This document shows, one piece after another, positions 1 through 64,000 of a stretch of DNA of 64,000 bases; position 1 is the first letter of the stretch, and every line of letters begins with the position of its first letter. A program made the translations under genes and the position numbers. The notes beneath the pieces were generated by a model, which saw only the letters and a program-made list of their open reading frames with translations, searched no databases and was not told where the DNA came from. Origin of the DNA: Kroppenstedtia eburnea (lineage in GTDB: Bacteria; Bacillota; Bacilli; Thermoactinomycetales; DSM-45169); the NCBI RefSeq assembly GCF_013282215.1, contig NZ_CP048103.1, positions 2,914,001-2,978,000 of the forward strand, given 5' to 3'.

Positions 1-1195
1 CGGTGATCCGGGCATCCTGATCTGAGATTTTGTCGCCGTCGATTTTGACCGCGCCCTGTTTCACCATGCGGCGGGCTTCGCCGTTGGAGGAGACCAGCCC
101 CAGGGAGCTGAGCAGCTGGACGATCCAAAGTTTGCCCTCCTCCAGTTCACTGTCGGGGATTTCCTTCTCCGGGATCTCTTCCGGAAGTTCCCGTTGTTGG
201 AACACCCGGCGGAAGTGGGCTTCCGCCTCCGCCGCCGCCTCTTGGCCGTGATACATCTGAACGAGACGGCCGGCCAGCATCATCTTGGCATCCCGGGGAT
301 GGATGCTGCCTTCCTTCAATCCCGCCCGCAACCGGTCCAACTCCTCCAGGGTGAGATCGGTCACCAGCTCAAAGTATTTCAGCATCAACTCATCGGGGAC
401 AGACATCGCTTTCCCGTACATTTCCTGGGCCGGTTCATCGATGCCGATATAGTTGCCGAGGCTTTTGGACATCTTTTTGACTCCGTCCAGCCCCTCCAGC
501 AAGGGCATGGTGAGGATCACTTGCTCTTCCTGCCCGTACTGGGACTGGAGTTGGCGTCCCATCAGCAGGTTGAAGGTCTGGTCAGTCCCCCCGGTCTCAA
601 TATCGCTTTGCAGGGCGACGGAGTCATAGCCCTGCATCAGGGGATAGAAAAACTCATGGACACTGATCGCTTGACCGCTGTGGTATCGTTTGGCGAAATC
701 ATCCCGCTCCAGCATGCGGGCCACAGTGGTCTTGGCCGCCAACTCCACCACCGCCGCGAAGTCCAGTGAGGCGAGCCACTCGCTGTTGAACCGGACCTCT
801 GTCTTGTCCCGGTCCAGCACCTTGAACAGTTGCTCGGCGTAGGTTTGGGCGTTGGCCTTCACCTCCGCTTCCGAGAGCTGTTTGCGGGTCTCCGATTTAC
901 CCGACGGATCTCCGATCCGCCCCGTGAAATCCCCGATCACCAACTGGACGGTATGACCCAGCTCCTGAAATTGACGCAGCTTGTTCAGGATCACTGTGTG
1001 TCCGATATGAATATCCGGAGCCGAGGGATCCAGACCCAGCTTCACCTTCAGGGGTTTCCCCGTCCGGATCGATCGTTTCACCTTTTTCTCCAGCTCGTCT
1101 TCAGGGATGATCTGTGCCGTCCCCCGCCGGATCACAGCCATTTGATGGGCCGCTTCCCGCTCCTGTTCCGGGGTCAACCCTTTTTCCTGATCCAT
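1..1195 (-). CDS. tyrS: Tyrosyl-tRNA synthetase, C-terminus cut by window edge
   Basis: Charges tRNA-Tyr with tyrosine in the cytoplasm. Reading leftward from ATG at 1195, the protein begins [14 protein letters not shown]. It carries the class I HIGH motif ([13 protein letters not shown], near residue 55) and a KMSKS loop ([12 protein letters not shown]), then a C-terminal S4-like RNA-binding region ([19 protein letters not shown]) that runs off the window. The KMSKS form matches the TyrZ-type bacterial enzyme rather than the KFGKT-type TyrS of Bacillus. The gene lies behind a tyrosine T-box, which agrees with the assignment. No defect is visible in the part present. Confidence 0.95.
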
Positions 1196-1244
1196 CTTTC
1201 AGTCACCTGCCCGCTTGATTTTGATAAATAAGGATTCAATTCCA

Positions 1245-1490
1245 TAAAATAACCCCGTCCCTGGTAAAGGGACGGGGTTGAATGGCCCGCGGTACCACCC
1301 TTGTTGAAAGCCGGTGCTTTCCACTCTGAGGATAACGGGTTTTCACCCGCCGCACCGGAGTGCGATGGCTCCCAAGCTGTACTTCGTCCGGAGGGGGTTC
1401 ACTGGTTTGCACCTGCCACCAGCTCTCTGCGAGAACCCGTCTCCGGCTACTGCGGCTTGATCTGCGCCTGGCGATTTATGAAAAATCAAT
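1245..1490 (-). promoter_or_regulatory. T-box leader of tyrS (tyrosine specifier)
   Basis: On the minus strand the leader contains the diagnostic antiterminator sequence AAGGGTGGTACCGCGG (1288-1303). A terminator follows, with stem AACCCCGTCCCT/AGGGACGGGGTT (1251-1279) and a short T-rich tail. Further upstream are the stem I elements GCAGAGAGCTGG and a CGAAGTACAGCTTGG segment in which TAC would be the specifier codon, matching tyrosine. Uncharged tRNA-Tyr would stabilise the antiterminator and raise tyrS expression. The 5' limit is approximate. Confidence 0.92.
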
Positions 1491-1508
1491 ACATCCATCA
1501 TACCCAAA

Positions 1509-4151
1509 ATGACGGGGGTAATCAAGTTGAAACCAAAACGGCCACCCGCCTCCGAAGGGCGGCGCAGCCGGCGGATCTGGTCCCTTCTCCGGCGGACCTT
1601 TGCCATCGGTGTCCTTTTAGTCTCCATTCTCATCCTGTTCACCGCTGCCGCAACCGGCGCGGCGGCAGGCTACATCGCCTCCCTCCTCAAAGAGGAGCCC
1701 CTGCGCAGTGAAGCGCAAATACGCCAACAGTTGGCCGGTTGGACCCAAACCAGCCACGCCTATTTCGGTGATGGCTCTCCCATCGGGGCGATGCGGACCG
1801 ATGCCGACCGGAAGTGGGTCGCCCGGGAGGAGGTGAGTCCCGCCCTGATCGATGCCCTGATCGCCACAGAGGATCACCGTTTTTATGAGCATTCCGGAAT
1901 CTCCCTCCACGGAATCTTGCGGGCGGCCTGGCATGACTTGAAGACAGGGTCCATCGCCAGCGGAGGGAGCACGATCACGCAACAGCTGGTTAAAAACGTG
2001 ATCCTGGAAAACAGGGAGAAAGCCTTGGAGCGAAAGGCGAAGGAGATCGCCATCGCCCTCCGCCTGGAGCGGCTCCTCCCCAAAGATGAAATTCTCACCT
2101 TTTATTTGAACAGCCTCTACTTCGGCAAGGGGATCCATCACCGGAACCTGCTGGGGGTGCAGACGGCGGCGAAGGGGATCTTCGGCGTCGATGCCCGCCA
2201 TCTCAACCTGGCCCAGGCAGCCTATCTGGCCGGGATGATCCAGCGGCCCACTGCCTTCAACCCCTTCAGTGACGAGGGATTTCAAGCGGGGTCCCGCCGG
2301 ATGCGCACCGTCCTCTCCCGCATGAGGCAGACGGGAAAGATCACTCCGGAAGCCGAAGCCCAAGCCCTGCAGTTCGACCTGAAGTCCTCATTGGCCCGGG
2401 GGGAGGGGAAAAGTGCCTACCACCGTCACCCCTTTCTGATGGCGGCGGTGGAAGATGAAGCGGCCAAACTCCTGATGAAGGCCGAAGGGCTGCAGCCAGC
2501 GGAACTGAGTCGGCAAGGTTTGTACCATGCCACCCTGGAACAATACCGGAAACGGATCCTGACCGGGGGCTACCGCATCGACACCACCGTGGATCCCCGC
2601 CTCTATCAGGCGATGAACCGGACCGCCCGCAATCAGAAATTGTACGCCAAGCCCGTCACCTACACCGTCCGGGTCGGTGGAAAGAAGCGCATCGTCAAGG
2701 ATGCCCGGGAAGAGGTGGGGGCGGTTCTGCTGGACGTCCGGACCGGGGCTCTCCTCGCCTTTGTCGGGGGCCGCGACTTTGAGCAGGGACAGGTCAACCG
2801 TGCCTTGGGGGCCCGCCGGCAACCGGGTTCCACCATCAAACCCTTGCTCGACTACGGGCCGGCTCTGGACCAAAGGAGAGTCACCCCCGCCACCATTGTC
2901 GTGGATGAACCCTTATCCACCGATGACGGCAAGGGGAAAACCTACAAAAACTACAACAACCGCTACCGGGGTCCCGTCACCGTCCGGGAGGCTCTCACAT
3001 GGTCCCTCAACATCCCCGCGATCAAGTTGCTGCGGGAGATCGGTGTCCGCGAAGGATTCCGCTATCTGGAGGCCATGGATTTCCCGATTCACCCCCGGGA
3101 TGGAGAAGCCTCCGCCATCGGCGGATTCACCCGGGGCTTCACCGTGGCGGAGATGACGGCAGGCTATGCCATGCTGGCCAATCACGGGGAATACCGGAAA
3201 CCCTGGCTGATTCGCCGGATCACGGACGCTGATGGTCATGTGATCTATCAACACCGCTCCCAACCCCGCCAGATTCTCTCCCCCGGTGCCGCCTGGCTTA
3301 CCACCGATATCTTGCGGGATGTGATCCGAAACGGAACCGGGCGCTGGGTGGGCGCCCGGGTCCGGGGACATCAGCTGGCGGGAAAGACCGGCACCACCCA
3401 AAACGGTCACGATGTCTGGTTTATCGGCTACACCCCCCGGATCGCACTGGGGGTATGGATCGGCTACGATTACAACCACCCCCTCCCCGATGATCGTCGG
3501 GCGAAACGGGTCTGGTCCCGTATCTTCCGGAGCGCCGTCCACACCCGGCCCCGTCTCTCCCCGAAGGGTGTCACCTTTGAACAGCCCGACGGGCTGGAAG
3601 AGGCGGAGATCTGCAAAGCAACCGGTCAATTGGCCACGGAAGATTGCCGGGCGGCAAAGGCCGTGGTGAAGGAGAGACTGCCCGCCGACCAGATTCCCGA
3701 GGAGATCTGCCTCCAGCATGGAGAAGAGCGGATCGTGGTGGTGGAGGGAAGAGAATATGTAGCGGATCCCCGTACCCCGCCGGATCTGACACGGACCCAA
3801 ACCGGCCTCCGGGTCCCGGAACAGGAGGCGGATCGATACAAGCATTACCAGGGGAGTCGGCTCCCACTGGAACGGGATCCCCGGATCAGCCTGGGTGCCC
3901 CCACTCCACCCCAGGTGACAGCCATCCCCTCCTCTTCAGGAGTCAAATTGACATGGAGGCCTTCCGATGATACTGCCCTGGCCGGATACCGGATCTACCG
4001 GGAAGGCCAACGAGTGGCCAGCATCCGCCTCGATGAGCCCCCCGTCTTCACCGGCCCTCCGGGCAACTACACGGTCCGGGCCGTGGACATCGCCGGCCTC
4101 GAATCGGCAGACGGCATCCCGCCCGTTCCGTTCGGGGGATCGGCAGAGTGA
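1509..4151 (+). CDS. Class A penicillin-binding protein (glycosyltransferase/transpeptidase)
   Basis: Bifunctional peptidoglycan synthase anchored in the membrane. One transmembrane segment (about residues 30-58) is followed by a GT51 glycosyltransferase domain (EDHRFYEHSG, GGSTITQQLVKN) and a transpeptidase domain with all three active-site motifs: STIK (RQPGSTIKPLL), SLN (WSLNIPAIK) and KTGT (GKTGTTQNGHDVW). The C-terminus has a fibronectin-III-like repeat (GVKLTWRPSDDTALAGYRIY), as in several PBP1 proteins of Bacillales. ATG 1509 has no clear ribosome site. An in-frame TTG at 1527 sits 8 nt after GGGGG (1514-1518) and may be the true start. Divergent from tyrS. Confidence 0.93.
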   Translation: MTGVIKLKPKRPPASEGRRSRRIWSLLRRTFAIGVLLVSILILFTAAATGAAAGYIASLLKEEPLRSEAQIRQQLAGWTQTSHAYFGDGSPIGAMRTDADRKWVAREEVSPALIDALIATEDHRFYEHSGISLHGILRAAWHDLKTGSIASGGSTITQQLVKNVILENREKALERKAKEIAIALRLERLLPKDEILTFYLNSLYFGKGIHHRNLLGVQTAAKGIFGVDARHLNLAQAAYLAGMIQRPTAFNPFSDEGFQAGSRRMRTVLSRMRQTGKITPEAEAQALQFDLKSSLARGEGKSAYHRHPFLMAAVEDEAAKLLMKAEGLQPAELSRQGLYHATLEQYRKRILTGGYRIDTTVDPRLYQAMNRTARNQKLYAKPVTYTVRVGGKKRIVKDAREEVGAVLLDVRTGALLAFVGGRDFEQGQVNRALGARRQPGSTIKPLLDYGPALDQRRVTPATIVVDEPLSTDDGKGKTYKNYNNRYRGPVTVREALTWSLNIPAIKLLREIGVREGFRYLEAMDFPIHPRDGEASAIGGFTRGFTVAEMTAGYAMLANHGEYRKPWLIRRITDADGHVIYQHRSQPRQILSPGAAWLTTDILRDVIRNGTGRWVGARVRGHQLAGKTGTTQNGHDVWFIGYTPRIALGVWIGYDYNHPLPDDRRAKRVWSRIFRSAVHTRPRLSPKGVTFEQPDGLEEAEICKATGQLATEDCRAAKAVVKERLPADQIPEEICLQHGEERIVVVEGREYVADPRTPPDLTRTQTGLRVPEQEADRYKHYQGSRLPLERDPRISLGAPTPPQVTAIPSSSGVKLTWRPSDDTALAGYRIYREGQRVASIRLDEPPVFTGPPGNYTVRAVDIAGLESADGIPPVPFGGSAE

Positions 4152-4182
4152 AGTTGGAACGGCGGGCACTCTCCCGCTTCCG

Positions 4183-4220
4183 GACCCAACGCCCCCAAAG
4201 GATGGGCGTTGGGTCTTTTG
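4183..4220 (+). terminator. Rho-independent terminator after the penicillin-binding protein
   Basis: GACCCAACGCCC pairs with GGGCGTTGGGTC (4183-4215) and is followed by TTTT. It starts 31 nt after the stop codon. Confidence 0.85.
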
Positions 4221-4344
4221 GCGTGAGTAATAATGGAGAAGAGAAGGGAACAGAACCGAATAAAAATACAGCGGGTGAAAAACATGGGGAAGATGACACG
4301 GGAAGGTGTGACCCGTCCCATCTCCATCTTCGTCTCTTCCTTTC

Positions 4345-4380
4345 CCGCAAAAAAACAAGCGCGACTCGAAGTCGCGCTTT
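4345..4380 (-). terminator. Terminator of acsA
   Basis: On the minus strand AAGCGCGACTTCGAGTCGCGCTT (4357-4379) is followed by GTTTTTTT. It lies 10 nt after the acsA stop. Confidence 0.9.
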
Positions 4381-4388
4381 ATTTATTC

Positions 4389-6110
4389 TCAGTCTTCCAT
4401 CGTGGACAAATCGCCGGTGGGGAGATCCAGTTCCCAGGCTTTCAGCACCCGGCGCATGATTTTGCCGGAGCGGGTCTTGGGCAGTTTGTCCTTGAATTCG
4501 ATTTCCCGGGGGGCGGCGTGGGCCGCCAATCCTTCCTTGACGAAGGCGCGGATCTCTTTCTTCAAATCCTCCGAGGGCTCATGGCCTGCACGGAGAGCGA
4601 TGAAAGCTTTGATAATCTCCCCCCGGACCGGGTCCGGCTTGCCGATGACCCCCGCCTCCGCCACTGCCGGGTGTTCCACCAGCTTGCTTTCCACTTCAAA
4701 GGGGCCGACCCGTTCGCCGGAGGTATTGATCACATCGTCAATCCGGCCCTGGAACCAGAAGTATCCGTCTTCATCCCGGTAGGCCGAATCCCCGGAAATG
4801 TACCAACCCGGAACCCGGAAATATTCTTGATATTTGGGCTCGTTTTTCCAAATCTTGCACATCATGGCCGGCCACGGTGTCTTGATGGCCAGATTGCCCA
4901 TCTGATTCGGGGGCAGCTCATTCCCCTCATCATCGATGATCCCCGCCTCAATCCCCGGGAAGGGTTTGCCCATGGAACCCGGTTTGATCGCCATGGCGGG
5001 ATAATTGGAGATCAGGATGCCGCCGGTCTCAGTCATCCACCAGTTGTCATGAATCCGGCGTTCGTAGGCTTTCAACCCCCAGCGGACCACTTCCGGGTTG
5101 AGGGGTTCCCCCACACTCAGAATATGACGAACCTTGGACAGATCAAATTTCCGCACCACATCGGCGCCGGCACCCATCAGCATCCGGAAGGCGGTGGGGG
5201 CGCTGTACCAGACTGTCACACCGTAGGTTTCCAGGGTTCCGTACCAATCCTCGGGACTGAACCGCCCGCCGCGGATCACATTGGTCACCCCGTTGAGCCA
5301 GGGGGCAAAAATCCCGTAGGAGGTGCCCGTCACCCATCCCGGGTCTGCGGTACACCAATACACATCGTCTTCCTTCAGGTCGAGAATCCACTTCCCGGTC
5401 TGGTAATGATGAATCATGGCGTTGTGAACATGGAGAACCCCTTTCGGCTTGCCGGTGGAACCGGATGTGTAGTGCAGGAGCATCCCGTCCTCCCGGTCCA
5501 TCCATTCGATCTCCAGTTCAGGGGAAGCTTCCGCCATCTCCTTTTCAAAGCTGTAAAACCCTTCTTTCAGATCCCCTTCATCAGCTCCGACGAGGATCAC
5601 ATGCTTCAGGCTCGGAAGTTCCTGCACCGGGACCCGCTTCAACTGTTCCGGTGTCGTCACGAGGGCGATGGCTTCGCTGTTTTCGAGACGATCCTTGACC
5701 GCCGCTTCCATGAACGCTTCAAAGAGGGGGCCCACGATGGCACCCACTTTCACAGCCCCCAGAAAACTGAAATATAATTCCGGACTGCGGGGCATGAAGA
5801 TGAATACCCGGTCTCCCTTTTGGATCCCCAGCTTGCGCAGGACGTTGCCAAAGCGGTTGGACTGCTCTTTCATCTCCCGGAAGGTGTACTTCTCTTCCCG
5901 CTCAGCATCACTGTAGATCAATGCAACCTTGTCCCCGCCCTCGGAGTCTGCATGCCGGTCAATCGCCTCATATGCCGCATTCACTTTACCGGTGTCAAAC
6001 CAGGAAAAGGCCTTCTCCACCTCTTTCCAGTCGAAGTTATCATAAGCTTTTTCGTAGGATGTCAGATTGTTCCCTTCCGTCATGGACGGGATCATTTCCC
6101 CTTGTTTCAA
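4389..6110 (-). CDS. acsA: Acetyl-CoA synthetase
   Basis: Activates acetate to acetyl-CoA with ATP through acetyl-AMP. The 573-residue length is that of Bacillus AcsA. The AMP-binding P-loop (YTSGSTGKPKGVLHVH, about residue 250), the core segment YWCTADPGWVTGTSYG and the C-terminal RSGKIMRR motif are present. Lys ~550 in that last motif is the residue acetylated by AcuA in Bacillus. The TTG start at 6110 is preceded by AAGGAGG at 7 nt, which is a better fit than the later ATGs. It is divergent from acuABC, the genes that control its acetylation state. Confidence 0.96.
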   Translation of the reverse strand: MKQGEMIPSMTEGNNLTSYEKAYDNFDWKEVEKAFSWFDTGKVNAAYEAIDRHADSEGGDKVALIYSDAEREEKYTFREMKEQSNRFGNVLRKLGIQKGDRVFIFMPRSPELYFSFLGAVKVGAIVGPLFEAFMEAAVKDRLENSEAIALVTTPEQLKRVPVQELPSLKHVILVGADEGDLKEGFYSFEKEMAEASPELEIEWMDREDGMLLHYTSGSTGKPKGVLHVHNAMIHHYQTGKWILDLKEDDVYWCTADPGWVTGTSYGIFAPWLNGVTNVIRGGRFSPEDWYGTLETYGVTVWYSAPTAFRMLMGAGADVVRKFDLSKVRHILSVGEPLNPEVVRWGLKAYERRIHDNWWMTETGGILISNYPAMAIKPGSMGKPFPGIEAGIIDDEGNELPPNQMGNLAIKTPWPAMMCKIWKNEPKYQEYFRVPGWYISGDSAYRDEDGYFWFQGRIDDVINTSGERVGPFEVESKLVEHPAVAEAGVIGKPDPVRGEIIKAFIALRAGHEPSEDLKKEIRAFVKEGLAAHAAPREIEFKDKLPKTRSGKIMRRVLKAWELDLPTGDLSTMED

Positions 6111-6199
6111 CTCATTCCCTCCTTCTTTTTGTCAGGACAGAGTCACCGGACGGGGTCCGGACCACAATCTTTGTTGGAGAGACGCCACAAATGACCGGA

Positions 6200-6255
6200 T
6201 TGGAAAGCACGATTATGGTTATAATTATATCATAGATGGGAAGATTCGCAATGTT
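6200..6255. promoter_or_regulatory. Divergent acsA/acuABC promoter region
   Basis: An AT-rich near-palindrome carries TATAAT on both strands (plus 6220-6225, minus 6224-6229). For acsA, TTGCGA (complement of 6246-6251) lies 16 nt upstream of the minus-strand TATAAT. The plus-strand -35 (TTGGAA, 6200-6205) is only 14 nt away and is less convincing. CcpA controls these genes in Bacillus, but I found no good cre match here. Confidence 0.4.
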
Positions 6256-6344
6256 ATCCGCCCTGGAGGGCTCCCACATCGCAGGCGAGGGTTGCAGACG
6301 ACCCTTTTGGGGCGATCACACCCGATGGAGGTGTCACCGACACC

Positions 6345-6980
6345 GTGATGGAGCATATCAAAGAGTATCACCGAATCGAATGGGAGGCGGACAAGGAACC
6401 ACTCACAGCGGAAGGGCCCGTCTCCCCCGAAACCTTGGAACGTTTTCCCTTTCACCCCGGCCTGGTCGCATTCCGTCCTCCTGCAGAGCAACGGGAAGCC
6501 ATCATCGGAATCTCCCGCCTGCCGGAAGGAAGAATCATCATCGCCAGAACCGGGGCGGAAGTGATCGGTTATGTCACTTTTCTTTATCCCGATCCCCTGG
6601 AACACTGGTCCAAGGGAAACATGCACGACCTCCTGGAACTGGGGGCGATTGAAGTGACCGCTCCCTACCGGCGGTATCACGTGGCCCGCAACCTGCTCCG
6701 GGTCGCCTTCTCCGATCCCCACATGGAAAACTATATCGTCATCTCCACGGAATACTACTGGCACTGGGACTTGAAAGGAACCGGACTCTCCATTTGGGAG
6801 TACCGAAATGTGATGGAAAAGGTGATGTCCAGCGCGGGTCTGGAGCGGTTTGCCACCGATGATCCCGAGATCACCGCCCATCCCGCCAACTGTCTGATGG
6901 CACGGATCGGTAAAAACGTGCCGCTGGAGTCCATGGAAAAGTTTGATCGACTTCGTTTTCAGTACCGATATCTGTATTGA
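6345..6980 (+). CDS. acuA: Protein acetyltransferase of acetyl-CoA synthetase
   Basis: GNAT-type acetyltransferase that in Bacillus acetylates and inactivates AcsA using acetyl-CoA. At 211 residues it has the AcuA length. The acetyl-CoA binding region is around YRRYHVARNLLRVAF (about residues 105-120). The start is GTG 6345 or ATG 6348. The nearest Shine-Dalgarno sequence (GGAGG, 6327-6331) is 13 nt away, but a small hairpin (6330-6344) fills the gap. First gene of acuABC; its stop lies 20 nt before the acuB start. Confidence 0.93.
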   Translation: MMEHIKEYHRIEWEADKEPLTAEGPVSPETLERFPFHPGLVAFRPPAEQREAIIGISRLPEGRIIIARTGAEVIGYVTFLYPDPLEHWSKGNMHDLLELGAIEVTAPYRRYHVARNLLRVAFSDPHMENYIVISTEYYWHWDLKGTGLSIWEYRNVMEKVMSSAGLERFATDDPEITAHPANCLMARIGKNVPLESMEKFDRLRFQYRYLY

Positions 6981-7000
6981 CTGCAAAAGGAGGAACCGAC

Positions 7001-7651
7001 ATGCTGGTTGAAGAGATCATGCACCGAAACATCCACTCGGTCACTCCCTCCACCTCCATCGGTGATGCCATCCGCCTCTTGAAGAGGCACCAAATCCGTC
7101 ACCTCCCCATCCTGGACGGACAGAACCTTGTCGGTCTGGTCACGGACCGGGATCTGCGCGGTGCTTCTCCATCCAGCCTCGATTCCGGGGGGTTGCGGGA
7201 TCTCCTTCACCGACCGGTCTCCGAAGTCATGATTCGTCAGGTGATCACCGCCCATCCCCTCGATTTCGTGGAGGACGCCGCCCGTCTCCTGTATGAGCAT
7301 CGGATCGGATGCTTGCCGGTCCTGCAGGGAGAGAAGCTGGTCGGGATCCTGACGGAAACCGATATCCTCCGCCGGCTGATCGAAATTTTCGGAGTGGATC
7401 GCCCCGGCCAACATGTGGAAGTGGAGGTGGAGGATCGGTCCGGAATTTTGGCGGAGGTGGCTGCCATTTTCGGCGATCATCGGACCAACATCAACAGCGT
7501 CCTGTTGGAAAGAGGCCAAAAAGAACATCATCTCAAAATCGTCTTCCGGGTCCAGGCCAAGGACCTCGGCAAGATCATCGACCACATCGAGCAGGCGGGA
7601 CACCGGGTGCTCTGGCCGCGCACCACCCCTGACCCCGAGGGAGGGGTGTGA
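7001..7651 (+). CDS. acuB: Acetoin utilization protein AcuB (CBS-CBS-ACT)
   Basis: Small regulatory protein with two CBS domains (MHRNIHSVTPSTSIGDAIRL near the N-terminus; SEVMIRQVITAHPLDFVEDA around residue 75) and a C-terminal ACT-like domain (VEVEDRSGILAEVAAIFGDH, residue ~140). CBS pairs usually sense adenosine nucleotides. The exact role of AcuB is not settled. ATG 7001 follows AAAAGGAGG. The reading frame is open upstream to 6977, but nothing supports the longer form. Confidence 0.93.
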   Translation: MLVEEIMHRNIHSVTPSTSIGDAIRLLKRHQIRHLPILDGQNLVGLVTDRDLRGASPSSLDSGGLRDLLHRPVSEVMIRQVITAHPLDFVEDAARLLYEHRIGCLPVLQGEKLVGILTETDILRRLIEIFGVDRPGQHVEVEVEDRSGILAEVAAIFGDHRTNINSVLLERGQKEHHLKIVFRVQAKDLGKIIDHIEQAGHRVLWPRTTPDPEGGV

Positions 7652-7652
7652 C

Positions 7653-8810
7653 GTGAAGGAGGAAGCCCGGTTCATTTACAGCGAAGACCTGCTCAAATAT
7701 CGTTTCGGTGACGGCCACCCCTTCGATAATCGCCGGTTGCAGCCCACCCTGGATCTGATCCGGACTCTCGGTCCCTTGGAGGATCATCACTTGCACCCGC
7801 CGCGACCGGCGACAGAAGAGGAACTCACCCGGGTTCACGACCGGGACTACATCACTTTGGTCCAAGAGGCGGACCGGGAGAGCATCCCGCGGGAACGACT
7901 GGAGGAGTACGGTCTGGGAACCGAGGACAATCCCGTCTTCCCCGGAATCCATCAAACGTCAGCCCTGGTCACCGGCGGCACCCTGGAGGCGGCGGAAATC
8001 GTGATGAGTGGACAAGCCCGGCACGCCCTCAACCTTTCCGGAGGATTGCACCACGCCCTGCGCGGCAAAGCCGCCGGCTTTTGCATCTATAATGACGCGG
8101 CTGTCGCCATCGCCCAGATCCGGGAGAAATACCAGGCACGTGTTCTCTACATTGACACCGATGCACACCATGGAGACGGTGTCCAATGGGCTTTTTACGA
8201 TGACCCTGAGGTACTCACTCTGTCCATCCATGAGACCGGACGCTACTTGTTCCCCGGAACCGGAAATATATACGAACGGGGCCATGACGCCGGTTTGGGG
8301 GCCTGCATCAATGTTCCTCTGGATGCCTTCACCGAGGATGAATCCTGGTTGGATGCCTTTCAAAGGGTGGTTCCCCGGATCGCCCGGGCATTCAAGCCTG
8401 ATGTCATCCTCTCCCAGAACGGTTGTGATGCGCACCGCCACGATCCCCTGACCCATCTGTCAGCCACCATGGAAATCTACCGCGTCATCCCCCGGGTGGT
8501 TCACCAACTGGCTCATGAACTGTGTGACGGCCGCTGGATCGCCGTGGGTGGCGGCGGCTACGATATCTGGCGGGTGGTTCCCCGGGCCTGGACCTATCTG
8601 TGGGCGGAGATGTCGGGACATCCCCTGGATGAGATGGAGATCCCCCGGACCTGGCTGGAAAAGTGGCAACCGAACAGTCCGCAGACCCTTCCCGACACCC
8701 TGCACGACCCTGAGGGCCTGTTTGAACCGATCCCCCGCCGGGAGGAGATCACCCAGAAAAACGAACGGACCGTCAACCAGGTACTGCGGATGGCCGGACT
8801 GTCGGAGTGA
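7653..8810 (+). CDS. acuC: Protein deacetylase AcuC (histone deacetylase family)
   Basis: Zn-dependent deacetylase that reactivates acetylated AcsA, reversing AcuA. Family motifs are HHALRGKAAGFCIYNDAAVA, YIDTDAHHGDGVQWAFY (Zn-ligand Asp and His, catalytic His pair), SIHETGRYLFPGTG and NGCDAHRHDPLTHL. Length is 385 residues against 387 in B. subtilis. The start is GTG 7653, one base after the acuB stop, with GAGGGAGGGG just upstream. An open frame continues upstream inside acuB but is a shadow. Confidence 0.95.
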   Translation: MKEEARFIYSEDLLKYRFGDGHPFDNRRLQPTLDLIRTLGPLEDHHLHPPRPATEEELTRVHDRDYITLVQEADRESIPRERLEEYGLGTEDNPVFPGIHQTSALVTGGTLEAAEIVMSGQARHALNLSGGLHHALRGKAAGFCIYNDAAVAIAQIREKYQARVLYIDTDAHHGDGVQWAFYDDPEVLTLSIHETGRYLFPGTGNIYERGHDAGLGACINVPLDAFTEDESWLDAFQRVVPRIARAFKPDVILSQNGCDAHRHDPLTHLSATMEIYRVIPRVVHQLAHELCDGRWIAVGGGGYDIWRVVPRAWTYLWAEMSGHPLDEMEIPRTWLEKWQPNSPQTLPDTLHDPEGLFEPIPRREEITQKNERTVNQVLRMAGLSE

Positions 8811-8825
8811 AACGGACCTTAAACC

Positions 8826-8860
8826 AGCCCACTTCAGTGAAGTGGGCTGTCCTGTCTCAG
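8826..8860 (+). terminator. Weak terminator after acuC
   Basis: The stem AGCCCACTTCA/TGAAGTGGGCT (8826-8848) is perfect, but only GTCCTGTCTC follows it, so termination may be leaky. Confidence 0.6.
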
Positions 8861-8894
8861 GGGAACGGAGTGACCTTGCATCCATTCACTCCAG

Positions 8895-9129
8895 AAGCGT
8901 TGTGATTTACTGCGTTCTTGGACGGTCAGGATTGGGTTTCACATGTCGTTTTCGTTGTTCTTACGATCCAAAATCACTCCATGTGAAACCCAACCCTCCG
9001 TGCATAGCGAGACCAGGGGCGAAAGCCCCCTGGCGAGACTTGTACTGGTGAGTGCATAGCGAGACCGGGAACGAAATGACCTTGGCGAGACTTGTGCCCT
9101 ATGGGTATGACGGCTTTTTCACAACGCTT
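8895..9129 (+). repeat. MITE-like repeat, copy A (long form, two RNA modules)
   Basis: A 235-bp element bounded by perfect 11-bp inverted repeats AAGCGTTGTGA (8895-8905) and TCACAACGCTT (9119-9129). It is flanked by an exact 4-bp duplication CCAG (8891-8894 and 9130-9133). The left part holds a long hairpin with arms GGGTTTCACATG and CATGTGAAACCC. The right part holds two tandem copies of a module of about 50 bp (from 9001 and 9052) with a GAAA-capped stem in the first copy, then CCCTATGGG. It lies between convergent acuC and the small gene at 9259. No protein is encoded. Confidence 0.9.
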
Positions 9130-9197
9130 CCAGTGCAAATAATGGGTAGTCAACGGCCCGCAATATTTACCTGAATGTATTCCTGAGTCCTCCAAAC

Positions 9198-9221
9198 AAA
9201 AAAAGCCGGAACCTGTCCGGC
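9198..9221 (-). terminator. Terminator of the hssRS-hrtBA-orf unit
   Basis: On the minus strand GCCGGACAGGTTCCGGC (9205-9221) is followed by TTTTTTTG. Confidence 0.75.
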
Positions 9222-9258
9222 AAACCCCATCCTGTTTTCTCTTTCCCCCAGCCTCCCT

Positions 9259-9504
9259 TCACCTGGTGGAAAATCCACTGTCCGGCGGGGTCTCGGCTTC
9301 CCTCACGAACACCTTTTCCGCCGTCAGCTCCTCCAATTTGCACAGGCAGTCCTGAAGTGAAGACTCATCCTGAAAGACTGCCCGCTGAACCGTTCCTGCT
9401 GGTTTCACGGATACGTTCCGCTCTTTCAGCTTCCGTGCCAGCTCCTCTTCTCCGGGACCCCAAAACTCCAGGGACCGCATAGTGAGCTGTGATTCGTCCG
9501 CCAT
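9259..9504 (-). CDS. Small hypothetical protein in the haem-stress operon
   Basis: An 81-residue acidic soluble protein that I do not recognise. It starts MADESQLTMRSLEFWGPGEE and has no transmembrane segment or cysteine pair. AAAGGAGG precedes ATG 9504. It begins 17 nt after the hrtA stop and ends before a good terminator, so it is probably the last gene of the hrtBA transcript. That position suggests, but does not show, a link to haem or metal stress. Confidence 0.7.
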   Translation of the reverse strand: MADESQLTMRSLEFWGPGEEELARKLKERNVSVKPAGTVQRAVFQDESSLQDCLCKLEELTAEKVFVREAETPPDSGFSTR

Positions 9505-9521
9505 CGGCCGCCCCTCCTTTC

Positions 9522-10244
9522 TCAGGATTCGGCGCGGAGGAGAGCGGAGGTTGATCCCTGAACCGGGGCTCCTTCGGATAACCTGCCGTCCCGGATGGTG
9601 ACCACCCGGTCACACAGGTCCAACATCCGTTCATCGTGGGTTACCATGATCGCCGCTTTTTTCCGGGCATGAACTTCCTCCGCCAACATCTCCACCACCG
9701 CTCTTCCCCTCCGGGTATCTAGGCTGGCTGTCGGCTCATCGGCGAGAATGATCTCCGGATCATTCATCCACGCTCTCGCAATGGCCACCCGTTGGCGCTC
9801 CCCGCCCGACAGCGCTTCGGGAACATGATCACGCCGGTGTTCCAGACCCAGACGGCTGAGTAATTCAGTCGCCTGGGCCACTGCCTGTTTCTTATCCAGT
9901 TTCCCCAATTTGGCGATCAGCATCAATTGATCCCACACAGTCAGGTAGGGGATTAAATTGGAAGATTGGAATATGAACCCGATCTGTTTCAACCGAACCC
10001 GGGTCATCTCCTTCCGGGATAAATGGGTAAGCTCCTGTCCGTTGAGATACAGCCGTCCGCTCGACACAGACAGAAGGGCACCGGCGATGGACAGGAAGGT
10101 GCTCTTACCGGAGCCCGAGGGGCCGACCACCGCCACAAACTCCCCCGCTCTCACCTCCAGGGAGACGCGGTCCAAAGCCGTCACCTGTGTGTTCCCTTCC
10201 CCGTAGACTTTGCTCACTTCTTGAAACACCAATTTGTTCTCCAT
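9522..10244 (-). CDS. hrtA: Haem-efflux ABC transporter ATP-binding protein
   Basis: Cytoplasmic ATPase of the haem exporter HrtAB, 240 residues. Walker A is GPSGSGKST (about residue 40), the Q-loop is FIFQSSNLIPYLT, the ABC signature is LSGGERQRVAIARA and Walker B is IILADEPTAS. The start ATG overlaps the hrtB stop by one base, so the pair is translationally coupled. The subfamily (MacB/LolD-like) fits an FtsX-type permease. The haem assignment rests mainly on HrtB and the adjacent HssRS with their operator. Confidence 0.88.
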   Translation of the reverse strand: MENKLVFQEVSKVYGEGNTQVTALDRVSLEVRAGEFVAVVGPSGSGKSTFLSIAGALLSVSSGRLYLNGQELTHLSRKEMTRVRLKQIGFIFQSSNLIPYLTVWDQLMLIAKLGKLDKKQAVAQATELLSRLGLEHRRDHVPEALSGGERQRVAIARAWMNDPEIILADEPTASLDTRRGRAVVEMLAEEVHARKKAAIMVTHDERMLDLCDRVVTIRDGRLSEGAPVQGSTSALLRAES

Positions 10245-11335
10245 CAGTCCACCCTCCCGATCGCTTCCATGGCGTCCACCTTGGCCACGCGGACCAGGGA
10301 CAGAAGTGATCCCGCCACGGCCACACCCAACAACAAGGCCGAATATTGAAGAATCATCCCCGTATCCAGAGCGAAGGGGATTCCTGCGGGAAACAGTGCG
10401 TTCATTGCGAAAGTGCCACCCACCCCGACGGCGATGCTGACGGTGGCGATCAGAATCACCTGTCCGATCAGATTGCCGGCGAGATAGCCCGTATTGGCCC
10501 CCAAGGCCTTTAAGACGCCGAATTGCTGCGTTTTTTGCAACGTGATGACATAGAAGAAAACTGCCAGCACAAAAGCGGCGATCACAAACAGAAAAGCGAT
10601 CATCATATTGAGGGATGTCTGTTCCGCCTGATAACTCGGTATACTTTTTAAAGCCTCTTCTTTGCTGACTGCTTCCACGCCGTCCACAGAGGTTTCAATC
10701 TTCTTCACCGCATCCGCTTTCCCCCGGACCGCCACCGCGTTATAGAGGTTGGATGCCCCTGACGGCTGGATCTTCGCCCATTTCTGTGTCGTGACATATA
10801 TGACCGGAGTGTGGCTGAAGGTTTGCCCGCTGGTGAAACCGATCACTCTCAACTTTTCTCCTGACACTTCGTCCTGCAGCACATCATGGAGGCGGAGTCC
10901 TTCTTCCCGCTTCAACTTTTCATCCACCAGCACACCGTCGGGACGGTCGGGATCCAAACTCTTCCCTTCCACCACCGGGGGAACCAAAAAGCTCTCCGCC
11001 CAGGTGGCAAAGAAGGTGGCGTCCATCTTGCGATCGGTTCCCTCCCGGATGGCCGAAGCCATTTTTTGCCCCAGTGGGACGGCATCGATGCCCAGATCCC
11101 GGATCTCATCCAGTTTCTTTTCGGACAGAACCGATCGATCCAACCGTTTGTCCACATCGGATTGCAACACGAGGGCATCGGTATTCATGTTCTGGATGGA
11201 AGAACCATTATCCGCGGACAATCCCTCGGCCAGACCGGAGATGATAAACACGAGGCAGGTGATCAAGATCATGATCAACCCAATCAACAAAAAACGGAGC
11301 TTGGAATGTTTGAGTTCACGCACCGCGAGAAACAC
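10244..11335 (-). CDS. hrtB: Haem-efflux ABC transporter permease
   Basis: An FtsX/MacB-type permease of 363 residues. One N-terminal membrane helix (about residues 15-37) and a large extracytoplasmic domain are followed by three C-terminal helices (about 245-270, 295-315, 330-350). The N-terminus MFLAVRELKHSKLRFLLIG is characteristic of HrtB. The start is GTG 11335, with AAGGGAGAT upstream at a rather long spacing. An HssR-type operator lies 72 nt upstream. Exports excess haem or protects the membrane from it in Staphylococcus and Bacillus. Confidence 0.9.
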   Translation of the reverse strand: MFLAVRELKHSKLRFLLIGLIMILITCLVFIISGLAEGLSADNGSSIQNMNTDALVLQSDVDKRLDRSVLSEKKLDEIRDLGIDAVPLGQKMASAIREGTDRKMDATFFATWAESFLVPPVVEGKSLDPDRPDGVLVDEKLKREEGLRLHDVLQDEVSGEKLRVIGFTSGQTFSHTPVIYVTTQKWAKIQPSGASNLYNAVAVRGKADAVKKIETSVDGVEAVSKEEALKSIPSYQAEQTSLNMMIAFLFVIAAFVLAVFFYVITLQKTQQFGVLKALGANTGYLAGNLIGQVILIATVSIAVGVGGTFAMNALFPAGIPFALDTGMILQYSALLLGVAVAGSLLSLVRVAKVDAMEAIGRVD

Positions 11336-11406
11336 GGGTTGTCCATCTCCCTTCCCTTCATCTGCGGGGGTGGATCCCCGACCTTCTGACCTTACTGTAG
11401 ATCAGA

Positions 11407-11426
11407 AATATGAACGGAAGATGAAC
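11407..11426 (-). promoter_or_regulatory. HssR-binding direct repeat upstream of hrtBA
   Basis: On the minus strand GTTCATCTT-CC-GTTCATATT is a direct repeat with a 2-nt gap. It matches, apart from one base, the GTTCATATT-N2-GTTCATATT site described for HssR at the staphylococcal hrtAB promoter. It lies in the hssS-hrtB gap, so hrtBA can be induced separately from hssRS. Confidence 0.8.
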
Positions 11427-11438
11427 CCTGTTTGACAG

Positions 11439-12830
11439 TCACTTTCCGGGCAGCCAAACCCGGATCCCCGTCCCCGCACCAGGCTCACTCTCCACCGAAA
11501 TGGTGCCGCCGTGGAGATCCACCACCTTCTTCACCACGGAAAGTCCCAGACCGCTGCCCGATTCTTTTCCCTTGCGACTCCTGGATTTATCCGCTTTGTA
11601 AAAGCGTTCAAAAATGTGGGGAAGATCTTCCCCGGGGATTCCCACTCCGGTATCCCGTACCTTGACTTCTATTCCCCCCTCCCCGAAATCATCGATGGTG
11701 ACGGTGATCGTTCCCCCCGGTTCCGTAAATTTGATGGCGTTGTTCAACAAATTGGTCCACACTTGATGAAGCAATTTGGCATCGGCACGGATCCGGGTCG
11801 GCGGCAGATCGGTCTTGATGGCCAGCTCTTTGTCCCGCCAGTTCCATTCCAACATCCGAAGCACCTCTCTGATCTGAGCGGCCACATCAAACTCCGTTTG
11901 GTCCAAGGCGGTCTCTTCTTTATCCAGGGAGGCCAGCATCAACAGCTGTTTGCTTAAAGAAGAGAGTCGTCTGCTCTCATTCTCAATGATGGACAAATAC
12001 TGTTCACGCTCTTCCTCGGGCAACGATTCGGTGCGCAACGTCTGGGAGAAACCCTGGATGGAGGCCAGCGGAGACTGAATCTCATGGGAGACGTTGGACA
12101 CGAATTCCTGGCGCATCGCTTCCAATCGTTCCAAACTGTTCGCCATCATGGAAAAATGGCGGGCCAGGTTTCCGATTTCATCCTGTCGGGACGTGTACAA
12201 TTCAATCCGGTAGTTTCCCTCGGCTATTTTTTTGGTGGCTTCCGTCAAGATGGTGACCGGACGGACGATCATCCGCGTGCTGGCGGCAACAAGCAGAAAA
12301 CTGAAGCCCAGGGTGAGAATCAGCAGGATCGCCAGAAAAATGCGCATCTCTCCAAACTGGTTCTCCACATCGGGACGGATGAACAGGGCATACCGGCTTC
12401 CCCCGTATTCAACGGGAACCCCGATACTGTTCTGCAACTCGTTTTCAAAAAAACCGGTCACAAACAAACCGAAGGGATAGTGGGCCATTCCGTGATATAC
12501 CTGTCCCTTTTGAACCGAATCCACGATCCCGGGGGCGAGCTCCGTTTTTCGGAAGGGCTTGCCATAAGAAGTCGCCTTTCCCCGTTCATCCACCAGGTAC
12601 ATCTGGTAGCTCAATCCGGCGATCCCCTTCAGGTAACTGTCCAGGCTCACTTCCCCATGTTGCCCGTGGAACCCTTGCACCACGTCCAGGGCGATGCGGG
12701 TGTTCTTTTTATCGTTGTACGGCTTCAGAACCACCTGGTAATACAGATTGGATGCAAAAAAGGCCAGCAAGCTGCTGATCACCATGATGGCAAAGGTGGT
12801 GAGAACGATCCGGAGATAGAGAGACTTCAC
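11439..12830 (-). CDS. hssS: Haem sensor histidine kinase
   Basis: Membrane sensor kinase of 463 residues. Two transmembrane helices (about 9-30 and 165-185) flank an extracytoplasmic sensor region. HAMP, HisKA (VSHEIQSPLASIQGF, His ~250) and HATPase (NLLNNAIKFTEPGG, DTGVGIPGEDLPHIFERFYK) domains follow. Overall similarity is to HssS, which responds to haem. Its GTG start overlaps the hssR stop by 4 bases, with GGAGG upstream. HssR is its cognate regulator. Confidence 0.9.
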   Translation of the reverse strand: MKSLYLRIVLTTFAIMVISSLLAFFASNLYYQVVLKPYNDKKNTRIALDVVQGFHGQHGEVSLDSYLKGIAGLSYQMYLVDERGKATSYGKPFRKTELAPGIVDSVQKGQVYHGMAHYPFGLFVTGFFENELQNSIGVPVEYGGSRYALFIRPDVENQFGEMRIFLAILLILTLGFSFLLVAASTRMIVRPVTILTEATKKIAEGNYRIELYTSRQDEIGNLARHFSMMANSLERLEAMRQEFVSNVSHEIQSPLASIQGFSQTLRTESLPEEEREQYLSIIENESRRLSSLSKQLLMLASLDKEETALDQTEFDVAAQIREVLRMLEWNWRDKELAIKTDLPPTRIRADAKLLHQVWTNLLNNAIKFTEPGGTITVTIDDFGEGGIEVKVRDTGVGIPGEDLPHIFERFYKADKSRSRKGKESGSGLGLSVVKKVVDLHGGTISVESEPGAGTGIRVWLPGK

Positions 12831-13504
12831 GGCTGGGAAACCTCCAATTTGTAGCCCACTCCCCGGACCGTCTGGATGACAAAATCCTCCGCCCTGTCGG
12901 CAAAGCGCCGGCGCAGACGTTTGATGTGCACATCCACTGTCCGGTCATCTCCCGCAAAATCCGGTCCCCACACCAACCGGATCAATTCCTCCCGGGTGAA
13001 GACACGTCCCGGATAACTGCCCAGTTGGGACAAAAGTTCAAACTCTTTCAGGGGCAGCAGCAACGTCTGCCCATCCGAGCGCACTTCATAACTTTTGCGG
13101 TCGATGGCGGTCCCGTTCAGTACGATGATATCGGCACTGACCCGTTGATAGCGACGAAGCAGTGCTTTGATCCGGAACAGCAGCTCCTTTGGTTCAAAGG
13201 GTTTGGTCAGGTAATCATCCGTTCCGGCACGATACCCCGCTTCTTTGTCCTGCAACTGATCCTTCGCCGTCAACAGGATCACCGGCAGATCGTAATCCTC
13301 CCGGATCTCTCTGCACAGTTGATATCCGTCTTTGTTGGGCATCATAATGTCCACGACCGCCAACTCAATCGGTTCCTTCTCCAACCATTCAGCAGCTTCC
13401 AATCCATCCGCCGCCTCCAGCACCCTGTACCCTTCCCGTTGCAAATGGTGCCGCAGCAGTTTCCGGATATGTGCATCGTCGTCTGCAACCAACACACGGA
13501 CCAC
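12827..13504 (-). CDS. hssR: Haem response regulator (OmpR family)
   Basis: Response regulator of 225 residues: an N-terminal receiver domain (LVADDDAHIRKLL; phospho-acceptor Asp in VVDIMMPNKDGYQ; Lys in TKPFEPKELL) and a C-terminal OmpR-type winged helix (LPLKEFELLSQL, RTVDVHIKRLRRRF). GTG 13504 is chosen because GGGGTGAT precedes it and the protein then matches the 224-residue HssR. The open frame extends to 13717 through a terminator and is spurious there. Likely activates hrtBA through the direct repeat at 11407-11426. Confidence 0.92.
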   Translation of the reverse strand: MVRVLVADDDAHIRKLLRHHLQREGYRVLEAADGLEAAEWLEKEPIELAVVDIMMPNKDGYQLCREIREDYDLPVILLTAKDQLQDKEAGYRAGTDDYLTKPFEPKELLFRIKALLRRYQRVSADIIVLNGTAIDRKSYEVRSDGQTLLLPLKEFELLSQLGSYPGRVFTREELIRLVWGPDFAGDDRTVDVHIKRLRRRFADRAEDFVIQTVRGVGYKLEVSQP

Positions 13505-13540
13505 AACATCACCCCATCCAATTTTCACCTGAAAGAGAGT

Positions 13541-13567
13541 TCCAAAAAAGCCGGCACGGGTCCGGCT
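13541..13567 (-). terminator. Terminator after ccpA
   Basis: On the minus strand GCCGGACCCGTGCCGGC (13550-13567) is followed by TTTTTT. It separates ccpA from hssRS. Confidence 0.8.
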
Positions 13568-13625
13568 TGATCTGTAACGGGGGATTCCCACCTGGAAAAG
13601 GACGACCTTTCTTCCCCACGGCTCC

Positions 13626-14660
13626 TCAATGAGCCGGTTCCCCTTGAAGACGGGTGGAGTCGCGCAATTCCAGACGGTATTCCAGCACCACTTGATTATT
13701 TTCGATGGGTTCATCATTCATGTATTTGGTCAACAGACGCATCGCCACCGCCCCGATATCATACATCGGGACCGCCACCGTGGACAGGAGAGGACGAACC
13801 TGAGTAGCCAAGGGAATATTGTCAAAACCGATCACCGAGATCTCTTCCGGCACTCGCTTCCCGAGGTCCTGAGCCGCGTGAATCGCCCCTGCTGCCATTT
13901 CGTCATTGACAGCGAAGATGGCCGTCGGTCCCTCCTCCGTCTCCAACAATTCCTTGGCCGCCTTCAGTCCTGAATCATAACGGTAGTTCCCCATCCGAAT
14001 CCATTTTTCCTCAAAGGGGAGCCCACTTTCCAACAGCGCTTCCTTGTACCCCAGATAGCGGGGATATCCGATGATCGGATCCGTCAACGGTCCCCCCAGC
14101 AGTCCGATCCGTTGGTGACCTTCCCGGATCAGAACCCCCGTCGCCTCCTTTGCCGCCTGTACCTGGTCTATGGTGACATAAGGACGATTCTCTTTGTCAT
14201 CCCGGGTGGCAGCCAAAACGACCGGGACATCCGAGCCGGAAAAAATCTCCCGGTGCTCATCCGTCACCTTGCCGCCGAGAAAGAGAAGCCCGTCCACCTG
14301 TTTTTCAAAAAGGGCCTCAATCAACTGCAGCTCCTTGTCCTTTTTGAGGTCGGAGTTGCAAAGAATGATATTGTAATGGTACATATTTGCGATATCTTCG
14401 ATTCCCCGGGCCAGTTCCGCAAAAAACGCATAGGATATATCCGGGATCACCACGCCGACAGTGGTGGTTCTTTTACTGGCCAGTCCCCGGGCCACGGCGT
14501 TGGGTCGGTATCCCATGCGCCGGATCGTTTCCAGCACTTTTTTTCGGGTCAACGGTTTGACGTTGGGATTGCCATTGACCACCCGGGATACGGTGGCCAT
14601 GGAAACCCCCGCCTCCCTGGCCACATCATAGATGGTAACGGTCTCTTTTTTCCTGCCCAT
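13626..14660 (-). CDS. ccpA: Catabolite control protein A (LacI family)
   Basis: Global carbon regulator that binds cre sites with HPr-Ser-P. It has 344 residues. The N-terminal LacI helix-turn-helix is [20 protein letters not shown], the hinge is [18 protein letters not shown], and a periplasmic-binding-protein-like effector domain follows ([19 protein letters not shown]). The sequence is much closer to CcpA than to sugar-specific LacI repressors, and it follows aroA as in Bacillus. The Shine-Dalgarno sequence before ATG 14660 is weak (GGGTGTG). Confidence 0.93.
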
Positions 14661-14806
14661 AGTTCACACCCAATGTTATTTTGTTAGTTCCAAGGATACG
14701 ACAAAAGCCATGGACCTGCAAAGAAAAAAAGGAGGCTGCCTTTGACAATTTGATAACAGATGCCATCCGCTCCACCATACCGTACCCCATATTCTGTCCC
14801 CGCCGG

Positions 14807-14836
14807 CCAAAAAAAACCGGCCCCCAAGGGGCCGGT
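14807..14836 (-). terminator. Terminator between aroA and ccpA
   Basis: On the minus strand ACCGGCCCCTTGGGGGCCGGT (14816-14836) is followed by an unbroken T run, so ccpA should have its own promoter within 14661-14806. Confidence 0.9.
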
Positions 14837-14900
14837 CGCTCGTCACTTATGTGATCCGGTGCCCCACAATTCCCTCTCCCTCCCCAATGGGAACCTGGGA

Positions 14901-15998
14901 TCAGCCGATCACAGGATCTGCCGCCGGATGGACACCGCTCTTCCTCATCTCTTCCATAAATGTTTCAAACTGCGGGATATCGATTTGCTGATTGGCATCC
15001 GACAGGGCGACTGCCGGGTCCGGATGCACCTCCAGCATGATTCCGTCGGCGCCTGCGGCGAGAGCCGCCCTGGCCACGGGCAACTGGATGTCCCGCCGGC
15101 CCGTGGAATGGGTGATATCGACGAAAACAGGCAGATGACTCTCCTGTTTCAACAACGGAACTGCAGATATATCCAAGGTGTTCCGGGTCCATTTTTCGTA
15201 TGTGCGAATTCCCCGCTCACAGAGCATGACCTGACTGTTCCCTCTGGATACGATGTATTCCGCTGCAAACAGGAACTCTTCCACCGTCGCGGACATGCCC
15301 CGTTTGAGGAAGATGGGGAGCCGGGAGGCACCTGCCGCCTTCAGCAATTCAAAGTTTTGCATGTTGCGGGCACCGATCTGAATCACATCGATATAGCGTT
15401 CAGCCCGTTCAATATCCGCAGGGTTGACGATTTCGCTGACCACTTTCAACTGAAATTCATCCGCCACTTTCCGAAGGATTCGGAGTCCCTCTTCTCCCAA
15501 TCCCTGAAAATCGTAAGGGGAGGTCCTCGGTTTGAAGGCACCCCCGCGCAAGAGAGTCAAACCTTGGTCACGTACAGCCCGGGCCACCTGACGGACCTGC
15601 TCCTCGGACTCCACGGAACAGGGGCCCGCCACTACTGTTTTTGACTTTCCTCCGACGACAGCCTCTCCGATCCGTACCACCGTGTCTTCAGGCTGCCGTT
15701 TCCGGCTGACCAAAAGTGCCTTCTTATGGTCTTTCTGTTGCAGATCGAGGGCAGCTTTGAAAATTTGTTTAAACAGATGACGAATGGTGTCGTCATCGAA
15801 AGGACCGGGATTGACCGCCGTGATCCTCTCCAGCATGCTTCTTTCCCGGACGGGATCAAAACGATTGATTCCCTGCTTTTTTTTGACTTCTCCGATGATC
15901 TGTGCCAATTCGGCCCGCCGACTCAAAAGTTCCAAAATCTGCATGTTGATCTCGTCCATCTGTTGCCGGAGTCGATCCAGTTCGTGGCCCATCTTCAA
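14901..15998 (-). CDS. aroA: Chorismate mutase / DAHP synthase bifunctional protein
   Basis: First step of aromatic amino-acid synthesis (phosphoenolpyruvate plus erythrose 4-phosphate to DAHP), with a chorismate mutase domain that also acts as feedback sensor in Bacillus. The AroQ-type mutase lies at residues 1-90 ([35 protein letters not shown]). The DAHP synthase domain follows ([56 protein letters not shown]). The start is TTG 15998 or ATG 15992, both near GAGGGGAG. Length 365 is normal. Confidence 0.95.
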
Positions 15999-16095
15999 AG
16001 AGCTCCCCTCTCGAAATTTTTAAGGTTAATTATATCGAAAACACGGCCGCTTGTCAGGGAGCTTTTGCTGATTTGTAATCATTTCCCGATCTGCT

Positions 16096-16839
16096 TCAAC
16101 GAATCGCGGGTGTGGCCGCCATCTGGTCAAACCAGCGGGAAATTTTCTGTTTGTTATCGGGGAAGGTAAATGTCTCCATCCGGGGATTTTTTCCGGTGAC
16201 GAGGATGACGGACAAGGGAAAATGATTTTTTTCCCAGTCACTTTTCTCTGAAGAGAGACCCGAAGCAGCCAAAATCATTCCCATGGTTTTGTCGTCGGGA
16301 ACCCGTACAAAGACAAACCGCTTCACCTCTTTGAACCAATCCGGCTTACCGTCCAGGATGATGGGAAGGGCGCTCGGGTAGACCAGCGCTGTTTCCAATT
16401 GCGCCTCCCGCGGGGCTTTTCTCGGACGGATCACTTGAACATAATCGTTTTTCGGGATATGGAGCTTTTCCGCTTGTGTGGCCAACACTGTCAGGTGATG
16501 GGTCTTCGCCGCAACATCCTCCCCGGCTCCGTTGGCCATTTTACTGATGGGGGTGCTCCGGTGTTGGGTCATTCCGGGAAAAAAAGCCATCAGAAATGCA
16601 ATCGAGGTACAGACAGCCGCCCATTTGATCAGTTGATTGATCCAGGCGACGGATTTGGACGGAGCCCGGTGATTTCGGATTTCTTCCAGGGATTGGACCA
16701 GGGCGATCATCTCCTGCAGGTCGTTGCGGCAGGTTTCGCACTCCGCCACATGCTTTCCCAGTCTTATACAGTCCGCCTCTTCAATCTCCCGGTCCACGTA
16801 GAGTTGGATCAGACGATCCATATCCTTGCAAGAAGACAT
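16096..16839 (-). CDS. Zinc-finger anti-sigma factor
   Basis: Predicted membrane-bound inhibitor of the ECF sigma factor encoded just upstream. The N-terminal zf-HC2 motif (HVAECETC, residues ~29-36, with an earlier Cys) binds zinc in this family. A single transmembrane helix (KWAAVCTSIAFLMAFFPG, about 72-90) leads to an extracytoplasmic domain of about 155 residues that I cannot assign. The gene starts 12 nt after the sigma stop, with AAGGGG as ribosome site. The inducing signal is unknown. Confidence 0.85.
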   Translation of the reverse strand: MSSCKDMDRLIQLYVDREIEEADCIRLGKHVAECETCRNDLQEMIALVQSLEEIRNHRAPSKSVAWINQLIKWAAVCTSIAFLMAFFPGMTQHRSTPISKMANGAGEDVAAKTHHLTVLATQAEKLHIPKNDYVQVIRPRKAPREAQLETALVYPSALPIILDGKPDWFKEVKRFVFVRVPDDKTMGMILAASGLSSEKSDWEKNHFPLSVILVTGKNPRMETFTFPDNKQKISRWFDQMAATPAIR

Positions 16840-16851
16840 CCATCGAACCCC

Positions 16852-17388
16852 TTACTTTCGTGAAAGTCGCTCTTTCAACATCTTCCGCGCGCGAAACAGC
16901 TGGGTTTTTACTGTCCCTTCCGGGAGATCCAGAGCTTCGCTGACCTCCGCGTAGGAGTATCCGCGAAAATGCCGGAGCTCGACCACCCGGCGGTAAATCT
17001 CGGGAAGGTCCCGGATCTCCGCCTTCACTTCTTCCAACATCATCCGCTGTTCCACTTGCTCCTCAACGGAGACATTGACCGAGTGGGGTGGTTCTGATTG
17101 TATAAACGCGTCTTCCAGGGCAACCAGTTTCAAGCTTTTTTTCCTTTTTTGGTCTCTGAATCGGTTGGTCATCATGGTGCGGAGCCATGCTTTCAGAGAT
17201 TTCTCATACACATATTTGCTGGATTTGCGATGCGCTTGCCAAAGGGTCTCCTGTGTCAGATCCTTTGCGTCTTCCGTATTGCCTGTCAAGCGGTAAGCGA
17301 TGTGATACAGATAGCGTCGATGTTCCTGGAGGCGTTCCAGAAACTCGTCTGTGACAGTTTTTCTTTGCGTTTTATCAAGACTGCTCAT
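16852..17388 (-). CDS. ECF-type sigma factor
   Basis: Alternative sigma factor of 178 residues. Region 2 (YRLTGNTEDAKDLTQETLWQ, about 30-50) binds the -10 and core polymerase. Region 4 (LPEIYRRVVELRHFRGYSYA and a downstream helix-turn-helix ending GTVKTQLFRARK) recognises the -35. ATG 17388 is 6 nt after AGGAGG. An upstream in-frame ATG at 17409 lacks such a site. It forms a pair with the anti-sigma gene. I could not define an autoregulatory promoter in 17389-17520. Confidence 0.9.
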   Translation of the reverse strand: MSSLDKTQRKTVTDEFLERLQEHRRYLYHIAYRLTGNTEDAKDLTQETLWQAHRKSSKYVYEKSLKAWLRTMMTNRFRDQKRKKSLKLVALEDAFIQSEPPHSVNVSVEEQVEQRMMLEEVKAEIRDLPEIYRRVVELRHFRGYSYAEVSEALDLPEGTVKTQLFRARKMLKERLSRK

Positions 17389-17509
17389 GGAAATCCTCCT
17401 GTTTCCCATTCTTTTGTCTCTCTATGTTTCCGGTCGGGCTTTCCGACTCGGATTCTATTCTAAAACGGATGGAATGCCATTTCCCGTTATATGATACAGA
17501 AACATGTTC

Positions 17510-17553
17510 TATCGAAAAGTACAACCCATCCCATTCTCGATGGGATGGGTTGT
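17510..17553 (-). terminator. Strong hairpin after the EamA gene
   Basis: ACAACCCATCCCA and TGGGATGGGTTGT form a perfect 13-bp stem (17521-17553). On the minus strand ACTTTTC follows, a short T tract. It separates the EamA gene from the sigma factor promoter. Confidence 0.7.
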
Positions 17554-17599
17554 GAAGCTGTATACTCCCATTTTCTCTTATATATCAACCGAAATGCAT

Positions 17600-18022
17600 T
17601 TAATCGCCGAGAAGAACCACACCGCAAGTGACCAGAACCACACCGGCCACTTTGGAAACAGTGATCGCCTCTCCGAAGATCACCACTGACAGCAGGAAAG
17701 CCAGGACCGGGAAGCTCCCCACTACGGGCATCACCCGTCCCACCTCTCCAAACTGGAGGGCCTTAAAATAAAAATACTGGGCAAAAAGAACCCCAAACAC
17801 CCCTCCCAGCAGAACATAGATCAGAGACTGCAGGTCGGGTATTGCCAGCTTGCCGCTTCTGGCTGTCATAAAGAGAAAGACGGAAATGATGGCTGTCGTC
17901 ACCGATGCCCGGAGAAACAAAGCCATCGTCGGTTCCGTACGGGCCAGCCCCAGCTTCTCGAAAATGGGGGCCACTCCGAAACTGAAAGCCGCCAACAGTG
18001 CATAAATCAGTTCTTTATTCAT
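17600..18022 (-). CDS. EamA/DMT-family small transporter
   Basis: A 140-residue membrane protein with five predicted helices (about 4-22, 33-52, 63-83, 92-110, 120-138), equal to one half of a ten-helix drug/metabolite transporter. Such half-size EamA proteins probably act as dimers. The substrate cannot be inferred. ATG 18022 is preceded by GGGGG at 5 nt. A GTCCCCGC/GCGGGGAC inverted repeat (18033-18066) overlaps the leader, without a T run. Confidence 0.82.
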   Translation of the reverse strand: MNKELIYALLAAFSFGVAPIFEKLGLARTEPTMALFLRASVTTAIISVFLFMTARSGKLAIPDLQSLIYVLLGGVFGVLFAQYFYFKALQFGEVGRVMPVVGSFPVLAFLLSVVIFGEAITVSKVAGVVLVTCGVVLLGD

Positions 18023-18097
18023 GTCTACCCCCGTCCCCGCCGTTTGTCCCATCTATATGCGGGGACAGGCAGGGATAGACTTACTTGGGGACTCTTC

Positions 18098-18448
18098 TCA
18101 GTCTGATGAGGCCGGATCCGATTTGGTCCCGATCTCCACCCATTCCTTGCCGGATTTCACCTCAGCAGCCCCGGACCCTTCCCCTTTGGATTTCTTCAAG
18201 GATTCTGTGGCGGTATCCCTGATATCAATCCATTTCTCCGTGGCGGCCTCTTTCAGATTGCCTGCAAACCGGCCCATCTCACCGGAGCGGTCCCTGAGCG
18301 TCTCACGTGCATCATCCAGGCTTTCCAGAATCTCTTTGCGCATTTGACGCCCCGTCTTGGGAGTGAGGAGCATGGCCGCTGCCGCCCCCACCAAACCTCC
18401 GACCACTGCACCGAAAAACAGTTTTCCGTTGCCACTGCTTTTACCCAT
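18098..18448 (-). CDS. ytxH: YtxH-family general stress protein
   Basis: A 116-residue protein with a glycine/alanine-rich N-terminal helix (FFGAVVGGLVGAAAAMLLTP, the YtxH family signature), then a charged helical region (KTGRQMRKEILESLDDARE). Membrane associated; molecular role unknown, induced by stress in Bacillus. ATG 18448 follows GAGGGG by 9 nt. ATG 18457 directly abuts it and is less likely. Downstream of ytxG, as in Bacillus. Confidence 0.85.
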   Translation of the reverse strand: MGKSSGNGKLFFGAVVGGLVGAAAAMLLTPKTGRQMRKEILESLDDARETLRDRSGEMGRFAGNLKEAATEKWIDIRDTATESLKKSKGEGSGAAEVKSGKEWVEIGTKSDPASSD

Positions 18449-18466
18449 TTCATTCATCCCCTCATG

Positions 18467-18886
18467 TTAATTAACCCGCTTGATCTTATCTTGTTTGTCA
18501 GAACGTCTCTCCGAACGCCATCTTCTCAGCAATTCCAACCCGGAACCCACCAGGGCCGTCACATTCGCCAGGCGCTCTTTCTGAGCGGAAGCTGTACGGG
18601 CGATCCCGGTGGATAATTCCTGAAAACTGTGGCCCAGGCCCTGAACGGATTCAAAAAAGACATCTGTCTGTTGGCTTTTCCGGTTCATATCATCGATCAA
18701 CTTTCTCGTTTCAATCAACGTCTTGCGGGATTCGTCGGCAACCTCCTCCAGTTGGGGACGAACTTCTTTTAACGTCCGGTCCACCGAATCCAACGTCTGG
18801 TTCACCTTCCGAAGAGAGAGCACAACAGCCGCCACCAGGATGACAAAGGCCAGGGAGGCAACGGCAACACTGATTTCAATGATCAA
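18467..18886 (-). CDS. ytxG: DUF948 protein YtxG
   Basis: A 139-residue protein with one N-terminal transmembrane helix (IIEISVAVASLAFVILVAAV) and a long coiled-coil-like segment (LRKVNQTLDSVDRTLKEVRP), typical of DUF948. The function is unknown; it is co-transcribed with ytxH in Bacillus. The start is TTG 18886, 7 nt after AAAGGAGG. GTG 18892 overlaps the ribosome site. Confidence 0.82.
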   Translation of the reverse strand: MIIEISVAVASLAFVILVAAVVLSLRKVNQTLDSVDRTLKEVRPQLEEVADESRKTLIETRKLIDDMNRKSQQTDVFFESVQGLGHSFQELSTGIARTASAQKERLANVTALVGSGLELLRRWRSERRSDKQDKIKRVN

Positions 18887-19002
18887 GTCCACACCTCCTT
18901 TACAGGATTCTCCAAAAGGGAGGCTTCCATTTCAAGACGTCAGTGAATAGACCCCGGAGCCTCCATTTACCCCGGACTCTCGGCAGGAAAGATCTTCTCT
19001 AG

Positions 19003-19191
19003 AGTGAGTCTGGCAAATCCATATCTGGGTCCGGGCTGGTCGGGATTGGGTTTCACATTCCATTCCGTTGTTCTTGCGAGCCAAAGTCATTCCATGTGAA
19101 ACCCCACCCTCCCTGCATAGCGTGACCGGGGAGCGAAGCGACCCTGGCACGACTTGTGCCCTATGGGTATGACGGCTTTTTCACAACTCTT
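19003..19191 (+). repeat. MITE-like repeat, copy B
   Basis: Same orientation as copy A. The conserved hairpin arms GGGTTTCACAT and ATGTGAAACCC (19050-19102) are followed by one RNA module (GCGTGACCGGGGAGCGAAGC) and CCCTATGGG. The right end TCACAACTCTT (19181-19191) is a slightly changed terminal repeat. The left end has the GTGAGTCTGG..AATCCAT form shared with copies D, E and I, so the left limit is approximate. The flanks CTAG (left) and CTAA (right) may be a diverged duplication. It lies between nagZ and ytxG. Confidence 0.8.
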
Positions 19192-19221
19192 CTAATCACA
19201 TTGCCTTGAAAAGAAGCCAGG

Positions 19222-20985
19222 TTATCTGCCCAATCCGTGGCCTGCCGGATACCGGCCGGGGATGGCCACCGGAAGTTTGCCGCGGATCGGGATTTTGCCG
19301 GCGATCGCACCGGCAGCGGCTTTCATCAAATGTGAATCATAACCGTAGAGAGCCAGATAGGTGACATCCCCTGGAAACACCGAAACTTCATAAGGTGTGT
19401 CCAAGCCGAGGACGATAACCGGAATCCCCCTCTCTGAGAGGGCTTGGACCAACCGGCGCTGTCCGGAATGGATCTCCGCCCGTGATGTTCCCACGATCAC
19501 CCCGTCCACAGCTGTTGATTGCTCCACCAGTTTACTGATCTCCTGTTGTGACGGGTCGGGATCCAGTTCCCGATGTTGCGTGCGGAAGCCGTAACCTTGC
19601 AACGACTTTTCCAGTTCCCGCCCCCCTGCGACAGACACCACCAGCAGCTCCTGCTGTTTATCCGGTGCCCGGGGAATCAGCCCCTTTGGATCCTGGAGGA
19701 GAGTCAAACCGGCTTCCGCCGTCCTCCGGGCCACCTGATCATTACGGGCAGTACCCACCCGTTCCGCGACCTGGTTCACCGGGGTGACGGATTGCTCCGC
19801 AAGGGAAGCCACCCCGGTCCGCTTGCCTTTGAGGTGGAGGATGCGTCGGAGGGAGCGGTCAATGCGGGCTTCGGAGATCTCCCCTCTCTTGACTGCATCC
19901 CGGATTCCCCGGATGGAGGCCTGTTGGCGGTTGAGGTCGTGAGAGATGAGCAGAATATCGGCACCGGCTTTCACCGCCCGGATCGCCGCTTCTTCCGCAG
20001 GGAAGTTGTCCACGATCGCCCCCATCTCCAGATCATCGGTAATGATCACCCCATCATACCCCAGCCGCTCCCGCAACAAACCGGTCAACACTTTCTGTGA
20101 GAGGGTGCCGGGAAGGCCCGGGGTGTCATCCAGTGCCGGGAAGGTGATATGAGCAGACATCACGGCATCGGTCCGGTTCAAAACCCCTTTGAACGGAACC
20201 AGTTCCACCCGGTTGAGCCTGTCCATCGAATGGGGGACCGTGGGCAGATCGATGTGGGAATCGGTGGAGGTATCCCCGTGTCCGGGAAAATGTTTGACCA
20301 CCGTCAGCACACCTCCATCGTGATACCCCTGAATCTGGGCCGAAGCCATCTCAACCACCTGACGGGGATCGCCGGAGAAGGAGCGGGTCCCGATCACCGG
20401 GTTTTTCGGGTTGTTATTCACATCCAGGACCGGAGCCATGTTCATATTGAATCCCATCGCCCGGAGCTCACTGCCTGCCACCTGACCGGATCGCCGGGCG
20501 AGATCGGGGTTTCCCGAAGCCCCCAGAGTCATACCCCCGGGAAACTGTGTCACGCCTTCGCGGATCCGGGCCACCTTCCCCCCTTCCTGATCGATGGAGA
20601 TCAACAAGGGAATCCCTGGGGAGGCGGACAGAGCCAGGCGTTGCATGCTGTTGTTCAACTCCGCCGTCTGCCGTGGATTTCCGATGTTGCGGTCAAACAG
20701 GATCACCCCGCCCACATGGTGATCGCGGATCAGTGTCCGGATCTGCCGGTTCATTTCCTGTGCGGGTCGGTCTTCGTTGTGAAAACCGACCATAAACATC
20801 TGTCCCACTTTTTGTTCCAGGGTCATCTTCCCGATCGTATCCTGAATCGTCCCTTCCAGCTGTTTTCCCTCCGCCTTCGGAGACCAGCCGATCATCCCCC
20901 CTCCCGCTCCGGGATGGGATGATGGAAGAACAGTCACAGCCAAAATCAGTACCAACAGCAGTCCGCCCCGAAGGGAAGGAGACAA
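19222..20985 (-). CDS. nagZ: Beta-N-acetylhexosaminidase NagZ (GH3)
   Basis: Removes terminal N-acetylglucosamine from muropeptides during cell-wall recycling. It has 587 residues. An N-terminal signal or anchor helix (LLLVLILAVTVLPSS) precedes a GH3 TIM barrel with the catalytic His-Asp loop KHFPGHGDTSTDSH (residue ~233) and the nucleophile region IITDDLEMGAI (~320). The C-terminal alpha/beta domain is that of the two-domain Bacillus enzyme. TTG 20985 is 8 nt after AAAGGAG. GTG codons at 20994 and 20991 overlap that site. Confidence 0.92.
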   Translation of the reverse strand: MSPSLRGGLLLVLILAVTVLPSSHPGAGGGMIGWSPKAEGKQLEGTIQDTIGKMTLEQKVGQMFMVGFHNEDRPAQEMNRQIRTLIRDHHVGGVILFDRNIGNPRQTAELNNSMQRLALSASPGIPLLISIDQEGGKVARIREGVTQFPGGMTLGASGNPDLARRSGQVAGSELRAMGFNMNMAPVLDVNNNPKNPVIGTRSFSGDPRQVVEMASAQIQGYHDGGVLTVVKHFPGHGDTSTDSHIDLPTVPHSMDRLNRVELVPFKGVLNRTDAVMSAHITFPALDDTPGLPGTLSQKVLTGLLRERLGYDGVIITDDLEMGAIVDNFPAEEAAIRAVKAGADILLISHDLNRQQASIRGIRDAVKRGEISEARIDRSLRRILHLKGKRTGVASLAEQSVTPVNQVAERVGTARNDQVARRTAEAGLTLLQDPKGLIPRAPDKQQELLVVSVAGGRELEKSLQGYGFRTQHRELDPDPSQQEISKLVEQSTAVDGVIVGTSRAEIHSGQRRLVQALSERGIPVIVLGLDTPYEVSVFPGDVTYLALYGYDSHLMKAAAGAIAGKIPIRGKLPVAIPGRYPAGHGLGR

Positions 20986-21150
20986 ACTCACCACTCCTTT
21001 GAATCATCAAAAAGAAGTCCCCTCCATTATATCCCGCCCACTCTTCCGTTTGAAGAAGGCCTTATTTCCTATTTTGAATGTTCGGCGGTGTGGTACATGG
21101 ATGAGGCTACCGGTATAATGGGGAAGGATATAATTGAAGAGGTGATCCCG

Positions 21151-22230
21151 TTGGACAAAAAAACAATTGTCGTACTGGAAGGCGATCAGACCGGTCAGGA
21201 GCTCCTGGAAGAATCTTTGCGCCTTCTCGATCCGGAAGTGATCGGTTTTGAGATTGAACTCCAAAAGTTTGACCTGAGTCTGGAAAACCGCCGCAACACC
21301 AAAAACGAAGTCGTATACGAGGCTGCCCGGGCCATGAAGGAAGCGGGATACGGCATCAAAGCCGCCACGGTCACCCCCGAAGCAAAAGGGGATGTGGGCA
21401 GCCCCAATGCCATTCTGCGCCAGGAGATCGACGGGAAAGTGATTGTCCGCACCGGACGCCGCATCCCCGGGGTTCGTCCCGTCGGAGGTGCCTTCGCCCC
21501 TATTTCGGTGATCCGGATGGCGGTGGGAGATGCTTACGGTGCCAAGGAATGGCGGGAAGGTGAAGGAATCGATGAAATCTCCTGGCGAACGGAATCCATC
21601 GACCGGAAAACCTGCCGCGCCGTGGCCGAATACGCCTTCCGTCACGCCAAACGGACCCATGCCAAAGTTTTCGGCGGTCCCAAATACACCGTCAGTCCTA
21701 TTTATGAGGGAATGCTGAAGGAAGAAATGGATGCCGCCAGTGAAAGGTACCCGGAGGTGGCTTATGAACCCCAATTGATTGACGCCACCTACGCCCTGCT
21801 CCTGAACAACACCGGTGATTCCTTGGTGATCCCCGCTCTCAACCGGGATGGCGACTGCCTGAGTGACATGATTTTGCAACTCTTCGGCTCCCTCGCCGGC
21901 TCGGAGTCGATTGTGATGAGTTTTGACGAGGATTTCAACCCGAAAGTGATCATGGCGGAAGCCCCTCACGGCACTGCGCCCACCCTTTTCGGCAAAAATC
22001 TGGCCAACCCGATGGCGATGATCCTGGCCGGCGCCTCCCTTCTGTCCCACCTCAACACGGAAGAAGCCTCCCTCGCTTCCCGTGCCATCTATGAAGCCAC
22101 GATTGAAACAGTGAAGGAAGGACACCGCACGGCAGATCTGGGAGGCAGTGCCACCACCACCGAATTCACTTCCGAAGTGATTCAAAAGGTGCAGACCAAG
22201 CTGGAAGTGTGGAAAAGCATGCATATGTAA
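21151..22230 (+). CDS. Isocitrate/isopropylmalate dehydrogenase family protein
   Basis: NAD(P)-dependent beta-hydroxyacid decarboxylating dehydrogenase of 359 residues. It shows the family arginine region (GRRIPGVRPVGGAFAPISVI), the metal-binding aspartates (RDGDCLSDMILQLFGSLAG) and APHGTAPTLFGKNLANP near the C-terminus. Isocitrate is the likeliest substrate because of the long EAKGDVGSPNAILRQE loop, but isopropylmalate or tartrate cannot be excluded. There is no leu operon nearby. TTG 21151 follows GAGGTGAT by 4 nt; the frame is open back to 21088 without another good start. Confidence 0.85.
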   Translation: MDKKTIVVLEGDQTGQELLEESLRLLDPEVIGFEIELQKFDLSLENRRNTKNEVVYEAARAMKEAGYGIKAATVTPEAKGDVGSPNAILRQEIDGKVIVRTGRRIPGVRPVGGAFAPISVIRMAVGDAYGAKEWREGEGIDEISWRTESIDRKTCRAVAEYAFRHAKRTHAKVFGGPKYTVSPIYEGMLKEEMDAASERYPEVAYEPQLIDATYALLLNNTGDSLVIPALNRDGDCLSDMILQLFGSLAGSESIVMSFDEDFNPKVIMAEAPHGTAPTLFGKNLANPMAMILAGASLLSHLNTEEASLASRAIYEATIETVKEGHRTADLGGSATTTEFTSEVIQKVQTKLEVWKSMHM

Positions 22231-22245
22231 TCGAGGGCCTTACTT

Positions 22246-22276
22246 TGCTCTGTCCTGCGGGACAGAGCATTTTTAA
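22246..22276 (+). terminator. Terminator after the dehydrogenase gene
   Basis: TGCTCTGTCCTGCGGGACAGAGCA (22246-22269) is followed by TTTTTAA. Confidence 0.9.
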
Positions 22277-22355
22277 TCCCCGGGTTTCCATTTCAAAGGC
22301 GTCGAAACTTCTATATAATCATTGTATCGAAAAGAGTCAAAAAGAGGTGTGATCC

Positions 22356-23063
22356 GTGTCCGGTGAGAAAATGACCTCACTTCAGAAAATGGCCGTTCTG
22401 GCTCCGGAAGGAATGTTGCTGGCCGGGATCACCGGTTTGGGTTACTTCTCGGCGTATCTGAGTGACCTGGGTTACAAATCCCATTTTCACATCCCTTCCA
22501 TGTTTGTGGAAATCAATCTCAACTCGGTGGTCCTGTCCGTCTGTGTAATCATCTTCACTTTGTTCATCGCGTTCCTGTCCATCACGGTACCCCGGCTCCG
22601 GAGAGTCGGTCCTTATCTGTTTTCTTTCTTCATCACCGCTTCTGTCGCCGTGGTCATCGGTATGAAACTGGGCTTTTCCCTCAGCAGAACCAATCTGTTC
22701 ACCTTAATTTTCTACTTTCTGCTGTGCACCGGTCTGCTGTTATTATTTTTCCAACTCACCAAAAAAGAGAATCGGATCACCAATCTGGCCGCTGTCATGG
22801 TATTGTCGGGTCTGATGATTTTCGTCTCTTATTCCAGCGGCAGTTTGATCGCCCAGAATCAGAAGTTTTTTCTCGTCTCTGACGGGAAGTCTCCCTTGGT
22901 GGTGGTCGATACATATAAGGATTCACTGGTGGTGGCCCCCTTCGATCCGAAAACCAAAACCGTGGCGCCACGATACCAGTTTGTCCATCTGGAATCCGAT
23001 CTCAATGCCAAACTGAACTTCTCCATGAAGAAGGTGGGTCCCTTAAACATCTCCACTGAGTGA
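22356..23063 (+). CDS. Multi-pass membrane protein of unknown function
   Basis: A 235-residue protein I do not recognise. About five hydrophobic helices (around 15-32, 52-75, 85-104, 110-130, 143-160) precede a C-terminal soluble tail of about 70 residues (FFLVSDGKSPLVVVDTYKDS and beyond) that looks beta-rich. The GTG start follows AGAGGTG. It is monocistronic, between two terminators. Nothing nearby suggests a pathway. Confidence 0.75.
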   Translation: MSGEKMTSLQKMAVLAPEGMLLAGITGLGYFSAYLSDLGYKSHFHIPSMFVEINLNSVVLSVCVIIFTLFIAFLSITVPRLRRVGPYLFSFFITASVAVVIGMKLGFSLSRTNLFTLIFYFLLCTGLLLLFFQLTKKENRITNLAAVMVLSGLMIFVSYSSGSLIAQNQKFFLVSDGKSPLVVVDTYKDSLVVAPFDPKTKTVAPRYQFVHLESDLNAKLNFSMKKVGPLNISTE

Positions 23064-23097
23064 AGGGGATCAAAACTGGTTCCCCGCCTGCTTTTAC

Positions 23098-23130
23098 AAC
23101 AGGGTCCGTCATGGACCCTGTTGTTGTTCC
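23098..23130 (+). terminator. Terminator after the membrane-protein gene
   Basis: CAACAGGGTCC and GGACCCTGTTG pair (23098-23123), followed by TTGTT. Moderate T content. Confidence 0.75.
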
Positions 23131-23187
23131 AGTTTGGGCAAGAATGTGATAAGATCGGGGAATAAATTGCCAAACCTGGAGGTAACC

Positions 23188-25437
23188 ATGGTTGCTCTGC
23201 TCATTTTTTTATTATTCTTTCTTTTTTTGTTATTGATTGTCGGCACGATTGTTCTCATCGTCCTGATCAGCAAGGTAAACCGTCTGACGGAGCGGTTGGA
23301 ACGTCTGGAAACCATACCGTCACCCCCGCGCAAGCCCATTTCCTCCCCTTCCGTCCCGGCGGCCCGGCCTCAAGCGGGGGAGAGGGAGAAGCCGCCGGTG
23401 GTCGGCCCAACCCCTGTCCCCCCTCCTCCGAAACGGGAGACTCCAAAAAAGAAGGAGCATCCTTGGCTGAAGGAAGGTTGGGAATGGTTCATCGGCGGGA
23501 GACTGTTGAACCGGATCGGTGCGCTGGCATTGATACTCGGGGTCGGCTTTTTTCTGAAATACGCCTTTGACCGGAATTGGATCACGGAATCCGTCCGGGT
23601 TTGGACGGGGGGTGCACTCGGCATCGGTCTTATCCTGTTGGGGGGAAGATTCCGTCGAAAAGGAATGACCGTTTTTGCCCAGGGTTTGGTCGGTGCCGGG
23701 TTGGCCATCGATTATCTGGCCGTTTACGCATCTTTTAATTTCTATCACTTGATACCCCAACCGGCAGCTCTCTTCTTAATGTCTCTGGTGACAGCACTGG
23801 CCTTTCAGCAAGCCTTGCGCCACGATTCCATCGCTGTTTCACTGCTGGGCTGGGCGGGAGGCTTTTTAACCCCTTTTCTGCTCAGCACCGGTGAAGTGAA
23901 TGAAGTGGGGCTTCTCTCCTATATGGCCCTGTTGGCTGCCGGATTGCTGCTGGTCTCTCTGAAAAAGGAGAAGTGGGTGCCTCTCCCTCCCCTCACACTG
24001 ATCGGGACTTACTTCATCTGGCTTTCGGTTCGGGAGATCTCTGAGAACACCCTCCTTCTCTTCGGATTCCTCACCCTGTATTGGGGAATGTTCCTGGCTG
24101 CTGAAGTCCGGTTCGGACGAAACCGGCAAGTGACGGGAAGGGTGCTCAGGCAGGCGGCGGCCGCAGTCCATGCTCTGATGTACTTCGGAGGCATGTTCCT
24201 GTTGTTCCATCAGGATCAGCAACTGGCAGGGTGGATCTCTCTCGGGGTCGGTTTGGTTTACTGGCTGATCCAGTGGAAACTCCCCCTGGAAAAAGGGTTT
24301 GCCACACAAATGGAACTGACCGCACTCACTTTTGCGGGAGTTGCCGTTCCTCTGTGGTTCTCCCCCTTCCCCACCGTGGCCCTGTGGGGTTTGGGTGCAC
24401 TGGCTCTCCTGTGGCAAGGTCGTCGCAAGTCCTCCCCCCACCTGCGGATCTTTGCCTCGATCCTGTACATGGTGGCCTTCCTGCGCCTTCTGTCCCAGGG
24501 AGAGGCCTGGATGGCCCCTGTGGAAACCCATCTCCCGTTGTGGAATCTGCGCGCACTCGCTTTTCTCCTGCTGGCGGGGGCTGCGGCCGGGGGCGCTCTT
24601 CTGTTGCGACGGATTCGGGGGGAAGCCTGGTCGATCATCCAGGGAGCCCTCCAAACCGGGTGGGTGATGCTTCTGTTTCTGTGGATGACAGTGGAGACCA
24701 ACGACTGGTTCCGACAGCGTCTCGCGGAACAGCCCGGCTCGGAAACAGCGTTGAATTTCACCCACTTGATGGGGCTGGCGGGAATCTGGTCGTTGTATGC
24801 TCTGTCCCTCGTGTGGGTGGGGTTGAAAAAACGGATGTACCCGCTGCTCTTCTCCGGCACGGGGATCTTATTTCTCTCACTGGTGGTCGGGGGAATCCGG
24901 GGATTGATGTATCAACCCTTGGATGCTTATCTCCCTCTGCTCAACCTCCGATTCCTCGTGCTTGTATTATCAGCTGCGGTTTTGCTGGGTGTTTCCTTCC
25001 AACTGCGGCACCATGAGTCAAATGCTCCATGGGCGAAAAGCATCCGGGTCATCTTGCCTCTGTTGGCTTCCTTGGTTTTGTTTGAGCTGTTCACGGTGGA
25101 AACCAGAGACTACTTTCAACAGGCGTTGGAAAGACTGCCTTCCGGTGACACGGAAGCGTCGCACTTACTGTTCAATATGCAACAACTGGCGATCTCCGGG
25201 GTGTGGCTCCTCTATTCCATCACGCTGATGGCAGTGGGAATCCGGCGCCGTCTCCGCAGCCTCCGCATCTTGGCCATGGGCTTGTTCGGTCTCACCATCC
25301 TGAAAATCTTTATCTTTGATCTCTCTTTCCTGGACACCCTGTACCGGATTTTCTCCTTTATCGGTTTGGGGTTGATCCTGCTGGCAGTCTCTTATATATA
25401 CCAACGGTACAAAGACCGTTTCTCCCTCACCGGGTGA
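23188..25437 (+). CDS. DUF2339 polytopic membrane protein
   Basis: A very hydrophobic protein of 749 residues. The N-terminal anchor helix (LLIFLLFFLFLLLIVG) and coiled coil (NRLTERLERLETI) precede a proline-rich linker (residues ~45-95). The DUF2339 signature WFIGGRLLNRIGALALILGV and roughly 20 further helices follow. The function is unknown. ATG 23188 follows TGGAGGT by 4 nt, so the 18 upstream residues of the open frame are excluded. The linker suggests a cytoplasmic or wall-facing spacer. Confidence 0.85.
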   Translation: MVALLIFLLFFLFLLLIVGTIVLIVLISKVNRLTERLERLETIPSPPRKPISSPSVPAARPQAGEREKPPVVGPTPVPPPPKRETPKKKEHPWLKEGWEWFIGGRLLNRIGALALILGVGFFLKYAFDRNWITESVRVWTGGALGIGLILLGGRFRRKGMTVFAQGLVGAGLAIDYLAVYASFNFYHLIPQPAALFLMSLVTALAFQQALRHDSIAVSLLGWAGGFLTPFLLSTGEVNEVGLLSYMALLAAGLLLVSLKKEKWVPLPPLTLIGTYFIWLSVREISENTLLLFGFLTLYWGMFLAAEVRFGRNRQVTGRVLRQAAAAVHALMYFGGMFLLFHQDQQLAGWISLGVGLVYWLIQWKLPLEKGFATQMELTALTFAGVAVPLWFSPFPTVALWGLGALALLWQGRRKSSPHLRIFASILYMVAFLRLLSQGEAWMAPVETHLPLWNLRALAFLLLAGAAAGGALLLRRIRGEAWSIIQGALQTGWVMLLFLWMTVETNDWFRQRLAEQPGSETALNFTHLMGLAGIWSLYALSLVWVGLKKRMYPLLFSGTGILFLSLVVGGIRGLMYQPLDAYLPLLNLRFLVLVLSAAVLLGVSFQLRHHESNAPWAKSIRVILPLLASLVLFELFTVETRDYFQQALERLPSGDTEASHLLFNMQQLAISGVWLLYSITLMAVGIRRRLRSLRILAMGLFGLTILKIFIFDLSFLDTLYRIFSFIGLGLILLAVSYIYQRYKDRFSLTG

Positions 25438-25443
25438 ACCCCA

Positions 25444-25468
25444 TGGAAAAAGCCGGGGTGACCCCGGC
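25444..25468 (-). terminator. Terminator of the gene at 25490
   Basis: On the minus strand GCCGGGGTCACCCCGGC (25452-25468) is followed by TTTTTCC. Confidence 0.85.
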
Positions 25469-25489
25469 CTATGTAATGAGTCCCAATAT

Positions 25490-25771
25490 TTAAACAGTCG
25501 TTGTTTCCTTCAATCCATTTTCAATCCCCAGCACCACTTCATCCAGGGTCATCTCACCATCGAGGTATACTTGAATCAACTCATAGACCAGATCCGTCTT
25601 TTCCTGGGGATACTCCACGGCCTCCAATAATTCATTCATGGGATCAAAGTCCCGCGCCAGGATCTGCACACTGCCGCAATGGAGCACATCCTCCAGTTGG
25701 ACTGTTGTCTGGTACACTTCTTTGATCATCCGGAGAATAATTGTCATCATGCGCTTCTTTTGTGAATCCAT
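25490..25771 (-). CDS. Small hypothetical protein
   Basis: A 93-residue soluble helical protein (MDSQKKRMMTIILRMIKEVY ... LVYELIQVYLDGEMTLDEVV) that I cannot assign. ATG 25771 with a GCAGGGATCAGG leader is preferred to the frame start at 25837. It ends in a strong terminator. The 285 bases upstream of the next gene (25838-26122) hold only the TetR promoter/operator. Confidence 0.65.
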   Translation of the reverse strand: MDSQKKRMMTIILRMIKEVYQTTVQLEDVLHCGSVQILARDFDPMNELLEAVEYPQEKTDLVYELIQVYLDGEMTLDEVVLGIENGLKETTTV

Positions 25772-26059
25772 CCTGATCCCTGCCTTTCCAGTCTTGTTGG
25801 AGCACACCCCGCGGGTCGGCTTACCGGGGGAGTTCATGTATAAGGGTAACCAAACATTACCTACTTCCTATTTTAAACGAGATTGCGAAAATGAGAAGAG
25901 TTTTTGCCGAATTTCCGGGAAATTTGTCGACATCGCAGCCGATTTTCCAAACCGAAAAGTGAGGCAACCCACATGGATTCCCCACCACGCTGGGAGTCCC
26001 GAAATGGGGGGGGCGTCGATGAACGGTGCAGTGGTTTTCCCCTGATCTCATAACCGATG

Positions 26060-26089
26060 TTGACAGATATACCGTCCAGACGGTATAGT
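26060..26089 (+). promoter_or_regulatory. Promoter with palindromic operator of the TetR gene
   Basis: TTGACA (26060-26065) and TATAGT (26084-26089) form a sigma-A-type promoter with an 18-bp spacer. Between them lies TATACCGTC-CA-GACGGTATA (26068-26087), a perfect 9+9 palindrome of the TetR operator type. This suggests autorepression of the two genes that follow. Confidence 0.8.
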
Positions 26090-26122
26090 TTTTGTTGTAA
26101 AATATACCAACGGAGGGTTGTC

Positions 26123-26689
26123 ATGGCTGAATCCAAGGGAGTTCATACCCGGGAAAAGTTGTTGGAAGCCGCCAACCGGCTGGTCAGGGAGCAGGGGGTC
26201 AACCGGTTGACGATGGACGCTGTTGCCCGGGAAGCCGGAGTCAGCAAAGGAGGACTTCTGTACCATTTTGCCTCCAAGGAGGCTCTCATCCAGGGAATGA
26301 TCGACCACCTGATCCACGGTTACGATCGACGGTTGGATTCTGCGACGAAAGGGGAAAACCGTCCCGGAGAATGGTTGCGGGCATTTGTGTTGGCCACTGA
26401 TTGGGGAAAGACGCATGCGGATCGGACCGGTGCACTGTTGGCTGCCGCCGCATCCAACCCGGAACTGCTGGACCCCGTCCGCCGTCGCTACCGGGCTTGG
26501 CAGGAGCGTCTGGAACAAGAAGGAAACGACCCCGCAATGGCCACCATCATCCGTCTGGCCGCAGACGGGCTCTGGTTTGCCGATCTGTTCGGATTGGCCC
26601 CACCGGAAGGAAGATTCCGGGAGGAGGTAATCCGGAGGATGTTGCAATTGTTGGAACAGAGCGGGTCGACAGAGAAGAAGGATCCGTGA
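26123..26689 (+). CDS. TetR-family transcriptional regulator
   Basis: Repressor of 188 residues. The N-terminal helix-turn-helix is [20 protein letters not shown] (about 27-46); the ligand-binding domain (residues ~60-180) is typical of the family and contains WLRAFVLATDWGKTHADRTG. ATG 26123 follows GGAGG. The frame is open upstream, but the extension would be translated from the operator. It probably binds the palindrome at 26068-26087. The downstream HXXEE gene is its likely target; the inducer is unknown. Confidence 0.9.
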   Translation: MAESKGVHTREKLLEAANRLVREQGVNRLTMDAVAREAGVSKGGLLYHFASKEALIQGMIDHLIHGYDRRLDSATKGENRPGEWLRAFVLATDWGKTHADRTGALLAAAASNPELLDPVRRRYRAWQERLEQEGNDPAMATIIRLAADGLWFADLFGLAPPEGRFREEVIRRMLQLLEQSGSTEKKDP

Positions 26690-26713
26690 CAGATCCGGGA
26701 AAGGAGAATCGAG

Positions 26714-27244
26714 ATGGCCGCCGGTTTCAATCGGTCGACAGAGACGACCTTTTTGTGGATGATCCCTATTCTGGTCACACTTCACAACTTGGAAGAGACA
26801 TTCTGGATCGAGGAGGCTGCTGTACCTGATGCGCTTTTCAACTTTCTCCCTGCGCTCTCCTCCCTGTTTCCTCCGAGTGTCCCTCAGATGGCGGTCGCCA
26901 CCACCTTGCTCACCCTTCTCGTCTGGTGGGTGGCTTACTCCGCCTGTATCCGACAAAGAGCAACAGATGTGCTGCTGCTCCATTTCATTGCGGGGGTATT
27001 GTTCATTAATGCCATCAGTCACATCCTGATCTCCCTGATCAGTCTTCATTACCAACCCGGACTGATCACCGCCCTTCTGCTCAATCTCCCTTACTGCCTC
27101 TGGTTTTTGAAAAGGGCGGTACAAACGGGAGACTTTCACCGGAAACAGCTGAACACCATCCTGTGGGTGGCGATTCCCCTCATTCCGATCCTCTCCCTCC
27201 TTGCCCACTCTTTGGGAAAAGGGGTGGAGCTCCTGTTTGGGTGA
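26714..27244 (+). CDS. HXXEE domain membrane protein
   Basis: A 176-residue protein with five predicted helices. The HNLEE motif (residues ~24-28, LVTLHNLEETFWIEE) defines the HXXEE family, and a later NAISHIL segment (about residue 98) carries another conserved Asn/His. These polar residues in membrane helices suggest metal binding or an intramembrane enzyme, but no function is established. AAAGGAG precedes ATG 26714. It starts 24 nt after the TetR gene, so they form one transcript. Confidence 0.85.
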   Translation: MAAGFNRSTETTFLWMIPILVTLHNLEETFWIEEAAVPDALFNFLPALSSLFPPSVPQMAVATTLLTLLVWWVAYSACIRQRATDVLLLHFIAGVLFINAISHILISLISLHYQPGLITALLLNLPYCLWFLKRAVQTGDFHRKQLNTILWVAIPLIPILSLLAHSLGKGVELLFG

Positions 27245-27346
27245 GGGAGGGATGGCCCGGATGATCCCCGTTGCCAAATCGGGTAAAATAGGAATCGTTC
27301 CGGATCATTCGCCGGAAATTTCACCGGTTCAAAGGAGATGCATTCC

Positions 27347-28510
27347 ATGCAACCCTTCACCTTTCACAACCCGACCCGTCTTCATTTCGGAAAAGGACAA
27401 TTGGAACAGCTGCGGCAGGAGCTGCCCCGTTATGGAAAGAAGGTCCTGTTGGTTTACGGCGGAGGCAGTATTAAGCGGAACGGCCTGTATGAAGAGGTTA
27501 TAAAAGAGCTCCATGAGCTGGATGCCACTCTATTTGAGTTGCCGGGGGTGGAACCCAATCCCCGCTTGTCCACCGTGCGTAAGGGAATCGAGATCTGCCG
27601 GCGGGAACAGATTCAGTTTCTTCTCGCCGTCGGCGGCGGCAGTGTGATCGACTGTACGAAAGCGATTGCCGCCGGGGCCGCCTCGGAAGCGGACATCTGG
27701 GATATCATCACCCGGAAAGCTGAGGCGACCCGTGCCCTTCCCTTTGGGACGGTGCTCACCCTGGCTGCCACCGGATCGGAAATGAACTCCGGCTCTGTCA
27801 TCACCAATTGGGAGACACAGGAGAAGTACGGTTGGGGAAGTCCCTACACCTTTCCGCAATTCTCCATCCTGGATCCCGTATACACTTTCTCCGTTCCCCG
27901 GGACCAGACCATCTACGGGATCGTGGACATGATGTCCCATGTGTTTGAACAGTATTTCCATGTCACTCCCAATACACCCCTCCAGGATCGGATGTGCGAA
28001 TCCGTTCTGCGGACAGTGATGGAGACCGCTCCCAAACTGTTGGAGGATCTGCACAGTTATCCACACCGGGAAACCATCCTCTACTGTGGCACCATCGCCT
28101 TGAACAAGATGTTGTCCATGGGAGCGCCGGGGGATTGGGCCACCCATAATATTGAACATGCGGTCTCCGCAGTCTACGATATCCCCCATGGTGGGGGACT
28201 GGCCATCCTCTTTCCCCATTGGATGAAGCATACCCTGGACGAAAACGTGGATCGTTGCCACCAACTGGCGATCCGGGTGTTTGATGTGGACCCTGCCGGC
28301 AAGTCCAAAAAAGAGGTGGCACTGGAAGGGATCGAGCGCTTGCGCCGTTTCTGGTCGGATCTTGGCGCGCCTTCCCGCCTGGCCGATTATGACATCGATG
28401 ACAGCCGTTTGGAGTTGATGGCTGACCGGGCCATGGCCAGAGGCCCCTTTGGCCGCGTGAAGAAGCTGGATCGCCATGACGTTCTGTCCATTCTGCGTCA
28501 ATCTCTGTGA
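27347..28510 (+). CDS. Iron-containing alcohol dehydrogenase (butanol dehydrogenase-like)
   Basis: NAD(P)H-dependent, Fe2+ alcohol dehydrogenase of 387 residues, similar to YugJ/BdhA-type enzymes. The cofactor-binding loop is [15 protein letters not shown]. Metal-ligand regions are [11 protein letters not shown] (Asp and His) and [18 protein letters not shown] (two His). It probably reduces medium-chain aldehydes. ATG 27347 is 9 nt after AAAGGAG, whereas ATG 27338 directly abuts it. No obvious partner gene. Confidence 0.92.
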
Positions 28511-28944
28511 GTGAGAAACAGGGACATGACTGCAGAAGAGCGCATCCGGTCCGCACTCCGTTTCAGCGGCGTTCCCATCAAAGCGGGTTTCCGGTTCCGG
28601 CTGCTGGCGGAGGGAGCCTGGCACCGGGCTTACCGGGTAACGCTTTTCACAGGTGAATCGCTGGAGCATTGTGAAAAGCCGTCACAGAGGGAGGGTTGGG
28701 TTTCACATGGAGTGATTTTGGATCGTAAGAACAACGAAAACGGAATGTGAAACCCAATCCCGACCAACCCGACCAGCACTAATTCACAACATTTCTGGTG
28801 GTCCGTCTGAAAAAGAAGAACGCCTACGGAGAACAAGTGCCCTTTGATGAGAAAGAGTGGATAGCCGAATACGAATCTGTCTCCTTCTTCTACCGCGCCG
28901 CCAACCGGTGTCGACACGGGATTTGTCCGGCTGAAATCGGATGA
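28511..28944 (+). pseudogene. Aminoglycoside-phosphotransferase-like gene disrupted by repeat copy C
   Basis: The first part (EERIRSALRFSGVPIKAGFR ... AYRVTLFTGESL) and the part after the repeat (VVRLKKKNAYGEQVPFDEKE ... RHGICPAEIG, stop) join in frame if copy C (28665-28794) and one CTGG are removed: GAATCG-CTGG-TGGTCC gives E-S-L-V-V. The AEGAWHRAYRV and VVRLKKK segments resemble the N-lobe of APH-family kinases. Only about 100 residues of an expected 250-300 remain before the stop, so the 3' part is also lost. It starts at GTG 28511 just after the alcohol dehydrogenase stop, or ATG 28526. Confidence 0.8.
28665..28794 (-). repeat. MITE-like repeat, copy C (short form, inside a gene)
   Basis: A 130-bp element in reverse orientation, ends AGCATTGTGA (one base short) and TCACAACATTT, with an exact CTGG duplication (28661-28664 and 28795-28798). 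It holds the hairpin arms (GGGTTTCACAT / ATGTGAAACCC) but not the GNRA module. Precise removal restores the phosphotransferase reading frame. Confidence 0.9.
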
Positions 28945-28952
28945 CAGGACGA

Positions 28953-28990
28953 CAACCCCCTCTCCCGATGCTGGAGAGGGGGTTGGTGTT
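28953..28990. terminator. Terminator between convergent genes
   Basis: CAACCCCCTCTCC pairs with GGAGAGGGGGTTG (28953-28985), followed on the plus strand by GTGTTTG. It can serve the pseudogene and the convergent gene at 29007. Confidence 0.7.
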
Positions 28991-29006
28991 TGAACCGTCT
29001 GCCGGA

Positions 29007-30440
29007 TCAATGATAGGGGGGCGGGGCGTTTTCCCCTGTCTCAGCCGGGTACACTCCGGGAGCCTTGGTAAACTCCCAGGGATCCCCTTCCTCCGTCCAG
29101 GCGAGATGTTGCTCCTCCCGGGGATGACCCGCATAATCCACACCCAGGAGCCGGGCCAGTTCCCGGTCCAAGGAGGTGAGATCGCGCCTGTCGATCTGCA
29201 TGAGATCGGATTTTCCCAGGGCATAGGCGACCATTTTCATCTCCTCCACACAGGATTTGAGAAATTTGGCCAGATGTTCGGCACCTTGTTCCACATTGAA
29301 ATCCTCTTTGAACTTGCCTTGGTATAAGAGGACTTGAACCGGCGGTTCCAGGGGGGAGGCCAGATTGAACTGGGTGTGGAGCATCCCCACCAATGCGATC
29401 GACCCGATATAGACCGCATCCGCCCCCAGGGCCAGCGCTTTGAGAAAATGACCCGGCGTGGTCAGGCCGCCGGCGGCGATGACGGAAACCTCCCGTTTCA
29501 CTCCCCGTCTCTCCAGGTGACGGATCGTCCTGCCCAGGGCGAACAGAGTGGGCAGACCGACATCGTCCTGGAGAATGGTCGGGCCCCCGTGGGTTCCCGC
29601 CTCCGCCCCATCCACCACAATGTAGTCGATCCCCCCCTCCAGTGCGATGTCGATCTCCCGCTCCAGATAGTGACCGGCACAAGTTTTCAATCCCACCGGC
29701 ACCCCGTAGGTTTCCCGCAGAGACCGCACCAGAGGTGGAAAATCCGACGGACGGTCCACCCCCTCCAACCGGGTGTGGATGGGAGCATCCTCTCCATCGG
29801 GAATGCCAAACCGCTTGCGAAAGGGCTCGTCCATCTGCCAGGAAGAACTCCCCATCGGCGCCGCCGCCTGGGCTCCCTGACCCAGCTGGATTTCAATGGC
29901 ATCCAGTTGACTCAGAGATTTGTGATCGTTCATCCATCCACCCCGGTTATACTGGCCGATAAAATATTTGGCTTCCCGGCGTTCTTCCGGAACCAAGGGA
30001 GCTTCCCCTGAATTGGTGGCCGTCCCCGCCAGGCTGGCCCCTCGCGCCAATCCCAGCTTGGCCTTCAATCCCAACGCCCCACCATAGGACATCCCGGAGA
30101 TCAGGATGGGAATCTCCAGCTTCAGCGGCTTGGCCGCCCGGGGACCGATGGTGGTGCCGGTGTGGATGCCAACCCCGTCGGGCGTGGGCATCCGGTACAA
30201 ATGTACCGGGTTGAATGTGAGTTGATCCCAGGGGGAACGAATCACCGGACTGCCCAAGGGACGTTCGATGGGTTTGCCCGATTCCGCCCGCATGGTCGCC
30301 TCCACAATCGCCCGCGGATTCAGCTTTTGGGCGATGGTGACAAAGGAAAACAGATTCTCTGTATAGGGATCCTGGATCACCCGGTCCAATACGGAATCGA
30401 CCACTCCGTTGGTGACCCGTTTCACCAGCCATGACAGCAT
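29007..30440 (-). CDS. FMN-binding glutamate-synthase-family protein (first paralogue)
   Basis: A 477-residue protein built around the FMN-binding GltB2 barrel (ISGMSYGGALGLKAKLGLAR, GLKTCAGHYLEREIDIALEG, DYIVVDGAEAGTHGGPTI, AAGGLTTPGHFLKALALGAD). It has no glutaminase domain and I see no complete Fe-S cysteine set, so it is not a full glutamate synthase. Substrate unknown. ATG 30440 follows GGAGG by 6 nt. A more distant relative lies at 46334. Confidence 0.85.
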   Translation of the reverse strand: MLSWLVKRVTNGVVDSVLDRVIQDPYTENLFSFVTIAQKLNPRAIVEATMRAESGKPIERPLGSPVIRSPWDQLTFNPVHLYRMPTPDGVGIHTGTTIGPRAAKPLKLEIPILISGMSYGGALGLKAKLGLARGASLAGTATNSGEAPLVPEERREAKYFIGQYNRGGWMNDHKSLSQLDAIEIQLGQGAQAAAPMGSSSWQMDEPFRKRFGIPDGEDAPIHTRLEGVDRPSDFPPLVRSLRETYGVPVGLKTCAGHYLEREIDIALEGGIDYIVVDGAEAGTHGGPTILQDDVGLPTLFALGRTIRHLERRGVKREVSVIAAGGLTTPGHFLKALALGADAVYIGSIALVGMLHTQFNLASPLEPPVQVLLYQGKFKEDFNVEQGAEHLAKFLKSCVEEMKMVAYALGKSDLMQIDRRDLTSLDRELARLLGVDYAGHPREEQHLAWTEEGDPWEFTKAPGVYPAETGENAPPPYH

Positions 30441-30476
30441 ATGTTTCCCTCCTCCCCATCCCTGACTGTCCAAGGA

Positions 30477-30782
30477 TCAACGGCCCTTTCCATGGTGGTT
30501 TCCGCCCAACTCCGACTGTTTCAGCCGCTGTTGTTCCCAATGCAGGATCGTGCTTTCGATCTCCTGCTGCCCGGCTGTCGCAGTTTGGACCCATCCCTTT
30601 CGGTGCATGGTTTGAAACAGGCGCATGTGCAATTCCTCTGTATCGGTGTGCATCCGATGCATGGCTTCCCGGAGAGTGTGATTGGCACAATGGGCTTCCG
30701 TGTGGGTGATCTCCTGGATCAGTTGTTTTTCCATCATCAACAGATCCTGTGCCATTTCCCGTTCCAACAGTTCCATTTTCAT
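30477..30782 (-). CDS. CotF-like spore coat protein
   Basis: A 101-residue helical protein matching the Coat_F (ferritin-like) pattern: MKMELLEREMAQDLLMMEKQ, a second helix with HTLREAMHRMHTDTEELHMR, then MHRKGWV. Such proteins sit in the spore coat. ATG 30782 follows AAGGAGGAAGG. The frame stays open upstream through repeat copy D, but that extension is repeat-derived. The gene at 31019 was probably its operon partner before copy D was inserted. Confidence 0.82.
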   Translation of the reverse strand: MKMELLEREMAQDLLMMEKQLIQEITHTEAHCANHTLREAMHRMHTDTEELHMRLFQTMHRKGWVQTATAGQQEIESTILHWEQQRLKQSELGGNHHGKGR

Positions 30783-30819
30783 TACCTTCCTCCTTGGGGC
30801 GAAATCCTCACGATCCTGG

Positions 30820-31018
30820 AAGCGTTGTGATTTTGCTTCCGGTGTGTCTGATAAATCCATAACCGGTCGGGAGTGGGTTTCACATTCCATTCCGTTGTTC
30901 TTCCGAGCCAAAATCATTCCATGTGAAACCCAACCCTCCCTACATAGCGAGACCGGGTGCGAAAGCACCCTGGCGAGACTTGTGCCCTATGGGTATGAAT
31001 GGCTTTTTCACAACGCTT
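30820..31018 (+). repeat. MITE-like repeat, copy D
   Basis: A 199-bp forward element with perfect terminal repeats AAGCGTTGTGA (30820-30830) and TCACAACGCTT (31008-31018). The flanks are CTGG and CTAG, one mismatch. It has the hairpin arms TGGGTTTCACAT/ATGTGAAACCCA and one GNRA module (GGGTGC-GAAA-GCACCC, 30955-30970). It separates two coat-type genes, and its right flank contains the TAG stop of the gene at 31019. Confidence 0.9.
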
Positions 31019-31246
31019 CTAGTGAACAGGGGGCAGATCTTCCCGTTCCCGCCCGTCGTGATTGCGGAGCTGTGTCAAAATCTGCCCGACGTGATCCTGA
31101 TGGAGTTGGACTGCGTCCCGAAACCAGCTTTTCAGTTCATCACTCTTGCACTTCTTTTCATACAGCTCACACTTGCGGACAGCCAACGCTTCCGCTTCCA
31201 TCAGGTCCTGCAAATGCAGAAGCTCCATTTGTGTCAATTGTTCCAT
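31019..31246 (-). CDS. Small coat-associated helical protein
   Basis: A 75-residue protein (MEQLTQMELLHLQDLMEAEA ... CKSDELKSWFRDAVQLHQDH) that resembles the short ferritin-like proteins encoded beside CotF homologues in bacilli. A role in the spore coat is inferred from this and from the neighbour at 30477. GGGAGG lies upstream of ATG 31246. Its C-terminus is PPVH followed by TAG, and that stop is inside the CTAG flank of copy D. Confidence 0.75.
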   Translation of the reverse strand: MEQLTQMELLHLQDLMEAEALAVRKCELYEKKCKSDELKSWFRDAVQLHQDHVGQILTQLRNHDGREREDLPPVH

Positions 31247-31275
31247 GATCCTCCCTGCCTTCCCGTTGATTCCGG

Positions 31276-31284
31276 AATAGTATG
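31276..31284 (-). promoter_or_regulatory. Possible sporulation-sigma -10 element
   Basis: CATACTATT on the minus strand, 30 nt upstream of ATG 31246, resembles the CATAnnnT -10 of sigma-E/sigma-K promoters. No convincing -35 partner was found. Confidence 0.3.
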
Positions 31285-31315
31285 GATCATTTCCTGTTCG
31301 ATTATTGATGGATTA

Positions 31316-31343
31316 CAAAAAGACCTGCCGTTTCTCCGACAGG
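31316..31343 (-). terminator. Terminator of the gene at 31356
   Basis: On the minus strand CCTGTCG and CGGCAGG pair (31324-31343), followed by TCTTTTTG. Confidence 0.8.
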
Positions 31344-31355
31344 CCCAGGCTGTTC

Positions 31356-31640
31356 TCATCTTTTTTTTCGGGGTGCCTTTCGCTTCCCCTGCAGGATGTC
31401 CATCCCCATCTGTGGGTTCTTCTGGATATTGTCGGCGAACTGTTCCAATTCTCCCCGATCCACATCCACCTGAGTCACTTTCATGAGGTAATCCAGAACT
31501 GCAGGCATTCCGCCCCGCTCATGAACCCGTTTTGCTCCTTGAAGGATCTGTTTCAACTGTTGCTCTGTCAGGACGTTATGACCCATCACATTGTTGATCA
31601 GCTGGGCCATCTCTTTGGTAGAAGGGCCTTTGCCCGGCAT
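31356..31640 (-). CDS. Small basic hypothetical protein, probably sporulation related
   Basis: A 94-residue soluble protein (MPGKGPSTKEMAQLINNVMG ... PRKKR) with a basic C-terminal tail. I do not recognise a family with certainty. The helical core (LTEQQLKQILQGAKRVHERG) and gene context suggest a sporulation role, which is inference only. ATG 31640 is 6 nt after GGAGGG. The earlier ATG (31646) abuts that site. Confidence 0.65.
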   Translation of the reverse strand: MPGKGPSTKEMAQLINNVMGHNVLTEQQLKQILQGAKRVHERGGMPAVLDYLMKVTQVDVDRGELEQFADNIQKNPQMGMDILQGKRKAPRKKR

Positions 31641-31840
31641 TTTCATCCCTCCGCTAATCCGTGATCTCTTCACCATATGCCGATGGGAAGAACAGGGCGC
31701 GGGTATTTGTCTAAATCCCTTTGATTTGGGCGTTCACAGCCCCGGGAACTCTTCAGAAGTCGAAACGGTTTTCATCGGTTTTGAATAAGCTGACAGTACA
31801 ACTCCCTGTGGGGTTTTTTAATCGAAAGGAGGAGTATTCC

Positions 31841-31999
31841 ATGTATTATCCCGGCGGCTATTACGGTTATGGTTACGGCTATGGACATGGCTACGGAGGT
31901 TACTACGGTGCCGGCTACCACGGAGGTGGAAGCCTCCAGCGCCTGCTGCTGTTCCTCCTCGTGATCCCGGTCATCTTCTGGTTTGTGGGTGCCTTTTAA
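31841..31999 (+). CDS. Gly/Tyr-rich micro-protein 1 with membrane helix
   Basis: A 52-residue protein: an N-terminal Gly/Tyr/His repeat (MYYPGGYYGYGYGYGHGYGG and more) followed by a hydrophobic helix (LQRLLLFLLVIPVIFWFVGA). AAAGGAGGAG precedes ATG 31841. First of four similar genes in the same direction within 740 bp. It resembles the YjcZ-like small sporulation proteins in size and layout only. Confidence 0.75.
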   Translation: MYYPGGYYGYGYGYGHGYGGYYGAGYHGGGSLQRLLLFLLVIPVIFWFVGAF

Positions 32000-32090
32000 A
32001 AAAACCGGATCCCCGGGATATCCGCCTGTACACTTCGCCGGATGGGTGCATAGTTTGTAGCAGAAAAGAGAGAAGGAGGGAACAGCAATC

Positions 32091-32180
32091 ATGTCTGGCA
32101 GGTACTACGGCTTCGGGTTGGGTCGATTGCTCCTGTATTTATTGGTGATTACGACAATCTTCGCCTTGGTCGGACTTTGA
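32091..32180 (+). CDS. Micro-protein 2 (29 aa) with membrane helix
   Basis: Sequence begins MSGRYYGFGLGRLLLYLLVI and ends in FALVGL. AGAAGGAGGG lies 9 nt upstream of ATG 32091. It shares the FGLGRLL-hydrophobic-TIFALVG pattern with micro-proteins 3 and 4. Too short for routine gene calling. Confidence 0.75.
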   Translation: MSGRYYGFGLGRLLLYLLVITTIFALVGL

Positions 32181-32316
32181 CCCGAGGAGAAACTGAGTTC
32201 ACGGCACTTTGGATGATCCACAGATCGGGAGAAAAGGGAGTCATCCCTTTCTCATAAAACGGTGGGCTCTTTCAGCCACACCGTTTCCCAACCACCGAAA
32301 AAAAGGGGGGAAATCC

Positions 32317-32418
32317 ATGTCCGGTTACTATGGTTACGGTTTTGGCCTCGGCCGTCTTCTGATTTTCCTGCTTGTCATTGCCACCATCTTCGCCCTGGTC
32401 GGCATCTGGGGATACTGA
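32317..32418 (+). CDS. Micro-protein 3 (33 aa) with membrane helix
   Basis: Begins MSGYYGYGFGLGRLLIFLLV and ends FALVGIWGY. GGGGGG precedes ATG 32317 by 7 nt. It differs from micro-protein 4 only near the N-terminus and by I/L in the helix. Likely a single-pass membrane or coat micro-protein. Confidence 0.78.
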   Translation: MSGYYGYGFGLGRLLIFLLVIATIFALVGIWGY

Positions 32419-32467
32419 TTCCAGATCACCCCCCTGAACGTGTTTTCCAATGAAAGGGGGTGTTTCC

Positions 32468-32572
32468 ATGGGCTACGGGTACTACGGGTATGGATTTGGC
32501 CTCGGCCGCTTGTTGCTCTTCCTGCTCGTGATCGCCACCATCTTCGCCCTGGTTGGCATTTGGGGCTACTGA
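32468..32572 (+). CDS. Micro-protein 4 (34 aa) with membrane helix
   Basis: Begins MGYGYYGYGFGLGRLLLFLL and ends FALVGIWGY. GGGGG precedes ATG 32468 by 8 nt. Last of the tandem set; a terminator follows at 32592. Confidence 0.78.
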   Translation: MGYGYYGYGFGLGRLLLFLLVIATIFALVGIWGY

Positions 32573-32591
32573 TCGCCCCACCATTGGAATG

Positions 32592-32625
32592 CCCCCGGCT
32601 GCGACCGGGGGTTTCGTCTTTTAAT
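32592..32625 (+). terminator. Terminator of the micro-protein cluster
   Basis: CCCCCGGCTGCGACCGGGGG (32592-32611) is followed by TTTCGTCTTTT. It overlaps the end of the convergent YheC/D gene. Confidence 0.8.
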
Positions 32626-33418
32626 TTATAAACAGCCACTCACGCAACCAATCGGGCATCCCGGCTGTTCGGGCATACCTGGCGCGGATCTCATCATACA
32701 ATTGCTGGTCGGGCAAGGATCTGAACAGATCATGACTGGGTCCTCCATGGTCATCATCGGTGTTCACCTCCAGCAACCAGAACTCCCTGCCATTTTCGAT
32801 GCCAATGTCCAAGCCCGCCTCCAGAAACCGGAGTCGTTTCTCCATGATCCGGCACAAGGCCATCCCCATCTCTTTCATGTGGGTCCGCAACACCGACCGG
32901 ATCTTTTCATCAGTAAAGACCGATTCCAGCGGCAACACCGATCCGCCGCTGATCTCCACATTGGATACGATCCCCTCCTCCCCGCCGATCCGGACCACTT
33001 CTCCTGCATACACCCAGGAGCTGTCCGTCTCCTTCTGCATATGGACCCGGATATCAAAGGGCTTTTCCTCATATCGATCCAAGGGTGCGGTCTCTTGCAC
33101 GATACATTCTTCTTCTCCATAATGGTTCAAAAGGGATTCCATCATCTCTTTCTCCGTGTCAAATCTCCGCTCTTTTTCCCCCTGAAGGGTCCATTCCGCC
33201 CCTTTTTGACAGATTCTCAACCGACTGACACCTTCACCCCCGAACCCTCTATCCGGTTTGACATACACATCCCCAAACTTCTCCAGCATCTCCCGTAAAC
33301 TTTCCCTTGACAATCGCCTGGTCTCCGGAAGCCGGACATACCGGTCCGCCCCTTCATTCTGCAGGAACTGAACCATCTCCCATTTGCCCAGGGATCTTTC
33401 CCGCTGCTTTTCAGTCAT
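32621..33418 (-). CDS. YheC/YheD-family ATP-grasp protein
   Basis: A 265-residue ATP-grasp protein related to the coat-associated YheC/YheD of Bacillus. Motifs visible are VYVKPDRGFGGEGVSRL (nucleotide-binding Lys and Gly-rich loop), KPFDIRVHMQK and a C-terminal acidic metal site (WLLEVNTDDDHGG). It presumably ligates an amine and a carboxylate; substrate unknown. ATG 33418 follows AAAGGAGG by 7 nt. The sporulation neighbours support a spore role. Confidence 0.85.
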   Translation of the reverse strand: MTEKQRERSLGKWEMVQFLQNEGADRYVRLPETRRLSRESLREMLEKFGDVYVKPDRGFGGEGVSRLRICQKGAEWTLQGEKERRFDTEKEMMESLLNHYGEEECIVQETAPLDRYEEKPFDIRVHMQKETDSSWVYAGEVVRIGGEEGIVSNVEISGGSVLPLESVFTDEKIRSVLRTHMKEMGMALCRIMEKRLRFLEAGLDIGIENGREFWLLEVNTDDDHGGPSHDLFRSLPDQQLYDEIRARYARTAGMPDWLREWLFIN

Positions 33419-33471
33419 TGGGTTTCCTCCTTTCTCCTTCACCAGCTTATGACAGATGCCCGGATGCGGTT

Positions 33472-33502
33472 AAAAAAAACAGGCAACCCGTTACGGATTG
33501 CC
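33472..33502 (-). terminator. Terminator of ytxJ
   Basis: On the minus strand GGCAATCC and GGGTTGCC pair (33482-33502), followed by TGTTTTTTTT. Confidence 0.88.
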
Positions 33503-33515
33503 CGCTCAAATCATG

Positions 33516-33863
33516 TCAGACGGTCTTCAATGCATTTTCCAGAGACTCCACCGTAATATGCCAGTGGGATGTATTCCAGACTTCCTCCCCATCTTTCACC
33601 AGAATGGCCTGGGGGGATTTGTGTTGAACCCCCAGATCCTCGGCGATCCGGTTGGAAACCGGTCGGGACTCGATCACCTTGACCATGATATATTCCACTG
33701 TTTCCGGTGCCACTGTGGATACGAATTTTTGATATGCCTCCCAAGCCTCGGCACTGACTGAACAGCGGGTGCTGTGCTTCATGACCAGAGCGGGGTGTTC
33801 CGCCGATTGGCGGAGGACCTGCTCCCATTCTTCCAATGTCGTGATCTCTTTCCACTGCGCCAT
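33516..33863 (-). CDS. ytxJ: Monothiol bacilliredoxin-like protein YtxJ
   Basis: A 115-residue thioredoxin-fold protein with the single conserved cysteine in MKHSTRCSVSAEAW (residue ~34) and cis-Pro region SPQAILVKDG, as in YtxJ. It reduces bacillithiol-protein mixed disulfides or related adducts. In Bacillus it follows ytxGH; here those genes lie 15 kb away. ATG 33863 has AGAGGAG upstream. BstA at 63691 also points to bacillithiol use. Confidence 0.9.
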   Translation of the reverse strand: MAQWKEITTLEEWEQVLRQSAEHPALVMKHSTRCSVSAEAWEAYQKFVSTVAPETVEYIMVKVIESRPVSNRIAEDLGVQHKSPQAILVKDGEEVWNTSHWHITVESLENALKTV

Positions 33864-33926
33864 GTGTCCCACTCCTCTGTGCAAACTGTATCATCATCTT
33901 ACCCTATTTTTCTGCCTCTGGGAATC

Positions 33927-34331
33927 TCAATAGTGGTGAAGTCTGGCATGGCTCTGTTTCTTTTCCAGCAGGCTGATCAGCAACTGGTATTCCTCCAGAA
34001 GCATAATCTCAAAAAATCTCATCTCGTCCCGCATTCTGCGATTTTCTTTGATCAGCTCCCTCAGTTGTGTTTGGTTGGTATCCAGCTTCTGTTCCAGCTG
34101 TCTGATCCGCTCCCGAAGATGAGAGTAATCCGGCCGGTTGGCTGTGATGGTGACTGATCCCTTGTCACGGACAGTTAATGCTTTCCATCTGATGATACAA
34201 TCATGGGGACTTCGCTTCAACTTCATCGCGGCTTTTGCGAAGCTCCGGCTGGGGGTTATCCCCAGCTGCCTGCCCTGATCCACCACGGAGAGAAGGAATC
34301 GGTCTTCTTTCATAGTCCAGGGACGGGACAC
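33927..34331 (-). CDS. RsfA-like prespore regulator, second copy
   Basis: A 134-residue protein with an N-terminal Myb/SANT-like DNA-binding domain (MSRPWTMKEDRFLLSVVDQG; CIIRWKALTV) and a C-terminal coiled coil (LRERIRQLEQKLDTNQTQLR). RsfA modulates sigma-F-dependent genes in the forespore. GTG 34331 is 6 nt after AGAGGTG and starts the protein at the conserved domain. ATG 34367 is the alternative. Confidence 0.82.
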   Translation of the reverse strand: MSRPWTMKEDRFLLSVVDQGRQLGITPSRSFAKAAMKLKRSPHDCIIRWKALTVRDKGSVTITANRPDYSHLRERIRQLEQKLDTNQTQLRELIKENRRMRDEMRFFEIMLLEEYQLLISLLEKKQSHARLHHY

Positions 34332-34375
34332 ATCCTGCACCTCTTTCCTTTGCCCGCCGTCCTCCATGGAACATG

Positions 34376-34948
34376 TTATGATTCCGCCTCCACCTTCGAC
34401 TCGACTCCAGTCCCGATTTCTTTGTTTTCAGTCCCTTCCCCCAGGACCTCCCGACGATCCGCCGTCTCCAAATGGCGTGCGGTTTGGAAAAGGCGAAGCA
34501 GACTGGTGTACCGATCCTTGATTTCATTCTGGAAACTCTCAAAGGCGTCCCATTCCTCAGTCAATCGGCTGTGTTCCGCCTCTGCCACCTGCAGCTTCTT
34601 CTCTTTTTCCGCCAGTCTCTTCTCCAATTCAAACAACCTTTTGCGGGTGGAGTGGTATTCCGCTTCAAATTCTCTCAATTGGCGAATCACATCATTTATA
34701 GTGATGGAAGGCTTCCGCTTCCGTTTCAGTTGATTTTCCACCCGCTCTTTTTTGGCTTTCTGAAAGGCTTCCGCTTCCCGTTTTCTGACGACGGCATTCC
34801 ACCGAAAGCCGCAAGCCCCGGGGGTTCGGCTGATCTTTTCGGCCACTTCCTGAAAGGCGTCCAGTTGGTTGCCTCCTTCTCTCACCGACCGAAGAACCGT
34901 TTCAGCCAACAACCGATCTTCTTCTTCCGTCCAACAGCGCCCTTTCAT
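34376..34948 (-). CDS. RsfA-family prespore transcription factor
   Basis: A 190-residue protein with the RsfA/YlbO N-terminus ([38 protein letters not shown]), a basic linker and a long coiled coil (residues ~80-150), then an acidic tail. ATG 34948 follows AAAGGAGG by 7 nt. It is 44 nt upstream of a second, more divergent RsfA-type gene in the same direction. Confidence 0.88.
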
Positions 34949-35053
34949 ATCAAATCCTCCTTTGGTGCGCATTCTATCGGTATACTATGCTTCGGACGGC
35001 CGTCCTGTTCCAATGTGCTGTCTGAGTTGGGAACTCCGCGGTGGATCTGTCCC

Positions 35054-35088
35054 ATAAAAAAACACCGGGCAGGTTTCCCTTCCCGGTG
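35054..35088 (-). terminator. Terminator of nagA-DUF309 operon
   Basis: On the minus strand CACCGGG and CCCGGTG pair (35063-35088), followed by TTTTTTT. Confidence 0.9.
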
Positions 35089-35136
35089 GGATCTCAAATG
35101 TTAGTCGTGCAGGGCTGTTGATTGAACATAACTGAT

Positions 35137-35523
35137 CTATTCCCCCACAGACTCAGCGGAAAAGCGAGGCAGCGGACAGACCTCGATGCCCAGGGCTTCC
35201 ACCTCTGCGGGAGCGATGATCCGCGGGCCGTCGGGGAGCAGATTCAGGCACTCCTCCAGCCAACGCAGGACCGCTTCCACATTCACACCGTCTTTTTCCG
35301 GAGAAAAAGGAATCAAATAACCGATGGCGGTGGTGGCCAGTTTACGGGCACCCCGGATTTTTCCTCTCTTCAGCTGATGCATGAGAGCCGCAACCTGGAT
35401 CAGTCCGTGATAGAAATCATCATGCCGTCGGGTTTGCCACAGTTCTTCCAACACTTCATGAGCTTCCCAGTACAATCCGGCATGGTAACATTGGAAAAAT
35501 CGATAGTAGAGCGGATGGTACAC
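35137..35523 (-). CDS. DUF309 protein
   Basis: A 128-residue helical protein with the DUF309 signature YYRFFQCYHAGLYWEAHEVL (residues ~5-25) and HDDFYHGLIQVAALMHQLKR. The His/Glu pattern suggests metal binding, but no function is established. GTG 35523 is 6 nt after AAGGAGG. It begins 20 nt after nagA, so the two are co-transcribed. Confidence 0.85.
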   Translation of the reverse strand: MYHPLYYRFFQCYHAGLYWEAHEVLEELWQTRRHDDFYHGLIQVAALMHQLKRGKIRGARKLATTAIGYLIPFSPEKDGVNVEAVLRWLEECLNLLPDGPRIIAPAEVEALGIEVCPLPRFSAESVGE

Positions 35524-35543
35524 GCTGTCCCTCCTTCCCGGTT

Positions 35544-36707
35544 TCAAGAATGGATCGGAACCTCTCTGCCCCGGATCCATACACGGGTCACCCTTCCATA
35601 TTCATCAGTGGTGAGCAAGTCCGCCCGCTTCCCGGCCTCCAGGCTGCCCCGGTCCCGATCCAATCCCAGGCGCCGGGCGGGGGCAAGGGAGGCCATTCTC
35701 ACCGCCTTCCAGAGAGGCACTCCCGCATACCGGGCTGTATTGTGAACGGCACGATCCAATGTGAGCAAACTTCCGGCCAGACTTCCATCTTCCAGAGTCG
35801 CTTTTCCCCCCTCGGCCCTCACTTTCAATCCGCCGAGGTCATAGAACCCTTCCGGCTGGCCCACTGCACGCATCCCATCAGAGATCAGGATCAGTCCATC
35901 TGTCGGTTTGGTCCGTGCCAGAAGCTTGATCACAGTCGGATGCACATGAAACCCGTCACCGATCAATTCCACCGTGAGCCGGTCATCCGCCATCGCCGTA
36001 CCCGCCACCCCCGGTTCCCGATGATGCAATCCGGTCATCCCGTTAAAAATGTGGGTAACGTGGGAAGCCCCCGCCTCCACGGCGGCCTCCACTTCGTCAT
36101 GAGTGGCCGAGGAGTGGCCGACAGAGACGACGACACCTTGCCGGGATAACCTCCGGATCAGATCCAAGGCTCCGGGACGCTCAGGCGCGAGGGTGATCAG
36201 ACGGAGGTTGCCTTGGGCCACGTCCAACACCCATTTGGCATCTGCCGGCCGGGGGTCCGTGATGTATTCCGGATTTTGGGCGCCCCGTTTGGCTGGACAG
36301 ATCCAAGGCCCTTCCAGATGGACTCCGAGGATCTCGGCTCCCTTCGCTGATGAAGCATGTTCAACGGTATTAAGTATGGCTCGTTCCAGTCGCGGCTTAT
36401 CCATTGTCACCGTCGTCGCCAGGAAACCGGTCACACCATGAGCAACCAAGGTGTTTGAAATCCTGTGCAAAGCCTCGGGGGTCCCGTCCATCACATCACT
36501 CCCTCCGGCCCCGTGCACATGGAGGTCAATCAAACCCGGCCAGATCCATCCCTCCACCCGGACTTCCTCTTCCACCTCTTCAAAAAAGAGAGGGGAACCG
36601 ACATATTCAATCCGTTCCCCCACCGTCACCACCATTCCATCTTCCAGCATGCCTTCACGGAGAATCACTTTTCCCCGGAACACTTTTCTCCCTGTCCCAT
36701 TCACCAT
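35544..36707 (-). CDS. nagA: N-acetylglucosamine-6-phosphate deacetylase
   Basis: Converts GlcNAc-6-phosphate to glucosamine-6-phosphate in amino-sugar recycling. A 387-residue amidohydrolase with metal-site motifs DLHVHGAGG, HLEGPW, VSVGHSSATHDE, THIFNGMTGLHHREPG and ILISDGMRAVG. ATG 36707 follows AGGAGG. nagB and nagR are not adjacent, unlike many bacilli. It may process NagZ products. Confidence 0.94.
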   Translation of the reverse strand: MVNGTGRKVFRGKVILREGMLEDGMVVTVGERIEYVGSPLFFEEVEEEVRVEGWIWPGLIDLHVHGAGGSDVMDGTPEALHRISNTLVAHGVTGFLATTVTMDKPRLERAILNTVEHASSAKGAEILGVHLEGPWICPAKRGAQNPEYITDPRPADAKWVLDVAQGNLRLITLAPERPGALDLIRRLSRQGVVVSVGHSSATHDEVEAAVEAGASHVTHIFNGMTGLHHREPGVAGTAMADDRLTVELIGDGFHVHPTVIKLLARTKPTDGLILISDGMRAVGQPEGFYDLGGLKVRAEGGKATLEDGSLAGSLLTLDRAVHNTARYAGVPLWKAVRMASLAPARRLGLDRDRGSLEAGKRADLLTTDEYGRVTRVWIRGREVPIHS

Positions 36708-36792
36708 TTCAGCCCCCTCCTGTTCGCCGAATCAATGGGATTTCCATCAGCTTAACGCTGAACCCACCGCTTGTCAAAATGAAGGGTTTTTA

Positions 36793-36924
36793 GGGCGTGT
36801 CTGCTAAGTCCATGGCTGTGGACGGTCGGGATTGGGTTTTCCACTTCGTTTCGTTGTTCTGACGAGCCAAAGGCACTCCGCGGAAAACCCAACCCTCCCT
36901 CTGTTGCTCTCACAACGTGTCTCA
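36793..36924 (+). repeat. MITE-like repeat, copy E (divergent subfamily)
   Basis: The core hairpin is present with changed but still pairing arms, GGGTTTTCC and GGAAAACCC (36835-36890), and the GTTGTTCTGACGAGCCAAAG loop. The left end is the GTGTCTG form shared with copy I. The right end contains TCACAACG. No GNRA module and no clear duplication. It lies between divergent nagA and the aminopeptidase gene. Confidence 0.75.
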
Positions 36925-37109
36925 CATTCCTTCGGAAACTTGAATTACCAGACATGCCCTGAGCGCGACACCACCCCGCCTGTGCCGAACCGTCCATCGC
37001 ATCGCAAAACAGTCTTCCCCCTTGATTTGACCTGTATATTGCCGGAAGGGGGATTTTCGGATAAATTGGAAAAGAACTCAACTCCAACCAAGCAAATGAG
37101 GGATACTCC

Positions 37110-38345
37110 ATGTCTTTTTATGAACGGCTGGAAAAGTACGCGGAACTGGCGGTCAAAGTGGGGGTAAATGTAGAGCCGGGGCAAACACTGATGATCAGGG
37201 CCTCCATCGATACGGCGGAATTTGTGCGACTGATCACCAAAAAGGCATATCAGGCGGGTGCCAAACAGGTGCACATCGAGTGGCAGGATCCGGTTTGCAC
37301 CCGTCTGAAATATGAGCTCGCACCGATGGAAGCTTTTGATGAATATCCCCTTTGGCAGGCAAAGAGCCGGGAGGAACTTGCCGAAAAAGGCGGTGCTTAC
37401 CTGGTGATCGAATCCGATGATCCCGAATGGTTGAAAGGGGTGGATTCCGGCAAGATCAGCGCCGCCTCAAAAGCGGCGGGAATCGCCTTGAAAAAATGGC
37501 GGGAATATATGCTTTCGGATCAGATGAGCTGGTGTCTCATCGCCGCGGCCTCCCGCCCTTGGGCAAAGAGAGTCTTCCCCGAAAAAGAGGAAGGGGAAGC
37601 GGTCGAGGCCCTCTGGAACGCGATTTTTCAAGCCACCCGGGTGGATCGGGAAGACCCCGAGGGGATGTGGAAAAAACATAACGCTTCCCTGCAAGAAAAA
37701 ATGGCTCTACTGAATCAAAAAAGATATAAAAAACTACACTATCGTGCCCCGGGCACCGATTTAACCGTGGAGTTGCCTGATCACCATATTTGGTGCGGCG
37801 GAGGTGCCAAAAATGAACGGGGAGTCCTGTTCAATCCCAACATCCCCACCGAAGAGGTGTACACCGCTCCGCTGAAGCTGGGGACCCGGGGAACGGTTCG
37901 CAGTACCAAACCTTTAAGCTATCAGGGAAACCTGATCGAAAATTTCACCTTGCGGTTTGAGAAGGGACAAATCGTGGACATATCTGCGGAAAAGGGATTG
38001 GACGCCCTTCAATCCATGATCGGGATCGACGAAGGAGCCAGGTATCTGGGGGAGATTGCACTGGTTCCCCATAATTCCCCGATTTCCAATACCGATCTCA
38101 TCTTCTATAACACCCTCTATGATGAAAATGCCTCCTGCCATTTGGCGATTGGAGCAGCCATTTCCACTTGTATTGAGGGGGGAGCGGAACTGTCACCGGA
38201 AGAGTTGCAAAAAGCCGGGCTGAATGAAAGTATGACCCATGTGGACTTTATGATCGGCTCCGCCGACCTGGATATCGACGGCGAAACGGATGAGGGGATC
38301 CGGGAACCGATCTTCCGCAAAGGAAACTGGGCGCTCACCCCATGA
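37110..38345 (+). CDS. M29-family aminopeptidase
   Basis: Cytoplasmic metal-dependent aminopeptidase of 411 residues, like AmpS/PepS. Signature segments are the N-terminal YERLEKYAELAVKVGVNVEP, YLVIESDDPEWLKGVDSG and the C-terminal metal-binding region (GEIALVPHNSPISNTDLIFY, DENASCHLAIG, MTHVDFMIGS). Broad dipeptide and oligopeptide hydrolysis is expected. ATG 37110 has only GAGGGAT upstream. Monocistronic, with its own terminator. Confidence 0.93.
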   Translation: MSFYERLEKYAELAVKVGVNVEPGQTLMIRASIDTAEFVRLITKKAYQAGAKQVHIEWQDPVCTRLKYELAPMEAFDEYPLWQAKSREELAEKGGAYLVIESDDPEWLKGVDSGKISAASKAAGIALKKWREYMLSDQMSWCLIAAASRPWAKRVFPEKEEGEAVEALWNAIFQATRVDREDPEGMWKKHNASLQEKMALLNQKRYKKLHYRAPGTDLTVELPDHHIWCGGGAKNERGVLFNPNIPTEEVYTAPLKLGTRGTVRSTKPLSYQGNLIENFTLRFEKGQIVDISAEKGLDALQSMIGIDEGARYLGEIALVPHNSPISNTDLIFYNTLYDENASCHLAIGAAISTCIEGGAELSPEELQKAGLNESMTHVDFMIGSADLDIDGETDEGIREPIFRKGNWALTP

Positions 38346-38357
38346 CCCATCTGAGAT

Positions 38358-38407
38358 GCGGCCTCTGACACCGGAAGGGGGGAGGCCGCCTTTTTCTCTC
38401 AATTCTG
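38358..38407 (+). terminator. Terminator of the aminopeptidase gene
   Basis: GCGGCCTC and GAGGCCGC pair across 38358-38399, followed by CTTTTTCTC. Confidence 0.85.
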
Positions 38408-38503
38408 ATCCACGGGATGGCGAGAGAGCGAAACGACCATTTTTTATTTGACAGAGGTTTGATTCCATCCGATGGGGGGAATAAGAAGATAGGTCGACAA
38501 AAA

Positions 38504-38532
38504 TGAAAAAGACCAGGATGGAAACCACCTGG
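38504..38532 (-). terminator. Terminator downstream of the TPR gene
   Basis: On the minus strand CCAGG and CCTGG flank a partly paired loop (38513-38532), then TCTTTTTC. It is 150 nt past the TPR stop. Confidence 0.65.
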
Positions 38533-38682
38533 CCACATGAAAGAGGGTCAAGATTAAGGAGTTAAGAAGCGTGGTAGCATAAGCAAGGAGGTCAACCTCG
38601 CTTACGGATTTATCATAACATATGTTTCGAATTTTGTCGACGTTTGTTTGAAAATTTTTTTGATTTGCTTATTGATGCGATT
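38533..38682. other. Non-coding stretch with an unexplained hairpin
   Basis: Contains TAAGC-AAG-GAGG-TCAA-CCTC-GCTTA (38580-38604), a stem whose loop side exposes an AGGAGG-like sequence, followed by an AT-rich run. No gene or promoter was identified. It may belong to the 3' untranslated region of the TPR transcript. Confidence 0.35.
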
Positions 38683-39381
38683 TCAGGAACGGACTCTCAA
38701 AAAACGCATAAAAACAGGCAATCCCTTTTTTTCCCGACGTTGTGCCCGCATCGCCTTCTTAAAGTGTGCCTTGGCAATGCGGTTGTCCGCATGAGTGAAA
38801 ACAGCTTCTTTTAAAAAGTGGACTTCTTCCGTCAATTCCTCCAAACGGGACAACACCCGGGCATATACTTCAAAATAGCGGATCTCTTCCGTTCGAAAGC
38901 GGGATGCAATTTCCAGATGGAGAAAAGCCTGTTCCTTACGCCCCGTCAGAGCATAAACCTCCGCCAGAAGTGCATGAGCAAAGGCATCCTGCGGATTGAG
39001 AGTCAAACCTTTCAACAGATGAGCCTGTGCAGCCTCCGGTGCACCTTCCGACAGCAAAAAACAGCCGTATTCCCGGTAAGCCTCGCTGTAATCGGGATAT
39101 TGCGACAAAATTTCTTCAAAAAGGGACCGGGATTCCGTCATCCGACCCAGTGCCTGCAATGTCTGTGCCCGGAGCAGATGCCCTTTGACATGGAAGGGAT
39201 CCGCCATCTTCAACTCTTCCAGAGCCGCCAGCGCTTCAGCAAATCGCCTTTTTCTCACTTTTGTGCGGGCAAGTTCGTACTGTTGCCCCACATCGGAATC
39301 CGTCCTTGCCAACACCTCGACATCCGATGTCCGGGCTTCCGTATGCACGCTTTCCGCTTTTGCTGCCGTGCTTCCAGCCAT
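38683..39381 (-). CDS. Tetratricopeptide-repeat protein
   Basis: A 232-residue soluble protein made of about five TPR units (for example RRFAEALAALEELKMADPFH, GRMTESRSLFEEILSQYPDY, GAPEAAQAHLLKGLTLNPQD, GRKEQAFLHLEIASRFRTEE). TPRs bind protein partners; the partner is unknown. ATG 39381 is chosen because GGGGGAA lies 6 nt upstream. The frame start at 39429 lacks such a site. Confidence 0.8.
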   Translation of the reverse strand: MAGSTAAKAESVHTEARTSDVEVLARTDSDVGQQYELARTKVRKRRFAEALAALEELKMADPFHVKGHLLRAQTLQALGRMTESRSLFEEILSQYPDYSEAYREYGCFLLSEGAPEAAQAHLLKGLTLNPQDAFAHALLAEVYALTGRKEQAFLHLEIASRFRTEEIRYFEVYARVLSRLEELTEEVHFLKEAVFTHADNRIAKAHFKKAMRAQRREKKGLPVFMRFLRVRS

Positions 39382-39561
39382 CAGCAGTTCCCCCTGTTCC
39401 GCTTGTTGTCCCTCTCGATCCGTCCGCACCTGTCGGTGTCCTGTAAGGATACATCGATTTTATCCCATTCGACAATTTTTGTCACGCTCTTTCGACAAAC
39501 TTTTCAGCCCTTTTGCGATATAAAACTGCCACCGCATACCTCTTCTTTTTTCCATGCCAAA

Positions 39562-39602
39562 AGCAAAAACCGTCTGGAAACCCCCATTGGATTTCCAGAC
39601 GG
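39562..39602 (-). terminator. Terminator of the UPF0261 gene
   Basis: On the minus strand CCGTCTGGAAA and TTTCCAGACGG pair (39570-39602), followed by TTTTTGCTTTT. Confidence 0.9.
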
Positions 39603-39680
39603 CATCGCTTTTTCCGGTTTTTCTCTCCCCTTTTCATCGATTGCAGAAGGGGGAGCGGTTACAAATGTATAAGAATCAGT

Positions 39681-40886
39681 TCAGTCCATCATTTCCAACA
39701 ATTTTTGCGAGGCTGCCTCGGCAAACTGGGGATCGTTGATGTTACAATCCAATTCAATGACGGGGATGTCGTCCCGGATATGGGTTTTAATCGCTTCAAA
39801 GAGGGCGGCGTCGGCTTCCGGCCACCAAAACTCTTTCCCTTCGGCATCCAGGGCGGAGACCCCTTGCAAAGGCAGAAAAATCGCCGCCGGCCCCTGGGCC
39901 CGGTTCACCTTTTGGGCCAGGATCCGGCCCAACTGTTCATTCTCCTCAGGAGTGGTCCGGATCAAGGTGACATTGGGATTCCACTGATAAATGATCCGGT
40001 CTTTCAATTCCTCCGGAACACTGTCCATTCCCCAAAAGTTGATCATATCCAGACAACCGGGAGCCACCACCTGGGGCAACCCCAACTCTGCCGCCGCCGC
40101 CATCCGGTCAGGGCCCGCTGACAGTACACCGCCCCCCAACTCATCGGCGAGCTCCGTCGTGGTCAGATCCAGCATACCGGAGATGTACCCCTTTTCCACC
40201 AGGGCTTCCATCGTGCGACCACCGGTGCCGGTGGCGTGGAAAACAAGCGTTTCGTAGCCTTTCTCTTCCAATAATTCAGTACATTGGTTGACTGCCGTGG
40301 TCGTGTTGCCAAACATGGATGCCGTGATCAAAGGTCGGGTCTGAATCTCGGGAACCCGGGTTTCCACCATCCCGCAAACGGCCCCGACCGCATTGGCATA
40401 GATCTGCGCACTGAACCGGTTCACACCGGAAACATCCAGGATGGATGGAAACATCACCACATCACTGACCCCCACATAGGGCTGGGTATCTCCGGATGCG
40501 ACGGTGCTCACCATCACTTTGGGCACTCCGAGAGGGAGAGCACGCAGCGCCGCCGTCCCGATGATGGTCCCGTTGGATCCGCCCATGGAAAAACCGGCAT
40601 CAATCCGCCCCTCCACGTACAGCTCCTTCACCACCTTGGCCACACCCTTGGTCATCACCAGCATGGCCAAGGACTTATCCCCTTTGTTTCTCAATTCATC
40701 CAGAGTCACTCCACTCGCTTCTGCCACTTTTTCCGATGGGATATCCGCGGGGATGTAAGGCTCGCCCAGAATTCCGACATCGATCAGTAAGGCACGGTGT
40801 CCCCGGGCTTCGATCGCTTCCTTGACAAAAGCATAATCCTTGCCTTTGGTATCCAATGCACCGATGACTGCAATCGTTTTGGCCAC
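39681..40886 (-). CDS. UPF0261 / Tm-1-like ATP-binding protein
   Basis: A 401-residue protein of the UPF0261 family, whose N-terminal domain resembles the ATP-binding domain of the plant Tm-1 protein (MAKTIAVIGALDTKGKDYAF; SMGGSNGTIIGTAALRALPL) with a C-terminal domain containing FHATGTGGRTMEALVEKG and APGCLDMINFWG. The biochemical role in bacteria is unknown. The start is GTG 40886 after AGGAGG. A cre-like palindrome lies about 30 nt upstream. Confidence 0.88.
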   Translation of the reverse strand: MAKTIAVIGALDTKGKDYAFVKEAIEARGHRALLIDVGILGEPYIPADIPSEKVAEASGVTLDELRNKGDKSLAMLVMTKGVAKVVKELYVEGRIDAGFSMGGSNGTIIGTAALRALPLGVPKVMVSTVASGDTQPYVGVSDVVMFPSILDVSGVNRFSAQIYANAVGAVCGMVETRVPEIQTRPLITASMFGNTTTAVNQCTELLEEKGYETLVFHATGTGGRTMEALVEKGYISGMLDLTTTELADELGGGVLSAGPDRMAAAAELGLPQVVAPGCLDMINFWGMDSVPEELKDRIIYQWNPNVTLIRTTPEENEQLGRILAQKVNRAQGPAAIFLPLQGVSALDAEGKEFWWPEADAALFEAIKTHIRDDIPVIELDCNINDPQFAEAASQKLLEMMD

Positions 40887-40916
40887 AGTTCAACCTCCTA
40901 AAAAATTTTACACTGA

Positions 40917-40930
40917 TTAAAACGTTTTCC
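40917..40930. promoter_or_regulatory. Possible cre-like operator
   Basis: TTAAAACGTTTTCC contains the 10-bp palindrome AAAACGTTTT and matches the CcpA cre consensus TGAAAACGTTTTCA except at two end positions. CcpA is encoded in this window. It lies just upstream of the UPF0261 gene, where it could repress. Confidence 0.35.
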
Positions 40931-41182
40931 ACTACGTGTCGGTTACACCGTTTTTTCAAAAATTAAACGGAATCCATCTGAACCGTCGCGATCCGTAAAC
41001 ATGGAGAATCAGTTCCGACTCACACACCCGTCGAAAGAGGATCACGGACATGATCCAATCCGGATCTCTGAATCAACGGCTTCAAGGAGTGGATGGGAGC
41101 AAAGTGAACCCTCATCCCCAACCACTCCGCCGATTCCCGGGCCCGGTCAACAGAATCGCCACGGTCCGACCCATGCTGGATA
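40931..41182. other. Gap without recognised gene
   Basis: Between the UPF0261 gene and the small gene at 41183 I see only short overlapping open frames without ribosome sites or family features. Confidence 0.5.
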
Positions 41183-41314
41183 TTAAAGGTCTACACTTTC
41201 AACCCTCCGTACCTTTTCCCTTTCTCCCTGCCCGCAAACTGTCGCTGATAAAATCAGCAGCAGGGTGTACATCACTGCCAAAACCACCATCCAGCGGAAA
41301 TATGACATCCTCAT
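41183..41314 (-). CDS. Small single-pass membrane protein
   Basis: A 43-residue protein: MRMSYFRWMVVLAVMYTLLL continues as a hydrophobic helix and ends in a charged tail (GEREKVRRVESVDL). AAGGAGG lies 9 nt upstream of ATG 41314 (a second ATG is at 41308). The function is unknown. It begins 70 nt downstream of the gene at 41385, possibly the same transcript. Confidence 0.55.
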   Translation of the reverse strand: MRMSYFRWMVVLAVMYTLLLILSATVCGQGEREKVRRVESVDL

Positions 41315-41384
41315 CGGGCCCGACCTCCTTCGGCTTCCATCCCTGCCAACCAAAAGGTTATGCGATACCGAAGAAAGCACCCTT

Positions 41385-41984
41385 TTAAAAGGAACAAGCA
41401 TCCCGCCCATACTCCACTTGCCCTTCGACGTAATCTCCCGGTAATCCGCCCGGATCCTGGGGGGTTCCGTCCACGGTCACGTGATAAAGGAACCCTTCCT
41501 TCTCCATCTGTCGCAGGTGAATCCCGATTTGGCAACCTTTGAACATAAACAAGTGGTCACCCTCTTCCTCCACCTCACAACGGATATCCAACATCAATTT
41601 CCCGTCGATGTATACCGTCCTCCGAATATGGAGACAGTGATCGAGACACAGGATGTGAAGTCCACTCTCCAGTCGCAGACACCACTGCTTCCAGATCCCC
41701 CCTGAAGGAGTGGGAAGAAAGGCCTCCACTTTCTCACCGGTTTCGATGGAGATTCCGTTTAAAGACAAATCACAGTTGCACTTACCCGTATGGTCTTTAA
41801 ACAGATGCAATCCCAGTCTTTGATCCCGGATGACGATCAACCGATGGCATTCCGTGGAGTCGTTCAAGGTCCATCGCTCCATCAAAACTCCATTCAACCG
41901 GATGGATCCGGTTCCTTCACCGAAATCCGATTCGACGAGATGGTGTTTCCATCCGATTTGCACTGCCCAACTTCTGCGATCCAT
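41385..41984 (-). CDS. Hypothetical beta-rich two-repeat protein
   Basis: A 199-residue soluble protein with two similar halves (SWAVQIGWKHHLVESDFGEG ... RLNGVLMERW and WCLRLESGLHILCLDHCLHI ... VYIDGKLMLD), a layout reminiscent of the FAIM1 beta-sandwich. I cannot confirm that family. There are several cysteines (CNCD, CLDHCLH) but no clear metal motif. GAGGGG precedes ATG 41984. Function unknown. Confidence 0.6.
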   Translation of the reverse strand: MDRRSWAVQIGWKHHLVESDFGEGTGSIRLNGVLMERWTLNDSTECHRLIVIRDQRLGLHLFKDHTGKCNCDLSLNGISIETGEKVEAFLPTPSGGIWKQWCLRLESGLHILCLDHCLHIRRTVYIDGKLMLDIRCEVEEEGDHLFMFKGCQIGIHLRQMEKEGFLYHVTVDGTPQDPGGLPGDYVEGQVEYGRDACSF

Positions 41985-42103
41985 TCTTCAAACCCCTCTG
42001 TTTTTCTCCCCTTATATAGTGATTCGTATGATCCGTAAACTTTTGTGTCGATTTAAAAAAATAAATCGCAAATCTTGTCTTTTTTTATAGCAGGAGAGGA
42101 TCG

Positions 42104-42139
42104 CAATCAACCCCTTCACACTGGTGAAGGGGTTGATTG
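42104..42139. other. Perfect 16-bp hairpin without T run
   Basis: CAATCAACCCCTTCAC-ACTG-GTGAAGGGGTTGATTG. There is no T tract on either strand, so it is not a standard terminator. It lies between repeat copy F and the gene at 41385. Confidence 0.6.
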
Positions 42140-42210
42140 GACCGGGGATTGGATCTATTGAAATGGTTGATTCATATAAAGCCCAGTCCTCCTGGGAAGC
42201 ATTCTTCCAG

Positions 42211-42338
42211 AAATGTTGCGAAAAAGTATCAGAGGGAGGGTTGGGTTTCACATGGAGTGATTTTGGCTCGGAAGAACAACGGAATGGAATGTGAAACCCA
42301 ATCCCGACCGCCTTCAAACGCACTAAATCACAACGCTT
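42211..42338 (-). repeat. MITE-like repeat, copy F (short form)
   Basis: A 128-bp reverse element with ends AAATGTTGCGA (42211-42221) and TCACAACGCTT (42328-42338). The flanks CCAG and CTAG differ by one base. It has the hairpin arms GGGTTTCACAT/ATGTGAAACCC and no GNRA module. The right flank contains the TAG stop of the gene at 42339. Confidence 0.88.
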
Positions 42339-42521
42339 CTAGTGGTAATATGCCCGATGATGGTGCTGGATGGTTTGCTCGATGATCTCACTGATGTCTT
42401 TCTTGTTGAGCGCACGGAGGTCGCTGACAATCACTTCGGATTCCAACTCTTCCTCACGAAGCAATTCGTACAGTTCAGGGGAAACAGTCAGGATGAGAGT
42501 GGACAATTTCATCGTTTGCAC
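42339..42521 (-). CDS. Small hypothetical protein ending at repeat copy F
   Basis: A 60-residue protein (MQTMKLSTLILTVSPELYEL ... LNKKDISEIIEQTIQHHHRA) of unknown family. GTG 42521 is 6 nt after AGAGGTG; an upstream GTG at 42530 is part of that site. The C-terminus HHHRAYYH is unusual, and its TAG stop is the CTAG flank of the repeat, so the natural 3' end may have been altered. Confidence 0.6.
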   Translation of the reverse strand: MQTMKLSTLILTVSPELYELLREEELESEVIVSDLRALNKKDISEIIEQTIQHHHRAYYH

Positions 42522-42664
42522 AGCGATCACCTCTTGAAAAGGGATGGTGCTGCCTTTCCGGTGAAGTTACATCCTATTTTATTATATATGATTCCGGTGT
42601 TCACCAGGTTGTCAACCAACGGACCCAAAGGTTGAACCCGGTATGGAAAGGAAGGTTTGAGGTC

Positions 42665-42691
42665 GGAAAACACCCGCCGGGCGGCGGGTGT
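42665..42691 (-). terminator. Terminator of the CoA-binding protein gene
   Basis: On the minus strand ACACCCGCC and GGCGGGTGT pair (42670-42691), followed by TTTTCC. It overlaps the last base of the stop codon. Confidence 0.75.
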
Positions 42692-43113
42692 CAGCTCCTC
42701 CCCAACAATATCGCATGATCCACTTTGATACAACGATCCATTACCACGGTCAAACCTGCATCGCCGGCGATGGCGGCCGCCTCTTCGTTGACGATTCCCT
42801 GCTGCAACCACAACGCTTTGGCTCCGGCTGCCACTGCATCCTTTGCAATCGGAACACAATATTCACTCCTCCGAAACACATCGACGATATCGATCGGTTC
42901 CTCAATCTCCGCAAGGGCGGCATAAGGCTTCTCTCCGAGGACCGGTTCCTTGAGGACGGGATTGACCGGGAAGATGCGGTAGCCTGCCTCTTGCAGAGCT
43001 CGGGCGATCATGTGGCTGGTCCGGTCCGGCTTGTCTGACAGGCCGACCACGGCAATATTTTTTGCGTTTTTCAACAGACTTCTGATTTCATCATGATCAG
43101 GATTTTGATGCAA
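42691..43113 (-). CDS. CoA-binding domain protein (YccU-like)
   Basis: A 140-residue Rossmann-fold protein of the CoA_binding_2 family: IAVVGLSDKPDRTSHMIARA (nucleotide loop, residue ~18), YRIFPVNPVLKEPVLGEKPY, DIVDVFRRSEYCVPIAKDAV, ALWLQQGIVNEEA. It binds CoA or a related nucleotide; the physiological role is unknown. TTG 43113 is 5 nt after GAGGAGGGAG. The open frame continues to 43230, but no good start is there. Confidence 0.88.
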   Translation of the reverse strand: MHQNPDHDEIRSLLKNAKNIAVVGLSDKPDRTSHMIARALQEAGYRIFPVNPVLKEPVLGEKPYAALAEIEEPIDIVDVFRRSEYCVPIAKDAVAAGAKALWLQQGIVNEEAAAIAGDAGLTVVMDRCIKVDHAILLGRS

Positions 43114-43282
43114 TGAAACTCCCTCCTCATCTTCTATTCCAACTATACCCCAAATCCCTGCCTTTGGAACAACTGCTTCCTGTCGGAATGGAAAAAACAA
43201 CCGCTTTATTTTCTCCATCCGATCCTGCATAATTACGTCAGATATATATCATGATCTATCAAATCAGTATATAATTTCTCCT

Positions 43283-43366
43283 TCAACGGGGGTTGTCGAT
43301 CCATACCTTCTCCTCTCCTTTGGTCTTGCGACAGGCGATTTCAAGAGGATCGACAACCCCTTTTTA
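43283..43366 (+). ncRNA. Candidate small RNA with pyrimidine-rich loop
   Basis: TATAAT (43270-43275) would start a transcript near 43282. GGGGTTGTCGATCC (43288-43301) pairs perfectly with GGATCGACAACCCC (43347-43360), followed by TTTTTAT, a normal terminator end. The loop of about 45 nt contains CTTCTCCTCTCCTTTGG, complementary to Shine-Dalgarno sequences. The -35 (TATCAT, 43247-43252) is weak. The opposite strand could instead encode a 23-codon peptide with a strong ribosome site, so the assignment is uncertain. Confidence 0.4.
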
Positions 43367-43369
43367 TAG

Positions 43370-44302
43370 TCACAGATGGGGATGTCGGTTATACAGCCGC
43401 TCCCTCTTCTGTTCCAGTCCAATGGAGATCAGGTATAAGGAGAACACCAGCAAAATGTAGGAAAGCAGGGGAAACAGAACCAGCCAGGGGAAAGTGTATA
43501 TTGCGCTCCGCCCCTGCCCCAACAGCCCCAGCCATTCGTGGGTCATGGAGTAATATTCCGCTCCCTCACCCATTCTCGTATCCGTACCGCCCAGAAAAAT
43601 GTGAAACAGACTCAGTTGCCCGATCAGGTTGAGGACCAAGATCATTTCATGAACCAGCAAAACCCCGAGATCCTCTTTCAACAGGGGGAACATATGCTTC
43701 CGGATGAGCCACCCCCGGCTCGCCCCCATTTGTTGGGAAACGGTGACTGACAGGCGCTTCCGATATTGCCGCACCTTGTTCATCACATGGGTGGCGACTA
43801 CGGGAATTCCCAGCATCACCATCAGGAGAGACTGAAGCAGGATCAACTCCACGACGGGTAGTTGACTGCCAATACTGATCCTCATCATCAAAAAGTAGAG
43901 GAGGATGATCACCGGAATCTTCCCCAGCCACCCCAACCCTTCCAACCATCTGAACCCCTTGTCACTCATCCCTCCGTACAACCCCAGCCATGTACCCACC
44001 ACCAGCCGCAGTCCCGCAATGGCCGCCGAGACAAACAGGGTGTAGCGCAGGCCATGCAACATCAGGGACAATACATCCCGTCCCAGTTTGTCCGTGCCAA
44101 ACCAGTGCTCCCCATCGGGTTCCGCGGGGGCCACGATCACATCCCAATCCTCCCCCCTGCCCACAAAATGGACCGGGTCCTCGTCCTCCTTTTGGATCGG
44201 CCAAGGGGCAAGTACCGGCCCCGCCAGAGCAAGTATCAGAAAAAAGGTGAACAACAGGACACCGATCCCCAAAGAGAGGGGAACCTTTCCATTTTTAATC
44301 AC
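43370..44302 (-). CDS. Opp/Dpp-type ABC permease (second subunit)
   Basis: A 310-residue inner-membrane permease with an N-terminal helix and a DppC-like FGTDKLGRDVLSLMLHGLRY segment (residue ~70), then five further helices. The usual EAA loop region is around QMGASRGWLIRKHMFPLLKE. It overlaps its partner by 8 bases. No ATPase or binding-protein gene is adjacent. Peptide or nickel transport is possible; substrate unknown. Confidence 0.85.
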   Translation of the reverse strand: MIKNGKVPLSLGIGVLLFTFFLILALAGPVLAPWPIQKEDEDPVHFVGRGEDWDVIVAPAEPDGEHWFGTDKLGRDVLSLMLHGLRYTLFVSAAIAGLRLVVGTWLGLYGGMSDKGFRWLEGLGWLGKIPVIILLYFLMMRISIGSQLPVVELILLQSLLMVMLGIPVVATHVMNKVRQYRKRLSVTVSQQMGASRGWLIRKHMFPLLKEDLGVLLVHEMILVLNLIGQLSLFHIFLGGTDTRMGEGAEYYSMTHEWLGLLGQGRSAIYTFPWLVLFPLLSYILLVFSLYLISIGLEQKRERLYNRHPHL

Positions 44303-45179
44303 GGGCCAGCCCCCTCTCCAGGGCGAAGACCGTCATCTGCAAGGCACCATAGGTGAGCAAATAGATCGCCGCCAGGGAAAAGAGGGTATTCACCAACAGC
44401 GGGTATTGGTAGCCCAACAGGTAAAGCAACCGGGTCATCCCTTCCAGGTTGAACAGATACTCCACCACGAACAAGCTCCCCAACAACATGGAAGTGATAT
44501 AATGCAACTCCGCCCGAATGAAGGGGAGGAGGTTGCGAAAAACATGCCGGGCGTGAATCAGTCGATGGGAAAGTCCCTTCGCCTTCGCCGTCAGGATATA
44601 ATCCTCCGTCAAGATGGACCGGGTCTGATGGGAAGTCTGACGGACCAGATAGACCAAGGGCAGTAACAGCAACGTGAGGGCGGGCAGGAGCACCGCCCGA
44701 TCCTCACCGAAGGTGGCTGTCTCCGCCACCAACACCCCGGTCCGTTGATAGATCAAGACCACCGACAGTTGCAACAACAAGGCGAATGCGAAGTCGGGAA
44801 TCAGGGTCAAAAAGCCGAACAAATGCTTCACCCACCCTCTCGCTCTTCTCATCACCATCCCCGCAGGAATGGCGATGGGAAGAGCGATCATGCCGCAAAC
44901 CAGGGTCATAGCAGCCGAAAAGGGAAAGAATTTGCTCAGGACTTCACCAAATCCTCCGGTGTACCCACTGTGTACATCTGCCCTGAACAGATGTTCTTCT
45001 TCTATCACATAACGAAAGCTTGTTCCATCGAAAACACCCCGGAGGTATTCAGAGATCAAGCCCACCCCGACTTCCGGATGGAAAGAGAGATACCCCTGCT
45101 CCACCCCCACCACCACGGGCAAGGTGGCCACCGACAAAATCAACAACACCGGAATACAACCTGCTGCAATCGGTTTCAT
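44295..45179 (-). CDS. Opp/Dpp-type ABC permease (first subunit)
   Basis: A 294-residue permease with six predicted helices and a DppB-like EAA region (SILTEDYILTAKAKGLSHRL ... HVFRNLLPFIRAEL). The N-terminal extracytoplasmic loop (residues ~30-75) is longer and more divergent than usual. ATG 45179 is 7 nt after AAAGGA; TTG 45185 abuts it. It must share an ATPase and solute receptor encoded elsewhere. Confidence 0.85.
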   Translation of the reverse strand: MKPIAAGCIPVLLILSVATLPVVVGVEQGYLSFHPEVGVGLISEYLRGVFDGTSFRYVIEEEHLFRADVHSGYTGGFGEVLSKFFPFSAAMTLVCGMIALPIAIPAGMVMRRARGWVKHLFGFLTLIPDFAFALLLQLSVVLIYQRTGVLVAETATFGEDRAVLLPALTLLLLPLVYLVRQTSHQTRSILTEDYILTAKAKGLSHRLIHARHVFRNLLPFIRAELHYITSMLLGSLFVVEYLFNLEGMTRLLYLLGYQYPLLVNTLFSLAAIYLLTYGALQMTVFALERGLARD

Positions 45180-45251
45180 CTCCAATTCCTTTCACTGTCT
45201 GTCTGTGTCACTCCCTTTCTTATTCGGCATCCATTTCGACCCTTCCCCCAT

Positions 45252-45276
45252 AAAAAAACACCACCCCGACAGGTGG
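45252..45276 (-). terminator. Terminator of the gene at 45283
   Basis: On the minus strand CCACC and GGTGG pair (45261-45276), followed by TGTTTTTTT. Confidence 0.8.
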
Positions 45277-45282
45277 CTCAGA

Positions 45283-45555
45283 TCACTTGGCTTCCTTTGC
45301 CTTCAGCTCCTTCATCAGAAACACACACCGTTTTTCCAGGGAGTTCAATCGGTAGATGGCACTGTCCACCAGGTCCGGATCGGTGAGATGATCCAACTGT
45401 TCTTTGGTCCGTTCCCACTCCCGGCGCGTCGCATTCATCTCGTCCCGAATTTCTTCAAAACGGGATTTACAATCTTTCTCCCGGCTGAAAAAACGCAAAC
45501 CCATCATCCCCTCTGAACCGGGTTCCTCCGTATTTCCATCATCCCCATCATCCAT
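45283..45555 (-). CDS. Small coiled-coil protein, DUF2508/YaaL-like
   Basis: A 90-residue acidic protein. The C-terminal half (LTDPDLVDSAIYRLNSLEKR) resembles the DUF2508 pattern, but I hold this loosely. Start uncertain: ATG 45555 sits against GGG, while TTG 45498 lies 9 nt after GAGGGG and would give the more typical N-terminus MRFFSREKD. Confidence 0.6.
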   Translation of the reverse strand: MDDGDDGNTEEPGSEGMMGLRFFSREKDCKSRFEEIRDEMNATRREWERTKEQLDHLTDPDLVDSAIYRLNSLEKRCVFLMKELKAKEAK

Positions 45556-45756
45556 CCCTTTTTTTCACCCTATGTCTTATCACACCTGAATAGTCCCGTT
45601 ACATCCGGAACAGGTTTGTCATCCCACCGTTCCCCCCGTAGTATATTCAGGTGATTGGGCTTTGGGTGACCGGCGGATTCACTCCGGATCGGTTGCACTC
45701 ATACAGTGGAGTGATTGTTGTTGATCACCTGACTCCACCGAGGGAGGGACTCGCCT

Positions 45757-46266
45757 ATGAACGGCTCAGTCTTTTACTCCATTTCCCCGAACCCGAACCG
45801 TCCATCCTCTTCCCCGATTCGACTCTACACCCTCAGGAACCCGACTCGCACCCGAAACGCCTCGGCCCGGATCACCGGCGGCCCGTTGGCACCGAACCTC
45901 AGGGGAATCATCCGGTTCCAGGATGTTCCCGGTGGCACCGAGGTCTCAGTGGAGATCGCCGGAATTCCCGACGGTCCGGAAAGGAAAGGGGACAAAACAC
46001 GCCTCCCCCGGACTTTCATCTCCATAGAAACAGAGAAGGATCAACCCCCGCCCGTTGACGAAATCCGGGGGAGCAACAGGAGACGAAAGCTTTCCCCGGG
46101 AAGCCGTATCGGGGAATTTCCAAGCCTGGTCTCCAATCGCGGTTATGCCCGCATCTCCTTCTTCACCGATCAGTTTCAAATGGATGAGATCATCGGCGGC
46201 AGGGTGATCCTTCACCAGGAACCGGACGGCGGCCGGAAGCGGCTGGCCTGTGGTATGATTCTCTGA
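45757..46266 (+). pseudogene. Decayed Cu/Zn superoxide-dismutase-like gene
   Basis: The beginning (ARITGGPLAPNLRGIIRFQD, VPGGTEVSVEIAGIPDG) and end (EFPSLVSNRGYARISFFTDQ, GRVILHQEPDGGRKRLACGM) read in one frame and match firmicute Cu/Zn SOD-like proteins. The middle, which should hold the copper histidines, is scrambled. The F-H-L-H copper motif appears only in another frame (around 46016-46028), and the later HWNP/PHG histidines are missing. At least two frame changes plus base loss are implied. An intact open frame remains but the product would lack the metal site. Confidence 0.75.
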
Positions 46267-46278
46267 AAAGGGCTCCCG

Positions 46279-46321
46279 AAAAAAACTTCCGCCGTGTCCG
46301 AACGTTCCGGACCGGCGGAAG
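46279..46321 (-). terminator. Terminator of the YerD-like gene
   Basis: On the minus strand CTTCCGCCG and CGGCGGAAG pair, with an inner TCCG stem (46286-46321), followed by TTTTTTT. Confidence 0.92.
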
Positions 46322-46333
46322 CCTGTTTGTTCA

Positions 46334-47950
46334 TCAGCTCTCTACCGCCGCACCGGCGGTTTTTCCATCCTCCATCCATGTGTGGGCGATCTCCTCCAGG
46401 GAAGTCGTCAGCCCCTTTTCGTCTTTGTACACGACGTGCCTGTGGCCAAACTCGACAGGTGACTCCAAACCCGCTGCCGCCGCGAGGCGGAAAAGTCCTT
46501 TGCGGAGGGCCAGCACATAGTTGGTCACCCGGTACTCCTTTTCCTCCACCACCAGCGCCCGTTGTAACTTGGGGTCGGTGGTGGCGACTCCGACGGGGCA
46601 TTCATTGGAGTGGCAACGGAGTGCCTGGATGCATCCGACACTGATCATAAATCCCCTGGCAATATGGATCAGGTCGGCTCCCATTCCCAGTGCCACCGCA
46701 ATTTCATCGGGAGTGGCCAGTTTTCCGGAAGCGATCAGCTTGACCCTCTCCCGTACTCCGTATTTGCGCAGCAGGGCATCTGTCAGCATCAGGGCCGATT
46801 TGATCGGAAGGCCCACTCCGTCTGCCAGTTCCTGATAAGAAGCACCCGTGCCTCCTTCCCCGCCGTCCACGGTGATGAAGTCGGGTCCATTCCCCTGTTC
46901 TGCCATATATCGGACCAGGGGTTCCACTGTGTCACGGCCGCCGACCACGATTTTGATCCCCACGGGTTTGCCGGTAAATGTGCGGATCTCATCGATCCAG
47001 TCCATCATGGAAGGAATATCGCCAAATTGGCGGAAACGGTTGGGGCTGTCAATGGTCCGCCACGGTTCCACTCCCCGGATGCGGGCAATCTCCGGGGTCA
47101 CCTTGGAGCCATCCACATGGCCTCCCCTGAGCTTCGCCCCCTGACCCAACTTCAGCTCAAATGCCCGGATCCGCTCCATTTCCGCTTTCTCCCGAAGGGC
47201 GTCCCAGTCCAGATCTCCCTCCCGATCCCGCACTCCGAACAGCCCGGGACCGATCTGCAAGATCAAGTCCACATCGCCAGCCTGATGATAGGGGGAGAGC
47301 CCCCCTTCTCCCGTGTTCATCCACGTTCCCCCGGCCCGGGCCAATCCTTTGGAGAGAGAGGTGATCGCCCGCTCCCCAAGCGCCCCGTAACTCATCGCCG
47401 ACATCCCGATCAGCCCCCGGACGCGGAAGGGATGTTTCAATCCTGCGCCGATCACCACTGCATCCTGATCGGGCAACAGCCAGGAGGGCTCCTCCACATC
47501 CCTTCTTTTCTCTTTTCGGGAGAACAGACCGTCGTGGCGGATGATATAAGCCTGGGTTGCGATCTTCGGCTCCCGGTCCACCCGGAGCTCCTCCTCCTGT
47601 TTGGGAAACAGGGTATTGCGAATATAGTATCCCGGTTCCCCGAAGTCCCGTTCCGAACCGAATCCGATCAGATCCTGGAGATACTTTCCCCGCTTGACGA
47701 TCTGCTGATAGCGGTTACGGGAGAATGGTTTTCCTTCATTATCATTGTTAAAGAGATATTGCCGCAGTTCCGGACCGATCTTCTCCAAAAAATAACGCAT
47801 CTTGCCCAAAATCGGATAATTTCGCAGGATGGAATGCTCTTTTTGACGTCTGTCAAACAGGAACAAATAGATCAACAACCCCACCGGAAATAAAAATAGT
47901 AATATCAGGAAAAAATCCATGATCAGATTCAGGTTCAACAGATTTTCCAA
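46334..47950 (-). CDS. YerD-like FMN-binding glutamate-synthase-family protein
   Basis: A membrane-anchored GltB2-type protein of about 538 residues. The N-terminal transmembrane helix (FFLILLFLFPVGLLIYLFLF) is followed by the FMN barrel (IGMSAMSYGALGERAITSLS, VGIKIVVGGRDTVEPL, FITVDGGEGGTGASYQELAD, IASGKLATPDEIAVALGMGA) and CHSNECPVGVATTDP, whose cysteines are typical of the iron-sulfur loop. B. subtilis YerD has 525 residues. TTG 47950 with GAGAGAGGG upstream is preferred; the frame opens at 48034. Substrate unknown. Confidence 0.87.
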   Translation of the reverse strand: MENLLNLNLIMDFFLILLFLFPVGLLIYLFLFDRRQKEHSILRNYPILGKMRYFLEKIGPELRQYLFNNDNEGKPFSRNRYQQIVKRGKYLQDLIGFGSERDFGEPGYYIRNTLFPKQEEELRVDREPKIATQAYIIRHDGLFSRKEKRRDVEEPSWLLPDQDAVVIGAGLKHPFRVRGLIGMSAMSYGALGERAITSLSKGLARAGGTWMNTGEGGLSPYHQAGDVDLILQIGPGLFGVRDREGDLDWDALREKAEMERIRAFELKLGQGAKLRGGHVDGSKVTPEIARIRGVEPWRTIDSPNRFRQFGDIPSMMDWIDEIRTFTGKPVGIKIVVGGRDTVEPLVRYMAEQGNGPDFITVDGGEGGTGASYQELADGVGLPIKSALMLTDALLRKYGVRERVKLIASGKLATPDEIAVALGMGADLIHIARGFMISVGCIQALRCHSNECPVGVATTDPKLQRALVVEEKEYRVTNYVLALRKGLFRLAAAAGLESPVEFGHRHVVYKDEKGLTTSLEEIAHTWMEDGKTAGAAVES

Positions 47951-48100
47951 CAAACCATCCCTCTCTCCATAGCGGTTTCTGATTCTCCATACCACCCGCA
48001 GAATCGTCTCAAACATCCATCCATTCGGATCCATATGCCATCTCTGATCCCAAGTGAGTAAATTGTATGTGAACGGCGAAATTTTGTACAGACAAAACCA

Positions 48101-48144
48101 TAAGAAAACCCGGCCCCAACCGGATGGTTGGCCTGCCGGGTTTT
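48101..48144 (-). terminator. Terminator of namA
   Basis: On the minus strand AAAACCCGGC and GCCGGGTTTT pair (48105-48144), followed by CTTATGG. Confidence 0.75.
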
Positions 48145-48148
48145 CCTT

Positions 48149-49171
48149 TCAGAATGCCGGTCTGTATGGACGGGGAAGAATGTTATCTTGACCCAGAGCA
48201 AGGGCTGCTTCATTGGCCCAATAGGGATTGCGCAACATACCCCGGCCGACAGCCACCGCATCGGCCTGGCCGTTTCGCACCACCATCTCCGCCACTTTGG
48301 GATCATCCAGATTACCGACGGCGACCACCGGGACACCCACCTCTTTCCGAATGGCGGCGGCAAAGGGAACCTGATACCCGGGAGCGGCCGCCAGCACCCG
48401 AGACGGCCCCGTCGGGGACTCCCCGCCGGAACTGACATCGAAGACATCCACACCCAGATCACGGAACTTTTTGCACCGTTCCACCGTCTCTTCCAGAGTG
48501 TATCCTCCGTCGGCGTATTCGACAGCGGAGATCCGCATCATCAGGGGCATCGATTCCGGAATCCGCTTCCGAACGGCACGGATCACATCCGAAGCAAAAC
48601 GGTCCGGTTCACCGTATTCGTCCGTTCTCCGGTTGGTGATGCGGGAGATGAATTGATGGATCAGATAGCCATGGGCACCGTGAATCTCCAGGGTGTCCAC
48701 CCCCGCCTGAACCGCCCGCTCCGCCGCCTGACCGAAGAGTTCCACCATCTCTTGAATCTCGGTTGAGGTCATTTCATGGGGAACACGGAAGTTCTCATTG
48801 AAGGAAATTGCAGAAGGAGCCACCGGCCGCAGACTTTCCGATTCCGCTTTGCGCCCGGCATGGGCGATCTGGATCCCCACTCTGGCCCCGTACTGCTGAC
48901 AAGCCTGAATAATCCGCTGAAAAGCGGGAATCTGTGCATCGGACCAAAGCCCCAGATCCCGGTCAGAGATCCGGCCGTCGGGATGAACATCGGTCATCTC
49001 CACCATGATCAATCCCGTTCCACCCACAGCGCGGGAAACATAATGCACATCATGCCATCCTTCCGGTGCACCATCCCGTGCCTCCACACTGTATTGGCAC
49101 ATGGGGGACATTATGATCCGATTTTTCAGCTTCATCCCTTTCCACTCGATGGGATCCAACAAACCCGGCAT
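48149..49171 (-). CDS. namA: NADPH dehydrogenase / Old Yellow Enzyme
   Basis: FMN-dependent ene-reductase of 340 residues, closely like B. subtilis YqjM. Features are MSPMCQYSVE (redox-modulating Cys ~25), QIAHAGRKAESE, the substrate-binding HGAHGYLIHQFISRITNRRT, and the FMN phosphate loop (VAVGNLDDPKVAEMV, VAVGRGMLRNPYW). It reduces activated alkenes and nitro compounds in oxidative defence. AAGGAGTGGTGAG precedes ATG 49171. Confidence 0.95.
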   Translation of the reverse strand: MPGLLDPIEWKGMKLKNRIIMSPMCQYSVEARDGAPEGWHDVHYVSRAVGGTGLIMVEMTDVHPDGRISDRDLGLWSDAQIPAFQRIIQACQQYGARVGIQIAHAGRKAESESLRPVAPSAISFNENFRVPHEMTSTEIQEMVELFGQAAERAVQAGVDTLEIHGAHGYLIHQFISRITNRRTDEYGEPDRFASDVIRAVRKRIPESMPLMMRISAVEYADGGYTLEETVERCKKFRDLGVDVFDVSSGGESPTGPSRVLAAAPGYQVPFAAAIRKEVGVPVVAVGNLDDPKVAEMVVRNGQADAVAVGRGMLRNPYWANEAALALGQDNILPRPYRPAF

Positions 49172-49253
49172 ATCTCACCACTCCTTTTTCTTTCTGGAAA
49201 CGAAATATCCCTTCAATGATACCCTGTCCACCAGAAATTAAACCATCCCTCAG

Positions 49254-49489
49254 AAGCATTGTGATTTAGTGCACTCTTGGACGGTCGGGATTGGGTTTCA
49301 CATGACCTTCCGGTTGTTCTTACGAGCCAAAGTCACTCCAAGTAAAACCCAACCCTCCCTACATAGCGAGACCGGGTGCGAAAGCGCCCTGGCGAGACTT
49401 GTACTGGTGAGTGCATAGCGTGACCTGGAGCGAAGTGACCCCGGCACGACTTGTGCCCTATGGGTATAAACGACTTTTTCACAATGATT
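49254..49489 (+). repeat. MITE-like repeat, copy G (long form, two RNA modules)
   Basis: A 236-bp forward element with ends AAGCATTGTGA (49254-49264) and TCACAATGATT (49479-49489), and an exact TCAG duplication (49250-49253 and 49490-49493). It has the core hairpin plus two tandem modules: the first has GGGTGC-GAAA-GCGCCC, the second the GCGTGACC...GGCACGAC form. Same architecture as copy A. Confidence 0.9.
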
Positions 49490-49718
49490 TCAGTATTCAA
49501 CTGAGAAAAAAGAGTAAAACCCTTTTAACACCATTCGATCACCGGGCCCCATATCCTCTGTTAAACTTCGCAATAGTCGCCCCCAACCCCGGTCTTGGAT
49601 TCCTCCGACATGCCGGATCACACCCTCCGGAGGCCCGATTTGGATTATCCGCACCTCATCGGGGGAAAAAAGGGATAAGGAGTGGCAAGACGAAAGTTAT
49701 TACGTAAAGGAGGAAGCC

Positions 49719-50069
49719 GTGATGAGAGAATGGATGAAAAAGGGATTGGCTGCCAGTGTGGGGTTGGCTGTGATCAGCAAGGAACGGATGGAAAAAATCG
49801 TGCGGGAGATGGTGAAACGGGGGGAAATGACCCCTTCCGCCTCCAAAGAACTCCTGGAGAACCTGATTGCCCGGGGTGAACAGGAACAGGAGCAAATGGA
49901 CCAATACCTCCGTGAACGGATGACCAAATTGCTCAACGAGATGAACATCTCCACCCGTGAGGACATCCAACGCCTGGAGCAACAGATCCGTCTCCTGGAA
50001 GAGCGGCTGTCCCGTCTGGAAACCAAAAACAGCACGCCTGTTCAGGAAGAACCCGACCAAGGGTACTGA
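49719..50069 (+). CDS. Phasin-like coiled-coil protein
   Basis: A 116-residue protein with a hydrophobic N-terminal stretch (GLAASVGLAVIS) and a long heptad-rich C-terminus (REDIQRLEQQIRLLEERLSR), the pattern of the PHA-synthesis-regulator/phasin-like family often found next to AarF kinases. AAAGGAGG precedes GTG 49719 (ATG 49722 is possible). It starts a two-gene unit with the AarF gene, 36 nt apart. Confidence 0.8.
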   Translation: MMREWMKKGLAASVGLAVISKERMEKIVREMVKRGEMTPSASKELLENLIARGEQEQEQMDQYLRERMTKLLNEMNISTREDIQRLEQQIRLLEERLSRLETKNSTPVQEEPDQGY

Positions 50070-50105
50070 CACGCTTTTGGAGAAGACTGCCAAGGGGTGC
50101 ATGTC

Positions 50106-51782
50106 ATGTTTGGAAAAAAAATAAGAAACCTCAATCGATACCGGGAGATTGCTTCCACCTTTGCCCGGCACGGCTTCGGCTATCTCCTGGAGGAGACCGG
50201 GCTCTTCTCCAAACTCTCCCTGCCCAAAAAAGAAAAGGAATCGACACCGGTCAGAAAGGACCCGGCTTCCATAGGCAAACATATCCGGGAGGCACTGGAG
50301 GAGTTGGGCCCGGCATTTGTGAAACTGGGCCAGGTGGCCAGCACCCGCTCCGATCTTCTGCCCGAAACCATGATCCGGGAACTGGAAAAACTGCAGGACA
50401 AAGTGCGCCCTCTCCCCTTCCGTGAGATCCAGCAAGTTTTGGAACAGGAACTGGGGGATTACTCCCAATACTTCTCGGAATTCGATGAGAATGCCATCGC
50501 CGCCGCCTCCATCGGTCAGGTGCATCGGGCCGTCTTACACAGCGGAGAAACCGTGGCGGTCAAGATTCAACGTCCGGGAATTGCAGGCATCGTCCAGCGC
50601 GATCTGCAAATTTTGCGGGAGTGGGCTCAGGTGGCGGAACAGCGGCTGGAGTGGGGCGCGCAATACCAGATCGGCAAAGTGGTGGACGAGTTGGCCCGTG
50701 CCGTCCGTCAGGAGCTGGACTACACCGCCGAAGCGCGTCATATGGACAAGATCCGCAGTCTCTACACCGATGAGGATCCTGTTTACATACCCCAGGTGGA
50801 TTGGGACCTGACCACCCACCGGATTTTAACGATGGAATATATCAGCGGTGTAAAGTTGAGCAGGATGAAAGAGCTGGAGGAGCTGGGCTTCGACCGGAAA
50901 CTGTTGGCGGAGAGGTTGGTGCTGATCCTTTTTCGCCAAATCCTGATCGCCGGGGTTTTCCATGGGGATCCCCATCCGGGAAATCTGTTCGCCCTGCCCG
51001 GAAACCGGATTGCTCTGATCGACTTCGGAATGGTGGGCCGGCTCACCCCCGAGATGAAACGCCATTTTTCCTCCATGGTGATCGCCATGATGCGGCAGGA
51101 CACCGATGGCGCGGTCCGGGCCATGCTCCGCATGGGAATGGTCCCCGAAGATGTGGATACGGAAGCATTTTGGCTGGACGTGGATGAGCTCAACGACAAA
51201 TATTACGACATCACCCTTTCCGAAATCAGTCTCGGGGACACCGTCCATGATCTGTTTGAACTTGCCTTTAAACACCGGATCCAGATTCCCCCTGATCTCA
51301 CCCTCCTGGGGAAAACCATCCTGTCTTTGGAAAGCATCGTGAAAAAGCTGGATCCCGAGATCAACATTACCCAGATCACGAAGCCTTTCGGTGAACAGCT
51401 GGTTCGGGAGCGGTTAAACCCGAGACGGATCATGCGGGAGACTTGGAGACACGTATACGACCTGGGCGAAACCTTGCTGGAGATGCCGAAGAATCTGCGC
51501 CAACTGACCGAAAATCTGAAAAAGGGCCGGTTCCAGGTGGATGTGGGTGTCCCCCGGCTCAACCTGTTTTTGCGTAAAATGGATCAGATCGTCAACCGCC
51601 TCTCCTACAGCATCGTCCTGCTCTCTTTCAGCATCATTATGTGCGGACTGATCATCGGGTCTTCTCTGACCCGCCAACAAACCCTGCTGTGGAAAGTACC
51701 CGCCATCGAAATCGGTTTTGTGATCGCATTATTCATGTTGATGTGGCTGATCTACTCCATTATCAAATCGGGGCGATTGTGA
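50106..51782 (+). CDS. AarF/UbiB-family atypical kinase
   Basis: Membrane-anchored atypical protein kinase-like protein of 558 residues. Motifs are GPAFVKLGQVASTRSDLLPE (KxGQ), AAASIGQVHRAVLHSG (Ala-rich loop), the lysine in VAVKIQRPGI, FHGDPHPGNLFALPG (catalytic loop) and ALIDFGMVGRL (metal Asp). Two C-terminal helices (about 500-520 and 535-552). UbiB relatives support isoprenoid-lipid synthesis; the role in Firmicutes is unclear. ATG 50106 follows AAGGGGTG. Confidence 0.92.
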   Translation: MFGKKIRNLNRYREIASTFARHGFGYLLEETGLFSKLSLPKKEKESTPVRKDPASIGKHIREALEELGPAFVKLGQVASTRSDLLPETMIRELEKLQDKVRPLPFREIQQVLEQELGDYSQYFSEFDENAIAAASIGQVHRAVLHSGETVAVKIQRPGIAGIVQRDLQILREWAQVAEQRLEWGAQYQIGKVVDELARAVRQELDYTAEARHMDKIRSLYTDEDPVYIPQVDWDLTTHRILTMEYISGVKLSRMKELEELGFDRKLLAERLVLILFRQILIAGVFHGDPHPGNLFALPGNRIALIDFGMVGRLTPEMKRHFSSMVIAMMRQDTDGAVRAMLRMGMVPEDVDTEAFWLDVDELNDKYYDITLSEISLGDTVHDLFELAFKHRIQIPPDLTLLGKTILSLESIVKKLDPEINITQITKPFGEQLVRERLNPRRIMRETWRHVYDLGETLLEMPKNLRQLTENLKKGRFQVDVGVPRLNLFLRKMDQIVNRLSYSIVLLSFSIIMCGLIIGSSLTRQQTLLWKVPAIEIGFVIALFMLMWLIYSIIKSGRL

Positions 51783-51798
51783 TGGAAGAGAGAACAGA

Positions 51799-51845
51799 AA
51801 GGCCCGGACCGCTCAGGGAAGTGAGCGAACCGGGCCTTCTCTTTT
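51799..51845. terminator. Bidirectional terminator
   Basis: AAGGCCCGG and CCGGGCCTT pair (51799-51838) and are followed by CTCTTTTCTG on the plus strand. It also precedes the convergent ABC-2 gene end. Confidence 0.8.
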
Positions 51846-51848
51846 CTG

Positions 51849-52594
51849 TTACATCTCCCGGGAAGTCCAGCGGAAAAAGCGGACAGCCAGATAAGTGAAC
51901 ACCACTGCGATCCCCGCCAGCACCCCCACACTCCCGGTGTTTTCCCACAGAGGAGAGCCATTCCAAGTTGCCTGAAACAGATCGACGACATAGTACAAAG
52001 GAAGAATTTTGGCCACTTGGCGGATGAACTCCGGCATCATCTCCAGCGGAAAGGTGGCACCGGAGAGAAACAGCATCACATTGAGCAACACGGAGCTGAT
52101 CGCCGCCGACGAGCGATTGTCTTTGGCAAAGGAAGTGGCAAAGATGGCAAAGGGATAGAGTGCAAACACCGCCAGACCGACTGCAGCCAGGAAGCTTCCC
52201 GGATATAGCGGCAGTCGGAGATCGTAAACAGCCATCCCAAACCCGACCAGGATCAGCGCACTGATCAAAAAAACGAGGGCCCCCTGCAGCAAGTGGGCGG
52301 TCATCACCGTGACCGGCTGGACCGGAGTCGCCCGCAACCGACGCAGTACCCCCTCTCCCGGTACTGGGTCAGAATCGTTCCCACACCGAACAGGGCCGTG
52401 GACAACAAATTGGCACCAATCCAGGCGGGAATATACATCTCCGCAAAACCTCGTCCATTGAATTTTTGCTCCCCAAACATCGATCCAAACAGCCAAATAA
52501 TCAGGACCGGGAACAAAAAAGTCCAGAACACCGTCTCCTTTTCCCTGAAAAACAACCGAACTTCCATCGCGGTCAACCGAAGCAAAGCCTCCAT
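51849..52594 (-). pseudogene. ABC-2 type permease, frameshifted
   Basis: The N-terminal part (MEALLRLTAMEVRLFFREKE ... GTILTQYRERG) runs to about 52355. The rest (VLRRLRATPVQPVTVMTAHL ... FFRWTSREM) continues in another frame. Adding one G to the run GGGGG (52349-52353) restores Q-Y-R-E-R-G-V-L-R-R, as in intact relatives. The repaired protein would have about 248 residues and six helices. Either a real inactivation or a sequencing indel. Its ATPase overlaps the start by one base. Confidence 0.85.
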
Positions 52595-53508
52595 TATACT
52601 CCCTCCCGATCCACAGCCATGGACACAAACAGATCATCCAGGGTTCCTGATTCAAACCGGAATCCTTCGATCGTCCACCCTTCTTGCTCCGCCAGATTGA
52701 ACAGACTCCGGGCAACCTGCTGCAAGGAAGTGGCATACACCCGAACAAGTTCCCCCTCCTGTTCCACCCTGTCCACTCCCGGCAACCGGAGAATCCGCCC
52801 CGAATCAGCTCCGGGGGACTCAAAGGTGAGCCGACGATTGCCGGCCTGCTTCCGGATCAACTCTTTGGGTGTATCCAAAGCCACCAGTTGCCCCTTCCGG
52901 AACATGGCGACCCGGTCACACAGTCGCTCCGCCTCCTCCATATAGTGAGTCGTCAACACCACGGTTTTCCCCGAATCTCTCATACTGAGGATCAAGTCCC
53001 ACAACTCCCGCCGTGCACGAGGATCCAACCCGGTGCTGGGTTCATCCAAAAAGATGAGATCCGGATCATGGATGGTGGCCAGCGCCAAGGTCACCCGTTG
53101 TTTCCAACCTCCGGAGAGATCCTCAAAAGCGGCATTCAGACGGTCTGTCAGGCCGAGTGCCCGGATCAACCTCCCGGTGTCTGTTTTTTTGCGATACAGA
53201 GAGGAGAACAACCGGATCGCCTCCCCCACCTTCATCCGGGGTTGGATCGAGGTGGATTGAAACTGGACACCGATCCGTTCCCGAAGCTCATAAGGATCCT
53301 GATCCGGATCCATCCCCAGAATCTGAATGAGGCCGTCATCCCGTTTGCGAAGTCCTTCCATCATCTCCACCATCGTGGTTTTTCCGGCCCCGTTTGGACC
53401 GAGGATTCCGAAGATCTCCCCTTCCCGGACGTGCAGACTCACCCCGTTCACTGCATGGTTATCCCCATACCATTTGTGCACACCTTCCACATGGATCACA
53501 TCGGACAC
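52594..53508 (-). CDS. ABC-2 exporter ATP-binding protein
   Basis: A 304-residue ATPase: Walker A GPNGAGKTTMVEMMEGL, signature LSGGWKQRVTLALATI (the Gln of LSGGQ replaced by Trp-Lys-Gln), Walker B LIFLDEPSTGLDPRAR, H-loop VVLTTHYMEE, then a C-terminal domain of about 80 residues of the type seen in drug/antibiotic exporters (DUF4162-like). Partner of the frameshifted permease, so the exporter is probably non-functional if the frameshift is real. Confidence 0.9.
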   Translation of the reverse strand: MSDVIHVEGVHKWYGDNHAVNGVSLHVREGEIFGILGPNGAGKTTMVEMMEGLRKRDDGLIQILGMDPDQDPYELRERIGVQFQSTSIQPRMKVGEAIRLFSSLYRKKTDTGRLIRALGLTDRLNAAFEDLSGGWKQRVTLALATIHDPDLIFLDEPSTGLDPRARRELWDLILSMRDSGKTVVLTTHYMEEAERLCDRVAMFRKGQLVALDTPKELIRKQAGNRRLTFESPGADSGRILRLPGVDRVEQEGELVRVYATSLQQVARSLFNLAEQEGWTIEGFRFESGTLDDLFVSMAVDREGV

Positions 53509-53543
53509 AGGTGTTCCTCCTTTTTCCTCGTACTCTTATTTAC

Positions 53544-53625
53544 TTGGGTTGTGAATTGTAAGAACAACGGAAGGTCATGTGAAACCCAATCCCGACCGTC
53601 CATGAACGCATAAATCACAACGCTT
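53544..53625 (-). repeat. MITE-like repeat, copy H (internally deleted)
   Basis: An 82-bp remnant: left end TTGGGTTGTGA (53544-53554), then directly TGTAAGAACAAC, one hairpin arm (ATGTGAAACCC) and the perfect right end TCACAACGCTT (53615-53625). The other arm is deleted, so the hairpin cannot form. The CTAG flank contains the TAG stop of the methyltransferase gene. Confidence 0.82.
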
Positions 53626-54312
53626 CTAGTGCCCCGGATGGGGGTTTTTTTCGAGACGGATCTCCAATTCGATCGAATCCTCCAGAATCTCACAAGACCC
53701 GAATTCGCTTTTGGAGACCATCTCCGCAAAGGCCTGTTTGGTGTAGGCCCGCTTGATGAGCATCGACCTCATCACCCATTTGGTCAGAAGAGCATTGACT
53801 CCGGTATATGCCAACTCCTCTTCCACGTGTCTGTTCAATCTCGCTGAGGATACATCCCCCCGCAGATCAAGAATCACCGCTTTTCCGCCGGGTTTCAACA
53901 CCCGGTGCATCTCATCCAGAGCCCTGATCGGTTGGGAAAAATTTTTAAAGGCGGACCGACAGATGATCAAATCGAAAGTTTCATCCGGAAAGGGCATCGC
54001 TGCGGCATCTCCCAGACGAAAATCAATCTCCACACCTGCTTCCTTGGCGTGCTTCCGTGCGATCTCCACAAAGGTTTCACTGATATCCAATCCTGTCACT
54101 TTGTAGTTGCCAAGCTTCGCCAATTCCAGGGACAGATATCCCGGCCCCGGAGCGACCTCCAGGACGGAAGCCTCTGTATAGAGGGACTGTGCCGCCTTTT
54201 TTGCAACCCTTCTGTAATCCTCCATGTTTTTTCGGGTGTTTTTTGCGTACCAAGCGGCGATCACACCGTTCATCCCCAATCCTTTGTACCCCTTGGAAAC
54301 TTTTTCAGGCAC
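53626..54312 (-). CDS. Class I SAM-dependent methyltransferase
   Basis: A 228-residue methyltransferase of the Methyltransf_11 type. Motif I is VLEVAPGPGYLSLELAKLG (residue ~50), motif II VTGLDISETFVEIARKH, motif IV FDLIICRSAFKNFSQPIRAL, then MHRVLKPGGKAVILDLRG. Substrate unknown. GTG 54312 follows GAGGAGTG. The C-terminus PHPGH ends in TAG at the edge of repeat copy H. Confidence 0.88.
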   Translation of the reverse strand: MPEKVSKGYKGLGMNGVIAAWYAKNTRKNMEDYRRVAKKAAQSLYTEASVLEVAPGPGYLSLELAKLGNYKVTGLDISETFVEIARKHAKEAGVEIDFRLGDAAAMPFPDETFDLIICRSAFKNFSQPIRALDEMHRVLKPGGKAVILDLRGDVSSARLNRHVEEELAYTGVNALLTKWVMRSMLIKRAYTKQAFAEMVSKSEFGSCEILEDSIELEIRLEKNPHPGH

Positions 54313-54459
54313 TCCAATCCACTCCTCGCAATATTGGGATCCTTCTGAATCGGGATTCCCTCTGTGGTATCCTCAGTTTACCGTGCCTGCGAAGGCGGCA
54401 AATCGGACACCCGCAGGGTTTTTCATCCGTCCCGGGACGGAGAGAACAACACGCGGAAA

Positions 54460-54486
54460 TAAAAAAAAGACCGGGTAAACCGGTCT
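54460..54486 (-). terminator. Terminator of mraY
   Basis: On the minus strand AGACCGGTTTACCCGGTCT (54468-54486) is followed by TTTTTTT. It begins at the last base of the stop codon. Confidence 0.88.
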
Positions 54487-55481
54487 CAGATAAATATTTC
54501 CAAATAGACCCCCAACACCGCAAACAAGAATCCCAACCCCCAGAAGGTGGTCACCACCCGCCATTCCGACCAGCCTTTCAGTTCGAAATGATGGTGAACC
54601 GGACTCATCAGGAACACCCTTTTTCCCCGTAATTTAAAGGAAGTGACCTGGATCATCACCGACAGGGTTTCCATCACAAACACTCCGCCGATAATCAATA
54701 ACAGCAGTTCCGTTTTGGTGATCACCGCCAGTGCCGCCAGTCCCCCGCCCAAGGCCAGTGACCCGGTATCCCCCATAAACACTTTGGCCGGGTTGGCATT
54801 GAAGAGGAGAAAAGCCAGCAATGCCCCGGTGACAGAGGCCGAAAAGATGATGACACTGGTATTTTCCTGCATGATCCCGATCACGGTGTAAGCCCCATAT
54901 GCGATGGCTGCGGTTCCCGCCACCAGTCCGTCCAGTCCGTCTGTCAGATTGACAGCATTGGAAGCGGCAATCATCATGATTACCAAAAGGGGAAAATAAA
55001 GCCAGTTCAAAGAGATATAAAGATCCGTCCCGGGAATTCCGATCGTGGAGATCGCCTCATAGGTTCCACGCACCACCCGGACTTGCCACAGCACCCAGAA
55101 CAACACCATCCCGATAAAGACCTGTCCCAGTAACTTCTGCCTGGCGGTCAGCCCCAGATTGCGCCGCATCACCACTTTTATGTAATCATCCATAAATCCC
55201 ACGATTCCGTAACTCAACGTGGCAAACAAGAGAAAGAAAAGATCAGGACTCCCGGCTTCCGCCCTGCCGGCGAGAGGAACGGAGGCCAATACCACTGCGG
55301 TGAGAAAAATCACTCCCCCCATCGTAGGCGTACCGGCTTTCTTCTGATGAGCTTCCGGCCCCTCTGCCCGAATCGACTGACCGAATTTCAATCTTCTGAG
55401 CAGAGGAATGACCAATGGTGCAAGCAGTACACCCAACCCGAAAGTGACCGCCGGAGAGATCCAAAACATATGATTGAACAC
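54486..55481 (-). CDS. mraY: Phospho-N-acetylmuramoyl-pentapeptide transferase
   Basis: Makes lipid I from UDP-MurNAc-pentapeptide and undecaprenyl phosphate in the membrane. It has 331 residues and about ten helices. Motifs: [51 protein letters not shown] and [13 protein letters not shown], all as in genuine MraY. GTG 55481 follows AAAGGGGTGATT. It stands alone, not in a division/cell-wall cluster, so a second mraY may exist elsewhere. Confidence 0.93.
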
Positions 55482-55859
55482 AGAATCACCCCTTTGTACC
55501 CGTTTCGCAACCTTTGCAAGGCTCACCCGGCAACGTGGGTGGAACAGACTGAGTAAACGGCTTCACAGTTCGGACATCAGTTACCGGCCCACTCCGGAAG
55601 CATAGATGTCTGTCTTTCCCCTGACAGGGACTTCTCGCAAAAATCAATGTTAAACTTCCTCACTGGAATTGACAACCGAACCAAGGAAGTAGTCGATTGG
55701 TTTTATGGAATACTTACATTTATATTGTTTTGTCCACATCCATAATTTTTTCTTTCCATTCCATCAGCTCATGATGTAATCTTGATAGTATATATATCCC
55801 CGTTACGTCCGGGTGTAGATTGAGCGAATCACGCAATCTGCAGGAAGGAGGCCGGTGGA
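55482..55859. other. 378-bp divergent intergenic region
   Basis: Upstream of mraY (leftward) and of the gene at 55860 (rightward). AT-rich in 55680-55800, with TAGTATATATA (55786-55796) as a possible -10 for the rightward gene. I recognise no riboswitch or repeat. Confidence 0.4.
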
Positions 55860-56054
55860 GTGGACCGGAAACAACTTCACAAACGTGTGACTGAACTGCA
55901 ACTGCTGCTGGACAAAGGATACGTTCGTTTTGAACGTCCCAGTCCGATTCAGGAGTCCCTGCAAAAGATCCGTTTTGACAAAAAGGGAAACATCGTACCT
56001 GAATCGGTGGATCAAAATGTAACCGCCTTGCTCACGCTTGTGGAACTTTATTGA
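55860..56054 (+). CDS. Small hypothetical protein
   Basis: A 64-residue soluble protein (MDRKQLHKRVTELQLLLDKG ... GNIVPESVDQNVTALLTLVE) that I cannot assign. GTG 55860 is preceded by AAGGAGG. It is 34 nt upstream of the lipoprotein gene, probably the same transcript. Confidence 0.65.
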   Translation: MDRKQLHKRVTELQLLLDKGYVRFERPSPIQESLQKIRFDKKGNIVPESVDQNVTALLTLVELY

Positions 56055-56088
56055 TCTGGGATTGCACTGGCGGAAGAGAGGGATGAGG

Positions 56089-56796
56089 GTGAAGCTGTAC
56101 AAAAAAGGAATCCCCCTGATCGCCACACTGACATTCATTCTGTTGGCAACAGGATGTGTCAATGCCGACTACCACGTCACCATTCATAAAGACGGGTCGG
56201 GAATCTACCGGGTGAAGGTGCTGACCCCTTCTGTGATCGCCGATCAACTGGATCCCTTTCAGGAAAAGATGGAAAACCACGGTTATCGGGTGCGGGAGAT
56301 CCGTGAGGATCACCGTGTCGGATGGCTGGCGGAAAAAGACGTAAAAAGTGTAGTAAAAGATCCACCCGGTGACGAATTGAAAGACATCCTCGGACCCTCC
56401 GGAAAAACGGCCGGTTTGATCCCCTTTCTCCGGGAGGGATCCAGAGGTCCTGTTCGCATCGAGAAAAGCTGGTTTCAGTACCGGATCCTTCTTCAGACGG
56501 AAGCGGATCTGACCCATCTCCAGGCCGACAATCCACTGGAGCGGTTTTTATGGGAAGAAACCAACCTCCGTTTTCGCCTGACTCTTCCCCTGAAACCCGG
56601 GGAACACAATGCGGATCAAGTTTCCGATGATGGGAAAACCCTGACATGGAAACTGGAACCGGGTGAAAAAAATCCAATCCGGGTTCTCGTGGAATTCCCC
56701 AATCCCGTGGGGTGGATCCTCTGTTTGACCATTGCATTCATTCTGTTGCTCTTCATTCTTTATCTGGTAAGGTCCCGATTGCTCCGACGCAGGTGA
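56089..56796 (+). CDS. Membrane-anchored lipoprotein (DUF3153-like)
   Basis: A 235-residue predicted lipoprotein: basic start and hydrophobic signal (KLYKKGIPLIATLTFILLAT) with lipobox LATGC (Cys ~23), a beta-rich extracytoplasmic domain (ADYHVTIHKDGSGIYRVKVL), then a C-terminal helix and basic tail (RSRLLRRR). This layout resembles the DUF3153/LppM group. GTG 56089 has GAGAGGG at 6 nt; ATG 56083 abuts that site. Role unknown. Confidence 0.75.
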   Translation: MKLYKKGIPLIATLTFILLATGCVNADYHVTIHKDGSGIYRVKVLTPSVIADQLDPFQEKMENHGYRVREIREDHRVGWLAEKDVKSVVKDPPGDELKDILGPSGKTAGLIPFLREGSRGPVRIEKSWFQYRILLQTEADLTHLQADNPLERFLWEETNLRFRLTLPLKPGEHNADQVSDDGKTLTWKLEPGEKNPIRVLVEFPNPVGWILCLTIAFILLLFILYLVRSRLLRRR

Positions 56797-56993
56797 TCAA
56801 CCGTTTTATCCAACATCTGGCAGTCCGACCGACGAAACACCTGTCTCTGATTTATCGTTTTATACTTGAAGGCAACGGCAAAACGCCACGGACCGGGACC
56901 ATCCCCTCCCGGCCTTGCATGAACAAAAGACAGATCTTCGGATCCGGACTTAAAAGCGGGGGTTGACCTATCAAACATTCAAGAATTGATCGA

Positions 56994-58049
56994 GTGCGAA
57001 AAAAGAAGCGCCGTAAATTGTGGCTTCGCATATTGACAGTTTTTATGGTGGGTATTGTCGGTGTGTCCAGCTATTTTATCTATCAGGTTTGGGCAGCCGC
57101 GGAGCAATCCTTTGACCCCCTGAACAGGGATAAATCCGCCAAACGGGATAAGGAGATCACCATGGAGGATCCCTTCACCGTCCTGTTGGTGGGAACCGAT
57201 GTCCGCACTGCCGATGCAAAGGATTGGCGATCCGATGTGCTCATGGTGGCCGCTGTCAATCCCAAAAAAAAATCAATCAAGATGCTGAGTATCCCCAGGG
57301 ATACATATGCTTTGATCTCCAATTCCAACGGGGTGAAGACCAAGATTAACTCCGCACCTTATTATGGCACCCGTTCCCAGGTGGGGCCGATGACCAACAC
57401 CGTGCAAACTGTTGAAAACTTCCTCAATATTCCCATCGATTATTATGTGAGGATCAACTTCAACGGCTTTATTGAAGCGGTGGATGCCGTGGGCGGGGTG
57501 GATGTGAACGTCCCCTTTGACTTCAACATGCGTCTGTTCTACAAGTGGTACTCCTTCAAAGAAGGGCCCGCTCATTTGAACGGCCATGAAGCCCTTGCCT
57601 ACGTCCGGATGCGCAAATCCGATCCCGAAGGAGACTTGGGGCGAAACAAGCGGCAAAAAGAAGTGATCCAAGCGCTGATGAGCCAGATGACCAGCGTCAA
57701 GACCGTGTCAAAAGTGGATGATCTGCTGGAAGCCGTGGGTAACAACGTCAGTCATAACATGGAGATCAAACAGATGATCGCACTTCAGGATACCTACCGG
57801 AAAATTCCCAAGGACCGAACGGAAACTTTGGAACTTAACGGCGAAAACAGTAAAGATAATCCCCAGGGTATCTGGTACTTCCTGGTCAATGACGAGGAAC
57901 GCCTGCGGATCAGCAACATCCTGCGAAAGCAGTTAAAATTGCCGTTACAAACCCTGGACGGCCAACCATACACCCCTTCACAATCCCAGGATCCCGAAGA
58001 AATCGACGGGGGGACTGAGGAAACCACCGGTACATCCGGGATCAATTGA
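56994..58049 (+). CDS. LytR-CpsA-Psr family glycopolymer ligase
   Basis: Attaches wall teichoic acid or other anionic polymers to peptidoglycan outside the cell. A 351-residue protein with one N-terminal membrane helix (residues ~10-32) and the LCP domain (VLLVGTDVRTADAKDWRSDV, MLSIPRDTYALI with the conserved Arg/Asp, GFIEAVDAVGGVDVNVPFDF, RMRKSDPEGDLGRNKRQKEV). GTG 56994 lacks a clear Shine-Dalgarno site. The C-terminal tail is acidic and disordered. Confidence 0.92.
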   Translation: MRKKKRRKLWLRILTVFMVGIVGVSSYFIYQVWAAAEQSFDPLNRDKSAKRDKEITMEDPFTVLLVGTDVRTADAKDWRSDVLMVAAVNPKKKSIKMLSIPRDTYALISNSNGVKTKINSAPYYGTRSQVGPMTNTVQTVENFLNIPIDYYVRINFNGFIEAVDAVGGVDVNVPFDFNMRLFYKWYSFKEGPAHLNGHEALAYVRMRKSDPEGDLGRNKRQKEVIQALMSQMTSVKTVSKVDDLLEAVGNNVSHNMEIKQMIALQDTYRKIPKDRTETLELNGENSKDNPQGIWYFLVNDEERLRISNILRKQLKLPLQTLDGQPYTPSQSQDPEEIDGGTEETTGTSGIN

Positions 58050-58061
58050 ACCACCCATGAT

Positions 58062-58089
58062 AAAAAAGGACTCTGCGGAGTCCTTTTTT
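58062..58089. terminator. Bidirectional terminator between LCP and lipase genes
   Basis: AAAAAAGGACTC-TGCG-GAGTCCTTTTTT (58062-58089) is symmetric, with T runs on both strands. Confidence 0.93.
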
Positions 58090-58090
58090 A

Positions 58091-59407
58091 TCATTCAGGC
58101 AAGGAGCCGAGGAGAGTGGCCAGATCCCGATACAACCCCCGCTGATCCCGAACTCCCAGTCCAATGATATCCAGGTGATCGTGGGACTTCATCGTCCCGA
58201 GATCATTCCATTTGCCGATCCGGGGATTGCCGTCGTATGGAATGATCTCATCGGAAGAGCCCAGCTTCGGTCCATTCATGGTGTAGGTACTGACGAGCCC
58301 GTCATTCTTCCACCATTTCCGGTCGATCACCACTTCATCGGTGTGTCGGGTGTACTTCCCGATATAGATGGCTGAATAATACATCGCCGGGTTCATAAAT
58401 GGCTCCGGAAGTTCATGGCCTGTGAGCGGAGAGCGATAAGTTTGTTCCGAACCGACGGAGAAATAGTACACATCCGGCTGTGCCTCCACCCAGCGATTCA
58501 ATTCCAATGCCCCCTCAGGGCGTAAATCCCATTCAGCAGTATCCTTCGATTTTTCCCAGATCCCACTGTTTCTCACCCGCTTCATATAACCGGGAAAGGA
58601 TTCCCCCCGCTCCCGCTTCAAACCCCACTGATCCAGTTTAAAATCATAATCGACGAGAGGCCGGTTGCCCAGAGCTGCAGCAAAAGCGCCGACGATCTGT
58701 TGGATGTAGGGCGCTTTTCCGCTCACGTCATAAACAAAGGGAGAACCGTCATGGGGAGTGGAGATGGTGACAGTGCCCTTCACCCAGGACTTTCGTTGCT
58801 GATCGAAGAGAGGGGACAACTCCTCTTTGGGAGTGTTGGCCCGCTCCTGCTCATCCCCGTTCTCCAGCAATTGAATCAGCACCCGCACCGTCTGCCCGCC
58901 CATGCTGTGAGAGATCAGATGAATTTTTTTATCCTCTCCCCAATCCGGTACAAATCCCGGATATGTGCGACCATATCGGGCGTGACCATGTTCCTCGGCG
59001 TGAGCCTTTCCGTAATCCACCCGTCCTCCCTTGATCTGGGCGTACAACTCACACGCCCGGTCCCAGTTGCTTGAAAAGGTGCCGATGTCTGCGGCATGGG
59101 CCTCATAACCCCTTTTCCCCAGATCATTGACGACGTTGTGGATTCCTCCCCAATAATGGAGAGTGTAAAGCTTGTCAAATCCGCCCAACCCGTGCACCAG
59201 GATGATCGGATGCTGATTGTTTCGTTGGGAATCAGCCGGCTTCACCTCAAGAGTCGACTGGATCTGTCGTTCCTGCTCCGCCTGTTCCTCGGTTTCGTTG
59301 TAAGGGGCCCCACTTGATTCCTCCGCCCACACCGAGGGTCCCAAACTGAGGATGGAGAGACAAAAAACCGCCACATACAGCACACCGTGAAATAACCACC
59401 GTTTCAA
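58091..59407 (-). CDS. Secreted triacylglycerol lipase
   Basis: Extracellular lipase of 438 residues, similar to family I.5/staphylococcal lipases. The signal peptide (KRWLFHGVLYVAVFCLSILS, likely cut after SVWA) is followed by the oxyanion region PIILVHGLGGFDKLYTLHYW, nucleophile loop HLISHSMGGQTVRVL, and DHLDIIGLG carrying the catalytic His. Trp- and His-rich segments fit the zinc-binding lid of this family. TTG 59407 follows AAGGGGG; ATG 59428 and the frame start 59488 lack such sites. Confidence 0.9.
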   Translation of the reverse strand: MKRWLFHGVLYVAVFCLSILSLGPSVWAEESSGAPYNETEEQAEQERQIQSTLEVKPADSQRNNQHPIILVHGLGGFDKLYTLHYWGGIHNVVNDLGKRGYEAHAADIGTFSSNWDRACELYAQIKGGRVDYGKAHAEEHGHARYGRTYPGFVPDWGEDKKIHLISHSMGGQTVRVLIQLLENGDEQERANTPKEELSPLFDQQRKSWVKGTVTISTPHDGSPFVYDVSGKAPYIQQIVGAFAAALGNRPLVDYDFKLDQWGLKRERGESFPGYMKRVRNSGIWEKSKDTAEWDLRPEGALELNRWVEAQPDVYYFSVGSEQTYRSPLTGHELPEPFMNPAMYYSAIYIGKYTRHTDEVVIDRKWWKNDGLVSTYTMNGPKLGSSDEIIPYDGNPRIGKWNDLGTMKSHDHLDIIGLGVRDQRGLYRDLATLLGSLPE

Positions 59408-59680
59408 GATTCTTTCCCCCTTCGCCATTCCAATGGGTTTCTCCGCCGTCCGGCTATGGATCAGCAGTGGAAGCGGGATTTTCACCACTCCCCCGGGGCA
59501 TCGCCAAAGTGGACCATTTTCCCGCTGTGAACTCTCTCTTTGTTCTTTTCACCCCTTTCTGAATACCGCAATTATCACACTATTCACGAAAGGGAGCAAA
59601 ATGATTCTCATTCTTTAAAATAAAATCCGGCCTTTCCGTCCACATTAGAAAAAGAATCACTGAACAAGGAGGCTTCTCCC

Positions 59681-60046
59681 ATGGGAGAACGGAGCGTCAT
59701 CGCTTTTTTCCGGACGGAAGGACAGGCCCGGGATGCCGTACAACGACTGAAGGATGAAGGATTTGAGACAGTGGATCTGTCACGCTTTTCCCTCAGCCCC
59801 AAGGAAGATGGCAGCGATCTGGACAATCCCATCGCCGAGCCCATCTCCTCCCTGGCCACCATCACCGGTGCCCCGGTGACGGGACGGGACGCGGGGATCC
59901 TGAAAGCCGCCGATATCCATTCCAGCGGCATGGCTGACGGCAGTGACGAATGGGGTGCCGAGGACCTTTCGGTCACGGTGGTCACCGATGAGGAACACTT
60001 TGAAAAAGCGGAAAAGATTTTGGAACAGATGGGTGGACGTCTGTAA
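59681..60046 (+). CDS. Small stress-type hypothetical protein
   Basis: A 121-residue soluble protein (MGERSVIAFFRTEGQARDAV ... RFSLSPKEDGSDLDN ... EKAEKILEQMGGRL). The first 30 residues look like the ferredoxin-like/YflT-type domain used to sense or tune stress, but I cannot confirm it. AAGGAGG precedes ATG 59681. Followed by repeat copy I. Confidence 0.7.
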   Translation: MGERSVIAFFRTEGQARDAVQRLKDEGFETVDLSRFSLSPKEDGSDLDNPIAEPISSLATITGAPVTGRDAGILKAADIHSSGMADGSDEWGAEDLSVTVVTDEEHFEKAEKILEQMGGRL

Positions 60047-60054
60047 CCCACTCA

Positions 60055-60168
60055 GGGAGTGTCTGATTCATCCACAGCTGGAGCCCGGATCCGTCGGGAT
60101 TGGGTTTCAGATGAACATTCGTTGTTCTGACGAGCCAAAGGCACTCCATGTGAAACCCAACCCTCCTC
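60055..60168 (+). repeat. MITE-like repeat, copy I (divergent subfamily)
   Basis: Core hairpin TGGGTTTCA...TGAAACCCA with the GTTGTTCTGACGAGCCAAAG loop shared with copy E and a GTGTCTG-type left end. No terminal repeats, duplication or GNRA module were found. Limits are approximate. Confidence 0.72.
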
Positions 60169-60188
60169 CGGATCATCTTTTTCCGGCC

Positions 60189-60226
60189 GCCGCTCTCCTC
60201 TTTTCCGGAGAGCGGCGCTTTGCTTT
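60189..60226 (+). terminator. Terminator after the gene at 59681
   Basis: GCCGCTCTCC and GGAGAGCGGC pair (60189-60216), followed by GCTTTGCTTTC. Confidence 0.7.
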
Positions 60227-61029
60227 CAATTTTCCGATCGGGGCCGTCCCGGATCGCAATTGGGCGCTTTCACCTTGGAAACCTCCGCCAGTTTGATGAG
60301 ATAATAACATTCCTCCCGGAACATATGGTCCGCCATCAAGGGAGACAGCACCCCCAACAACTGATCATTCAACCTCATTTCCTCCAATTCTCTCAGGAAC
60401 CCTTGAAAGAGCGTGATCTCCAGCTCCACATCCCGATTGAACCGACGCAGGGCCGGAAAGTCCGACAAGCAGGTGCGGAGATATCCTGCCAACTCCACTG
60501 CCTTCAGATAAAATGCATCAAAATGGCGGGTGAACCGATCACTCTTCCGTTTCCATCCTTTCTCCGCAAAATCCAGATTTCCCGAGATCGCTCCCGAATG
60601 ACCGGAAGCATCCGATAACCACAGCAGATGGTGATGAACCGGGTGCTGTGCCGGCGGCACCTGACCCTGGCAGAGGCAGGCCAGGATCCGGATGTATTCC
60701 TCCACCTCATTCACCATGTGATTCATAAATGACGGACTGAGGGAAAGTTTGATCTTTCCTGTCAAATGACGTTGAAGCAACTGCAGCTTAAATTCCCGGA
60801 TCCCCCGCGCCCACCGGTCCACCTCCCCCGCCAGTGCCTGCCATTGGGCCCCCTCCACCTTGGCCCGGGCTTGTTCCAGCAATCGATCAAACACCTGCAC
60901 ATATTCCCCGGCACGGCGGATCTCTTCCTTTTCCTCCGGCGCGAGGGAATCCCGGATAAACCTGGCATGATCCCCCAAAACCTGCAACCAGAACCGGTGT
61001 TCAAACCGGGATGCTTTCACATACTCCAT
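60226..61029 (-). CDS. DUF2935 protein
   Basis: A 267-residue all-helical protein of the DUF2935 family, two ferritin-like four-helix halves. His/Glu residues in SRFEHRFWLQVLGDHARFIR and in ADHMFREECYYLIKLAE suggest a metal site. The function is unknown; it is frequent in spore formers. ATG 61029 is preceded by CAGGGGAG. The open frame to 61092 lacks a good start. Confidence 0.85.
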   Translation of the reverse strand: MEYVKASRFEHRFWLQVLGDHARFIRDSLAPEEKEEIRRAGEYVQVFDRLLEQARAKVEGAQWQALAGEVDRWARGIREFKLQLLQRHLTGKIKLSLSPSFMNHMVNEVEEYIRILACLCQGQVPPAQHPVHHHLLWLSDASGHSGAISGNLDFAEKGWKRKSDRFTRHFDAFYLKAVELAGYLRTCLSDFPALRRFNRDVELEITLFQGFLRELEEMRLNDQLLGVLSPLMADHMFREECYYLIKLAEVSKVKAPNCDPGRPRSEN

Positions 61030-61116
61030 CCCCAACCACTCCCCTGTTGAATCATCTTCACCACAACAGTATGTGGATGGCGGGATTCTCATTCAGCGAG
61101 GGACAGGTACCCTTAA

Positions 61117-61300
61117 AAGCGTTGTGAAAAAGTCATTCATACCCATAGGGCACAAGTCTCGCCAGGGGGCTTCCGCCCCCGGTCTCGCTATGCAGGAAGG
61201 GTTGGGTTTCACATGGAGTGATTTTGGATCGTAAGAACAACGAAAACGACATGTGAAACCCAATCCCGACCGTCGAAGAACGCACTAAATCACATTGCTT
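61117..61300 (-). repeat. MITE-like repeat, copy J
   Basis: A 184-bp reverse element with ends AAGCGTTGTGA (61117-61127) and TCACATTGCTT (61290-61300) and an exact TTAA duplication (61113-61116, 61301-61304). Read on the minus strand it has the core hairpin, one GNRA module (GGGGGC-GGAA-GCCCCC, 61165-61180) and CCCTATGGG. Confidence 0.9.
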
Positions 61301-61380
61301 TTAAATCTGATAAGAGAAAGGAATTTTCGGCAATTGATCGAATATTTTATATTGAAAGCGAATAAGGGGAGGGATGATTC

Positions 61381-62175
61381 ATTTTCTTCAAGAAGAAGTT
61401 CCTGTTATCCATGGTTGTCATGCTCACGCTGACCGGACTCCTGGCGGCTTGCGGAGGGGAAGCCGACAGTGGCAAAGGGATGAAACTGAAAGAAGAAGGG
61501 AAGCTCACCTTTGCCATGAGCGGACTGTACAAGCCCTACAACTTTAAACAGAGCGGTCAATTAACCGGATTTGATGTGGAAATCGGGAAGGCGATCGCGA
61601 AGGAAATGGGGCTGAAGCCCAACCCCGTAACCACCCCCTGGGAAACCATCGTGGCCGGTCTGCAAGCGGGTAAATACGATGCGGTCATCGGCAGCATGGG
61701 GATCACGGAGAAACGAAAAAAGGCGGTGCTCTTCACCGACCCCTATTATCGCTCAGGAGCTCAAGTATTCATCCGGGAAGGAAACGATGAGATCGGGACA
61801 CCGGAAGACATGAAAGGGAAAAAGATCGGAGTGGTCAAGGCGAGCACTTACAAAGACGAGGCACTGAAGTATTCAAAGGAGATCAAGGAGTACACCAGTG
61901 ATGTGGTGGCACTGCAAGATCTGCCCACCGGACGGATCGATGCGGTGATCACCGATGAAGGTGTCGGCGATCACGCGATCAAACATGACGGCCTCAAAAT
62001 CCGGAAAGTGGGAAAGCCCCTCACCATGGATGAGATGGGAATTGCGATCCACAAGAACAATCCCGGCCTGGAAAAGGAGATCAACCAAGCGCTGAAAAAC
62101 ATCATCGAAAACGGAACCTATGAAAAAATCAGCCAAGAGTGGTTCAATCGAAATATCCTTTCCGACCAACCGTAA
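61381..62175 (+). CDS. Polar amino-acid ABC transporter binding lipoprotein
   Basis: Extracellular solute-binding protein, family 3, 264 residues. The signal KKKFLLSMVVMLTLTGLLAA ends in lipobox LLAAC. The binding domain shows FAMSGLYKPYNFKQSGQLTG, FDVEIGKAIAKEMG and the classic DAVIGSMGITEKRKK. Arginine, glutamine or cystine are possible ligands. The basic signal requires a start upstream of ATG 61411. The only suitable codon before a stop is ATT 61381, 7 nt after GGAGGG. First gene of a three-gene transporter operon. Confidence 0.9.
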   Translation: MFFKKKFLLSMVVMLTLTGLLAACGGEADSGKGMKLKEEGKLTFAMSGLYKPYNFKQSGQLTGFDVEIGKAIAKEMGLKPNPVTTPWETIVAGLQAGKYDAVIGSMGITEKRKKAVLFTDPYYRSGAQVFIREGNDEIGTPEDMKGKKIGVVKASTYKDEALKYSKEIKEYTSDVVALQDLPTGRIDAVITDEGVGDHAIKHDGLKIRKVGKPLTMDEMGIAIHKNNPGLEKEINQALKNIIENGTYEKISQEWFNRNILSDQP

Positions 62176-62189
62176 CCCCCGGATGCAGT

Positions 62190-62217
62190 GGATGCGCTTG
62201 GCGCATCCCCTTTTTTT
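62190..62217 (+). terminator. Intra-operon attenuating hairpin
   Basis: GGATGCGC-TTG-GCGCATCC (62190-62208) followed by CCTTTTTTT, between the binding-protein and permease genes. It probably lowers expression of the downstream genes relative to the receptor. Confidence 0.75.
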
Positions 62218-62248
62218 GGAGAGACCCCCGCAAAGGAGAGAAAAATCC

Positions 62249-62917
62249 ATGGCCTTCCGGGAAATATTGGTCACCACAGCGGCCGGGTTTGGTCAGGCCG
62301 CCTGGATCACGGTTCAGCTCACCTTTTTATCCCTGCTTCTGGGAAGTGTGCTGGGGCTGATCCTCGCTTTTTTCAAAATCTCCTCCATCCGGGTGCTGCA
62401 ATGGATCGCCAATCTGTATATCGCTCTGATCCGGGGCACCCCTTTGATTGTGCAGATCATGTTTTTTTATTTTGGTTTGGCCCAAGGTCTGGGATGGAAC
62501 ATCAACGAATTTCCCGCCGGGATTTTGGCTCTGGGAATTCATGCCGCGGCCTATATTGCGGAGATATTCCGGGGAGCAATCCAGTCCATTGACCGGGGCC
62601 AGATGGAGGCAGCCCGTTCCCTGGGCATGTCCTATCCCCAGGCCATGCGCAGAATCGTCATGCCCCAGGCTTTCCGACGGTCGTTGCCCCCGTTGGGAAA
62701 CCAGTTCATCATCGGCCTGAAAGACTCCTCCCTGGTGGCTTATATCGGTGTGAATGAGCTGTTCGGAATGGCATTGTCCGAGGCCTCCGCCAATTACCAA
62801 CCCTTTCTCACCTATGCGGTCAACGGACTCTACTACCTGGCGTTGGTTCTGATCTTCACCTTCCTCCTCCACCGGATGGAAAAACATCTTCATAGGGACA
62901 AGGGGGGGACAGCATGA
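62249..62917 (+). CDS. Polar amino-acid ABC transporter permease
   Basis: HisM/GlnP-type permease of 222 residues with five helices and the EAA loop [20 protein letters not shown]. It begins with [20 protein letters not shown], typical of the subfamily; [17 protein letters not shown] is also characteristic. ATG 62249 follows AAAGGAGAG. Its stop overlaps the ATPase start (ATGA). Confidence 0.93.
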
Positions 62918-63636
62918 TTCAGGTGAAAGGTTTAAACAAAAGTTTTGGAAAGAATCATGTATTGAAGGAGATCGACTTGGACGTCGGGGAAAGTGATGTG
63001 GTCGTTCTGATCGGAGCCAGCGGTTCCGGGAAAAGCACCCTCCTTCGCTGTCTCAACTTCCTCGAACTGGCTGACAGCGGGGAAATCCGGATCGACGGCA
63101 AGGAAGTGGACCCCCGCCGGGATGACTTAAACCGGATCAGACAGGATGTGGGCATGGTTTTTCAGCATTTCAATCTGTTTCCCCACATGAATGTCCTGGA
63201 GAATGTGATGGAAGCCCCTGTCCATGTTAAAAAGGCGGACCGGAAACAAGCAAAAACAGAGGCTGAAGACCTCCTCGACAAAGTGGGACTCTCCGACAAA
63301 GCCCGGGCTTATCCTTCCCAACTCTCCGGCGGGCAGCAACAGCGGGTGGCCATTGCCCGCTCATTGGCCATGAACCCCCGGGTGATGCTGTTCGATGAGC
63401 CAACCTCTGCACTGGATCCGGAATTGGTGGGAGAGGTGCTTCAAGTGATCAAATCCCTCGCCAAAGAAGGCATGACCATGGTGATTGTCACCCATGAGAT
63501 GGGGTTTGCCCGGGAAGTGGCCGACTGGGTCATCTATCTTGACGAAGGAAGATTGGTGGAAGAGGGCACACCGGCACAAATCTTTGACCATCCTTCACAA
63601 GGACGGACGAGAGAGTTTTTAAACCGGGTGCTTTGA
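62914..63636 (+). CDS. Polar amino-acid ABC transporter ATPase
   Basis: GlnQ/HisP-type ATPase of 240 residues: Walker [15 protein letters not shown]-loop [14 protein letters not shown], signature [16 protein letters not shown], Walker [17 protein letters not shown]-loop [13 protein letters not shown]. Translationally coupled to the permease. Completes the importer whose receptor is at 61381. Confidence 0.95.
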
Positions 63637-63690
63637 AGTTTTAATCAGGTCCCGATTCAAAAGGAATGTGCAAAAGGAGGGATCCTCTCT

Positions 63691-64000
63691 ATGGAAAACC
63701 TGCGCTATCCGATCGGCCGTTTCAATCCCGACCGGGAAAAGGAGTCCCATGATTGGCATATCTGGATGCTGGCGGAAACCCCCCACCGATTGAAGGACGC
63801 CGTCTCCGGTTTGGATCGGGAACAACTGGACACACCCTACCGCCCCGGGGGATGGACTCTGCGGCAAGTGGTCCACCATCTGCCGGACAGCCACCTTTAC
63901 GGATACCTGCGGTTCAAACGGGCCCTGACAGAAGAGCGGCCCACGGTCTCTCCCTTTGACCAAGACAAATGGAGCCACCTTCCCGATTCCCGGTTGAATA
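63691..64000 (+). CDS. bstA: Bacillithiol transferase BstA (partial, 3' end outside window)
   Basis: DinB-fold, metal-dependent thiol transferase. The visible 103 residues match BstA/YfiT: NLRYPIGRFNPDREKES, DREQLDTPYRPGGWTLRQVV, HHLPDSHLYGYLRFKRALTE. The His of QVVHHLPDSH is a metal ligand in the family. It conjugates bacillithiol to electrophiles, consistent with ytxJ in the same window. AAAGGAGG lies 10 nt upstream of ATG 63691. Confidence 0.92.
   Translation, partial: MENLRYPIGRFNPDREKESHDWHIWMLAETPHRLKDAVSGLDREQLDTPYRPGGWTLRQVVHHLPDSHLYGYLRFKRALTEERPTVSPFDQDKWSHLPDSRLN

Follow-up and report, generated by a model that had tools for sequence, protein, structure and literature searches.

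A covarying two-hairpin module repeated within small mobile elements of Kroppenstedtia and other Bacillota, a probable BOX-like repeat family

A repeat module present in many copies in Kroppenstedtia eburnea is predicted to fold into two hairpins in which pairing is kept while the bases change, and comparison of the copies provides strong sequence-level evidence for a conserved, strand-specific fold under selection. The explanation that we consider probable is a structured, selfish, BOX-like repeat module, which makes up the tandemly repeatable interior of a high-copy MITE and occurs in several small mobile elements unrelated to one another.

RESULTS

Module copies in the window

The flagged copy lies between a gene ending at 8810 (plus strand) and a gene ending at 9522 (minus strand), which from their translations we take to be an acuC-like gene and an ABC transporter gene, respectively. 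Positions refer to the window, i.e., the whole stretch of 64,000 nucleotides that was analyzed (Table 1). In the first hairpin of module 1, which reads CATAGCGAGACC-AGGGGCGAAAGCCCCCT-GGCGAGACTTGT, CATAG is followed by CGAG/CGAG (with tandem G-A), an A bulge, CC/GG, and GGGGC-GAAA-GCCCC, and then by ACTTGT. The second module of the copy is followed by GCCCTATGGG, and CCCTATGGG is the terminal part of the second hairpin. The further module copies of the preliminary description, at 19116, 30943, 49362, 49414, and 61192-61152, have the bases it had reported: GGGTGC-GAAA-GCACCC at 30943, GGGTGC-GAAA-GCGCCC at 49362, GGGGGC-GGAA-GCCCCC on the minus strand at 61192-61152, and the change from GCGAG/GCGAG to GCGTG/GCACG at both 19116 and 49414.

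Table 1. Features of the module and of MITE family A in the window
Feature	Position	Strand	Basis or remark
MITE family A, copy A	8894..9130	+	237 bp, two modules, CA/CA flanks; TIR search
Left terminal inverted repeat GAAGCGTTGTGA of copy A	8894..8905	+	TIR search
Long hairpin of MITE body (GGATTGGGTTTCACATG...CATGTGAAACCCAACCCTCC)	8926..8999	+	repeat families D1, D4, D6
Module 1, first hairpin	9003..9043	+	sequence reading; structure supported by covariation
Module 1, second hairpin, tandem-linker form (TTGTACTGGTGAGTGCA)	9040..9056	+	inference from alignment
Module 2, first hairpin (GGGAACGAAATGACC)	9055..9095	+	partly decayed, C-A mismatch adjoining loop
Second hairpin TTGTGCCC-TAT-GGGTATGA, then CGGCTTTTTC (terminator-like)	9092..9110	+	sequence and alignment
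Right terminal inverted repeat TCACAACGCTTC of copy A	9119..9130	+	TIR search
Module, Watson-Crick form GCGTG/GCACG, plus second hairpin	19116..19172	+	sequence reading
Family A body without module	28688..28798	-	repeat and TIR search
MITE family A, one module (30943-30983) and second hairpin	30819..31019	+	pattern and TIR search
Family A long hairpin, other ends (GGGCGTGTCTG...CAGACATGCCC), without module	36825..36898	+	repeat and TIR search
Family A body without module	42233..42340	-	repeat and TIR search
MITE family A, two modules (49362-49402, 49414-49454)	49253..49491	+	pattern and TIR search
Truncated family A copy without module	53549..53627	-	repeat and TIR search
Family A long hairpin without module, left end of TGTCTGAT type	60093..60166	+	repeat and TIR search
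MITE family A, one module (61152-61192, GGAA loop)	61116..61301	-	sequence reading

A repeat search found the long hairpin of the family A body at 10 places in the window, including family A copies free of modules. At 36825-36898 and 60093-60166 this hairpin sits within other terminal repeats, suggesting that MITE families here swap internal parts. Folded by itself, the 108-nt stretch from 9003 to 9110 is not exceptional (z = -1.2), so the evidence for structure lies in the comparison of copies rather than in single-sequence folding. Elsewhere in the window, at 32322-32573, two direct repeats lie 154 nt apart with 83% identity over 98 nt, each with a TGA end; these are likely duplicated small genes.

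Copy number and carriers of the module

A search for the two-arm pattern of the module in the whole genome (3.56 Mb on a single contig; family Thermoactinomycetaceae) returned 244 exact-pattern copies, 139 on the plus strand and 105 on the minus strand, and the reversed control returned none. The short motif alone is close to chance, a 12-mer with 2 mismatches being found 8 times in 64 kb against 4.3 expected. We mapped the elements of this genome using the stretches around the copies. Modules stand singly or in tandem with a 53-nt period, mostly within MITE family A, whose terminal inverted repeats (TIRs) are 12-14 bp long. The elements have GAAGCGTTGTGA ends and contain, in order, a long hairpin formed by GGGTTTCACAT arms and between one and seven modules, before closing with TCACAACGCTTC. 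Family A elements measure 185, 238, 291, 342, and 493 bp for 1, 2, 3, 4, and 7 modules, or about 53 bp per extra module. The 2-bp direct duplication outside their ends, mostly TA, is identical in 43 of 78 elements, where 4.9 would be expected, and none of the 115 mapped elements of this genome lies within a predicted gene.

Family A is one of several unrelated carriers, and the module also occurs bare. We distinguished at least five flanking contexts within Thermoactinomycetaceae and different contexts elsewhere; further carrier ends are of the TTGATTAACC, CCCCTTCAG, and TGTCTGATCA types, and in Melghirimyces profundicolus the module is carried by elements with TGCAGGACAG-type ends. Some arrays start or stop partway through a module.

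We found no autonomous element with family A ends in the Kroppenstedtia genome; its four DDE_3 loci all lack these TIRs. The module has no single known companion protein. Spread driven by a reverse transcriptase is not required, since RVT_1, present in seven of eight module-rich genomes, is absent from the eighth (G373). Y1_Tnp (PF01797) has no match in the Kroppenstedtia genome (G000), nor in the module-bearing genomes G381 and G389, and its absence from the former led us to drop a REP/RAYT origin.

Fold and covariation

The unit consists of a long helix and a second hairpin. The long helix comprises CATAG, a C-N-N-G/C-N-N-G step, a bulged A, two pairs, a bulge of 1-2 nt, and a variable 6-pair stem capped by a loop of 3-4 nt, while the second hairpin is G-U rich, with the consensus TTGTRCYC-NNN-GRGTGCAA. 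The first 36 modules had 29 cells with two-sided change, compared with 9.3 ± 4.6 in shuffles. In alignment A2, with roughly one copy per genome, two-sided change was seen in 15 of 16 pairs, with a score of 0.374 against 0.138 ± 0.011 in shuffles; in alignment A3, with 108 distinct copies, it was seen in all 16, with a score of 0.432 against 0.154 ± 0.007 (0 of 500 shuffles). Aligning A2 and A3 to the structural model favors its structure, but both kinds of control, slid and shuffled, fall far short of the observed values: with the partners of A3 slid, the score was at most 0.051 and at most 39% of cells were paired, against 85.8% in the true register, and shuffling within lineage groups only gave a pairing of 0.755 ± 0.004, against 0.858 observed. 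The preliminary description had set a covariation test beforehand on which its claim could fail; covariation was significant, and its statement that pairing is kept while bases change is now borne out statistically, by A2, A3, and the within-lineage shuffles, across lineages with little sequence otherwise in common.

In the long helix, 48 copies have sheared-type tandem G-A (G-A and then A-G) as the two middle pairs, 44 have Watson-Crick pairs at both positions, and about 10 are mixed. The Watson-Crick forms are A-T/C-G, G-C/T-A, and G-C/C-G, and the inner stem switches likewise. A CGAG context is known to make tandem G-A stable. Since tandem G-A is not a standard pair, RNAalifold recovered hairpin 2 alone from the first alignment. 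Two other pairings were considered and rejected. An outer stem of CATAG with CTATG(GG), which seemed good in copies reading CCCATAG...CTATGGG, is not a general pair, since the hairpin 2 loop varies (TAT, TGT, CGT, TGG, and CCCT) while the hairpin itself, RYYC/GRGT, is kept. Pairing of CGAG with a downstream CTTG, an alternative given by RNAfold, fails in that CTTG is constant while CGNG changes.

The GNRA tetraloop, which the preliminary description had made a feature of the module, is present in Thermoactinomycetaceae but is not conserved. The 469 parsed modules include 306 with triloops (mostly GAA and GGA) and 157 with tetraloops, and in other lineages the loop may be TTTA, TTT, TAT, or ACA. 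As to strand, hairpin 2 has G-T or T-G 125 times but A-C or C-A only 5 times, indicating that the plus strand, as written here, is the folding one; in the long helix the two are nearly balanced (26 G-T and 22 A-C cells).

Distribution across genomes

A search of other genomes with a covariance model had been proposed at the outset. Our first model, built from the 36 modules, found the module in 33 of 399 genomes of the class Bacilli, spread over 20 of 146 genera; of the 10 members of Thermoactinomycetaceae in the sample, 9 had it. A second model, built from diverse hits of the first search, was run on a 398-genome sample across the phylum, which also served as a specificity control; all genomes were empty except the Kroppenstedtia genome and one further genome, G515, which lies outside the class Bacilli. 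At three loci of G515 (L331, L333, and L335), a longer multi-copy repeat ends in a divergent module (ATAGAGAGACTTGGCAACTTGTTGCCTAGTCGATC...). A hit in Halomonas (L035) was discarded as a coincidental match, the sequence there reading as coding.

Phages, plasmids, and viral contigs gave no matches beyond chance. The module contains TAGCGA, which resembles a motif of plasmid single-strand origins; the corresponding idea was abandoned after 72,556 plasmids yielded no match. With Rfam release 15, the window at gathering score had no match at the module, and 18 loci of other lineages had no family match up to E = 5; at gathering score, the window matched only a T-box leader at 1265-1473 on the minus strand. 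Several copies lie in the spacers of tRNA arrays or rRNA operons (L157, L164, L270, L286, L290, L352, and L399-L404), and some of the copies in such spacers adjoin Bacillaceae-1 RNAs.

Orientation to genes and replication

The orientation of the module differs among the four genomes analyzed. In Kroppenstedtia it runs against the leading strand (79:36, p = 7.5e-5), and between gene pairs of the same direction it is opposite to the genes in 38 cases and along them in 26. In G381, where dnaA is at the contig end, all 22 matches are on the leading strand, and each of the 18 scored elements lies downstream of a gene in the sense direction, immediately past intrinsic terminators. These elements are a second carrier type, with an AGATAGG left hairpin and a right end TTTTCTAA (L345-L351 and L406-L425). 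In G091 most modules run antisense to the flanking genes (11:3 on the 5' side, 17:7 on the 3' side), and bare modules start right at CCTCC, which is complementary to the Shine-Dalgarno sequence of the leftward gene (L353, L355, L357-L361, and L386-L397); one of these leftward genes is, judging from its translation, presumably smc. In G048 the orientation to genes is random.

We thus rejected any single rule for how the module is oriented to genes or to replication, since the sign differs between lineages. That neither a cis-regulatory nor a single replication rule fits all four genomes points to selection on the element, with the insertion habits set by whatever mobilizes each carrier.

DISCUSSION

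A repeat selected at the level of the element

If the module is the selfish, BOX-like repeat that we consider probable, its fold would be selected at the level of the element, for spread or for tolerance by the host, and not for regulating particular host genes. It would most likely act as a folded RNA when the plus strand is transcribed. The conserved CATAG, GAC, and ACTTGT positions may be recognized by a host or transposon protein, and the number of copies in an array might change by unequal exchange or slippage.

Judging from the base pairs, folding as RNA is favored, although not decisively, over folding as single-stranded DNA, and it is the conserved tandem G-U in hairpin 2 that puts RNA ahead. 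The alternative, which is possible but rather doubtful, holds that the fold works as single-stranded DNA, i.e., as a strand-specific hairpin that replication forks or transposition intermediates would expose and that a transposase or recombinase would recognize, on the model of REP hairpins and RAYT proteins. GNA-type triloops closed by C-G are stable in DNA, and triloops of this kind would fit the strand-specific hairpins and the prevalence of triloops in the module. The near balance of G-T and A-C in the long helix and the replication biases of G381 and Kroppenstedtia also agree with it, but these biases are opposite in sign, the Y1 transposases are absent from both genomes as well as from G389, the module has CATAG in place of a GTAG tag, and the tandem G-U is an RNA-like feature. 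The preliminary reading as structured RNA rather than DNA is only favored, by the strand asymmetry and G-U use of hairpin 2; the near balance in the long helix and the inconsistent gene orientation between lineages weigh against it.

A more ambitious proposal, to which we give little credence, is that the module represents an RNA class of its own, with two hairpins and a putative binding protein that lets unrelated MITEs spread or persist in Bacillota. If true, the module would be a portable RNA passport, traded among TIR-type, hairpin-ended, and bare-array mobile elements.

We regard it as improbable that the module serves its neighbor genes in cis as a regulatory or processing RNA, such as a terminator, antiterminator, RNase site, or leader. 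Hairpin 2 and the T-run that follows it in family A look terminator-like, the G381 elements sit in sense directly past intrinsic terminators, and the G091 copies abut Shine-Dalgarno sequences. However, with the mainly antisense copies of G091, the random ones of G048, and the excess of opposite over codirectional copies in Kroppenstedtia, the folding strand would often be absent from the mRNA, and a host RNA acting in cis does not fit an orientation that differs by lineage.

Least credible, and already largely refuted, is the notion that there is no structural selection and that the covariation is an artifact, produced by mutation that makes palindromes, by gene conversion from one arm to the other, or by fitting the alignment to the model: the copies are indeed repeats, A2 and A3 were aligned to the structural model, and the inner stems are near-palindromic, but conserved non-stem sequence anchors the alignment independently, the true register alone pairs, and palindrome-making would give neither the joint switching of adjacent steps between G-A/A-G and Watson-Crick pairs nor the asymmetric G-U of hairpin 2.

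Interspersed repeats with structure are usually regarded as debris of single species, and their folds are put down to their palindromic nature. In the present case, a single fold persists despite rewritten bases in many families of Bacilli and in unrelated carriers, which argues that it must matter for something that these have in common. Natural variation in the steps (G-A/A-G or Watson-Crick), in the loops, and in tandem number offers ready tests of RNA versus single-stranded DNA and of the binding partner, and a covariance model would help annotators to mask these repeats, absent from Rfam, or to classify them.

Comparison with known systems

By architecture, the family A elements are BOX-like: both are composite repeats with TIRs, a target duplication, a left body, variable tandem modules, a right end, and predicted stem-loops. 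BOX of Streptococcus pneumoniae, organized as boxA-boxB(n)-boxC, has about 125 elements per genome and is described as being almost exclusive to S. pneumoniae, S. mitis, and S. suis (PMC3049150); Kroppenstedtia has over 115 module elements. The present module differs in its taxa and in that one covarying module is common to unrelated carriers and to bare sites across many Bacilli families. BrickBuilt, a MITE of Porphyromonas gingivalis with an internal minisatellite of 23-nt units, is known from one species (PMC4596501). It likewise has a tandem-array interior and is always intergenic, but the Kroppenstedtia module is a 53-nt two-hairpin unit that covaries across genera.

REP/BIME sequences with their RAYT proteins (PMC3733652) share with the module the hundreds of extragenic, strand-asymmetric palindromes in arrays and the alternative complementary stem residues. 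In contrast, nearly all copies of the module carry CATAG at the hairpin foot instead of the GTAG tetranucleotide, its own genome is without a Y1/RAYT gene, and its units have two hairpins and are embedded in TIR MITEs. Family A carriers resemble MITEs of the IS630/Tc1-mariner type, such as RUP, in the 2-bp TA duplication and in TIR length, but no matching autonomous element was found in their own genome, and other carriers of the module have other ends.

The nearest published category is that of mobile/repeat sequence candidates, of which 250 are listed (PMC11109978); the module is, like these, multi-copy, covarying, and inconsistent in orientation. One of them, MRSC-65-2, forms one long stem with a UYCCGG repeat and also has many copies per genome, a covarying stem, inconsistent orientation, and an undecided RNA or DNA form (PMC11109978), but the consensus of our module has two hairpins and is without the UYCCGG repeat. 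The module matches no Rfam family, differs from MRSC-65-2, the one listed candidate compared, and probably belongs to a previously uncatalogued folded repeat family of Bacillota, the unusual point of which is a single covarying module common to unrelated carriers over many families.
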